34,587 nucleotides of DNA from positions 1 through 34,587 of the forward strand of contig JAAXPZ010000081.1 of NCBI GenBank assembly GCA_012329065.1, given 5' to 3'. How positions within the stretch are numbered: the stretch's first letter is position 1; each line of letters starts with the position of its first letter. A program made the position numbers and the translations under genes. The stretch comes from Sulfurovum sp. (GTDB taxonomy: Bacteria > Campylobacterota > Campylobacteria > Campylobacterales > Sulfurovaceae). The notes below the pieces were generated by a model that did not search any database, was not told the DNA's origin, and worked only from the letters and a program-made list of their open reading frames with translations. This document shows, piece after piece, positions 1 to 34,587 of the stretch.

Positions 1-2823
1 AAGCAGTTCAAAGTTCAGCTTGCTGTTTTCAAAATCAAAATCCCCTTCTTTACTCTTTATAGCTATACTTATAGAGACCTCACCCGCACCTGTTGTGCTA
101 AACTCTCTGGCATCATCGCCACTGTCGGTGATATCAAAACCATCCTGCTGAATCGTATAGTCGTAGCATATCTCAGGCACATAGAGTTCAGTAGCAAAGC
201 TGATGAGGCTTGGCATAAATGTATCTTGTGTGGTTCCTAGTGTGATAGAGGCTGAGATGTGGTTGGTTTGTATGGCTCCTACGCCTCCTGGGACTGTTCC
301 CACTTGCGTGGTGTGGATATCGATACCGTTGTTGTTCAATATCACAGGATTGCGATCCGGTACCCCCTCTATGATAGAGGCAAAGTAGCTTCCGGCTCCA
401 GAGGTATCCGGCAGATTGAAGGTGGTACCATCTTGATTGGTGATCTGTGCAAAGTCCCCCAGTATGTATCTATCTCCTTCAGCAGCAAAGATAGAGAGGG
501 TGGAGTCGACCCCGTTTGGAGCTATCTTTGGAGTTTTGAAACCGCTTACACTGATCGTCTGATTTGGGTTGTTTGCTGCAGATAGTACCACATATCCGTC
601 ATATATAGAGACATTTCTGGTCTTCTCGTCAGCATTTTGGGTGTTGTCGTAGACAACTACCAGCGCCCAGGCACCATAATTTCCTAAACTATCATAGGTA
701 CTGCTACTTGCCTGTCCAGATCTTGTTGGGATATTGGCAACTGTATAGGTGGCATTTGGTGGACTGTTTTGTAGCAGGGAAGTCACCTCTGCAAATGCAC
801 CGTACTTGTAGGAGACATAGTTGGGATCGGTGTTGGTCCCGAAGTACTGCCTGTCTATGCCAAGCGCATGCGGCGAGATGGCGGTATAGGATCCATTACC
901 TACTTTAAATAAAATAGACTGATTTTGTATCGAATTGAGGATCCTAGTTTCAGATATATTTATATTGGGAGAATTAGTATTGAAGGTATTGAACTGGGTA
1001 TCTGCACCAGTGTCTAAGTCATCATTGTGCAGGTATCCCTGCCAGTAGAGTGCCGCCCAGACGATCCTTGCACCGGTGACATCCACTCCAGACTCAGTGG
1101 CGTTGATATCTGCACTGGAGGAGTTGAATGTGCTGCCATCACCATCTATATCTACATAGAAGAGGTTTTGTCGGTGGTTGGCAAGTGTGCTTGTTGGTGT
1201 TGGTGATTGTAGCACCGTATTGCCGATAATCCTTATGTTTCCCTTGAGGTTGTTGATGTATCGCTGTTGAAATGCTCCCATAGTGGAGGGAGAGGCTATG
1301 GGGAGGTTTATCACTACTGTGGCTGTAGTAGAGTTCCCTTGTATATCTGTTATGGTGTAGTCAAAGAAGTCACTGCCTGTTGCATTTAGCTCAGGCACAT
1401 AGGTAAAAGAGCCGTTTGTGTTTATAGTCAAGGTTCCTTTTGTGGGTGCTGTTGATGGGCTGGTGCTAGCCTGTATATTTAGTCCACTATCAACACCATT
1501 GCCTGTATCATCGGTCATAAAATTCCCTGTGAGGGTAAGACCAGATGATGTGTTGTATTGGTCATCTGTAGCAACAAGAGGCATGCCGGTAGTACAAAAG
1601 TTGATATTTGGTACGATAGTTTGTGAGTTTATTCCTGCATTGTTTCTCCACGCCAGTCTGGCATAGGCACCGCCCGACTGTTCAATAAGTCTAACTGCTA
1701 TAGGATGTATGCCAGGAGTCAAGTGTACAGGTGTTGCGTCTATAAAGGTGCTGGAGCCACCTGTCCATGTGCCATTATTGTATATAGTATTGCCATCTAT
1801 GATGAGTTCAAAAACATCATCATGTGCGAGAGAGAATGTATAATCAGCATCTTCTGGGATATAAATAGTTCCAGTCCATTCAACACTAAAGTTATCACTG
1901 TTTATGCTACCATCAGGACTCCCTCCACCCCAGGCAAAGTCGATATTACTATCAACCCGAGATAGTGCTATAGGGGCAGTATAGCTATTGTTATTGTAGT
2001 AGTTTCCTATCAATCCGTGTGAGGCATTACATGTGTTAGGAGGTACGCTGGCAACTACATTTACAGGATTTTCAACTTTGTCATCTAATCTGGTTAACCA
2101 ACCTCCTCCTACTGGCTGAAGTACAATAGGTATTTGGTATGCATTACCTAAAGGTATACTATTTGGTACAGTAAATGTGAGGTTTACAGTTCCTGTACCT
2201 GTAGATACAATCACACTTGTCCAATCCCAACCATCCCATGGAGCATGATTTTGCTGAAAGCCTGTAACTATTTCTCTATCCTCAGATACTTCATAGTCTA
2301 CGGTTACTGTTATGGTTTCTCCTATTGTGACTTGTGACGGAGCAGTAAAACTTGTGATAGTGTCAGTGTTGGCAGTAAAGTTAAGAGAAAGTGCATAAGC
2401 ATGCCTGTTGTTGTTTGCTTGCCCAGAAATAGTTTTAAAGCGTATATAAATCGTATCACCAGCATTGACAGGGACAGAGAATGAAGGTGATGTTCCAGTA
2501 TATGAGTTCTCTATATTCCAGTCTGAGTCATTGTTACCACAACTGTTTCGACTTATGTAGAATCGGTAATTTGCGTTTCTTGCGGGATTAGTATTTGCTG
2601 AACTAATATCTAGTGTACCAGAAACTGGGAAAGTCATCCTGTATCGATCATTCCCTCCCCCACCTATGTTACCGTTTTCAGTATGGGTAGCATTGGTTGT
2701 GGCACCATCTATCTCTTCAATAATTTCTCCAGGACAAGTGCCATTGATACTGTTATTGTCGCTATAAGATAAGCCTGAAAATATTAGCACTAAAACTACA
2801 TAAATAAATTTTAAACTTCTCAT
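1..2823 (-). CDS. Large secreted multidomain surface protein with PA14 domain (C-terminus beyond window)
   Basis: Reading the minus strand from the ATG at 2823 gives 941 codons with no stop to the window edge, so the gene is longer than seen. The start follows a good ribosome site (GGGAG, about 7 nt upstream). Residues 1-21 (MRSLKFIYVVLVLIFSGLSYS) form a signal peptide. Then come a beta-rich pre-peptidase-like domain (about 25-150), an Ig-like segment (about 150-260), a PA14 domain (about 267-410, with GLIGNYY, FSVEWTG, FELIIDG and YARLAW), a cadherin/VCBS-like domain (about 415-505, with GTLTINTNGSFTYVPELNATG), and a long Asn/Thr-rich domain (about 517-880, with WAALYWQGYLHNDD). PA14 modules in other families bind carbohydrate, so a surface adhesin or cell-envelope role is likely. 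It is exported; the substrate is unknown. Domain calls are by eye. No neighbour on this strand is visible. Confidence 0.85.
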   Translation of the reverse strand, partial: MRSLKFIYVVLVLIFSGLSYSDNNSINGTCPGEIIEEIDGATTNATHTENGNIGGGGNDRYRMTFPVSGTLDISSANTNPARNANYRFYISRNSCGNNDSDWNIENSYTGTSPSFSVPVNAGDTIYIRFKTISGQANNNRHAYALSLNFTANTDTITSFTAPSQVTIGETITVTVDYEVSEDREIVTGFQQNHAPWDGWDWTSVIVSTGTGTVNLTFTVPNSIPLGNAYQIPIVLQPVGGGWLTRLDDKVENPVNVVASVPPNTCNASHGLIGNYYNNNSYTAPIALSRVDSNIDFAWGGGSPDGSINSDNFSVEWTGTIYIPEDADYTFSLAHDDVFELIIDGNTIYNNGTWTGGSSTFIDATPVHLTPGIHPIAVRLIEQSGGAYARLAWRNNAGINSQTIVPNINFCTTGMPLVATDDQYNTSSGLTLTGNFMTDDTGNGVDSGLNIQASTSPSTAPTKGTLTINTNGSFTYVPELNATGSDFFDYTITDIQGNSTTATVVINLPIASPSTMGAFQQRYINNLKGNIRIIGNTVLQSPTPTSTLANHRQNLFYVDIDGDGSTFNSSSADINATESGVDVTGARIVWAALYWQGYLHNDDLDTGADTQFNTFNTNSPNINISETRILNSIQNQSILFKVGNGSYTAISPHALGIDRQYFGTNTDPNYVSYKYGAFAEVTSLLQNSPPNATYTVANIPTRSGQASSSTYDSLGNYGAWALVVVYDNTQNADEKTRNVSIYDGYVVLSAANNPNQTISVSGFKTPKIAPNGVDSTLSIFAAEGDRYILGDFAQITNQDGTTFNLPDTSGAGSYFASIIEGVPDRNPVILNNNGIDIHTTQVGTVPGGVGAIQTNHISASITLGTTQDTFMPSLISFATELYVPEICYDYTIQQDGFDITDSGDDAREFSTTGAGEVSISIAIKSKEGDFDFENSKLNFELL

Positions 2824-2846
2824 AATAAACTCCCAAAACAAGATAA

Positions 2847-2862
2847 AAGCCTCAATAGGCTT
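2847..2862 (-). promoter_or_regulatory. Stem-loop in the leader of the PA14 protein gene
   Basis: AAGCCT-CAAT-AGGCTT is a perfect 6-bp stem with a 4-nt loop. On the minus-strand transcript it lies about 24 nt before the start codon and is followed by a U-rich stretch (TTTTATCTTGTTTT), so it resembles a weak intrinsic terminator or attenuator in the leader. It could also just be leader structure. Confidence 0.35.
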
Positions 2863-2898
2863 AAGGTAAATATATCTATATAAATATACTAATTAAGC

Positions 2899-2907
2899 AT
2901 TATAACA
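2899..2907 (-). promoter_or_regulatory. Extended -10 promoter for the PA14 protein gene
   Basis: On the minus strand TGTTATAAT matches the extended -10 TGnTATAAT, placing the transcript start near 2892 and giving a leader of about 70 nt. No good -35 is visible, which is usual for Campylobacterota housekeeping promoters. Confidence 0.5.
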
Positions 2908-2942
2908 AAAAAATGTCAAATTCCCATTTGTTTTATTTGACA

Positions 2943-2951
2943 TGCTATACT
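2943..2951 (+). promoter_or_regulatory. Extended -10 promoter for the DUF4139-type gene
   Basis: TGCTATACT matches TGnTATAAT at 8 of 9 positions. It would start transcription near 2958, just ahead of the AAAAGGAG ribosome site. It is divergent from the promoter at 2899-2907. Confidence 0.5.
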
Positions 2952-2970
2952 TTGCCTAAAAGGAGATACC

Positions 2971-4413
2971 GTGTTGACAAAAATATTAAGAAAAAATATT
3001 ACCTTGCTGATGTTGATGATAGGTTTTGTATTTGCCTCATCACTAGAGATCTATCAGGATGTTGCAAAGTATCGTATGATACCTACAGATAGGTATGTTG
3101 GCTTTGCTCGGGATGTGAGTGCTACTTGTGATGGGCAGAGTGTTGCTTTGCTGACAGGTGAGAAGTGTTCTGACGCATACAGGCTTTGTAAAGAACGGGA
3201 TCAGCTCAGAATACTTGATAGTGAGAAAACTGCTTTGCTTTATGAATCTGAAACTCTGGAAAAACTGATAGAGATCTCTAAACCTACAGAAGTAAATGCT
3301 AACAAATGGATCGAAGCAGCCAATAAAATAGGTAAACAAAAGGCAGATTTATGGGAGAAACAAAGAGAAGTCTCTGCCAAACTTCAGTCTAAAAAGCTTG
3401 CATTTTCAAATCAAGCACCCTCAAAAAATGCACTTTTTTTACAGAAGAGATGCACAGGAGAGCTAGAACTTACCATGCCTTCTGGACATATTGGCGCAAA
3501 GTTACTTTATGAAGCAGATGTGAGCTCTGATGACAAGATTCAGGTGAAGCAATATCTAGTCGTGAGCAATCACAGTGGTATAGATGTGGTCGCTAAGGAT
3601 CTATATGTCTATGCTAAATCATACAGAGTCTATCTACAACCACAGCAGTTTAGTCCATGGATAGCAAGAATACAGCAAGACAGACCAATAGCCAAGAGAT
3701 CTATGCAAAAAAATGCTGCCTATGATGAGTCTGCATCAACACTTGATGCTGTGGCTGGTGGCGATATCGCAGCAGTGGAACCTACGGCAAGTATGGGTGC
3801 GGTGATACAGACAGGGTATAAGAACTACCATGTATCAGGCGTAGAGCTACCCTCTACAGGAGAAGAGATCAAGATAAAAATAGCTGATTATCAAGCAGTC
3901 ACAGAGTGCCAGTATGTGAGTTATCCTTTTATGGATAGTAGAGTATATAGGGCTTGCAGTTTTATCCCACTCTCACCCATAGAGTCACATAAATGGCGTA
4001 TCCAAAAAGACAAGAGACTTGTCAGTGATCAGGCTTATGGAGAATATAGAGAGGGAAAGTATCTGCTAAATGTAGATATAGATGATGAGGTGCTAGTAGA
4101 ACGCAAGTCTATAGTAAAAAGAGATAGAAGTACTGGGATATTTGGAGGTTCGATCAAGAAAAAGGATGGATTTGAGATCGCAGTTAACAACATTTCTGAC
4201 AAGGTAAAAAAGATTCAAATAACAGAACGAATCCCAACCTCAAGCACAGATAAAATCAAAGTAAAACTACTAAAAGTTGAGGGTGCAGATAGCCACAAGA
4301 TACTCAAAGACGGCAGGCTGGATATGTCAGTCACACTTGCTCCAAAAGAGCATAAAAAGATCAAAATAATGTTTGAGATTAATTATGACAAGGAGACAAA
4401 AGTTCGGTATTGA
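2971..4413 (+). CDS. Secreted DUF4139-type protein (MuiA-like), 480 aa
   Basis: The start is GTG at 2971, six bases after AAAAGGAG. Residues 4-25 are a signal peptide or N-terminal membrane segment. Residues about 65-150 are a charged helical, coiled-coil stretch (KERDQLRILDSEKTALLYE). The C-terminal half is beta-rich with VKQYLVVSNHSG, VAKDLYVYAKS and, near the end, FEIAVNNISDKVKKIQITERIP followed by LAPKEHKKIKIMFEINYD. That layout (N-terminal segment, coiled coil, beta-rich C-terminus ending in a conserved core) is that of the DUF4140/DUF4139 'mucoidy inhibitor A-like' family. The family has no established biochemical activity; a periplasmic or envelope role fits the signal peptide. It stands alone under its own promoter. 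Assignment is from pattern recognition, not a search. Confidence 0.6.
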   Translation: MLTKILRKNITLLMLMIGFVFASSLEIYQDVAKYRMIPTDRYVGFARDVSATCDGQSVALLTGEKCSDAYRLCKERDQLRILDSEKTALLYESETLEKLIEISKPTEVNANKWIEAANKIGKQKADLWEKQREVSAKLQSKKLAFSNQAPSKNALFLQKRCTGELELTMPSGHIGAKLLYEADVSSDDKIQVKQYLVVSNHSGIDVVAKDLYVYAKSYRVYLQPQQFSPWIARIQQDRPIAKRSMQKNAAYDESASTLDAVAGGDIAAVEPTASMGAVIQTGYKNYHVSGVELPSTGEEIKIKIADYQAVTECQYVSYPFMDSRVYRACSFIPLSPIESHKWRIQKDKRLVSDQAYGEYREGKYLLNVDIDDEVLVERKSIVKRDRSTGIFGGSIKKKDGFEIAVNNISDKVKKIQITERIPTSSTDKIKVKLLKVEGADSHKILKDGRLDMSVTLAPKEHKKIKIMFEINYDKETKVRY

Positions 4414-4434
4414 TAGACTGAAAGCTTGCACTTG

Positions 4435-4443
4435 TGGTATAAT
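4435..4443 (+). promoter_or_regulatory. Extended -10 promoter for the 84-aa protein gene
   Basis: TGGTATAAT is a full match to the extended -10. It predicts a transcript start near 4450, so the leader is about 25 nt with AAAGGAA as the ribosome site. It argues that the real start of the next gene is 4475, not an earlier codon. Confidence 0.55.
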
Positions 4444-4474
4444 GCTGTCAATAAAAACCATAGAAAGGAACACA

Positions 4475-4729
4475 ATGACTGGAGATAATGGACACAAAGA
4501 AGTAAAAACAATAGACCAACGAATAGATAGAATATACAGAATGGCAAAAGCACACTTTGGCGAAGTAAGATTTGTAGGTATCAAAAGACATACCAAGATA
4601 GGCTGGGTAGCAAAGATCCAATTTGATAATTTCGATTCACTTATGGCGGAGGGCGATACAGCTATAAATGCACTCAGGTCACTGAGAAAAAGACTCAAGA
4701 AGATTATCGACAGATATAATACGGTATAA
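4475..4729 (+). CDS. Conserved small hypothetical protein, 84 aa
   Basis: The frame is open from 4373, but upstream codons overlap the previous gene and precede the TATAAT at 4438. The ATG at 4475 (MTGDNGHKEVKTIDQRIDRI) follows AAAGGAA by four bases and is the best start. The product is small, basic and soluble, with a predicted helix-strand-strand-helix order: an N-terminal helix (DQRIDRIYRMAKAHFG), two strands (RFVGIKRH, GWVAKIQFD) and a C-terminal basic helix (AINALRSLRKRLKKIIDRY). I do not recognise the family. The gene lies 23 nt upstream of aroK and is probably cotranscribed with it. Confidence 0.65.
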   Translation: MTGDNGHKEVKTIDQRIDRIYRMAKAHFGEVRFVGIKRHTKIGWVAKIQFDNFDSLMAEGDTAINALRSLRKRLKKIIDRYNTV

Positions 4730-4752
4730 AAAACTAGGAGTTAGGGGTTGCG

Positions 4753-5265
4753 TTGAAAAAAAATATTTTACTTATAGGCTTTATGGGTGTTGGCAAGGGT
4801 ACTGTCGCACGAGCTTTTGCTAAGAGATATGGAGTTTTCAATATAGATACAGATGACCTAGTAGAGTCATACGCAAACAAAGAAGTCAAAAAGATATTTG
4901 CCAAAAAAGGTGAAGAGCACTTTCGCAAACTAGAACAGAGTGTTGCTAAGTGGCTTAGGAAAAGTGTCAATGGTACACTTATTAGCTGTGGCGGGGGATT
5001 CTATAAAGTAGATAAGCTGGATGAGATCGGCACTGTAGTGCTACTGGATGCCTCTTTTGAATGGATACATAGCCGCCTGAAGAATGCCAAAAATCCAGAG
5101 GAAAAACTTGCCAAGAGACCTCTTTTTGGCAATATAAATAAGGCACAAACTCTATATAATGAGCGAAAAAAAGCCTATAACGAGATAGCAGATGCCATCA
5201 TCAAGGTAGAAGGTAAAAGTATGGATGAGATATGTGAAGAAGTCGAAAGAATAGCCAACACATAA
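4753..5265 (+). CDS. aroK: Shikimate kinase
   Basis: This 170-residue P-loop kinase phosphorylates shikimate with ATP to shikimate 3-phosphate in the chorismate pathway. The start is TTG at 4753 (TTG AAA AAA AAT), after TTAGGGG. Visible motifs are Walker A GFMGVGKGT (residues 9-17), the shikimate-binding IDTDDLVES segment, the CGGGF loop (the GGG of the family), and a LID with KRPLF. The length equals the family norm of about 170. The GKGT form of the P-loop, rather than GKST, is common in this phylum. It follows the 84-aa protein gene closely and precedes ispA, which has its own promoter. Confidence 0.93.
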   Translation: MKKNILLIGFMGVGKGTVARAFAKRYGVFNIDTDDLVESYANKEVKKIFAKKGEEHFRKLEQSVAKWLRKSVNGTLISCGGGFYKVDKLDEIGTVVLLDASFEWIHSRLKNAKNPEEKLAKRPLFGNINKAQTLYNERKKAYNEIADAIIKVEGKSMDEICEEVERIANT

Positions 5266-5286
5266 TAGCCGTATTTTATCCTAATC

Positions 5287-5295
5287 TGATATAAT
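5287..5295 (+). promoter_or_regulatory. Extended -10 promoter for ispA-tkt
   Basis: TGATATAAT is a full match to TGnTATAAT, with the predicted transcript start near 5302, ahead of the AAGAAGG ribosome site and the ATG at 5323. The same TGATATAAT string precedes addB (24359-24367). Confidence 0.6.
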
Positions 5296-5322
5296 CTACT
5301 CAATACATACCAAGAAGGTTCG

Positions 5323-6174
5323 ATGCAGAAATTTGAGCAATATTTAGAAGCAAATCTTCCTAATATAGAGACATTTCATCCAATTTACGAAAAAGCTTTA
5401 GCAGATATGTTATTGGCTGGCGGCAAACGATTTCGCCCTTTGTTGTTGCTTCGTGTGGTGGAGGCATATGAGCCTCTACTGGTCGAATCTGCCATGGCTG
5501 CAGCTCTTGCATTGGAATATTTTCATACCTATTCACTGATACATGATGATCTACCTGCTATGGATGACTCTCCTCTAAGAAGAGGGCACTCTACGCTACA
5601 TACGACATATGATGAAGCGACTGCTATCTTGGCAGGGGATGCACTCAATACACATTCTTTTCTACTGCTTTCACAAGCTGCCTTTAGGTCAGATGTGCGC
5701 ATAAGACTTGTAGAGATTTTAGCGATCAATGGCGGTACACATGGTATGGTACTAGGTCAGGCAATAGATTTATATTTTGAAAACATCCCTTTGGAGCTAA
5801 ATCAAATAAAAGAACTACATGTCAACAAAACAGCAAAGCTAATTGCTGCATCTTTGCAGATGGGAGCAGTTATTGTGGGTCTAAGCAAAGGAGTACAAGA
5901 TGAACTGTATGATTTTGGTATCAAGCTTGGACTTTTGTTTCAGATACAAGATGATATCATAGATGAGACACAAAGCAGTCAAGAAGCGGGCAAGACCACA
6001 GGTAGCGATAGTGACAAAAATAGCTTTATTAATTTGCTAGGACTAAATAAAAGTATCGAACAGGCAGACGATCTTGCACAGAAATTGGAAGTACAATTCA
6101 ATCAATTTGATGATAATCTTCAGCAGGCTTTGAAGCCACTAATAACACAATATTTACATAGACACAAAGGATAA
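5323..6174 (+). CDS. ispA: Polyprenyl synthetase family protein (farnesyl/geranylgeranyl diphosphate synthase type)
   Basis: A 283-residue all-helical prenyltransferase that condenses isopentenyl diphosphate onto an allylic diphosphate, making the precursor for quinones and undecaprenyl lipid. Visible motifs are GGKRFRP (IPP binding), the first Asp-rich motif HDDLPAMDDSPLRRG (residues 74-86, the DDxxxxD form of bacterial FPP synthases), GQAIDL, KTAKLIAAS and the second Asp-rich motif QIQDDIIDE (209-217), followed by GKTTGSDSDKNSF. The start at 5323 has AAGAAGG upstream. The gene ends 6 nt before transketolase, so the two are cotranscribed. Chain-length specificity cannot be read with certainty. 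Confidence 0.9.
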   Translation: MQKFEQYLEANLPNIETFHPIYEKALADMLLAGGKRFRPLLLLRVVEAYEPLLVESAMAAALALEYFHTYSLIHDDLPAMDDSPLRRGHSTLHTTYDEATAILAGDALNTHSFLLLSQAAFRSDVRIRLVEILAINGGTHGMVLGQAIDLYFENIPLELNQIKELHVNKTAKLIAASLQMGAVIVGLSKGVQDELYDFGIKLGLLFQIQDDIIDETQSSQEAGKTTGSDSDKNSFINLLGLNKSIEQADDLAQKLEVQFNQFDDNLQQALKPLITQYLHRHKG

Positions 6175-6180
6175 AATAAT

Positions 6181-8172
6181 ATGGCAATGACTGAGCAAAA
6201 CAAAATGCGTAGAAAGATGGCAGATACTATTAGATTTTTGGCAGCAGATATAGTACAGAAGGCAAACTCAGGACACCCAGGCGCACCTATGGGCTTAGCA
6301 GATATTGCTGTGGTACTAAGTGAGCATATAGTGCATAATCCAAAAAATCCAAAGTGGCTAAATCGTGATAGAATAGTGTTTTCTGGCGGACATGGTACAG
6401 GCTTGATATATTCACTTTTGCATCTATGGGGTTATGATTTGAGTTTGGATGATCTTAAAAGTTTTCGTCAGCTTGATTCTAGAACACCTGGGCATCCTGA
6501 GTATGGACATACTGATGGCATAGAGATCACTACGGGGCCTCTTGGGCAGGGTATTGCCAATGCTATTGGTTTTGCAATGGCACAAAGCTATACTAAAAAT
6601 CTCGTCAACTCAGAGAGCTGTGAGTTGATAGATCATAAGGTATATTGCCTATGTGGAGATGGTGACTTGCAAGAGGGTATTTCTTATGAGGCTTGTGCTT
6701 TGGCTGGGCATTTGGGACTCAAAGATCTAATATTGATATATGATAGCAACGAGATCACTATTGAGGGGGATACCTCTATCGCATGGAGTGAGGATGTTGC
6801 CAAAAGATTTGAAGCACAAAACTGGAATGTATTGGAGATAAACGGACACTGTTATGATGATATAGACAAGTCTTTGAGTGAAGCAAAGAATGCAAACAAG
6901 CCAACTATAATCATAGCTAACACTATCATAGGCAAAGGTGCTGATGGCTTGGAAGGTAGTCATGAGACACATGGTGCACCGCTTGGAGAAGAGACCATCA
7001 AAGCTTCCAAGAAAAAAGCAGGTTTTCCTGAAAATGAGAAGTTTTACATACCAGAAGATGTGCTTATCAGATTTAGATGTGCACTGGAAAAGGGAGAACT
7101 AGCAGAAAAAGAGTGGATACATAGGCAAAAAGAAGCACCACTTATCGAACAAAATCACGCTTTGGAGAGATTATTGAATCCAGACTTTTCTGCTATCAAG
7201 TTTCCAGAATTTGAAGCAGGCACAGCAGTAGCTACACGAGACTCCAATGGTCAGATTCTCAATGCTATATCAAAAGCTTTGCCAGTCTTTATAGGGGGTT
7301 CTGCTGATCTATCTCCATCAAACAAGACTACACTCAAAAATATGGGAGAGTTTCCAAAAGGCAAGAATATCCACTTTGGTATCCGTGAACACTCTATGGC
7401 AGCCATCACTAATGCCATGGCATTATATGGCACAGTAATACCATTTAACGCTACCTTCTTTGTCTTTTCTGACTATTTGAAGCCAGCTGCGAGAATAGCC
7501 GCATTGACATCTATCCAGAACTTTTTTGTCTGGACACATGACAGTATCGGCGTAGGAGAGGATGGGCCTACCCATGAGCCTATCGAACAGATATCTCAGT
7601 TTAGAGCATTGCCGAATTTCTATCTCTGGCGACCTGCTGATGCGACAGAAAATATAGAAGCATGGAGAATAGCCCTAGAGATAAAAGCACCACATGGATT
7701 TGTACTCTCTCGCCAAGGGCTTAAGACACTTAAGCCTAGTAGAGATTTTGGAGAAGTGAGTAAAGGTGCTTATATCGTCAAGCAAAGAGAGAATGCCACA
7801 CTTACCATCATGGCATCTGGTTCAGAGCTCATGCCATCACTTCAGGCGGCTTGCTTCTTGGAGCAGATGAGTATCATGACAAATGTAGTTTCAGTGCCAT
7901 GCTTAGATCTCTTCAACGAACAGGATGAAGCATACAAGAAGACAGTCATAGATCCTAGCACCAAAGTTCTAGCAGTAGAGGCTGCCACCGCCACTGAGTA
8001 TTATAGATATGCAGATGCTGTATTGGGCATGGATAGTTTTGGAGCTTCTGCACCTGCTGGTGAATTGTTCAAAAAGTTTGGATTTACCATAAAGGGAATC
8101 AAGCAAAGAGCTTGTGAATTGATGGGTGTTGAAAACAAAATAGTCAAAATGGAAAAGCTAGGAGAGGCATAA
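6181..8172 (+). CDS. tkt: Transketolase
   Basis: This 663-residue thiamine-diphosphate enzyme moves two-carbon ketol units between sugar phosphates in the pentose phosphate and Calvin-type pathways. The whole family is recognisable: N-terminal RFLAADIVQKANSGHPGAPMG, FSGGHGTGLIYSLLH, GPLGQGIANAIGFA, the ThDP motif GDGDLQEGISYEA (from residue 159), then HETHGAPLG, FIGGSADLSPSNKT, FGIREHSMAAITNAMA, THDSIGVGEDGPTHEPIE and a C-terminal domain with AVEAATATEYYRYA. Full length for the family. The start at 6181 is preceded by AAAGGA inside the end of ispA; a second ATG at 6187 is possible but less well spaced. Confidence 0.97.
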   Translation: MAMTEQNKMRRKMADTIRFLAADIVQKANSGHPGAPMGLADIAVVLSEHIVHNPKNPKWLNRDRIVFSGGHGTGLIYSLLHLWGYDLSLDDLKSFRQLDSRTPGHPEYGHTDGIEITTGPLGQGIANAIGFAMAQSYTKNLVNSESCELIDHKVYCLCGDGDLQEGISYEACALAGHLGLKDLILIYDSNEITIEGDTSIAWSEDVAKRFEAQNWNVLEINGHCYDDIDKSLSEAKNANKPTIIIANTIIGKGADGLEGSHETHGAPLGEETIKASKKKAGFPENEKFYIPEDVLIRFRCALEKGELAEKEWIHRQKEAPLIEQNHALERLLNPDFSAIKFPEFEAGTAVATRDSNGQILNAISKALPVFIGGSADLSPSNKTTLKNMGEFPKGKNIHFGIREHSMAAITNAMALYGTVIPFNATFFVFSDYLKPAARIAALTSIQNFFVWTHDSIGVGEDGPTHEPIEQISQFRALPNFYLWRPADATENIEAWRIALEIKAPHGFVLSRQGLKTLKPSRDFGEVSKGAYIVKQRENATLTIMASGSELMPSLQAACFLEQMSIMTNVVSVPCLDLFNEQDEAYKKTVIDPSTKVLAVEAATATEYYRYADAVLGMDSFGASAPAGELFKKFGFTIKGIKQRACELMGVENKIVKMEKLGEA

Positions 8173-8194
8173 GTCTCTTCTTGTCTAGAGGGCT

Positions 8195-9535
8195 CTATCG
8201 TCTTTTCAGCATAAATCCTCGTATTTCATCTTCATCTGATATTTCTTTGTCATATTTGATGACCATTACGCCCTCGGTCTCGTTGATATAGATGTCGTTG
8301 ACACCGTTATGGTTATTCTTGAGTTTCATTAATTTACCTCTGTCAAATGTATCAGTATCTAGATAGATAACACCTCTGAGTCCAGGATTTCTCATTCCTA
8401 CAATCCAAATCGCCCAAAATGCAGATACGACAAGTACCACAGTAGCAACCGCTGAGACAGATCCTATCTCAAAAATTTTACCCGCTAGTGTAGCCCCTAT
8501 GCCCATACCAATATAGGCAAAAGTATTGGCAACTCCCAGTGCGGCTCCTTTTTGGTGTGCTTTGGCAAACTTGGTGACAAAACTTTGAAGTAGAGGCTCA
8601 AACATGTTAAACCCAATAAAGAAAAAGACTACACCCGTACCAAACAACCAGAGTGAAGAGCTAAATCCCATCATAACAAATGCAAGAGCTATAAAGCCTA
8701 TAGAGATCAAAAAGACCTCTTTGCCTTTGTTGTATTTTTCGCCAAATACAGCAGCTGGCCCCATGGCGATAATACCAAAAAATACCGCTGGCATATAAAC
8801 TTTCCAGAACTCCCCAAGTGGTAGATCAAACTTAGACTTCAGTACTAGTGGAATAAGGAAAAAAGCTATCGCAATAGTAGAGCTATGAAAAAGAAATGTG
8901 ACATACATTCGTACTAAATCTTTATCTTTAAATACATGTCTTACTTTTGCTGTCTCTTCGCTAAAAGAATGAGTAATAGATGGAGGCTCTGGAACAACTG
9001 TGAAAAGTAGGATAATAGATATAACAGCAATAGCAGCAGTCATATAGAACAGTGTAGAAACTCCAGCGCTCATGCCTCCTATGATGGGTCCAAGCACCAT
9101 AGCAGCCGTAAATGCAAGTGCTATCACCATGCCCATAGTCGCCATAGCCTTGGCTCTCTCTTCTTCCCGAACATGATCGCTGATCATAGCTACAACAACA
9201 CCGCCTATAGCTCCAGCCCCTTGCAAAAATCTACCGATGAGTAGTGTGGTGATATCTTCCGCCATACCAGCTATGATTGATCCTATAGCAAATATAATAA
9301 GCCCTATGAGTATCGCTAGCTTGCGTCCCATTTTGTCACTCAATATTCCAAATGGAACCTGCAAAGCAGCTTGCGTAAATGCATACCCTCCAACTGCTAG
9401 ACCTATAAGTGTGGGAGTAGCTCCGATGAGGTCTGAGGCGTGGGCAGAGAGTACAGACATGACCACAAATAGCCCAAAAAATCTAAGACCAATAATAAGG
9501 CTTAGATGCCAAACTTTACCTATAATATCTTTCAT
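8195..9535 (-). CDS. YajR-like MFS transporter with C-terminal cytoplasmic domain
   Basis: A 446-residue major facilitator with 12 hydrophobic segments up to about residue 385 and a soluble tail of about 60 residues. Motif A is clear (GILSDKMGRKLAIL), as is the GRFLQGAGAIGGVVVAMISD stretch after helix 4. The order of motifs and the tail (GRGKLMKL-like helix, NDIYINETEGVMVIKYD strands, SDEDEIRGFM helix) match the layout of E. coli YajR, whose C-terminal YAM domain is ferredoxin-like. The substrate is unknown; drug or small-molecule export by proton antiport is the usual inference. The start follows AAAGGATACC. It is divergent from rdgB with a 72-bp shared promoter region, and its stop lies 22 bp from the end of tkt with no obvious hairpin between them. 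Confidence 0.85.
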   Translation of the reverse strand: MKDIIGKVWHLSLIIGLRFFGLFVVMSVLSAHASDLIGATPTLIGLAVGGYAFTQAALQVPFGILSDKMGRKLAILIGLIIFAIGSIIAGMAEDITTLLIGRFLQGAGAIGGVVVAMISDHVREEERAKAMATMGMVIALAFTAAMVLGPIIGGMSAGVSTLFYMTAAIAVISIILLFTVVPEPPSITHSFSEETAKVRHVFKDKDLVRMYVTFLFHSSTIAIAFFLIPLVLKSKFDLPLGEFWKVYMPAVFFGIIAMGPAAVFGEKYNKGKEVFLISIGFIALAFVMMGFSSSLWLFGTGVVFFFIGFNMFEPLLQSFVTKFAKAHQKGAALGVANTFAYIGMGIGATLAGKIFEIGSVSAVATVVLVVSAFWAIWIVGMRNPGLRGVIYLDTDTFDRGKLMKLKNNHNGVNDIYINETEGVMVIKYDKEISDEDEIRGFMLKRR

Positions 9536-9607
9536 GGTATCCTTTCATGGAAAAATATATCCAATTCGCAGGAGTATATCCCGAATAAATTAAAATGAGG
9601 TTAACAA

Positions 9608-10204
9608 ATGCAACTGGTACTAGCAAGTGGAAACAGCGGAAAGATAAGGGAATTTAAACAACTTTTAGGTGACAAAATAGTGGCTTTTTCGGAGTTGATG
9701 GAGAGTTTTGAGATAGTAGAGGATGGTGATAGTTTTTCTGAAAATGCATTAATAAAAGCTAGAGCTATTTATGAAAGATTAGGTGAAGGCTTTATAGTGA
9801 TTTCAGATGACTCTGGTATCTCAGTCCCTCTTTTGGGATATATACCTGGCATATACTCTGCTAGATATGCAGGCGTGAATGCCACTGCAAAAGATAATCT
9901 CTATAAGCTGATCGAAGCACTAAAGGAGAGAGGCATTAAACAGACTCCAGCACACTACACAGCGGCTATTGCTGTAGTAGGAAATAAGCAAATGGAGTAT
10001 GTAGTGCATGGTTGGATGTATGGTGATGTGATAGATAAAGCTATAGGAGACAAAGGTTTTGGCTATGACCCTATGTTCATCCCAGAAGGATATGATAAAA
10101 CTCTTGCAGAGCTCGGCGATGAAGTCAAAATAGATATGTCACATCGCACAAAAGCTTTGGAGCTAGCAGAACCGATTATTCAAATGTTGCAACGGAGGCA
10201 ATAA
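9608..10204 (+). CDS. rdgB: XTP/dITP diphosphatase (RdgB/HAM1 family)
   Basis: A 198-residue nucleotide house-cleaning enzyme that hydrolyses dITP, XTP and related triphosphates to the monophosphates, keeping deaminated purines out of DNA and RNA. Motifs: [18 protein letters not shown] at the N-terminus, [18 protein letters not shown], and the base-recognition loop [20 protein letters not shown], followed by MSHRTKAL. The length is normal. The start has TGAGG 7 nt upstream. Its TAA shares one base with the ATG of ciaB (TAATG), so the two are translationally coupled. Confidence 0.95.
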
Positions 10205-12066
10205 TGACAAAAGAACAATTTATGCAAGATTTGCAAAAAATATATGATGAGCTGCAGAGTAGGCAGTCGGAACTGAACAACTATTATAGCCTAGTAGATG
10301 ATAAGGGCAAAACAAAGGGTCATAATCCCTATATCATTAAGGCTTCGCAGTTGGTAGATTCATTTTTAAATCTACTGGACATAGAAAAAAACGATGATAC
10401 AACAATGGCCGCACTTACGCGTATAATTAACCTGCGAGAAGATGCACTGGATCAAGTTCTTAGTAAACTTAAAATAAGCAAAGATGAGATCATTGTCAAA
10501 AAAGAGCTTGCTTATGGCTTTGTCAGGATGATGCATCTTTCTCGTCATGGCAATCTGGTCAAATGGGTGGAGAACGAGAAGCTTTTAACACCATTTTACC
10601 GATCACTGATATTAGGTGTGCATTTGGTGGGAGGCAGGCTATCTGAGTGGCAGAGTCATTGGACTGGTCAAATTATCAATGGGATTAATGTAAAGCTGTC
10701 AGAACAGTATGGCGGTGATGATGCAAAAGTTTTTGAGATGCTCCGAGAAAAATCATTATTAGATTTAGATGAAAATGGGCAGATCGGGGACAGATGTTAC
10801 TCTGTTCTTGAAGAAGTAAATGGCAAATACAGAAGCATAGCATATGCAGATGCCTTCCCTGTTCAAGTAGCAGGAACTGTGCAGGCACTAGATAAACTGA
10901 TGGCTATGCTGGAGAAACATGAAGATGAAGTTTTTGGGCACAAAGATAAATGGTTGGCTTATTTTACGGCGATAAAAATAGCTTTTAGCGAAAAGCATAC
11001 AGCAGATTTGATAAAGAGATGGACAGAAGTAGATAGAAAGTGGATGGCTATAAAAACACCCATACAGGTAGGTCATCCACTGGAATATTATGAAGACCAC
11101 TACAGAAAAGCTGTAGCATTAGAATGGGATTTGCGTATAGTCAATCCATCATTGCAAGTGGGCTCTCCTACAAGGCAAAATATTAAAGATTTTGCTTCTG
11201 CAATGGCGGAAGAATTTGGAGCAGAAGCTCAAAAAACTATGGCTAAAAACCTCACCCAAGTAGATGAAACACAGCTCTACATCGGTCAACCGATACTCTA
11301 CTACGCAGCAGAGTTCAATGGGCTTTTTTCAGCCCAAGTAGTACCAAATGATGAGGGTGTGTCAGTAGAGTTGGGTAAAAAGATATTTGCCTATGCAGAC
11401 TTTGTGATGGAGTCCAAAAAGTCTAAGCCTATTATGAGACTTTCTGTTGAGACTATGGGCGAAGAGTTTGTTAAAAAACAGAAAGCTTTGGTAGATAGCA
11501 ATCCTAAGCTATGGCAAGAGGTGTATGACATTTCTACAGTAGGACATGAATATGGGCATATCTTATGGATAGATTCAGATACAGAGACCAAGATGAACGG
11601 CAGAGGGCAGTTCAAGAATATAGAAGAGTTTAAAGCCACTTCGGGTGGACTGATGGCGTTTTTCCATAATGAACGCGAAGAGTTAAAAGAGCATGTAATT
11701 AATGATGTGGTCTCTCGTGCAGTAGGACTGATGGCTTGGCGTGAAGTGGGCGAGGTGTTGCCCTACTACTGCGAAGGGCTTATTCATCTAGATATCTTGT
11801 TTGGCTCTGCTGTTATCACTTACGATAATGAGATAAAGATAGACTACTCTAAATATGATGTGATGAAAGAGGCATATATTTCTGCCTATAAAAACTTGGC
11901 GAGGAATTATCTCAAAAAAATAGATGCCAGTGAGTATCTAGAACAATATGCTATAAAAAGTGACGGTATCTATTTGCCAAAAGATGAGAAGATCAAATCT
12001 TTTGTAGAGCATTATTACGCACGGTATAAGGAGATCGGACAGCAGACGGTGAACTTGGATGAGTAG
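10204..12066 (+). CDS. ciaB: CiaB family protein (invasion antigen B homologue) with HEXXH motif
   Basis: A 620-residue soluble protein with no signal peptide, matching the size and layout of Campylobacter CiaB, which is found widely in Campylobacterota including non-pathogens. It carries a zinc-peptidase-like motif GHEYGH (H448, E449, H452) and, 22 residues later, IEEFKA (E474, E475), the arrangement of gluzincin metallopeptidases; the EExKAxxxGL block recalls the M49 (dipeptidyl peptidase III) family. A conserved N-terminal helical half has GVHLVGGRLSEWQSHWTGQ. I infer a cytosolic metallopeptidase, rather than a dedicated invasion factor, in this likely free-living organism. It is coupled to rdgB. 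Function is unproven. Confidence 0.8.
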   Translation: MTKEQFMQDLQKIYDELQSRQSELNNYYSLVDDKGKTKGHNPYIIKASQLVDSFLNLLDIEKNDDTTMAALTRIINLREDALDQVLSKLKISKDEIIVKKELAYGFVRMMHLSRHGNLVKWVENEKLLTPFYRSLILGVHLVGGRLSEWQSHWTGQIINGINVKLSEQYGGDDAKVFEMLREKSLLDLDENGQIGDRCYSVLEEVNGKYRSIAYADAFPVQVAGTVQALDKLMAMLEKHEDEVFGHKDKWLAYFTAIKIAFSEKHTADLIKRWTEVDRKWMAIKTPIQVGHPLEYYEDHYRKAVALEWDLRIVNPSLQVGSPTRQNIKDFASAMAEEFGAEAQKTMAKNLTQVDETQLYIGQPILYYAAEFNGLFSAQVVPNDEGVSVELGKKIFAYADFVMESKKSKPIMRLSVETMGEEFVKKQKALVDSNPKLWQEVYDISTVGHEYGHILWIDSDTETKMNGRGQFKNIEEFKATSGGLMAFFHNEREELKEHVINDVVSRAVGLMAWREVGEVLPYYCEGLIHLDILFGSAVITYDNEIKIDYSKYDVMKEAYISAYKNLARNYLKKIDASEYLEQYAIKSDGIYLPKDEKIKSFVEHYYARYKEIGQQTVNLDE

Positions 12067-12079
12067 AGTTTAGCCTAAA

Positions 12080-12451
12080 TTATTTGACATTGACGCAGGA
12101 TTCACATTTCCCTTTTAGTATGATATCCTCTATCTGGTAGCCATCTAGGTCAAAAACTACTGGTTCTTGGACGCACTCTATGATGTTACAACTTGTACAT
12201 ATAAAGTGAGGATGTGGACTTTTTGTTATCTCGAAGTATCTGTTTTTATCGTTAGATTCAAATGAGCTTACTAGCCCTTCTTCTTGAAATTTGATAATAT
12301 TTCTATAAAAAGTAGCTTTATCCATAGATATGTGCTCTTTTATATCATTATAACTTAAAGGTCTGTGAGCAGCAAATAGCTTTTCTAGTATCGATATTCT
12401 TGCATCTGTCAGCTTAATTTTTTTGTTTTTTATAAACTTTTCAATATTCAT
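12080..12451 (-). CDS. Fur family regulator, probably zinc-responsive (Zur-like)
   Basis: A 123-residue protein starting at ATG 12451 (MNIEKFIKNKKIKLTDARIS), which has AGGAAGA directly upstream; an in-frame ATG at 12484 would add 11 residues but lies inside the palindrome 12469-12483 and has no ribosome site. The N-terminal winged helix shows LTDARISILEKLF and DKATFYRNIIKFQEEGLV; the dimerisation half has the family HPHFICTSC followed by a second CESC pair, the structural zinc site. Because the gene is divergent from znuA, zinc is the most likely signal; PerR- or Fur-like sensing cannot be excluded. Autoregulation through the shared palindrome is inferred. Confidence 0.8.
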   Translation of the reverse strand: MNIEKFIKNKKIKLTDARISILEKLFAAHRPLSYNDIKEHISMDKATFYRNIIKFQEEGLVSSFESNDKNRYFEITKSPHPHFICTSCNIIECVQEPVVFDLDGYQIEDIILKGKCESCVNVK

Positions 12452-12468
12452 ATTCTTCCTAATATCTT

Positions 12469-12483
12469 TGCAACTCAGTTGCA
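12469..12483. promoter_or_regulatory. Palindromic operator candidate between the Fur-type regulator and znuA
   Basis: TGCAACT-C-AGTTGCA is a perfect 7+1+7 palindrome in the 82-bp gap between the two divergent starts. It lies 18-32 bases upstream of the regulator start and overlaps the TTGCAT (12479-12484) that can serve as -35 for znuA, with TATTAT (12501-12506) as -10. The position is right for repression of both genes by the adjacent Fur-family protein. Confidence 0.6.
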
Positions 12484-12533
12484 TAAAAGTCTGTATAGTA
12501 TATTATAACGAATCTTAAAACGAGGAAACAAAC

Positions 12534-13406
12534 ATGATAAGAAAAATGATTTTACCTATTTTACTCACAGTAAGTAGTTATTTAGGAGCTAATGTAAATG
12601 CCGTAGTGAGCATAATGCCACAAAAGACATTTGTAGAGGCCATAGGAGGAGACAAGGTAAATATAACACTTATGGTCAAGCCTGGAAGTTCTCCACATAC
12701 ATACGAGCCAAAACCATCACAGATGAAAGACATATCAAAGGCAGACATATATTTTTCTATCGGAGTTGAGTTTGAAGAGGTGTGGCTTGCAAAGTTTCAA
12801 AACCAAAACAAAGAGATGAAAATAGTAAATTCTTCTAAAGGCATAGATAAAATTGCTATGGTCGAACATGTACATTCACATGATAAACATGAAGAACACA
12901 AAGAACACAAAGAACATACAGACCACAAAGCACATAAAGACCCTCATGTTTGGACTGACCCAGAAAATGTAAAGATCATAGCCCAAAACATATATAATGC
13001 TCTCATTAGAGCAGATAAAGAAAATTCTAAATACTATAAAGAAAATTTTGATAAATTCATAGAGCATATAGATAAAACAGATAAGCAGATAAAAGATATA
13101 ATACAAGGAAGAGAGTTAAGGCTTATGGTCTTTCATCCTGCTTGGGGTTACTACTGCAAGAGATACGGCTTGAAGCAAATTCCAATAGAAGTAGAAGGTA
13201 AAAATCCAAAACCAAAAATGCTCATGCATATCATATCTCAAGCCAGAAAAGAGAAAGTAAATGTAATATTTACCAGTCCTGAGTTTTCTGATGTAGTAGC
13301 TAAAAAAATAGCAGGAGAGCTAGGTATACCAGTTGTCAAGATTAGTCCGCTAGCAAGAGATTGGAGTAGTAACCTAATTAACCTAACAAAACAAATCGTA
13401 CGCTAA
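12534..13406 (+). CDS. znuA: Zinc ABC transporter substrate-binding protein
   Basis: A 290-residue cluster A-I metal-binding lipoprotein-like or periplasmic protein that hands zinc to an ABC permease. There is a signal peptide at residues 1-20 (MIRKMILPILLTVSSYLGAN). Metal-site histidines are visible in GSSPHTYEPKP, DPHVWTDPENV and VFHPAWGYY, with the acidic ligand probably in FTSPEFSDV. Between the first two lies a histidine- and acid-rich loop (HVHSHDKHEEHKEHKEHTDH), the mark of zinc rather than manganese binders. The C-terminus (KISPLARDWSSNLINLTKQI) is normal. No permease or ATPase gene follows, so ZnuB and ZnuC must be elsewhere. Transcription is probably controlled by the divergent regulator. 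Confidence 0.9.
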   Translation: MIRKMILPILLTVSSYLGANVNAVVSIMPQKTFVEAIGGDKVNITLMVKPGSSPHTYEPKPSQMKDISKADIYFSIGVEFEEVWLAKFQNQNKEMKIVNSSKGIDKIAMVEHVHSHDKHEEHKEHKEHTDHKAHKDPHVWTDPENVKIIAQNIYNALIRADKENSKYYKENFDKFIEHIDKTDKQIKDIIQGRELRLMVFHPAWGYYCKRYGLKQIPIEVEGKNPKPKMLMHIISQARKEKVNVIFTSPEFSDVVAKKIAGELGIPVVKISPLARDWSSNLINLTKQIVR

Positions 13407-13482
13407 GCCAGAATTATCTAGGAGTTTTAGACATCAGTTTATCCTTGCTATGACAATAACCAAATTCTAACATCTATTTAGA

Positions 13483-13488
13483 TATAAT
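13483..13488 (+). promoter_or_regulatory. -10 element upstream of the aminotransferase-hisZ-purA operon
   Basis: TATAAT with no clear -35; a transcript would start near 13495, just before the GC-rich hairpin at 13502-13519. Confidence 0.45.
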
Positions 13489-13501
13489 TTCATCAATTAT
13501 G

Positions 13502-13519
13502 CCGTCGCCAGAGACGGCG
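13502..13519 (+). promoter_or_regulatory. GC-rich hairpin in the leader of the aminotransferase gene
   Basis: GCCGTC-GCCAGA-GACGGC forms a 6-bp GC-rich stem; the shifted pairing TCGCC/GGCGA is an alternative. It stands out in AT-rich surroundings, lies at the likely 5' end of the transcript and ends about 10 nt before the GAGGTAG ribosome site, so it could affect translation or mRNA stability. It matches no riboswitch class I know. Confidence 0.35.
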
Positions 13520-13534
13520 ATAGCGAGGTAGATT

Positions 13535-14652
13535 ATGTTGCTTTTTACACCAGGCCCCACACCAGTGCCAGAGTCAGTTAGATTGGCGATGGCTGAGCCC
13601 ACACTTCATCACAGAACAACAGAATTTGAAGCCATTTTTAAAGAGACTAGAGAGTTGCTATTTAAGCTTTTTGCTACGGATGAAGTTCTGATGCTTGCCT
13701 CCACAGGCACAGGTGCGATGGAAGCAGCTGTGACCAATCTCTGCCATGATACACTTTTATATGTAAATGCAGGGAAGTTTGGTGAGCGTTTTGGCAAAAT
13801 AGCAGTAGCACACAGACTTAAAACTGTTTCTATCAAGCAAGAGTGGGATACACCCGCTACTGCGGAAGAGATTGTATCGGCTCTAAAAGCAAACCCTTCT
13901 GTAGATGCTATAGCCATACAGATATCAGAGTCTGCTGGTGGACTTCGTCATCCAGTTGAAGAGATAGCAAAAGCTGCAAAAGAGATCAATCCAGATATCA
14001 TGATAATAGCTGATGGAATCACAGCCGTAGGAGTAGAATCTATTGATGTTAGAGATATAGATTGCCTGATAGCGGGAAGTCAAAAGGCGTTGATGTTGCC
14101 GCCAGGATTGTCTATTCTTGGATTAAGCAGTGTTGCTATTGAAAAAATTGGAGAGGGAAGAGGATACTATCTTAATCTCGCTACAGAGATAAAAAAACAG
14201 AGACAAAACACTACCGCATATACTGCCGCTACAACTTTGGTCATAGGGCTTTTAGAGGTTTTAAGGCAGTTTGATATTTTTGGGCTGGAAAATCTCTATC
14301 ATGATACAGCCCGTCGTGCCAAAGCAACAAGGTTAGCACTGGAGGCAATCGGACTGCACTCTTATCCAAAGACTCCAGCTAGGTCAATGACTACTATTGA
14401 TGATGCCCAAGCTTCAGAGATAAGGTCTATCATCAAGGATAAGTTGGGAGTCAATGTAGCTGGAGGACAAGATCATCTTAAGGGCAAGATCTTTCGTATC
14501 AACCAGATGGGTTTTATAGAGCCGTACGAGTCTGTATGGGTAGTGAATGCCATAGAGCTGGCATTGGCAAAGCTTGGACGAAGAGTCTATGACGGTACAG
14601 CATCTCGTACCTATAATGAAGAGTACTTTAGTCATATACTGGAGCAGACAAA

Positions 14653-14656
<4 letters not shown>
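13535..14656 (+). CDS. Class V aminotransferase (alanine/serine-glyoxylate type)
   Basis: A 373-residue PLP enzyme of the serine-pyruvate/alanine-glyoxylate aminotransferase group. The N-terminus LLFTPGPTPVPESVRLAMAEP and HHRTTEFEAIF are characteristic, as are LASTGTGAMEAAV (PLP phosphate site), ADGITAVGVESIDV (Asp pairing with the pyridine N) and the Schiff-base lysine K184 in GSQKALMLPPGLS. The substrates are not certain; homologues act on glyoxylate, serine or phosphoserine-like amino donors. It is first in a packed operon and its stop overlaps the hisZ start as ATGA. Confidence 0.85.
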
Positions 14657-16767
<2,111 letters not shown>

Positions 16768-16768
<1 letters not shown>

Positions 16769-17319
16769 TGAGACTAAAACCACAACAGACTGGATATGTA
16801 GCTGGGAAAATTGCTATAGATCTGGCAAATGCTCCATTTATTCGATTGTCTAAAGGCAAGGAGGCTATAGTAGAGGCTGTCAAAGAGATTTTAGACGAGA
16901 ATCTGCGTATAGAGAGAGCTTTGGATGAGAAGGTTAAAGATATTATCGATGATAATTATGATGAGATAGAGTTTCAGCATGCAGACGAGAGGCAACTCTT
17001 TTTTATGATTAAGAAGAAAATGGCATCCGATCATGGTGTAATCATGAATTATGATGACAGGTATAATGATCTTTCCCATACTATATTGGATGAGTTGTAT
17101 GAAAATTATTTTGTTGAATATGAGGTAAATGACAATCAAGTAAAAAATATCATATTTAAAGCATTTAAAGAGTTTGCAGATTCTTTTGATGAGATAGATG
17201 ACATAGTCTATAACAAGATCAGAGGCATGCAGAGAGAAGTGGTTCCTGGTTCTCAAGATTATGAGCTACTATATGAAAGACTCTATCAGGAAGAGTTGAT
17301 GAAGCGTGGTATGCTTTAG
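16768..17319 (+). CDS. DUF507 family protein
   Basis: A 183-residue acidic, helical protein. The N-terminus MRLKPQQTGYVAGKIAIDL, the repeat-like halves (each ending in a region such as FFMIKKKMASDHGVIM) and the C-terminal YERLYQEELMKRGML match DUF507, a family common in Campylobacterota and deltaproteobacteria with no known activity. It is coupled to purA and sits 45 nt upstream of carA, so it is expressed with nucleotide-synthesis genes. No function is assigned. Confidence 0.8.
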
Positions 17320-17364
17320 AGGTGTCCCTTAGTGTCAGGAGAGAATAGAGAATTAGGAGAGAAG

Positions 17365-18483
17365 ATGAAAAAAGTAAGTATCTATTTAGAAAATGGATTG
17401 TTTTTGCAGGCAGACAGTTTTGGTGCAGAGGGTACAACTGTAGGAGAATGTGTGTTTAACACCTCAATGACAGGCTATCAAGAGATAGTGACAGACCCTA
17501 GCTATGCAGGGCAGTTTGTGACATTTACCATGCCTGAGATAGGTAATGTAGGCTGCAATGAGCAAGACATGGAAAGCAAAGGTGCTTTTTGTAAAGGAGT
17601 CATCGTACGATCTTATCAGGATCGCCCCTCTAATTTTCGTATGCAAGAGACTTTGGCTACACTCCTAAAGCGTTTTGGCATTATGGGCATAACCAATATT
17701 GATACTAGAATGATTACCAAAATGTTAAGAGATGAAGGTGCTATGGAGATGATAGCGTCTACTGAGGTACATGAGCAAGATAAGCTAAAAGAGATGCTAG
17801 ATGCTGCTCACAGAATCGAAGAGATTAACTATATAAAACAGGTAAGTACAAAAGAAAAATATATACATACAGAGTCTCGTTACGATATATCAAAATTTGA
17901 TTATGGCATCCCTGAGACATCAAAACGAGTAATAGCTTATGATTTTGGTATCAAGCGAAATATTTTAAATGAACTCACTTTTGCTGGCATAGAAGTGACT
18001 GTTGTTCCTAATGACACTCCAGCTAGTGAAGTTGTAGAAGAATACAAGGCGGGCAAGTGTGATGGCGTATTTCTCTCTAATGGTCCTGGAGACCCATTGA
18101 TACTTGAGAAAGAAAAAAATATCACCCAAGAGCTTATCGCGGCAAAAATACCAATGTTTGGTATCTGCTTGGGTCATCAGATGCTCTCTATTGCACACGG
18201 GTATGATACCTATAAGCTCAAGTTTGGTCAGCATGGTGGGAACCATCCTGTCAAAAACCAGAATACAGGTACAGTTGAGATCACTGCACAAAATCACAAC
18301 TACAATGTCCCTGACAATATCGCAGAAGTAGCGGAGATCACGCATATAAATCTATTTGATAACACCATCGAGGGTGTCAAATATAAAAGCAATCTAGTGA
18401 TGTCTGTACAGCACCATCCAGAAGCTAGTCCAGGACCGCATGAGAGTGCCTACATATTTAAAGAGTTCAAAGAGATGCTGTAG
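17365..18483 (+). CDS. carA: Carbamoyl-phosphate synthase small (glutaminase) subunit
   Basis: A 372-residue subunit that splits glutamine and passes ammonia to CarB for carbamoyl phosphate, feeding pyrimidine and arginine synthesis. The start is ATG 17365 (MKKVSIYLENGLF), 5 nt after TTAGGAG; an ATG-like frame from 17332 has no ribosome site. The N-terminal domain shows FNTSMTGYQEIVTDPSY and ITNIDTRMITKMLRDEGAM; the class I amidotransferase domain has AYDFGIKRNIL, LSNGPGDP, the nucleophile C268 in FGICLGHQ and the catalytic H351 and E353 in HHPEASPGP. carB is not in the window. Confidence 0.96.
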   Translation: MKKVSIYLENGLFLQADSFGAEGTTVGECVFNTSMTGYQEIVTDPSYAGQFVTFTMPEIGNVGCNEQDMESKGAFCKGVIVRSYQDRPSNFRMQETLATLLKRFGIMGITNIDTRMITKMLRDEGAMEMIASTEVHEQDKLKEMLDAAHRIEEINYIKQVSTKEKYIHTESRYDISKFDYGIPETSKRVIAYDFGIKRNILNELTFAGIEVTVVPNDTPASEVVEEYKAGKCDGVFLSNGPGDPLILEKEKNITQELIAAKIPMFGICLGHQMLSIAHGYDTYKLKFGQHGGNHPVKNQNTGTVEITAQNHNYNVPDNIAEVAEITHINLFDNTIEGVKYKSNLVMSVQHHPEASPGPHESAYIFKEFKEML

Positions 18484-18519
18484 ATAATTGAACTTAAAAA
18501 TGAGAGATTAGGGAAGAGT

Positions 18520-19560
18520 ATGACTATAACGATTTTATTTGGGGGTTCTAGCTATGAACATGAAGTAAGTATTGTCTCTGCAATTACTATGAAAAAGGTA
18601 CTAAAGAAAAGCACAGTACGGTTTATTTTTGTAGACGCAATGAGAGATTTTTATTTGATTGAGAATGACAGAATGAAATCCAGTTTTTTCGCCTCAGGAG
18701 AATACAAGAAGAGTAAAAAACTGATTTTGAAGAAAACAGGATTTTTTAGTAAAAGTATTTTTGGATCAAAGGCTGTAGATACAGATGTACTACTAAACCT
18801 TATACATGGAAGAGATGGGGAAGATGGCAAGATTGCAGCACTTCTATCTTTTTACTCTGTACTATTTATCTCTCCCCGCACAGAAGCTTCAGTATTGAGC
18901 TACAATAAACTGTACACCAAGAGCTTTGCAAGAAGTGTAGGGGTTCAGACTATTCCATATGAACACCTTAGTAGGGAGGATGAGAGGAAAATAGAGATGG
19001 GATATCCTGTGATTGTTAAGCCAGTTAGGCTGGGTAGCAGTATAGGGCTTTCTGTTGTCAGAAGTATGGCAGAGCTTGATTACGCACTAGATGTTGCATT
19101 TGAGTTTGATAGTGATGTCATAATTGAACCCTTTGTTGAAGATGTCAAAGAGTACAATCTTGCAGGTGCGTGGACTGGAAAGTGGGAGCTCTCTATGGTG
19201 GAAGAACCTCAAAAAGATGGCTTTTTGGATTTTGAGAAAAAATATATGGATTTTTCTAGAGATTCACAAATACGAGAAGCAAGTATTTCCAACACTCTCA
19301 AACAAGAAATTCAAGAGAGCTTCAAGAAAATATATAATCCACTATTTCATGGAAGTATTGTTCGTTGTGACTTTTTTGAGGTAGAGGGTGAAGTATATCT
19401 GAATGAAATCAATCCAGTACCAGGATCTATGGCAAACTATCTTTTTTCAGATTTTGAAGATATGTTTGTTAGGCTTTCATCTAGTCTACCAAGTGAAGAA
19501 AATATAGTCATAGATTACCAATATATTAATTCTATACAGAGTGCAAAAGGAAAGGCATAA
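18520..19560 (+). CDS. ddl: D-alanine--D-alanine ligase
   Basis: A 346-residue ATP-grasp enzyme joining two D-alanines for the peptidoglycan pentapeptide. The N-terminal FGGSSYEHEVSIVSA motif, LIHGRDGEDG, the ATP-grasp lysine in PVIVKPVRLGSSIGLSVV, the hinge IIEPFVEDVKEYNLA and the C-terminal IVRCDFFEVEGEVYLNEINPVPGSMANYLF are all present. The start follows GATTAGGGAAGAG. It is the last gene of the run from 13535 and ends just before the hairpin at 19564-19601. Confidence 0.95.
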   Translation: MTITILFGGSSYEHEVSIVSAITMKKVLKKSTVRFIFVDAMRDFYLIENDRMKSSFFASGEYKKSKKLILKKTGFFSKSIFGSKAVDTDVLLNLIHGRDGEDGKIAALLSFYSVLFISPRTEASVLSYNKLYTKSFARSVGVQTIPYEHLSREDERKIEMGYPVIVKPVRLGSSIGLSVVRSMAELDYALDVAFEFDSDVIIEPFVEDVKEYNLAGAWTGKWELSMVEEPQKDGFLDFEKKYMDFSRDSQIREASISNTLKQEIQESFKKIYNPLFHGSIVRCDFFEVEGEVYLNEINPVPGSMANYLFSDFEDMFVRLSSSLPSEENIVIDYQYINSIQSAKGKA

Positions 19561-19563
19561 ATA

Positions 19564-19601
19564 GAGGTAATTAGGATATAATTTATCCTAATTATCACCT
19601 C
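19564..19601 (+). terminator. Hairpin after ddl, probable transcription terminator
   Basis: GAGGTAATTAGGATA pairs with TATCCTAATTATCACCTC (a 3-nt bulge ATC on the right arm) around a short AATT-like loop. It is the strongest hairpin in the window and sits between the end of the purA-carA-ddl run and the cco promoter region. There is no U-run on either side, so termination efficiency is uncertain. Confidence 0.55.
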
Positions 19602-19643
19602 ACTATTGCCCACTCTGACGAGATAAGTAACCTTTTCCAAAAA

Positions 19644-19750
19644 ATTAATGAACATTAATGAAATTAACATAAAATTAAGCTATATTTATACAAAAGTGCT
19701 TATAATGATTTGGTTACTGTTACTGTAACTTTACTGTAACAGATTATAAT
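19644..19750 (+). promoter_or_regulatory. Promoter and repeat-rich control region of the cbb3 oxidase operon
   Basis: Two elements stand out. ATTAATGAAC / ATTAATGAAA occur in tandem at 19644-19663. TTACTGTAAC occurs twice at 19720-19729 and 19731-19740, 11 bp apart (one helical turn), with a partial copy TTACTGT at 19714. A TATAAT lies at 19701-19706 (transcript start near 19713) and another at 19745-19750. The CTGTAA half-sites at an 11-bp period look like a site for an OmpR/PhoB-type response regulator dimer; this is inference. The ribosome site AGGAGG is at 19755-19760. Confidence 0.5.
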
Positions 19751-19765
19751 TTTTAGGAGGCTTAT

Positions 19766-21232
19766 ATGCAGTCGAATGCAGGTATGGAGTATGATTATTC
19801 CATCGTAAAACTGTTTTTGTGGACTACGGTCATATTTGGTATAGTCGGAATGCTGATTGGTGTGTTGATAGCGGCACAGTTGGCATATCCAGAACTTAAT
19901 TATCTACTGGGAGAGTATGGTACATTCTCGAGATTGAGACCACTTCACACCAATGTAGTTATTTATGGATTTACACTCAGTGCTATTTGGGCATCATTTT
20001 ATTACTCTGGACAGAGAGTTTTGAAAGTGTCGATAGCAGAGTCGAAGTTCTTGTCTATTTTAATAAAAGTACACTTTGGCTTATACATCATAGCAGCAGC
20101 AGCTATGGTTGTTACACTTCTGATGGGAATCACTGCTAGCAAAGAGTACGCTCAGATGGAGTGGCCACTTGATATAGTCATTGTCCTTATTTGGGTTATC
20201 TGGGGTGTGGCAATGTTTGGTCTGATTGGTATTAGAAGAGAAAAAACACTATATATTTCTATGTGGTATTACATAGCCTGTTTTCTGGGCGTTGCAATGC
20301 TTTACTTGTTCAACAATATGGCACTACCAACTTATTTCTTTTCTGGTGGTCTTGGTAATATCATGCACTCAGTATCTATGTATTCTGGCACCAATGATGC
20401 GATGGTGCAGTGGTGGTGGGGACACAATGCAGTGGCATTTGTCTTTACGGTACCTATTATTGCTATGATATATTACTTTCTGCCTAAAGAATCAGGACAA
20501 GCTATTTATTCTTATAAATTATCATTATTATCTTTTTGGGGACTAATGTTTGTTTATCTATGGGCAGGCGGTCACCACCTATTGTGGTCAACAGTTCCTG
20601 ACTGGGTGCAAACAATGTCATCAGTTTTCTCTATTATTCTTATTCTTCCTTCTTGGGGATCTGCTATTAACATGCTCCTCACCATGAAGGGTGGCTGGAA
20701 TCAATTGACAGAGAATCCTATTATTAAGTTGATGGTTCTTGCATCTACATTCTATATGCTTGCAACACTTGAAGGCCCTATTCAGGCAGTTAAGTCTGTC
20801 AATGCTATTGCACACTTTACAGACTGGATCCCTGGACATGTACATGATGGTACACTTGGCTGGGTGGCATTTATGGCATTCGCAGCAGTTATGCATATGG
20901 CTCCAAGAGTTTTTAAGAGAGAGATATACTCCAAATCATTGCTTGACGCACAATTTTGGCTACAGACTGTAGCGATTGTACTATACTTTGCATCTATGTG
21001 GATCGCAGGTATTACACAAGGCATGATGTGGAGAGCTGTAGATGAGTATGGTAACTTGATGTACAGCTTTATCGATACAGTTTCAGTACTACATCCATAT
21101 TATGTCATTAGGGCACTTGGTGGATTCTTGTACTTTGTTGGTATGTTGATGTTTGCATACAATTTCTATAAAACTGCAACCTCAGGTAGAAAACTTGAGA
21201 CTGAACCGCAGTTTAGATCACCTATGGCATAA
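19766..21232 (+). CDS. ccoN: cbb3-type cytochrome c oxidase subunit I
   Basis: The 488-residue catalytic membrane subunit of the high-affinity haem-copper oxidase, carrying haem b and the haem b3-CuB centre, with 12 membrane segments. Histidine ligands appear in RPLHTNVVIYGF, VQWWWGHNAVAF (CuB region), GGHHLLWS and FTDWIPGHVHDGTLGW. It is slightly longer than many homologues but complete. AGGAGG precedes the ATG by 5 nt. The oxidase reduces oxygen at low concentration, as expected for a microaerobic chemolithotroph. Regulation is probably through the repeats at 19644-19750. Confidence 0.97.
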   Translation: MQSNAGMEYDYSIVKLFLWTTVIFGIVGMLIGVLIAAQLAYPELNYLLGEYGTFSRLRPLHTNVVIYGFTLSAIWASFYYSGQRVLKVSIAESKFLSILIKVHFGLYIIAAAAMVVTLLMGITASKEYAQMEWPLDIVIVLIWVIWGVAMFGLIGIRREKTLYISMWYYIACFLGVAMLYLFNNMALPTYFFSGGLGNIMHSVSMYSGTNDAMVQWWWGHNAVAFVFTVPIIAMIYYFLPKESGQAIYSYKLSLLSFWGLMFVYLWAGGHHLLWSTVPDWVQTMSSVFSIILILPSWGSAINMLLTMKGGWNQLTENPIIKLMVLASTFYMLATLEGPIQAVKSVNAIAHFTDWIPGHVHDGTLGWVAFMAFAAVMHMAPRVFKREIYSKSLLDAQFWLQTVAIVLYFASMWIAGITQGMMWRAVDEYGNLMYSFIDTVSVLHPYYVIRALGGFLYFVGMLMFAYNFYKTATSGRKLETEPQFRSPMA

Positions 21233-21243
21233 GGAGGTAGGTT

Positions 21244-21927
21244 ATGTTTCATTGGTTGGAAAAAAACCCGTTCTTCTTTGCGGTAGTGGTATTTTTGGTT
21301 ATCGCGTTTGCAGGTGTAGTTACTATACTACCAAATTTTTCTGAGGCATCCCAGCCTATTAAAGGTCTCAAGCCATATACCGTGCTTGAGCTCGCAGGTA
21401 AAGAGGTGTACAAAAAGGACAATTGTCTTTCTTGTCACTCGCAACTGATTAGACCGTTTAAATCAGAGACTGACAGGTATGGACAATATTCACTATCTGG
21501 TGAGTATGCATATGACAGACCTTTCCTTTGGGGTTCTAAAAGAACAGGACCGGATTTGCACCGTGTAGGAAACTACCGAACAACAGATTGGCATGAGAAT
21601 CATATGTGGGATCCAAAGTCTGTAGTTCCAGACTCAATCATGCCAGCCTATAAGCATCAGTATACAAACATGGCTGATATAGAGACGGCTTATGCAGAAG
21701 CAGTCACAGTGAAAAATATATTTAAAACACCTTATGGTCCAGAGATAGCAGAAGGCAAAGCAGCTTTTGAGAAACACTTCAAAGATGTGGTTCTTCCTGA
21801 AGCCAAAATGATTACAGCAGGCATGAAAAAAGCTGATATTAAGGCAATGGTTGATTCTGGCGAGATACCAGAGATTGTTGCTATTATCGCATACATGAAT
21901 AGATTAGGAAACAAGAGGACTCAATAA
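21244..21927 (+). CDS. ccoO: cbb3-type cytochrome c oxidase subunit II (monohaem)
   Basis: A 227-residue membrane-anchored cytochrome c. One N-terminal membrane helix (residues 9-28) is followed by a periplasmic domain with one haem c motif, CLSCH at residues 61-65, and the axial methionine in SIMPAY. The stretches LIRPFKSETDRYGQYS and RTGPDLHRVGNYR are typical. AAGGAGG overlaps the ccoN stop. The ATG of ccoQ shares a base with its stop (TAATG). Confidence 0.96.
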   Translation: MFHWLEKNPFFFAVVVFLVIAFAGVVTILPNFSEASQPIKGLKPYTVLELAGKEVYKKDNCLSCHSQLIRPFKSETDRYGQYSLSGEYAYDRPFLWGSKRTGPDLHRVGNYRTTDWHENHMWDPKSVVPDSIMPAYKHQYTNMADIETAYAEAVTVKNIFKTPYGPEIAEGKAAFEKHFKDVVLPEAKMITAGMKKADIKAMVDSGEIPEIVAIIAYMNRLGNKRTQ

Positions 21928-22142
21928 TGAGTATAGCAGATATTCAAGCATATGCTTATTTGGTCGGTACCGTTATTGCCGTATTTGTATTCTATAACTA
22001 TATTGTGTATCTGTATAGAAGTGAAAAACGAGGCGAAAAGGATCATGAAAAATTTGGAAAGCTTGCTCTTGATGATGATATCACTAGCAAGCCTCTAGTG
22101 GACAATAATCCTGAAGCCAAGAATGAAAAAAAGGAGAAATGA
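21927..22142 (+). CDS. ccoQ: cbb3-type oxidase subunit CcoQ
   Basis: A 71-residue protein with one membrane helix (residues 10-30) and a charged cytoplasmic tail ending in KNEKKEK. In the cbb3 complex CcoQ stabilises the association of CcoP with the core. Position between ccoO and ccoP, size and topology support the call. It overlaps ccoO by one base and abuts ccoP with no gap. Confidence 0.85.
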   Translation: MSIADIQAYAYLVGTVIAVFVFYNYIVYLYRSEKRGEKDHEKFGKLALDDDITSKPLVDNNPEAKNEKKEK

Positions 22143-22817
22143 ATGAATTCTTTCATTGTAAAAGGTCTTGTGTTCGCTGCCATATTGATGATTACTACAC
22201 TAGTTGTTGTATGGAAACAAGATATTGATCTAAGTGATCCAGTGAACCTCATCACCATGATTGGCGCATTGGCAATCGCGGCATTATCATTTGGCGTATC
22301 TGCTAAATATTTGGCACAGATAAAGAGTGACAGTGCATCAGGTGAGCTGACAGGTGAAAATTGGGACGGTATCGGTAAATATAAAAATGAACTTCCTGCT
22401 GGGTGGACATGGTCATTTATGGGTATAATGGTATGGGGCATGTGGTATTTTTTCTTCTCTCCATATACTCTTGGTGCGTACAGTCAGATCGGAGAATGGA
22501 ATGAAGAGGTAAAAGCTCATAGTGCCAAATTTGAAGAGAAGTACAAAAATGCAGATGCTGAAACACTACAAGAGATGGGCGAGTCCATCTACTTGGTACA
22601 GTGTGCACCATGTCATGGCATTAACGCAGACGGTATGGACGGGAAAGCCCAGGATTTAACTGTACCTATTTATAAAGGTTACGGAATAGAAGGGTTATCT
22701 GCTGCGATTAAATATGGTAAAACAGCTGAGATTGGTACTATGCCAGCATTTGAAAACATGATGACAGATGTACAGCTAAAAGCAGTGTCAACATACATTA
22801 TGTCACTTTCAAAATAA
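22143..22817 (+). CDS. ccoP: cbb3-type oxidase subunit III, monohaem variant
   Basis: The 224-residue membrane cytochrome c subunit that passes electrons from soluble cytochrome c to CcoO. It has hydrophobic segments at about 6-22, 34-55 and 89-108, the family block WDGIGKYKNELPAGWTW and GAYSQIGEWNEEV, then one cytochrome c domain with CAPCH (residues 154-158) and the axial methionine in GTMPAF. CcoP normally carries two CxxCH motifs and is 280-300 residues; here only one is present and the protein is about 60-80 residues shorter. There is no sign of a frameshift: the frame is clean and the next gene follows normally. Confidence 0.9.
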   Translation: MNSFIVKGLVFAAILMITTLVVVWKQDIDLSDPVNLITMIGALAIAALSFGVSAKYLAQIKSDSASGELTGENWDGIGKYKNELPAGWTWSFMGIMVWGMWYFFFSPYTLGAYSQIGEWNEEVKAHSAKFEEKYKNADAETLQEMGESIYLVQCAPCHGINADGMDGKAQDLTVPIYKGYGIEGLSAAIKYGKTAEIGTMPAFENMMTDVQLKAVSTYIMSLSK

Positions 22818-22827
22818 GGAGCACAAC

Positions 22828-23064
22828 ATGGCAGAAAACACAAGAAGAGGATTATTTACTCTTAGCGGTATTACAGGTATGCTGATAGCCACTGTGCTTC
22901 TTTTGAGTATTTTGGCTGGCTTGACAATGTGGAGTATTCAGACTCAGCAGGCACAGGCAACAAACTTTTATGATCCAGCACCTATTGTTGGTTCATTGGA
23001 TAATCTCAAGGCACACAGTAAAGATAATGCAAACTTTGCATTTCAGCCTGTCAAGAAGGAGTAG
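22828..23064 (+). CDS. DUF4006 family membrane protein of the cbb3 cluster
   Basis: A 78-residue protein with one membrane helix (residues 12-38) and a short C-terminal part with TNFYDPAPIVGSLDN. DUF4006 proteins sit directly behind ccoP across Campylobacterota and are taken to help oxidase assembly or stability; no activity is established. AAGGAGCACAAC precedes the ATG. Confidence 0.75.
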   Translation: MAENTRRGLFTLSGITGMLIATVLLLSILAGLTMWSIQTQQAQATNFYDPAPIVGSLDNLKAHSKDNANFAFQPVKKE

Positions 23065-23067
23065 AAG

Positions 23068-23169
23068 ATGATTAAAATAATGGATAAAGTTTTAGCATGG
23101 TTTATGGTGGCTTTTGCAGTAGCTACAGCTTGGGCTGTACTAACCGCTAATAATCTATATGTAGGATAA
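23068..23169 (+). CDS. 33-aa single-helix membrane peptide in the cbb3 cluster
   Basis: Frame: MIKIMDKVLAWFMVAFAVAT then AWAVLTANNLYVG and TAA. AAGGAG lies 6 nt before the ATG and the gene fits exactly between the DUF4006 gene (3 nt before) and the next gene (3 nt after), so it is very likely translated. It is one membrane helix with a short charged start. Small helix peptides (such as CcoM or CcoH in other bacteria) are known parts of cbb3 oxidases; that role here is inference. Confidence 0.65.
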   Translation: MIKIMDKVLAWFMVAFAVATAWAVLTANNLYVG

Positions 23170-23172
23170 CAA

Positions 23173-23802
23173 ATGATCAAAGAACTAGCAAGGTTTGCCT
23201 TGCTTGCTTCTCTACTCTCCATTTTATCTCCAGCAAACTTGCTTCTAAATGACTACTTGCTGACACCCAAGGCAGAAGTTGTACTAGATAAAATAAGCAA
23301 CGAGCTTAGGCAAAAGAGTGGAATATCAGCTTTTGTTATAGCTACTACAAAAAAGTTGGAAGAGGGAGCTAACCTATACGAGTATGTCAAACAGTATGAG
23401 GGCAATGCAAGTAAGCCTTTTGTGATATTGGTGTTTGCACCCAATGCGATAATCACTCAAAAAGCGAAGCAGACTGGTAGAATAGGGCTTATCCCTTCAT
23501 CGCAAGAGTTGAAAAGTTACTATAAACCAGATCAAGTATTGAGATATTTTAGTGAGTTTATTGGCAGTAATGACAGTAACTCATTACAATCAAAATATGA
23601 CCTTTCTGTTTTACAGGCATATTCGGAATTGGCAGACCAGTTGGCTGATTCCAAAGGTATTGTTTTGACCACAACCCTCAAAGATGAGTCTGGCTGGATA
23701 CTAAAGTTTTTTTTGTGGGTTGTGAGGATTGGTGCTGTTTTACTATTTTGGATATATTTCGGAAGACCACTATATAGAAGGATAAGATATGGCAAACAAT
23801 AA
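23173..23802 (+). CDS. Membrane-anchored protein, TPM-domain-like, in the cbb3 cluster
   Basis: A 209-residue protein with an N-terminal signal or anchor (residues 7-27), a soluble domain (about 30-170: LTPKAEVVLDKISNEL, SGISAFVIATTKKL, KPFVILVFAPNAIITQKAKQTGRIGL) and a membrane helix near the C-terminus (179-197) followed by a basic tail. The order and the spacing of the short hydrophobic strands resemble a TPM domain, but the catalytic acidic residues are not evident to me. The gene sits between the 33-aa peptide and fixH, overlapping fixH by 14 nt, so it is part of the oxidase operon. Confidence 0.5.
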   Translation: MIKELARFALLASLLSILSPANLLLNDYLLTPKAEVVLDKISNELRQKSGISAFVIATTKKLEEGANLYEYVKQYEGNASKPFVILVFAPNAIITQKAKQTGRIGLIPSSQELKSYYKPDQVLRYFSEFIGSNDSNSLQSKYDLSVLQAYSELADQLADSKGIVLTTTLKDESGWILKFFLWVVRIGAVLLFWIYFGRPLYRRIRYGKQ

Positions 23803-24340
23803 TGAGGAAAGAAGCTATTGGCCTCACATGATACTTGGTTTTTTAGGCATAGGCATAATGCTTGGCTACTGGACTATAAAATCTGCTATTGCCATGCCAG
23901 TCAATGAGTCAAATACATTTCAGATGGAGTATCAGCAAGCTGACATGAATATAAATAGCATTATAGAATCACAAAAGGAATTTGACAGTAAGTATCGTAT
24001 TGAGCCAATAGGTTTTAAAGAGTCTGATTTTAAGCCAAATGAATTTCTAAAAAGAAAACATGGAAAGGTTATAGCGTTAAGCAAGGACAATACCCTAAAG
24101 TACAGCCTCCAAACACTATCTGGCACAGCTGTTAACGATGCTAATGTTTCTTTTTGGCTTACACGCCCACATACGGTAGTAGATGATCAGCATTTTGAGC
24201 AGATAAATCCTAACAATGGGATATATGAAGTACCAACATTCAACCTAGCCAAAGCAGGGAGATATACACTTCTATTAAAAGTTAGAAAAGATGACACTGT
24301 TGGCTTCTTGGAGCAAGAGGCTTATCTTTCACCAAACTAG
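23789..24340 (+). CDS. FixH family protein
   Basis: A 183-residue protein with one N-terminal membrane helix (residues 12-33) and a periplasmic beta-sandwich with LSGTAVNDANVSFWLTRPHT, GIYEVPTFNLAKAGRYTLLLKV, matching FixH (CcoH). FixH family proteins act with the FixI/CcoI copper pump in loading the cbb3 oxidase. The start overlaps the end of the preceding gene, consistent with one operon from ccoN. The pump genes themselves are not in the window. Confidence 0.75.
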   Translation: MANNNEERSYWPHMILGFLGIGIMLGYWTIKSAIAMPVNESNTFQMEYQQADMNINSIIESQKEFDSKYRIEPIGFKESDFKPNEFLKRKHGKVIALSKDNTLKYSLQTLSGTAVNDANVSFWLTRPHTVVDDQHFEQINPNNGIYEVPTFNLAKAGRYTLLLKVRKDDTVGFLEQEAYLSPN

Positions 24341-24358
24341 TTTGTCTGTTGTTTAGTG

Positions 24359-24367
24359 TGATATAAT
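24359..24367 (+). promoter_or_regulatory. Extended -10 promoter directly before addB
   Basis: TGATATAAT, identical to the extended -10 of ispA. Transcription would start about 6-7 nt downstream, at or next to the addB ATG at 24374, and no ribosome site is present, so the message may be leaderless. Confidence 0.5.
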
Positions 24368-24373
24368 CAAACT

Positions 24374-26839
24374 ATGAATCAACTTCACATTTATCCAACA
24401 TCTAGAGCTCTGAGAACCATAAGTCAAAACTACAAAAACCAAGATGGTTTCTTGCCTACACTCATGCGTATGGACGAGTTTGAACAACGAGCCATACTCC
24501 TTGAGAATAAAATCCATATAGACCCCTTGCAACGTGTCTTACTTTTGCGTCAAGCAGCCTCATTTGATGCTTTTGAAGATTTGAAGTTAGACTTGTCCCT
24601 AGTACGGTTTTTTACCAAGAGTGATGCTTTGTTTAAGTTTTTTGAAGAGTTGGCAGGAGAGGGTGTAGGGTTTGCAACTCTGGCTGAAGCTGACGCGTAT
24701 GCTGAGTTCGGTACGCACTTAGAGATACTGGAGAGATTACTCTCAAACTATCATACTTTACTTGAGGCTAAAGGATTGATAGACAAAGCATTTATCCCGA
24801 ATAGCTACACACTCAACAAAGGTTTTTTAAGTAGCTATGAGAATATAGAGATACATTTGGAAGGGTACTTAAGTCATTTTGAATTGGCACTCTTGGAAGA
24901 AATTTCAAAACAAGTACCACTTACGCTTTATTACAGCACAAGCAAGTTTAATTTGAAAATGCAAGAGCGTTTTGAAACACTAGGTATTAAACTACCTAAG
25001 AACAAACACACACACTTCTCTTTATCGACCAAAGAAGTCTTAGAGGTTACAAACAATGATGACAGCGTAGAGGCACAGGTCTATGCAGTGGAAGAACGCC
25101 AAGAGCAGGTAGCCATTGCATTTAAAGAGATAGAACAAATGGTACGCTCTGGCATAAGTCCAGAGGAGATAGTCCTTATATTGCCTGATGAGAGTTTTAA
25201 AGAACATTTCACCCTTTTTGACACCCACAACAACCTAAACTTCGCCATGGGGTATGACTATAGTAATGGTCGTGTCTATAAATCTTTAGAGGCACTCTGT
25301 AAGTATTGGCAGAGTAGGGATGATAAGAGTAAAAAGTTACTTGAACGATATGGGTTTAATATAGAAGCGTTAGATGCATTGGCTAGTAGTAAAAAAATTA
25401 ATAGTGTAGATTTCTTTACTGTGATAGATGGGCTAGGATTGGCACCGAGGGAGTCAGGTGACAACGATTCATTGTCTTCAACAACAAATCATAATCACCA
25501 GACCCCTCTACCTCCAAGATTGGCACCGAGGGAGTCAGGTGACAATGATTCATTGTCTTCGACAACAAATCATAATCACCAGACCCCTCTACCTCCAAAG
25601 AAAGAGAAGTTCAATGAGCGTGTCTATGAAAAATACCTACACTTTATCAAGGTATTAGAAAATGAAGAGATGGGTTTAACTGAATGGCTTTTCTTGTGGT
25701 TAAAGTCCCTAAGTAAAGTTACCATGGATGATGTGCGTGGTGGTTTGGTTACGGTCATGGGGGTACTAGAAACTAGGGGTGTGAGATTTGAGGGCGTAGT
25801 CATAGTAGACTTCAATGAAGGCGTAGTACCTGCCACATCGAGTAAAGACCAGTTTTTAAACTCACAGGTGCGAGCCTTTGCAAACCTACCCACAAAACAT
25901 GACAGAGAAGCCCTACAAAAGCAGTACTACAAACGCTTACTAGAACAGGCTTCACAGTCTGTGATACTCTATAGTACTTCAGACAGTAAGTTGCCCTCTA
26001 AGTTTCTCTATGAGTTGGGCTTAGGTGAAGCAGTACAGACACAAGCGCAGTTTGACTTGCTGTATAGTCAGGAGTCACAACTTGTGAGTGCTACACCTAT
26101 TGTTGTGGAGTTTGACCCCAAGAGTATTGTTTGGTCAGCGTCTAGGTTAAGAGTGTATTTGGAGTGTAAATATAAGTACTATTATCAATACACCTTAGGT
26201 ATACACGAAAAGCAAAGAGATGAGATGAATGAAGGGCAGTTTTTACATAAGCTTTTAGAGAAGTTGTTTTCTCAAACATCAAGCTATGCCTCAAAAAAAG
26301 AGATGCAAAAAAACATAGATATGCTACTTGATACACTTTATTTAGAAAAAGGCTCAAAAGTAGCATACCAAAAGCTCTTATGGAAAGAGAAGCTAAAAGG
26401 TTTTGTTTCTTCTCAGTTAGAGCACTTTGATACTGGGTGGAAAGTTTTGCATAGGGAAAAAGAGTTTCAAGGTGAGATAGCTGGACTTAGGTTTAAAGGA
26501 CGCATAGACCGCATAGACCAAAATGATACAGATACACTGGTGCTTGACTATAAGTCAGGTAGAGTAGAAAAAGAGCCAAAAACGTTAAATCCAGATAAGA
26601 TAACAGACTTTCAGATGCCCATTTACCAACAACTTCTTTCAGGGAAATACCAAAACATATCTTTGGCATTTTTGAAAATACTTGATAATGGAGAGATGCA
26701 AGAAGTGAAGCACCTAGAAGAGAGAAATACACTCCTAGAAGAACAAATAGCTATACTTAGAAACGCCACATCTTTTACGGTGGAAATGTGTGATGTTTCT
26801 AAGAAGTGTAGGTTTTGTGAAGATGTGTTAATGCTCTAA
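24374..26839 (+). CDS. addB: AddB-type helicase-nuclease subunit (PD-(D/E)XK family)
   Basis: The 821-residue subunit of the RecBCD-like AddAB complex that processes double-strand ends for recombination. The N-terminal half is an inactive helicase-like fold (IYPTSRALRTISQNY at the start). Later come VVIVDFNEGVVPATSS and YYKRLLEQASQSVILYSTSD. The C-terminal nuclease shows FKGRIDRID and DYKSGR (about residues 710-730), and four cysteines, C598 and the CDVSKKCRFC cluster at the C-terminus, fit the 4Fe-4S staple of AddB. Residues about 356-409 are an unusual hydrophilic tandem insertion (see 25439-25600). The start is ATG 24374 with no ribosome site. Confidence 0.85.
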   Translation: MNQLHIYPTSRALRTISQNYKNQDGFLPTLMRMDEFEQRAILLENKIHIDPLQRVLLLRQAASFDAFEDLKLDLSLVRFFTKSDALFKFFEELAGEGVGFATLAEADAYAEFGTHLEILERLLSNYHTLLEAKGLIDKAFIPNSYTLNKGFLSSYENIEIHLEGYLSHFELALLEEISKQVPLTLYYSTSKFNLKMQERFETLGIKLPKNKHTHFSLSTKEVLEVTNNDDSVEAQVYAVEERQEQVAIAFKEIEQMVRSGISPEEIVLILPDESFKEHFTLFDTHNNLNFAMGYDYSNGRVYKSLEALCKYWQSRDDKSKKLLERYGFNIEALDALASSKKINSVDFFTVIDGLGLAPRESGDNDSLSSTTNHNHQTPLPPRLAPRESGDNDSLSSTTNHNHQTPLPPKKEKFNERVYEKYLHFIKVLENEEMGLTEWLFLWLKSLSKVTMDDVRGGLVTVMGVLETRGVRFEGVVIVDFNEGVVPATSSKDQFLNSQVRAFANLPTKHDREALQKQYYKRLLEQASQSVILYSTSDSKLPSKFLYELGLGEAVQTQAQFDLLYSQESQLVSATPIVVEFDPKSIVWSASRLRVYLECKYKYYYQYTLGIHEKQRDEMNEGQFLHKLLEKLFSQTSSYASKKEMQKNIDMLLDTLYLEKGSKVAYQKLLWKEKLKGFVSSQLEHFDTGWKVLHREKEFQGEIAGLRFKGRIDRIDQNDTDTLVLDYKSGRVEKEPKTLNPDKITDFQMPIYQQLLSGKYQNISLAFLKILDNGEMQEVKHLEERNTLLEEQIAILRNATSFTVEMCDVSKKCRFCEDVLML
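25439..25600 (+). repeat. Tandem 81-bp palindromic element inserted in frame in addB
   Basis: Two copies, 25439-25519 and 25520-25600, are nearly identical (few substitutions such as acaacg/acaatg and ttcaac/ttcgac). Each encodes LAPRESGDNDSLSSTTNHNH then QTPLPP. Each copy is a large imperfect palindrome: GAGGGAGTCAGGTGA (25447-25461) pairs with TCACCAGACCCCTC (25495-25508) apart from single mismatches, with a smaller inner hairpin GACAA/TTGTC. The length, 27 codons, keeps the frame. It looks like a mobile palindromic element of the kind seen in Rickettsia coding genes, duplicated once; identity to any named family is not claimed. Confidence 0.7.
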
Positions 26840-26889
26840 GGGTTTGTGTTTGCTTTGGTGTGTGGGAGAGAGGAGTATGTGTGAGGAAC

Positions 26890-26918
26890 TTGACAAATAT
26901 ATAGTTAAACTGTATAAT
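26890..26918 (+). promoter_or_regulatory. Consensus sigma-70 promoter of the toxin-antitoxin operon
   Basis: TTGACA (26890-26895), 17 bp, TATAAT (26913-26918): a perfect match to the consensus in both hexamers and spacing, unlike the other promoters here. The ribosome site AAAGGA is at 26935-26940. Confidence 0.8.
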
Positions 26919-26930
26919 TTATACAGTTTA
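26906..26930. promoter_or_regulatory. Perfect palindromic operator over the toxin-antitoxin -10 box
   Basis: TAAACTGTATA - ATT - TATACAGTTTA: two 11-bp arms with no mismatch around a 3-nt centre. The -10 box lies inside the left arm and centre, so a bound repressor would block RNA polymerase. Autoregulation by the antitoxin, or the toxin-antitoxin complex, is the expected logic. Confidence 0.75.
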
Positions 26931-26946
26931 TACAAAAGGATGCATC

Positions 26947-27219
26947 ATGACAATTACTGCAACACAACTCAAACAACAAACATATCTGCTTGATTCTGTG
27001 ATAAAAGAGGATATACAAGTCACCAAAAGAGATAGACCTTTTGTTGTAATAGTAGATGCAGTTAGATATGAAAAATTACTCAAAAATCAAAAAGAAGAAA
27101 AAAGAGATACAAAAGCACTTTTAGAAGAGTTTAAAAGGTTAAGTAAAAATGTTTCTAAGATAGATGCAGATATTGATATAATCAAAATGGAAGATGAGAT
27201 GAATAGTGATATTTTTTGA
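26947..27219 (+). CDS. Type II antitoxin, Phd/YefM-like
   Basis: A 90-residue protein: N-terminal DNA-binding part (MTITATQLKQQTYLLDSVI, VTKRDRPFVVIVDAVRYEKLLK, the typical 'xRPxVVIVxxxxYExL' of Phd/YefM and similar antitoxins) and an acidic C-terminal tail that would wrap the toxin (SKIDADIDIIKMEDEM). It overlaps the toxin start by 14 nt. It should repress its own promoter through the palindrome at 26906-26930. Confidence 0.85.
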   Translation: MTITATQLKQQTYLLDSVIKEDIQVTKRDRPFVVIVDAVRYEKLLKNQKEEKRDTKALLEEFKRLSKNVSKIDADIDIIKMEDEMNSDIF

Positions 27220-27607
27220 TACCAATGTTTTGGTGTATGCAACGATAGACCAAGATAAAGAAAAAATGATGCTCTCTCAAAAATTAATAGCACAAGCGAT
27301 AAAGGATGATACATTTTTCATTTCTGCATTGGTATTAAGTGAATATATATTTATACTTTCTAAATTGAAAATCATTCATGAACAAGATGAAAAGCTTATA
27401 TTGTTTTCATCATTATCTCAAGGAAGTCATAATACCGATACTGTTATGGATGGATACAGCCTTTGTAAAAAAATAGATTTCTGTAAAAATATAAATGACA
27501 TGATACATGTAAAAGTAGCAGAAGAATATTGTGAGAAATTAGTTACGTTTGATAGTGACTTTAAGAAGTTGCAAAAATATACAGAACTTGAGATAGAAAT
27601 ATTATAG
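27206..27607 (+). CDS. PIN-domain ribonuclease toxin, VapC type
   Basis: A 133-residue PIN domain starting with GTG at 27206 inside the antitoxin gene. The acidic metal-binding residues are visible: D5 in MIFFDTNVLVYA, E about 46 in SEYIFILS, and an Asp near 115 in LVTFDSDFKKL, with NINDMIHVKVAEEY supplying a further acidic residue. VapC toxins cleave tRNA or rRNA sites when the antitoxin is degraded. The gene looks intact. It is the first unit downstream of addB in the AT-rich stretch. Confidence 0.85.
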   Translation: MIFFDTNVLVYATIDQDKEKMMLSQKLIAQAIKDDTFFISALVLSEYIFILSKLKIIHEQDEKLILFSSLSQGSHNTDTVMDGYSLCKKIDFCKNINDMIHVKVAEEYCEKLVTFDSDFKKLQKYTELEIEIL

Positions 27608-27633
27608 CTTATATTTTTAAGTAGAGAAAATTA

Positions 27634-27642
27634 TGCTATACT
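27634..27642 (+). promoter_or_regulatory. Extended -10 promoter for the DUF433 gene
   Basis: TGCTATACT, the same sequence as at 2943-2951, with the transcript start near 27649 and AAAGG before the ATG at 27670. Confidence 0.45.
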
Positions 27643-27669
27643 AAAACTAATAATATCCAAAGGCAAAAG

Positions 27670-27906
27670 ATGAGCAATCTACTTAAACGCATAACCATTG
27701 ACTCCGAAATATCTCATGGAAAGCCATGCATTAGAGGACTTCGTTACCCTGTAGAGATGATACTTCAGTTGCTTAGTAGTGATATGACAACCGAAGAGAT
27801 ACTTGAAGACTATAGTGACTTAGAAAAGGACGATATATTGGCATCGTTGCTGTATGCCTCAAAATTAACTGAGGTGAAGTCTACGCATAAACTAGATGCG
27901 GCCTAA
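27670..27906 (+). CDS. DUF433 antitoxin
   Basis: A 78-residue winged-helix-like protein with the family block KRITIDSEISHGKPCIRGLRYPVEMILQLL and a helical C-terminus (TTEEILEDYSDLEKDDILASLLYASKL). DUF433 proteins are usually the antitoxin of a DUF5615 (PIN-like) toxin encoded directly downstream. Here the downstream toxin is only a stub (27906-27974), so the antitoxin appears orphaned. The stop overlaps the next ATG (TAATG). Confidence 0.85.
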   Translation: MSNLLKRITIDSEISHGKPCIRGLRYPVEMILQLLSSDMTTEEILEDYSDLEKDDILASLLYASKLTEVKSTHKLDAA

Positions 27907-27974
27907 TGAAGTTTATTTTAGATGCACAGTTGCCTAAGAAGTTATCTGACTTTCTGGTATGGAAAGGGTATTAG
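27906..27974 (+). pseudogene. Truncated DUF5615-type toxin
   Basis: MKFILDAQLPKKLSDFLVWKGY then TAG after 22 codons. MKFxLDAQLPxxLxxFL is the characteristic N-terminus of DUF5615 PIN-like toxins (with D6 the first metal ligand), which are normally about 110 residues. Nothing after the stop continues the family, so the rest was deleted, not just frameshifted. The start keeps the native TAATG coupling to the antitoxin. Confidence 0.7.
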
Positions 27975-28065
27975 GCGTTCTACTTAAACTTAAATTAAAG
28001 TCATTTTAATAAGAAAAACAGACTAGTTTCTGTACAATATTCTAAAGAGTATTAGAAGGATATAA

Positions 28066-29103
28066 ATGGTGATGTCAGAAGTTTTACTACTAGAAAAAAC
28101 CAACGCTAATACATTAGATAATGAGTTAAAAAGTAGACTACTGAGCAAGAACCTTTATTATGAAATTATAGAAAGTGAAACATTTAAACGACTAAAAAAT
28201 ATCCATTTTTTAGGGGCTATTGACTATCTCTATAAAAATAAAAAAAGACATACACGATATGAGCATACTCTATCAGTAGCAAGACTAGCAGTAAGATATT
28301 CTGAATTAACAAAATTAAAATATGATGAAGAAAAATATTTAGTTGTTGCTGCACTTCTTCATGATATAGGACATGGTCCTTTATCGCATAGTATGGAGCC
28401 ATCGTTTAAAAAATTATTTAAACTTACACACCACAGTGCAGGCACAAATATAATTTTAGGAAAATCTCCCTTAGGTAGTGAGATATTTTCTATTTTAAAT
28501 AAATATAATATTGAACTAGATAAATTAATTAAACTATTAGATGGTAAAAGTAATGAAAAGTATGCTTTTGCACTAAATAACCCAATAAATATTGACACAA
28601 TAGATGGAATAGTAAGAAGTTATACATATCTTTTTTCTGCAAGAAATAAAAATAAAAATATGTCTACTATACCAAATATATATGATATTTTAGAAGCAAC
28701 AGTAAGAGTTGAAAAACAAAAATACCTTGATATTTTTTGGGAACTAAAAAATAAAGTTTATAATGAATTAATTAATAAAGAAATACATATATATGCAGAC
28801 AATTATAGTCAAAGGTTTGTCTTAAATAAAGAACAAGATATAAAAGAAGAAGATTTTTATTTATCGGAAATTGAATTTAAAAATAAATTTGATTCTCTTT
28901 TTGTAGATTTGAAAAACTTGTCAAAAATAAAAGAAAAAGAGACATCTCTCAATCTTGAATATATGAATCGACTATATAAAATAAGTTCTAGTAAATCTGT
29001 TTCAAATATAGCAGAGTATGCGACTAAATATATTTATACGAAGGAAAAAGATATATTTACTATAAAGCAAAGTATAGAAAAGACACAAAAAACTTTAATA
29101 TAG
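28066..29103 (+). CDS. HD-domain phosphohydrolase (SAMHD1/dGTPase-like)
   Basis: A 345-residue soluble protein with a complete HD domain: H67 in HTRYEHTLSVARLA, H99-D100 in ALLHDIGHGPLSH, H109, HH in LTHHSAGTN, and the final Asp in NINIDTIDGIVRS (about residue 175). The arrangement is that of COG1078 HD phosphohydrolases related to dGTPase and SAMHD1, which hydrolyse deoxynucleoside triphosphates. The C-terminal 150 residues are helical and of unknown role. ATG 28066 follows AGAAGGA. It is the first of three very AT-rich genes. Substrate is inferred only from the family. Confidence 0.8.
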   Translation: MVMSEVLLLEKTNANTLDNELKSRLLSKNLYYEIIESETFKRLKNIHFLGAIDYLYKNKKRHTRYEHTLSVARLAVRYSELTKLKYDEEKYLVVAALLHDIGHGPLSHSMEPSFKKLFKLTHHSAGTNIILGKSPLGSEIFSILNKYNIELDKLIKLLDGKSNEKYAFALNNPINIDTIDGIVRSYTYLFSARNKNKNMSTIPNIYDILEATVRVEKQKYLDIFWELKNKVYNELINKEIHIYADNYSQRFVLNKEQDIKEEDFYLSEIEFKNKFDSLFVDLKNLSKIKEKETSLNLEYMNRLYKISSSKSVSNIAEYATKYIYTKEKDIFTIKQSIEKTQKTLI

Positions 29104-29116
29104 GGCAGAGCATAAA

Positions 29117-30115
29117 ATGTATGAAAACTTTCAATCAATTAAAAAAGCAAAAGAGTATTCAGAAGATACGATTAAAAAATTAAGTAATGATTTTAAATCA
29201 AGGCTGAAGATTGATTCTGTAAAGTTTACGATTGTCACAACTGGGTCTTTTGCAAGATGTGAGGCATCAGAAGCATCAGATTTAGATTGTTTTATTATTA
29301 TTGATAATTTCGACAAGGAAGATAATAACTTTAATCAAAATGATGAGAAAATAAATACTAAAGAACTCTTGAGTAAAGCGATGAATGAAATTGTGTCAAG
29401 ATATATTAAAAAAGATGCTGGAAGTACTGGAACCTTTGGAATTGATGCTGTGGTAAAAATCGATGACTTATTAACAAACATGGGTGGTCAAAATGATGAC
29501 AATATCCAATTTAGCCGTAGGATGCTTTTCTTGTTGGAAGGTAAAAGTTTGTTTAATGATGCACTTTTTCAAACATTTAGAAGAAATCTCATTGAAAAAT
29601 ATATTAAAGAAACTGTATCAGACCATCAGTTAAGTAGGTTTTTTCTCAATGATATTATTCGTTTTTATAGAATGATGGCTACAGACTTTGAGTATAAAGT
29701 TTCAGAGGATGGAAAGTCATGGGGCGTGAGAAATATTAAATTAACATTTTCAAGAAAATTACTTTACTTTGGTGGAGTGCTTACTGTGGCTGAAACGGCA
29801 CAAAAAACAAGAGAAACAAAAATTAAGGAGACATTACTTTTGTTAGATATGTCTCCTTTGGAAAGAATAAATCATTTAGCAGTATCAGGCTCTGAAAAAG
29901 TTTTTAAATCATATGATTATTTTTTGGAAAAATTGTCCGATTCGGATATTCGAAAAGAATTAGATAAGGCAAAAGTTGAACAAATGCCAATAGATAATCC
30001 TGAAATATTTAGAGAAATGAAAAATGAAAGTAAACATTTTTCTTGGGCTTTATCTTCAGTATTAAAAAATACATATGATGATACCCATCCTATTCACCAT
30101 GCACTTATCTTTTAA
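29117..30115 (+). CDS. Nucleotidyltransferase (polymerase-beta fold), 332 aa
   Basis: The catalytic signature of the superfamily is present: GS (G43, S44) in TTGSFARCEASEASDLDCFI with D55 and D57, and a third carboxylate at D110 or D116 in FGIDAVVKIDD. After this comes a long helical part (about 150-332) with RRMLFLLEG, FFLNDIIRFYRMMATDFEYK and WGVRNIKLTFSRKLLYFGGV. It is larger than MNT antitoxins and is not a CD-NTase I recognise; no PAP/OAS signature is clear. The product (nucleotide transfer to a protein, tRNA or small molecule) is unknown. It lies 13 nt after the HD gene and its stop overlaps the next ATG. Confidence 0.75.
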   Translation: MYENFQSIKKAKEYSEDTIKKLSNDFKSRLKIDSVKFTIVTTGSFARCEASEASDLDCFIIIDNFDKEDNNFNQNDEKINTKELLSKAMNEIVSRYIKKDAGSTGTFGIDAVVKIDDLLTNMGGQNDDNIQFSRRMLFLLEGKSLFNDALFQTFRRNLIEKYIKETVSDHQLSRFFLNDIIRFYRMMATDFEYKVSEDGKSWGVRNIKLTFSRKLLYFGGVLTVAETAQKTRETKIKETLLLLDMSPLERINHLAVSGSEKVFKSYDYFLEKLSDSDIRKELDKAKVEQMPIDNPEIFREMKNESKHFSWALSSVLKNTYDDTHPIHHALIF

Positions 30116-30750
30116 TGTTGAATAAATTCTTTTTTCTTAGGCATGGGATAACCAACTTTAATAAAGCTAAAAGATATACAGGACATGAAGATATAGCATT
30201 ATCTTCTTCTGCTTATGAAGAAATTAAAAATACATTACCTTTACTAAACAATAGAAATATTTCAATAATCTACTCTAGCCCTTTATTGAGAGCTAGACAA
30301 ACAGCACATATTATTGCAAATTATTTAAGTGTTCCAATTGTAATAGTTGATGAATTTAAAGAAAGAAGTTTTGGTCTATTTGAAGGAAAAAGGAAATTAC
30401 AATATATAAAAAAATGTTTTCCTGAAGGACAGACATTATATAGCTACAGAAAACAAGTTTTAAAAGGATTAAGGAGTATTAAAATAGAAAATGATTCTTT
30501 AATTATTGCTCATTCTGGTACCTATAAAGTGTTGATGAAATATTATTATAGAATTAGTCCTAAGTATAGTGTGAAAAATAATGAATTAATATATTTTGAC
30601 TTGAAAGAAAAACATCCTACTGCAATAAACGATACAGAGTATCTTAAATCATCAAAGTGCAATGCAAAAAGATTAGATGAAGCCATAGTTGAGATTGAGA
30701 ATATGATGTTTAATGGGTTAGATAGTGATAATAAATACAATGAACAATAA
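30115..30750 (+). CDS. Histidine phosphatase family protein
   Basis: A 211-residue member of the phosphoglycerate-mutase-like superfamily: RHG (R9, H10, G11, phosphohistidine site), SSPLLRARQTAHIIA, E83 in FKERSFGLFEG and the second catalytic H133 in IAHSGTYKV. This is the layout of a two-His phosphatase acting on small phosphorylated metabolites or proteins. It shares one base with the nucleotidyltransferase stop (TAATG) and its 3' end overlaps the addA start, so addA may be translated by coupling to it. Substrate unknown. Confidence 0.85.
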   Translation: MLNKFFFLRHGITNFNKAKRYTGHEDIALSSSAYEEIKNTLPLLNNRNISIIYSSPLLRARQTAHIIANYLSVPIVIVDEFKERSFGLFEGKRKLQYIKKCFPEGQTLYSYRKQVLKGLRSIKIENDSLIIAHSGTYKVLMKYYYRISPKYSVKNNELIYFDLKEKHPTAINDTEYLKSSKCNAKRLDEAIVEIENMMFNGLDSDNKYNEQ

Positions 30751-33478
30751 CCCAAACTTCAAACCTCACCTAGCCTATTCAGCCTCAGCAGGAAGTGGAA
30801 AAACTTTTGCCTTGTCAGTTCGCTACATCTCGCTTCTATTTATGGGAGAGTCGCCATCAAGCATACTTGCAGCTACCTTTACTAACAAAGCAGCAGCAGA
30901 GATGCGGCAGAGGGTGGTGGATTCTCTTCGTAATCTTGGGGATAATGAAGCATTTTTAGGTGCTGTATTGGAGCAGACTGGGTTTTCTGAGGAGGAAATA
31001 TTTAAAAAACAGCCAGAGGTGTTGGCTAGGTTTTTGTCCCATAGTTCTTATATAGTGACACTTGACAGTTTCTTTTCTGGTATCTTGCGTTCTGCTTCGC
31101 TCGAACTTGGGCTAGAGCCAGACTTTGTGACAAAGACTGAAGGGGACGATGAGCTGGAGAAACACTTTTTAGATGAAGTGCAGGCAAACAGTTTACTTGC
31201 TAATCTGGTAAAATTGGCTATAGATATAGAAGACAAACGCTTTGGGAAGATATTTGACCTGATGCAGAACTTTTACAAGGTTGACCCTTTACTACCAAAG
31301 AAAAAAGAGAGTAACTTAGTCTTAGCTAAGCAAGAAGAAGCGTGTGAAGTGCTAAGACTCAAGATGATAAAGGCACTCACAGATGCTGGGGCAGCAGTAC
31401 GGTGTATGAAGCAGTTTGAGACGAAGAGTACTAAAGAACTTTTTACTAAAGGACTATTTGAAAAAGAGACTATAGTGGAACATTCTTGGTATAAGAAAGT
31501 GGCTAATGATGAGATAGAGGGACTCTATGCGTTCCTTAAAATTGAACTAGGTAAATGGGCAGAGGCTAGAGAATCCATAGTTTTGCATAATCTTTTTACT
31601 ATTTATGACTACTACAAAAATGCCAACATTACTAATGCTAAGAGTTCGGGTGTGCTGAGCTTTGATGACTTGACTTATTTTACCTATAGGTTACTGCATG
31701 AGAGCATCTCGAAAGAGTTTTTGTATTTTAAGATAGATGCGAAGTTTAAACATATACTGCTTGATGAGCTTCAAGATACCTCTACCTTGCAGTTTTTACT
31801 TCTCAAACCTCTCATAGATGAAATCTTTGCAGGGCAAGGGCAGAGTGAGTTTAAGTCGTTTTTTTATGTAGGGGATACCAAGCAGTCACTCTACCGTTTT
31901 CGTGGTGGAGTAGAAGAGCTTTTTGATAAGGTGGCAGAAAACTATGGGGTAGAAGTACTTCCTATGGATACCAACTACCGAAGCTCCAAGTCTGTGGTAG
32001 AGCAGGTCAATAGATGGTTTGAGCCTACCATGAAAGGCTATATTCCTCAGAAAAATAAAGCAGGGGCGAGTGAGGGCTATGTGGAAGTGCTAGAGTCTGA
32101 AGAACTCATAGACGAAGCAGTCAAGCAAAGCAAGAAGCTTTTGGAGCTAGGAGTCAATGTAGATGACATAGCTTTTCTAGTAAGTACAAACAAAGATGGA
32201 CAGACCTTACAAGAGGCTTGTCAACAGGAGGGCATTGATACGCTACTCAAAACATCTAGCTCATTAAAGAATATACCAAAAATTGCTGCATTGGTGGCAA
32301 TGACAGAGTACCTTTTCTTTGGCGAGAAGATAGATGCACAGGCGATGCTTTTAAAGGTGGGTAAAACCTTAGAGGAGATTGATGCCTCATGGTTCTCGGC
32401 GTTTATGTCTCCTCTGCAAGTGCTAGATAGGTTGGTGCGTGAGTTTGGGTATTTTGATGAGGACTTGAATGTATTGAAGCTTTTAGAGTTTGCTTCTAGC
32501 TATAACGACATACCTACTTTTGTAGAGGAGTTTAGTACTTCCAGCATTGCTGTGGCATCCAATACAATTCACGGTGCGAAGATAATGACTATACATGGCT
32601 CTAAGGGTTTGGAGTTTGAGTATGTGATACTACTAGACAAACTCACGCGTAAAAACTCTGATAAATCAGCACTACTCTACCACTATAATGAACAGCTACA
32701 TATAGACAAGATACTCTACCGTACCAAAGGAAGAGAGAACTTTGACGTTGAGTATGCTAAGATAGTAGAAGAGCGTAAGACCTCTGCAGAAAAAGACAGC
32801 ATGAATGTACTCTATGTAGCACTCACGCGTGCAGTAGAGGGGATGATAATCATACGAAAGCCTAAAGATTCTATATTTGATGCTCTTGTAATGACCCTAG
32901 TGAGATTGGGAGCATTGAGAATCAGGAATGAGGAGTTAGGAATGAGGAATGATGGTGGGCAGATGGAGTCTGCTATTGTACTATCTAATTATGGGACACA
33001 AGAAACACCTGAAAAGTCTGAAGAAGAAGAAAAAGATTACGAAGCCATACTTTTTGGTACGGCTTTGCACTATACATTAGAAATGCTAGGCTCTTTTGAT
33101 GAGATGAGTTTAAATCTCGCCATGATGTCTATGAAAAATAAATACGGACAAGAGCTTAGTGATGAAAGCATAAACGAAATAGAAAGTCGTGTAAGACTGC
33201 TCATAAAAAATGAGGAATTTCAAACTTTACTACAAAATGCACAAGTACGAAAAGAACAGTCCATCTCTTATGAGGGAGAACTAAAGCAGATAGACTTGCT
33301 CTTAGAGTATGAGGACTATAATCTAGTTATTGACTATAAGAGTTCTAAGAAGTATAGTTTGAAGCATCAGAGTCAGGTGGGGTATTATAAGAAAGCTATT
33401 GGGAATATAACGGGGAATAAGACTGAGGGGATGATTATTTACCTCTTAGATGGTACAATTAAGATAGAAAAAATATAA
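30740..33478 (+). CDS. addA: AddA-type helicase-nuclease (UvrD superfamily)
   Basis: A protein of about 912 residues, the ATP-driven helicase and nuclease partner of AddB in double-strand-end resection. ATG 30740 is preferred; GTG 30725 is possible. Motifs in order: Walker A SASAGSGKTFAL, Q-like TFTNKAAAEMRQRV, Walker B region LLDELQDTSTLQF, GDTKQSLYRFRGG, NYRSSKSVVEQVN, TIHGSKGLEFEYVILL and VLYVALTRAVEGM. The C-terminal PD-(D/E)XK nuclease has FGTALHYTLEML and LVIDYKSSKKYSLKHQSQ. Between helicase and nuclease is a short repetitive insertion (32918-32955). It is separated from addB by about 3.9 kb of accessory genes. No ribosome site is evident. Confidence 0.88.
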   Translation: MNNNPNFKPHLAYSASAGSGKTFALSVRYISLLFMGESPSSILAATFTNKAAAEMRQRVVDSLRNLGDNEAFLGAVLEQTGFSEEEIFKKQPEVLARFLSHSSYIVTLDSFFSGILRSASLELGLEPDFVTKTEGDDELEKHFLDEVQANSLLANLVKLAIDIEDKRFGKIFDLMQNFYKVDPLLPKKKESNLVLAKQEEACEVLRLKMIKALTDAGAAVRCMKQFETKSTKELFTKGLFEKETIVEHSWYKKVANDEIEGLYAFLKIELGKWAEARESIVLHNLFTIYDYYKNANITNAKSSGVLSFDDLTYFTYRLLHESISKEFLYFKIDAKFKHILLDELQDTSTLQFLLLKPLIDEIFAGQGQSEFKSFFYVGDTKQSLYRFRGGVEELFDKVAENYGVEVLPMDTNYRSSKSVVEQVNRWFEPTMKGYIPQKNKAGASEGYVEVLESEELIDEAVKQSKKLLELGVNVDDIAFLVSTNKDGQTLQEACQQEGIDTLLKTSSSLKNIPKIAALVAMTEYLFFGEKIDAQAMLLKVGKTLEEIDASWFSAFMSPLQVLDRLVREFGYFDEDLNVLKLLEFASSYNDIPTFVEEFSTSSIAVASNTIHGAKIMTIHGSKGLEFEYVILLDKLTRKNSDKSALLYHYNEQLHIDKILYRTKGRENFDVEYAKIVEERKTSAEKDSMNVLYVALTRAVEGMIIIRKPKDSIFDALVMTLVRLGALRIRNEELGMRNDGGQMESAIVLSNYGTQETPEKSEEEEKDYEAILFGTALHYTLEMLGSFDEMSLNLAMMSMKNKYGQELSDESINEIESRVRLLIKNEEFQTLLQNAQVRKEQSISYEGELKQIDLLLEYEDYNLVIDYKSSKKYSLKHQSQVGYYKKAIGNITGNKTEGMIIYLLDGTIKIEKI
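32918..32955 (+). repeat. Short tandem repeat insertion in addA
   Basis: AGGAATGAGGA occurs at 32924-32934 and again at 32938-32948 with period 14, followed by AATGATGG. It encodes RIRNEELGMRNDGGQ in the linker between the helicase and nuclease parts. It resembles low-complexity GAGGAGTTAGGAATGAGG spacers; similar strings act as ribosome sites before aroK (TAGGAGTTAGGGG), carA (AATTAGGAGAG) and ddl (GATTAGGGAAG). Confidence 0.5.
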
Positions 33479-33489
33479 AGAGAAATGAA

Positions 33490-34587
33490 ATGAAAAAAGA
33501 GATACAAAAATTTGATAAATTTATAAAAAAAGAAACAAAAAACGAGCTGAATGCTTTTGATGAAACGATTGAAATATTTATAGAGCTTATCAATCCTGAG
33601 ATTAGTACAAATCAACAAAGTCTTGTGGATAGAATGGGTGCTTATATTGAGTTCGACAGTGTGGAGAGAATTCAAACATTTTTTGACCACTATTTTGACT
33701 ATCAGAATAAAATCATAGAGCATATAGAGAGTTCACTCAGCTTGTCTAGCGAGAAAGAGTTCACTTCTTTTATGAGCGAATGGGCAAACAATCTTTTACA
33801 AACCATAGCAAAAGAAGAGAGAGTGACGGATGTGATTGAAAATGTCTATTACCTGTATGAGAGTGTAGTAGAAATGTATGGCATTGATTTGATGAAAAAT
33901 CCTGAAAATTCTCGTGATGAAATGTTAAGAGTATTTGGTTCTGAAGATGTTACAGATATGTTTTCTTTTATGATTGTAATCGCTTACGAAATGGAAGATA
34001 GTAAAGATGAAGATGAAGATGCATTGCAACGCTTAGTGGAGCTTATGATTTCTTTTAGTATTGCGATGAATCAAATACGAAAACTAAAATATGAAGAGAA
34101 TCAAAATAAAAAGGCACTCCATAACAGTTTTGGTGCTGCAGTAAATCAGCCTAACTATAATGTAGGCAGAAATGACCCGTGTCCTTGTGGAAGTGGTAAA
34201 AAATATAAAAAGTGTTGCCTTAATAAAGAAAAAACACCTTTTGAGTCTATTAAATCTTCTGAACCAGTACCTCCATTAGAGCTATTGAGAGAGGCAGAGG
34301 TAACAGAGTTTTATGCAGTGTGGTCTAGATTTATGGCATTTGCGGGGAAAGAATTTTGTGCTATGAATAATCTTCGTTATCAGGCAATTTATGAGAAAGA
34401 CAGTGGGGGTAAGTTTCTCTTAAAAGAGACCGCTGTAAAAGATAGCTATTATCTGAAACTACGAGAGTTTTTAATAGATAATTTTCAGGAACTAATCGCT
34501 AATTATATATCTTCCAAGAAAATAAGCACCTATAATGTTGGCATACTCAATATGCTCAAAGTAAAACATCTTTATTCTGATTTTTAT
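33490..34587 (+). CDS. SEC-C motif protein (3' end beyond window)
   Basis: An open frame of 366 codons runs to the window edge from ATG 33490 (MKKEIQKFDKFIKKETKNEL), 11 nt after addA. The N-terminal 220 residues are helical and acidic and have no motif I recognise. Residues 226-243 form a full SEC-C metal-binding motif, GRNDPCPCGSGKKYKKCC (CxCGSGxKxKxCC), the zinc module also found in SecA and in many proteins of unknown function. Residues 250-366 continue with WSRFMAFAGKEFCAMNN. Zinc binding is well supported; the role is not. It is probably cotranscribed with addA. Confidence 0.75.
   Translation, partial: MKKEIQKFDKFIKKETKNELNAFDETIEIFIELINPEISTNQQSLVDRMGAYIEFDSVERIQTFFDHYFDYQNKIIEHIESSLSLSSEKEFTSFMSEWANNLLQTIAKEERVTDVIENVYYLYESVVEMYGIDLMKNPENSRDEMLRVFGSEDVTDMFSFMIVIAYEMEDSKDEDEDALQRLVELMISFSIAMNQIRKLKYEENQNKKALHNSFGAAVNQPNYNVGRNDPCPCGSGKKYKKCCLNKEKTPFESIKSSEPVPPLELLREAEVTEFYAVWSRFMAFAGKEFCAMNNLRYQAIYEKDSGGKFLLKETAVKDSYYLKLREFLIDNFQELIANYISSKKISTYNVGILNMLKVKHLYSDFY

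Follow-up and report, generated by a model that had tools for sequence, protein, structure and literature searches.

A palindromic, probably RAYT-linked miniature element in frame within addB of Sulfurovum and dispersed in Sulfurovaceae

The window, a stretch of 34,587 nucleotides, is contig C30 of a Sulfurovum sp. genome (1.94 Mb, 82 contigs) and carries on its forward strand an open reading frame of 821 aa (24374 to 26839), which is AddB-type by similarity; a Pfam PD-(D/E)XK match was obtained on its orthologue in genome G176. Within this frame, TRF detected an 81-bp unit in 2.0 copies with 97% matches at 25437 to 25598, corresponding to two units of 27 codons each (25437 to 25517 and 25518 to 25598), through which the frame stays open. 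A sequence-only reading of this DNA had already described two near-identical in-frame copies of 27 residues in addB, which we could confirm, and its coordinates, 25439 to 25600, denote the same array in another register. The units are identical in 79 of 81 positions, and both mismatches, C at 25465 versus T at 25546 (AAC/AAT) and A at 25480 versus G at 25561 (TCA/TCG), are synonymous changes at third codon positions. The resulting insert peptide reads RESGDNDSLSSTTNHNHQTP. The palindrome proper accounts for approximately 66 bp of each unit, the first copy (CCGAGGGAGTCAGG...CCAGACCCCTCTA) at about 25445 to 25510 (covariance model 25444 to 25510, ends pattern 25453 to 25506) and the second at about 25526 to 25591 (covariance model 25525 to 25591, ends pattern 25534 to 25587), while the remaining bases of each unit are flanking sequence copied together with it; as both copies helped to build the covariance model, their matches to it arise by construction. 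Folding of one copy led to -26.9 kcal/mol (z -4.2; 0 of 200 shuffles as good) and folding of the tandem pair to -61.6 kcal/mol (z -7.8), which means a strong hairpin for each copy, in agreement with the long hairpin proposed earlier. In an AlphaFold model of AddB, which is modest overall (pTM 0.54), the insert at residues 360-412 appears as a low-confidence loop. A separate short tandem repeat with periods of 9, 18 and 27 bp (AACATAAAG-like) was reported by TRF at 12886 to 12942 of the window.

The expectation of further copies in other genes of the same genome was borne out by BLAST, pattern and covariance model searches, which together revealed about 20 related copies lying in frame within genes, at gene ends or between genes. 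BLAST of the unit gave strong matches on contigs C61, C5, C68, C28 and C6 and a weak one on C29, the core pattern added three copies on C72, and the covariance model, which matches the copies it was built from by construction, added C53, C35 and C61:4259 among others. In-frame copies were found in pyrC (C61), hisH (C29, in tandem) and nadB (C35), with the nadB frame (877 to 2844 of locus L219, contig C35 of the source genome G000) remaining open through three separate tandem pairs, that is six copies of subfamily B. In the AlphaFold model of PyrC (pTM 0.81), whose best PDB match is 3pnu, the PyrC of Campylobacter jejuni, the insert at residues 67-106 is again a low-confidence loop. A copy on C61 adjoins or forms the 3' end of uvrB, another on C28 does so for an ACC-deaminase-like gene, and the C5 copy has the same context; the copies on C68, C72, C6 and C53 are intergenic.

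The ends of the element read GGGGTCAGGTGA..., with GGGGTCAGG as the usual end, and a pattern of both ends, GTCAGRY(25-55)CAGACCCC, matched in 51 of 175 Sulfurovaceae genomes, most of them drafts or MAGs, with at least 51 matches in the richest genome and 0-1 per genome for the reversed control. This pattern favours copies with intact ends, and a few matches are due to chance: four 41-nt matches in genus g10 sit in a native gene and not in an element. For genome G058, no strict-pattern copy was present among the matches listed. After merging by sequence of overlapping loci from contig sets and G-numbered genomes, the named loci carrying the element belong almost exclusively to Sulfurovum, Sulfurovaceae or Campylobacteraceae MAGs. 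Three subfamilies could be distinguished, namely A1 (GGGGTCAGGTGATTCATGATTCATTGCnnnGCAACAAATCACAAATCACCAGACCCC), A2 with inner arms like GTGAYAACGATTCAT...ACAAATCATNRTCAC (addB, pyrC, recG), and B with GGGGTCAGACCCGCAAACGATTCATTG...CAACAAATCATTTGAGGTCAGACCCC and some shorter relatives (hisH, nadB, alaS, pyrD). The hairpin is kept by compensatory change: over 21 A1 copies 93.9% of the cells are paired and 6 pairs show compensatory changes (equalled by 0 of 500 shuffles; slid controls 34-50% paired), the structure having been taken from the consensus of the same copies. Recurrent irregularities of the stem are an A.A mismatch close to the ends and further mismatches in its inner part. Rfam searches gave sub-threshold chance hairpins only and a structured RNA of a known family was rejected, as was a phage origin, since no match in phages and none of the A1 consensus in viral contigs was obtained.

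An AddB could be identified in 133 of 150 family genomes, and the best matches join residues 1-357 directly to residues 402-820, i.e. they are devoid of the insert. In the closest AddB, that of G150 (87% over the N-terminal part), GLGLHESPLVDGEKKEKF stands in place of the window's GLGLAPRESGDND..., and this nearest empty site is too diverged for a junction or target duplication to be read. A single copy at the same site is present in addB of G176 (GLGLAPRESGDNDSLSLTTNHNHQTPLQPLPAKKEK), which suggests that the insertion preceded the tandem. The recent slippage suggested earlier is compatible with one copy in G176 and two nearly identical ones in the source genome, slippage itself being our inference. 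All PyrC orthologues examined lack the insert. HisH is also without it in most genomes, and the others hold one copy, two copies or unrelated filler repeats in the loop; in loci L132-L161 the loop after GWNE was seen to contain a B element in several genomes and LEIRN- or MEDGR-type filler in others. As it can hold either the B element or quite different fillers, the loop looks like a general tolerance hotspot. G161 reads GGGGTCTGACCCC and differs here from G167 by 42 nt, in frame and located between direct repeats, which looks like the scar of a lost element. Taken together, we are dealing with a dispersed palindrome family with empty sites in relatives.

With location in a long ORF as a proxy for genes, 6 of 54 A1, 7 of 9 A2 and 16 of 38 B copies listed are genic, compared to 57% for 60-bp stretches drawn at random from these loci, and A1 differs from A2 and B combined (23/47; Fisher p 5e-5). 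Just one of six frames is stop-free in 36 of 54 A1 copies, and all 6 genic A1 copies use their single stop-free frame, while most genic A2 and B copies have 2-4 open frames. Genic copies are nevertheless biased toward one reading frame per subfamily: A2, a small sample, uses one frame in 6 of 7 genic copies and B in 13 of 16, the remaining three being of the short type, although these counts overstate independence because sites recur (hisH, recG, addB, nadB) by descent or as shared hotspots. Tandem spacings in genes or long ORFs (81, 66, 54, 57, 60 and 54) are all multiples of three; those outside genes are 48, 49, 50, 54, 63 and 113. Additional hosts are recG (in G019, G052, G115 and G172), mfd, alaS, hypF, an mnmC2-like gene, phosphomannomutase, an NFACT-domain gene, pyrD and a flavoprotein of the fumarate reductase/succinate dehydrogenase or NadB type. 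Among intergenic A1 copies, 16 of 48 have a Shine-Dalgarno sequence and the start codon of a long ORF near the GGGGTCAG end, mostly 17-27 nt off and reading away from it (e.g. L094, L080, L099, L262 and L323), compared to 2 of 48 on the other side and 6% for random intergenic points, which may reflect a bias in target choice or else a role as 5' leader.

Three Y1_Tnp genes over the cut-off are encoded in the source genome. The RAYT gene on contig C17 is bounded by GGGGTCAGGTAACAA and TTGTTACCTGACCTC, and when the flanks of 28 readable orthologues (the best-scoring ones, all of one RAYT clade) were inspected, an element-type end was detected upstream in 26 of 28 at a nearly constant distance and an inverted copy just after the stop codon in 14 of 28, with a chance rate of 3% per 140 nt. 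The end variants GGTGATAA and GGTGACAA of these RAYTs are those of subfamily A2. The C17-type protein matches Y1_Tnp (1e-15), with weak C-terminal HTH_23/HTH_28 matches below the Pfam cut-off, and from this Y1/HUH core and weak helix-turn-helix it would be a group 1-like RAYT (subclass 2.1). Most element copies and the RAYT repeats share GGGGTCAG, which fits GGGGWSAS; the addB copies read GGGAGTCAG at this position, one base off. Judged by sequence, the element ends equal the terminal inverted repeats of this putative group 1-like RAYT. As RAYTs of several clades occur in 137 of 175 family genomes, their mere presence is uninformative on an association. Copy number does not follow RAYT presence: G071, a draft of 81% completeness, has 51 copies and no RAYT was found in it. 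A second RAYT clade carries other repeats (GGGTCAGACGTTGAA), and the flank search of the family RAYTs revealed no RAYT or transposase with B-type ends. Further clades (L410, L414, L417, L409 and L416) have perfect inverted repeats of their own, 19-22 nt long and all sharing GGTCAG (e.g. GGGTCAGACGTTGAATATCCAC). Two single loci were also recorded: in L428 (contig C176 of G169, about 365-430) a RAYT gene fragment is immediately followed by an A1 element, and in L051, upstream of the C17 RAYT, its left end is preceded by stacked short direct repeats of GTCTAGGGGTCA, as would result from a stepwise addition of end fragments.

Among described systems, subclass 2.1 of TnpA-REP equals RAYT group 1, and a survey found no REP-like sequences near its genes (PMC6006769). 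This group probably corresponds to the TIRYTs, whose TIR repeats have GGGGWSAS ends (PMC3733652). Both the GGGGWSAS-type ends and the dispersed copies in dimers and clusters resemble these TIR repeats, and the Y1 transposase, about 255 aa long and with a helix-turn-helix at its C-terminus, resembles that of TIRYTs and RAYT group 1. Intragenic copies were analysed in PMC3733652 for GTAG and CGTC repeats and not for TIR repeats, whereas here dimers of the ends make up a family of hairpins that inserts into genes in frame and has coding and non-coding subfamilies. The intragenic GTAG and CGTC repeats of that study are similar in behaviour, adding 20-30 codons in frame and frequently hitting repair genes, recB and uvrB among them, but have other end tags. 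With REPINs of RAYT groups 2 and 3 the element shares two inverted ends and a spacer in one hairpin as well as a RAYT flanked by the same ends; however, the GT[AG]G foot of canonical REPs is absent from the aligned copies, which places the element outside that class on sequence grounds, its RAYT belongs to the long type with a helix-turn-helix, and the founding study described REPINs as essentially extragenic (PMC3116915). The earlier comparison with Rickettsia palindromic elements (RPEs) proved apt for behaviour, as these and the Wolbachia palindromic elements, which have been reported in addA and addB (PMC4224334), are in-frame palindromes in many unrelated genes and add tens of residues. 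Yet the element, which works like RPEs, is not one: it comes from another phylum and is set apart by its candidate transposase and by its ends, GGGGTCAGG being usual where RPEs carry a CGTC end tag, and GCGTCAGG occurring in a minority of copies only. RPE/CGTC repeats have no known transposase (PMC3733652).

Several other explanations had to be weighed. That the insert is a native, variable and hydrophilic AddB linker that happened to duplicate might be suspected from the length variation of AddBs at this site (L121, for example, has a longer linker), but the sequence is also present in unrelated genes and in intergenic DNA, and close AddB orthologues lack it. The sequence-only reading had named as the mark of such a linker that no other copy exists and all homologues carry the segment; neither was found, the AddB alignment instead revealing orthologues without it, and dispersed copies and empty sites lead us to reject a native linker as practically untenable. 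The insert might also go untranslated, with ribosomes bypassing the hairpin or the RNA being processed out, as known for hop/byp elements in mitochondria, and long stable hairpins within coding sequence would suit this. One open frame in genic copies, tandem spacings divisible by three and synonymous differences between the addB copies would all be needless if the insert were skipped, so that we regard this as very improbable. A function that keeps the element in place, with genes profiting from the linker peptide and intergenic copies serving as 5'-leader hairpins, could account for the single frame per subfamily and for the one-sided proximity of intergenic A1 copies to start codons. We nevertheless consider it quite unlikely, and tolerance fits better than need since the host proteins are unrelated, close relatives manage without the insert and the HisH loop in question also accommodates other filler repeats.

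Movement of the palindromes without a RAYT, by gene conversion, hairpin template switching or another transposase, would reduce the shared GGGGTCAGG ends to common ancestry. It would agree with a copy number that does not track RAYT presence, with the lack of matching RAYT ends for subfamily B, and with tandem partial copies including flank that resemble replication slippage. An A-type end at a near-constant upstream distance in nearly all inspected orthologues of one RAYT clade and the A2 variants in the RAYT ends argue against it, and we judge it unlikely.

We therefore favour a non-autonomous palindromic mobile element of about 66 bp, a REPIN-like miniature inverted-repeat linked to a RAYT, that is located in frame in addB and was later tandem-duplicated, and regard this as likely. 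The RAYT family probably moves it, and its most fitting classification is that of a RAYT/TIRYT-linked miniature element. The RAYT clade would act on the element as a folded single strand, process it at its GGGGTCAGG ends and copy or move it, in the way proposed for TnpA-REP and REPs. In addB, insertion in frame was probably followed by tandem duplication with a few flanking bases. Genic insertions would survive only when the frame is kept, a loop is hit and the element frame is free of stops, and the inserted peptide would then be a disordered linker, presumably mostly neutral to the host protein. A1, with stops in most frames of its arms, would be largely confined to intergenic DNA, and A2 and B, with open frames, could accumulate in genes; tandem gain and scar-like loss may both proceed via slippage or recombination between direct repeats. 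Only tentatively do we go further and propose that group 1-like RAYTs mobilise the palindrome family, that A2 and B evolved into a harmless hydrophilic linker in one fixed frame, and that genes are their normal habitat.

To our knowledge, RPEs have remained a puzzle since 2000 as in-frame genic palindromes without a known transposase. An RPE-like phenomenon is now seen in Campylobacterota, outside obligate intracellular lineages and with a candidate transposase, and its empty, single-copy and tandem states together with a probable loss scar make the individual steps open to testing. Group 1-like RAYTs gain a likely substrate, and the stop-rich intergenic versus more open genic subfamilies suggest that selection sorts mobile DNA by coding compatibility.

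Follow-up and report, generated by a model that had tools for sequence, protein, structure and literature searches.

An HD hydrolase gene directly followed by a nucleotidyltransferase (NTase) gene, in some loci with a histidine phosphatase gene as a third member, is spread over dozens of unrelated bacteria, and a complete trio of this kind occupies positions 28,066 to 30,750 of the window (the whole 34,587-nt stretch of Sulfurovum sp. DNA that was analysed). We give an even chance to the reading that the three genes form an accessory conflict module spread by horizontal transfer, with defence against phages as its most likely role, in which an HD effector is restrained by the NTase. The original prediction had proposed a possible defence or signalling system made of all three genes. 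Its linkage and its defence-type neighbours held up on wider comparison and the NTase is already listed as a defence candidate, but the phosphatase proved optional and the design is less unprecedented than had been supposed.

All three open reading frames were found on the forward strand where they had been placed, with a gap of 13 nt and an overlap of 1 nt (TAATG) between them. The first (28066..29103; 345 aa) encodes an HD hydrolase of the SAMHD1/EF1143 class, the predicted dNTPase effector (Pfam HD, PDB sequence matches, AlphaFold/Foldseek); the second (29117..30115; 332 aa) an NTase of the PDC-M70A family with a predicted DrrA/GlnE-like fold (PF01909, PADLOC, AlphaFold/Foldseek); and the third (30115..30750; 211 aa) a branch-1 histidine phosphatase (PF00300). 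The predicted AT-richness and adjacent toxin-antitoxin loci were also recovered. GC content drops to about 0.25 across the HD gene and the first part of the NTase gene, from about 0.40 around the insert, and directly upstream on the same strand lie a Phd-like antitoxin and PIN (VapC-like) toxin pair (26947..27607; weak PhdYeFM and strong PIN matches) and a DUF433 gene (PF04255, 78 bits) trailed by a short remnant (together 27670..27974). The Phd/PIN pair, the DUF433 gene and the trio make up an insert of about 3.8 kb at the junction between an addB-like gene (24374..26839, forward; PDDEXK_1 and AddB models) and an addA-like RecB helicase gene (30740..33478, forward; PRK13909 RecB-like helicase, 1032 bits), the likely ATG of which (30740) overlaps the phosphatase stop. 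In nine relatives addB and addA adjoin or nearly adjoin with no insert, and this empty site supports the conflict-module reading. A MazEF-like pair lies between the two genes in a same-genus genome (L117, 690-1224), indicating that toxin-antitoxin genes of unrelated kinds entered this junction on more than one occasion.

Scanning genomes with one NTase sequence alone gave no match and a family alignment was required; the resulting family-level scan of 84,980 genomes returned 168 relatives of the NTase, and we examined the best 80 of them. A tree of 87 NTases, comprising these 80, the window's own and loci from other searches, places the window in a clade of 72, mostly from Alpha- and Gammaproteobacteria. 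An HD homologue adjoins the NTase gene in 69 of these 72 loci, preceding it at a median spacing of −4 nt (a 4-nt overlap). Of the three exceptions, L010 and L081 start at the end of a contig and L076 lacks a detectable HD gene. This adjacency is not due to chance. At three Pseudomonas loci the two genes are fused into one encoded HD-NTase protein in which the HD residues and the NTase GS and SDxD motifs are present; in one of them (L048) D or A appears where the HE glutamate is expected. Moreover, the HD family appears to serve this operon exclusively: in a six-frame search of 64 genomes the operon copy was the only strong match, the six other HD matches being weak (best 4e-20). The mostly overlapping or nearly overlapping genes, the natural fusions and this exclusive use all speak for the conflict-module reading. 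The phosphatase gene, in contrast, lies directly downstream of the NTase gene in only 24 of the 72 clade loci (again from the best 80 of 168 relatives and others), in separate parts of the tree. Co-occurrence across genomes is thus strong for the HD-NTase pair, while the phosphatase is an optional third gene that most HD-NTase loci do without.

The distribution is sporadic, which also fits an accessory element. Among 149 relatives searched, only the window's own genome carries its NTase, and of 397 genomes from the phylum, 3 have a member of the PDC-M70A family. An intact HD and NTase gene pair is the only evident cargo of the 4.5-kb E. coli plasmid pISHS7_5, on which just a Rop gene is annotated besides, and DNA of this plasmid is present in one of 5426 complete E. 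coli genomes. No NTase homologues were found in viral contigs or phage records, and the phage HD matches were partial and distant only.

We matched the genes one or two positions away from HD-NTase loci to PADLOC at a threshold of 1e-8. The 117 upstream neighbours match 109 PADLOC families and the 108 downstream neighbours match 166, including Pycsar cyclase, PD-Lambda-5, SoFic, AbiEi/ii, gop-beta-cll, CBASS E2, MADS and type I/II restriction-modification, whereas a control set of 100 genes, taken at arbitrary positions from 20 of these genomes, matches only 6; redundant PADLOC models inflate the neighbour counts, so the difference should be read qualitatively. Among the upstream neighbours no single metabolic family recurs. 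The association with defence genes that had been anticipated for these loci is therefore present, and no fixed metabolic pathway accompanies them. These results bear on whether the genes might instead form an ordinary metabolic or nucleotide-salvage operon, or an RNA end-processing set, that happens to be carried on islands. All three enzyme classes are known from housekeeping metabolism, and a distant Rhizobium NTase-phosphatase pair sits among glycosyltransferases and transporters. Nevertheless, the absence of a constant pathway partner upstream, the defence-type neighbours, the sporadic distribution and the HD-NTase pair as sole evident cargo of a small plasmid make such an operon very unlikely.

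The HD protein matches Pfam HD (PF01966) at 42 bits, above the Pfam cut-off, and its sequence matches in the PDB are 2hek, EF1143 and SAMHD1. Its AlphaFold model (pLDDT 90.6) was matched best by Foldseek to EF1143 with bound dNTPs and to SAMHD1. Residues H67, H99, D100, H108, E111 and D177 are invariant across 39 sequences; H108 and E111 form the HE dyad and D177 is the fourth metal ligand. Catalytic residues are intact in all three proteins, as had been proposed, although the HD histidine read earlier as H109 is really H108, while H67, H99 and D100 were assigned correctly. The window protein thus has the fold and the HD/HE catalytic set of EF1143 and SAMHD1, but it is only 16-19% identical to them, is shorter and has a fixed NTase partner. 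Depletion of dNTPs by this protein would fit its predicted fold, and both the fold and the HE dyad count in favour of an effector that acts as a dNTPase.

The NTase matches NTP_transf_2 (PF01909) at 32 bits, above the Pfam cut-off, and the PADLOC model PDC-M70A (PDLC04778) at 162 bits (6e-48), a membership that adds to the case for a conflict module. Its GS (43-44) and DxD (55-57) motifs, noted originally, are invariant across homologues, the latter as SDxD; a conserved third acidic residue was looked for in the NTase and not found. The AlphaFold model (pLDDT 91) has as its best Foldseek matches DrrA and both adenylyltransferase domains of GlnE, each at probability 1.00 and over 345-375 alignment columns that cover most of the protein, but the TM-scores are only 0.41-0.46, identities are 11-15%, the E-values are modest, and any protein target is putative here. 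Next come aminoglycoside NTases and MNT antitoxins, and HalB is a weak match. The fold comparison suggested earlier, which named CD-NTase, MNT and GlnD-type folds, came out with DrrA and GlnE best, MNT antitoxins weaker and CD-NTases only at noise level.

Two known groups were considered for the NTase and rejected. A CBASS CD-NTase identity fails because CD-NTases appear only at E ~2 in Foldseek and no CD-NTase model is among the PADLOC matches. The type VII toxin-antitoxin system MntA-HepT likewise places an NTase beside an enzyme that it may control, and MNT antitoxins are weak fold matches, but the window NTase is a protein of 332 aa with a helical C-terminal half, it scores 12.9 bits on the MntA model against a cut-off of 60, and its partner is an HD protein and not HEPN.

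The closest characterised system is Clover, described in a preprint, in which the dTTP-activated dGTPase CloA is restrained by p3diT from the NTase CloB; inactivation of CloB is toxic, and fully dephosphorylated p3diT does not inhibit CloA (PMC12265719). Clover is likewise a two-gene dNTPase-NTase operon among defence genes. Its CloA catalytic residues H117/D118 and H126/E129 (PMC12265719) have the same spacing as H99/D100 and H108/E111 of the window HD protein. Methylobacterium symbioticum, an example in the same preprint, has two Dgt-class dGTPase-NTase operons (L138 and L142) with the same dNTPase-then-NTase order, and the dGTPase of L142 matches Salmonella CloA structures at 1.7e-126. This genome also carries an HD-NTase pair (L028), so both systems occur side by side. 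The subunits are nevertheless of different families. CloA is of the Dgt class (473-aa construct), whereas the window HD protein is not: it has no match at E<=1 to the Salmonella CloA structures 9p8s-9p8v, scores 29.3 bits on TIGR01353 against a cut-off of 152, and matches a genuine CloA homologue only at the HD motif (24.6 bits). CloB as inferred (about 270 aa) has no recognisable homology to the window NTase; BLASTP and hhalign of the latter against the NTase beside an M. symbioticum CloA homologue, which we called CloB from its position and which is not the Salmonella CloB, gave a probability of 1.4 with only SDxD aligned. Identity of the trio with Clover was therefore rejected on both subunits, homology being limited to active-site motifs. 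Further, no phosphatase is mentioned for Clover (PMC12265719), whereas the window trio has one. In the literature searched for a PDC-M70 or HD-NTase-phosphatase defence system only Clover was found; the Clover preprint cites Nicastro et al. 2023 for a dNTPase-NTase pair, and that study may mention the present one. The trio had been taken for an unnamed system; its subunits do differ from those of Clover, but a similar design has now been described and the NTase was already known as PDC-M70A.

By its subunit families, then, the trio is not Clover, yet it may work like Clover, and the precedent of an NTase that restrains a dNTPase supports the conflict-module reading. A more specific form of that reading would follow Clover strictly, with a diffusible nucleotide from the NTase inhibiting the HD dNTPase and the phosphatase dephosphorylating this signal to free the effector. 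The inhibition of CloA by p3diT and the loss of inhibition on full dephosphorylation provide a direct functional precedent for it, and the signal-making NTase HalB is a weak fold match. We regard it as unlikely, given that the NTase lacks recognisable homology to the inferred CloB, that its best fold matches are protein adenylylators with CD-NTases at noise level, and that most loci have no phosphatase. In its predicted fold the NTase stands closer to enzymes that adenylylate proteins than to NTases that make signals, so the analogy with Clover may fail in detail.

Outside the clade of 72, NTases of the wider family have other partners. At 11 loci of the 87-member tree distant NTases pair with the PDC-M70B protein, which we take to be a TIM barrel from its 'sugar phosphate isomerase/epimerase' annotation, and for which no Pfam match was found; NTases with this partner occupy a part of the tree of their own. 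At two further loci the partner is a 2H phosphoesterase of the AKAP7/2'-5' RNA ligase type, and at one (L008) a histidine phosphatase alone, without HD. The window NTase belongs to the A family of PDC-M70, but the B partner is absent among the window genes tested, its place being taken by the HD protein and the phosphatase. The NTase thus already figures in PADLOC as a defence candidate, paired there with another protein, and PDC-M70A is only a candidate itself.

Since the wider family uses other hydrolases without an HD gene, the HD protein need not be the effector. The main rival to our reading turns the roles around: the NTase would be a toxin that nucleotidylates a host or phage target, and the HD protein, with the phosphatase where present, would be an erasing antitoxin. 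DarG, which removes the modification made by DarT, is the model for such antitoxins. Protein adenylylators are the nearest folds of the NTase, the varied candidate phosphoester-acting partners of related NTases (PDC-M70B, 2H phosphoesterase, histidine phosphatase) would suit erasers of a common product, and the HD-first gene order resembles that of operons with the antitoxin first. However, the HD protein keeps a complete dNTPase HD/HE machinery and fold, beyond what an eraser needs, and in Clover the dNTPase is toxic and the NTase protects. We consider this inverted arrangement rather unlikely.

Under the preferred reading, in which the HD protein is the effector, it would be a dNTP triphosphohydrolase of the SAMHD1/EF1143 class, able to deprive both a replicating phage and the host cell of dNTPs. 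Its co-translated NTase would keep it inactive, through a nucleotide that is either attached covalently to the HD protein or produced as a small molecule to which the HD protein binds; the DrrA/GlnE fold favours covalent nucleotidylation, and the Clover and Hailong precedents favour a soluble nucleotide. The phosphatase, where present, might return the switch to its starting state by lifting this restraint or trimming the signal. By sequence it is an ordinary branch-1 histidine phosphatase (His_Phos_1, PF00300, 94 bits, above the Pfam cut-off), with R9, H10, E83 and H133 invariant across homologues, as predicted, and R59 likewise; by analogy, the inactivation of p3diT through removal of its 5' phosphates makes a phosphatase eraser plausible. 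With somewhat less than even confidence, we suggest that the operon is a second, independently evolved form of NTase-controlled dNTPase immunity, with a SAMHD1-class effector, a GlnE/DrrA-type adenylylator and a phosphatase eraser, and that it is one branch of a modular NTase family, the others having TIM-barrel or 2H phosphoesterase partners. If so, dNTP depletion under NTase restraint would have arisen in bacteria at least two times from different components, in this case with an effector of the class to which human SAMHD1, an antiviral factor, belongs, and how immune dNTPases stay harmless before infection would become testable. Phage, toxicity and product assays could readily use the pair on the E. 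coli plasmid and the natural fusions.

Several smaller features were seen at these loci. Two genomes of the same taxonomic order as the window's, L003 and L004, have a distant PDC-M70A NTase directly followed by the AKAP7/2'-5' RNA ligase-related 2H phosphoesterase, and one of them adjoins an integrase-like gene. The divergent NTase-histidine phosphatase pair of L008 (7854-9549) lies on a Rhizobium plasmid within a glycosyltransferase/MFS transporter cluster. No Rfam families were found within the window. A perfect sigma-70 promoter match (12/12, TTGACA-17-TATAAT) lies at 26890-26918, where the insert has its left end, ahead of the Phd/PIN pair and pointing towards the trio. The remnant after the DUF433 gene is 22 codons long (MKFILDAQLPKKLSDFLVWKGY*) and is presumably DUF5615-like, DUF5615 being the partner of DUF433; as only a remnant of that partner is left, the DUF433 toxin-antitoxin pair appears broken. 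The addB-like gene contains an 81-bp in-frame tandem duplication (25437-25598; two copies, 97% matches) and ends at an early stop (TAA, 26837-26839), after which the same frame reads GFVFALVCGREEYV* (window 26800-26893). This stretch past the stop resembles the conserved C-terminus of relatives, and the early stop costs the protein the last cysteine of a C..CxxC..C cluster.
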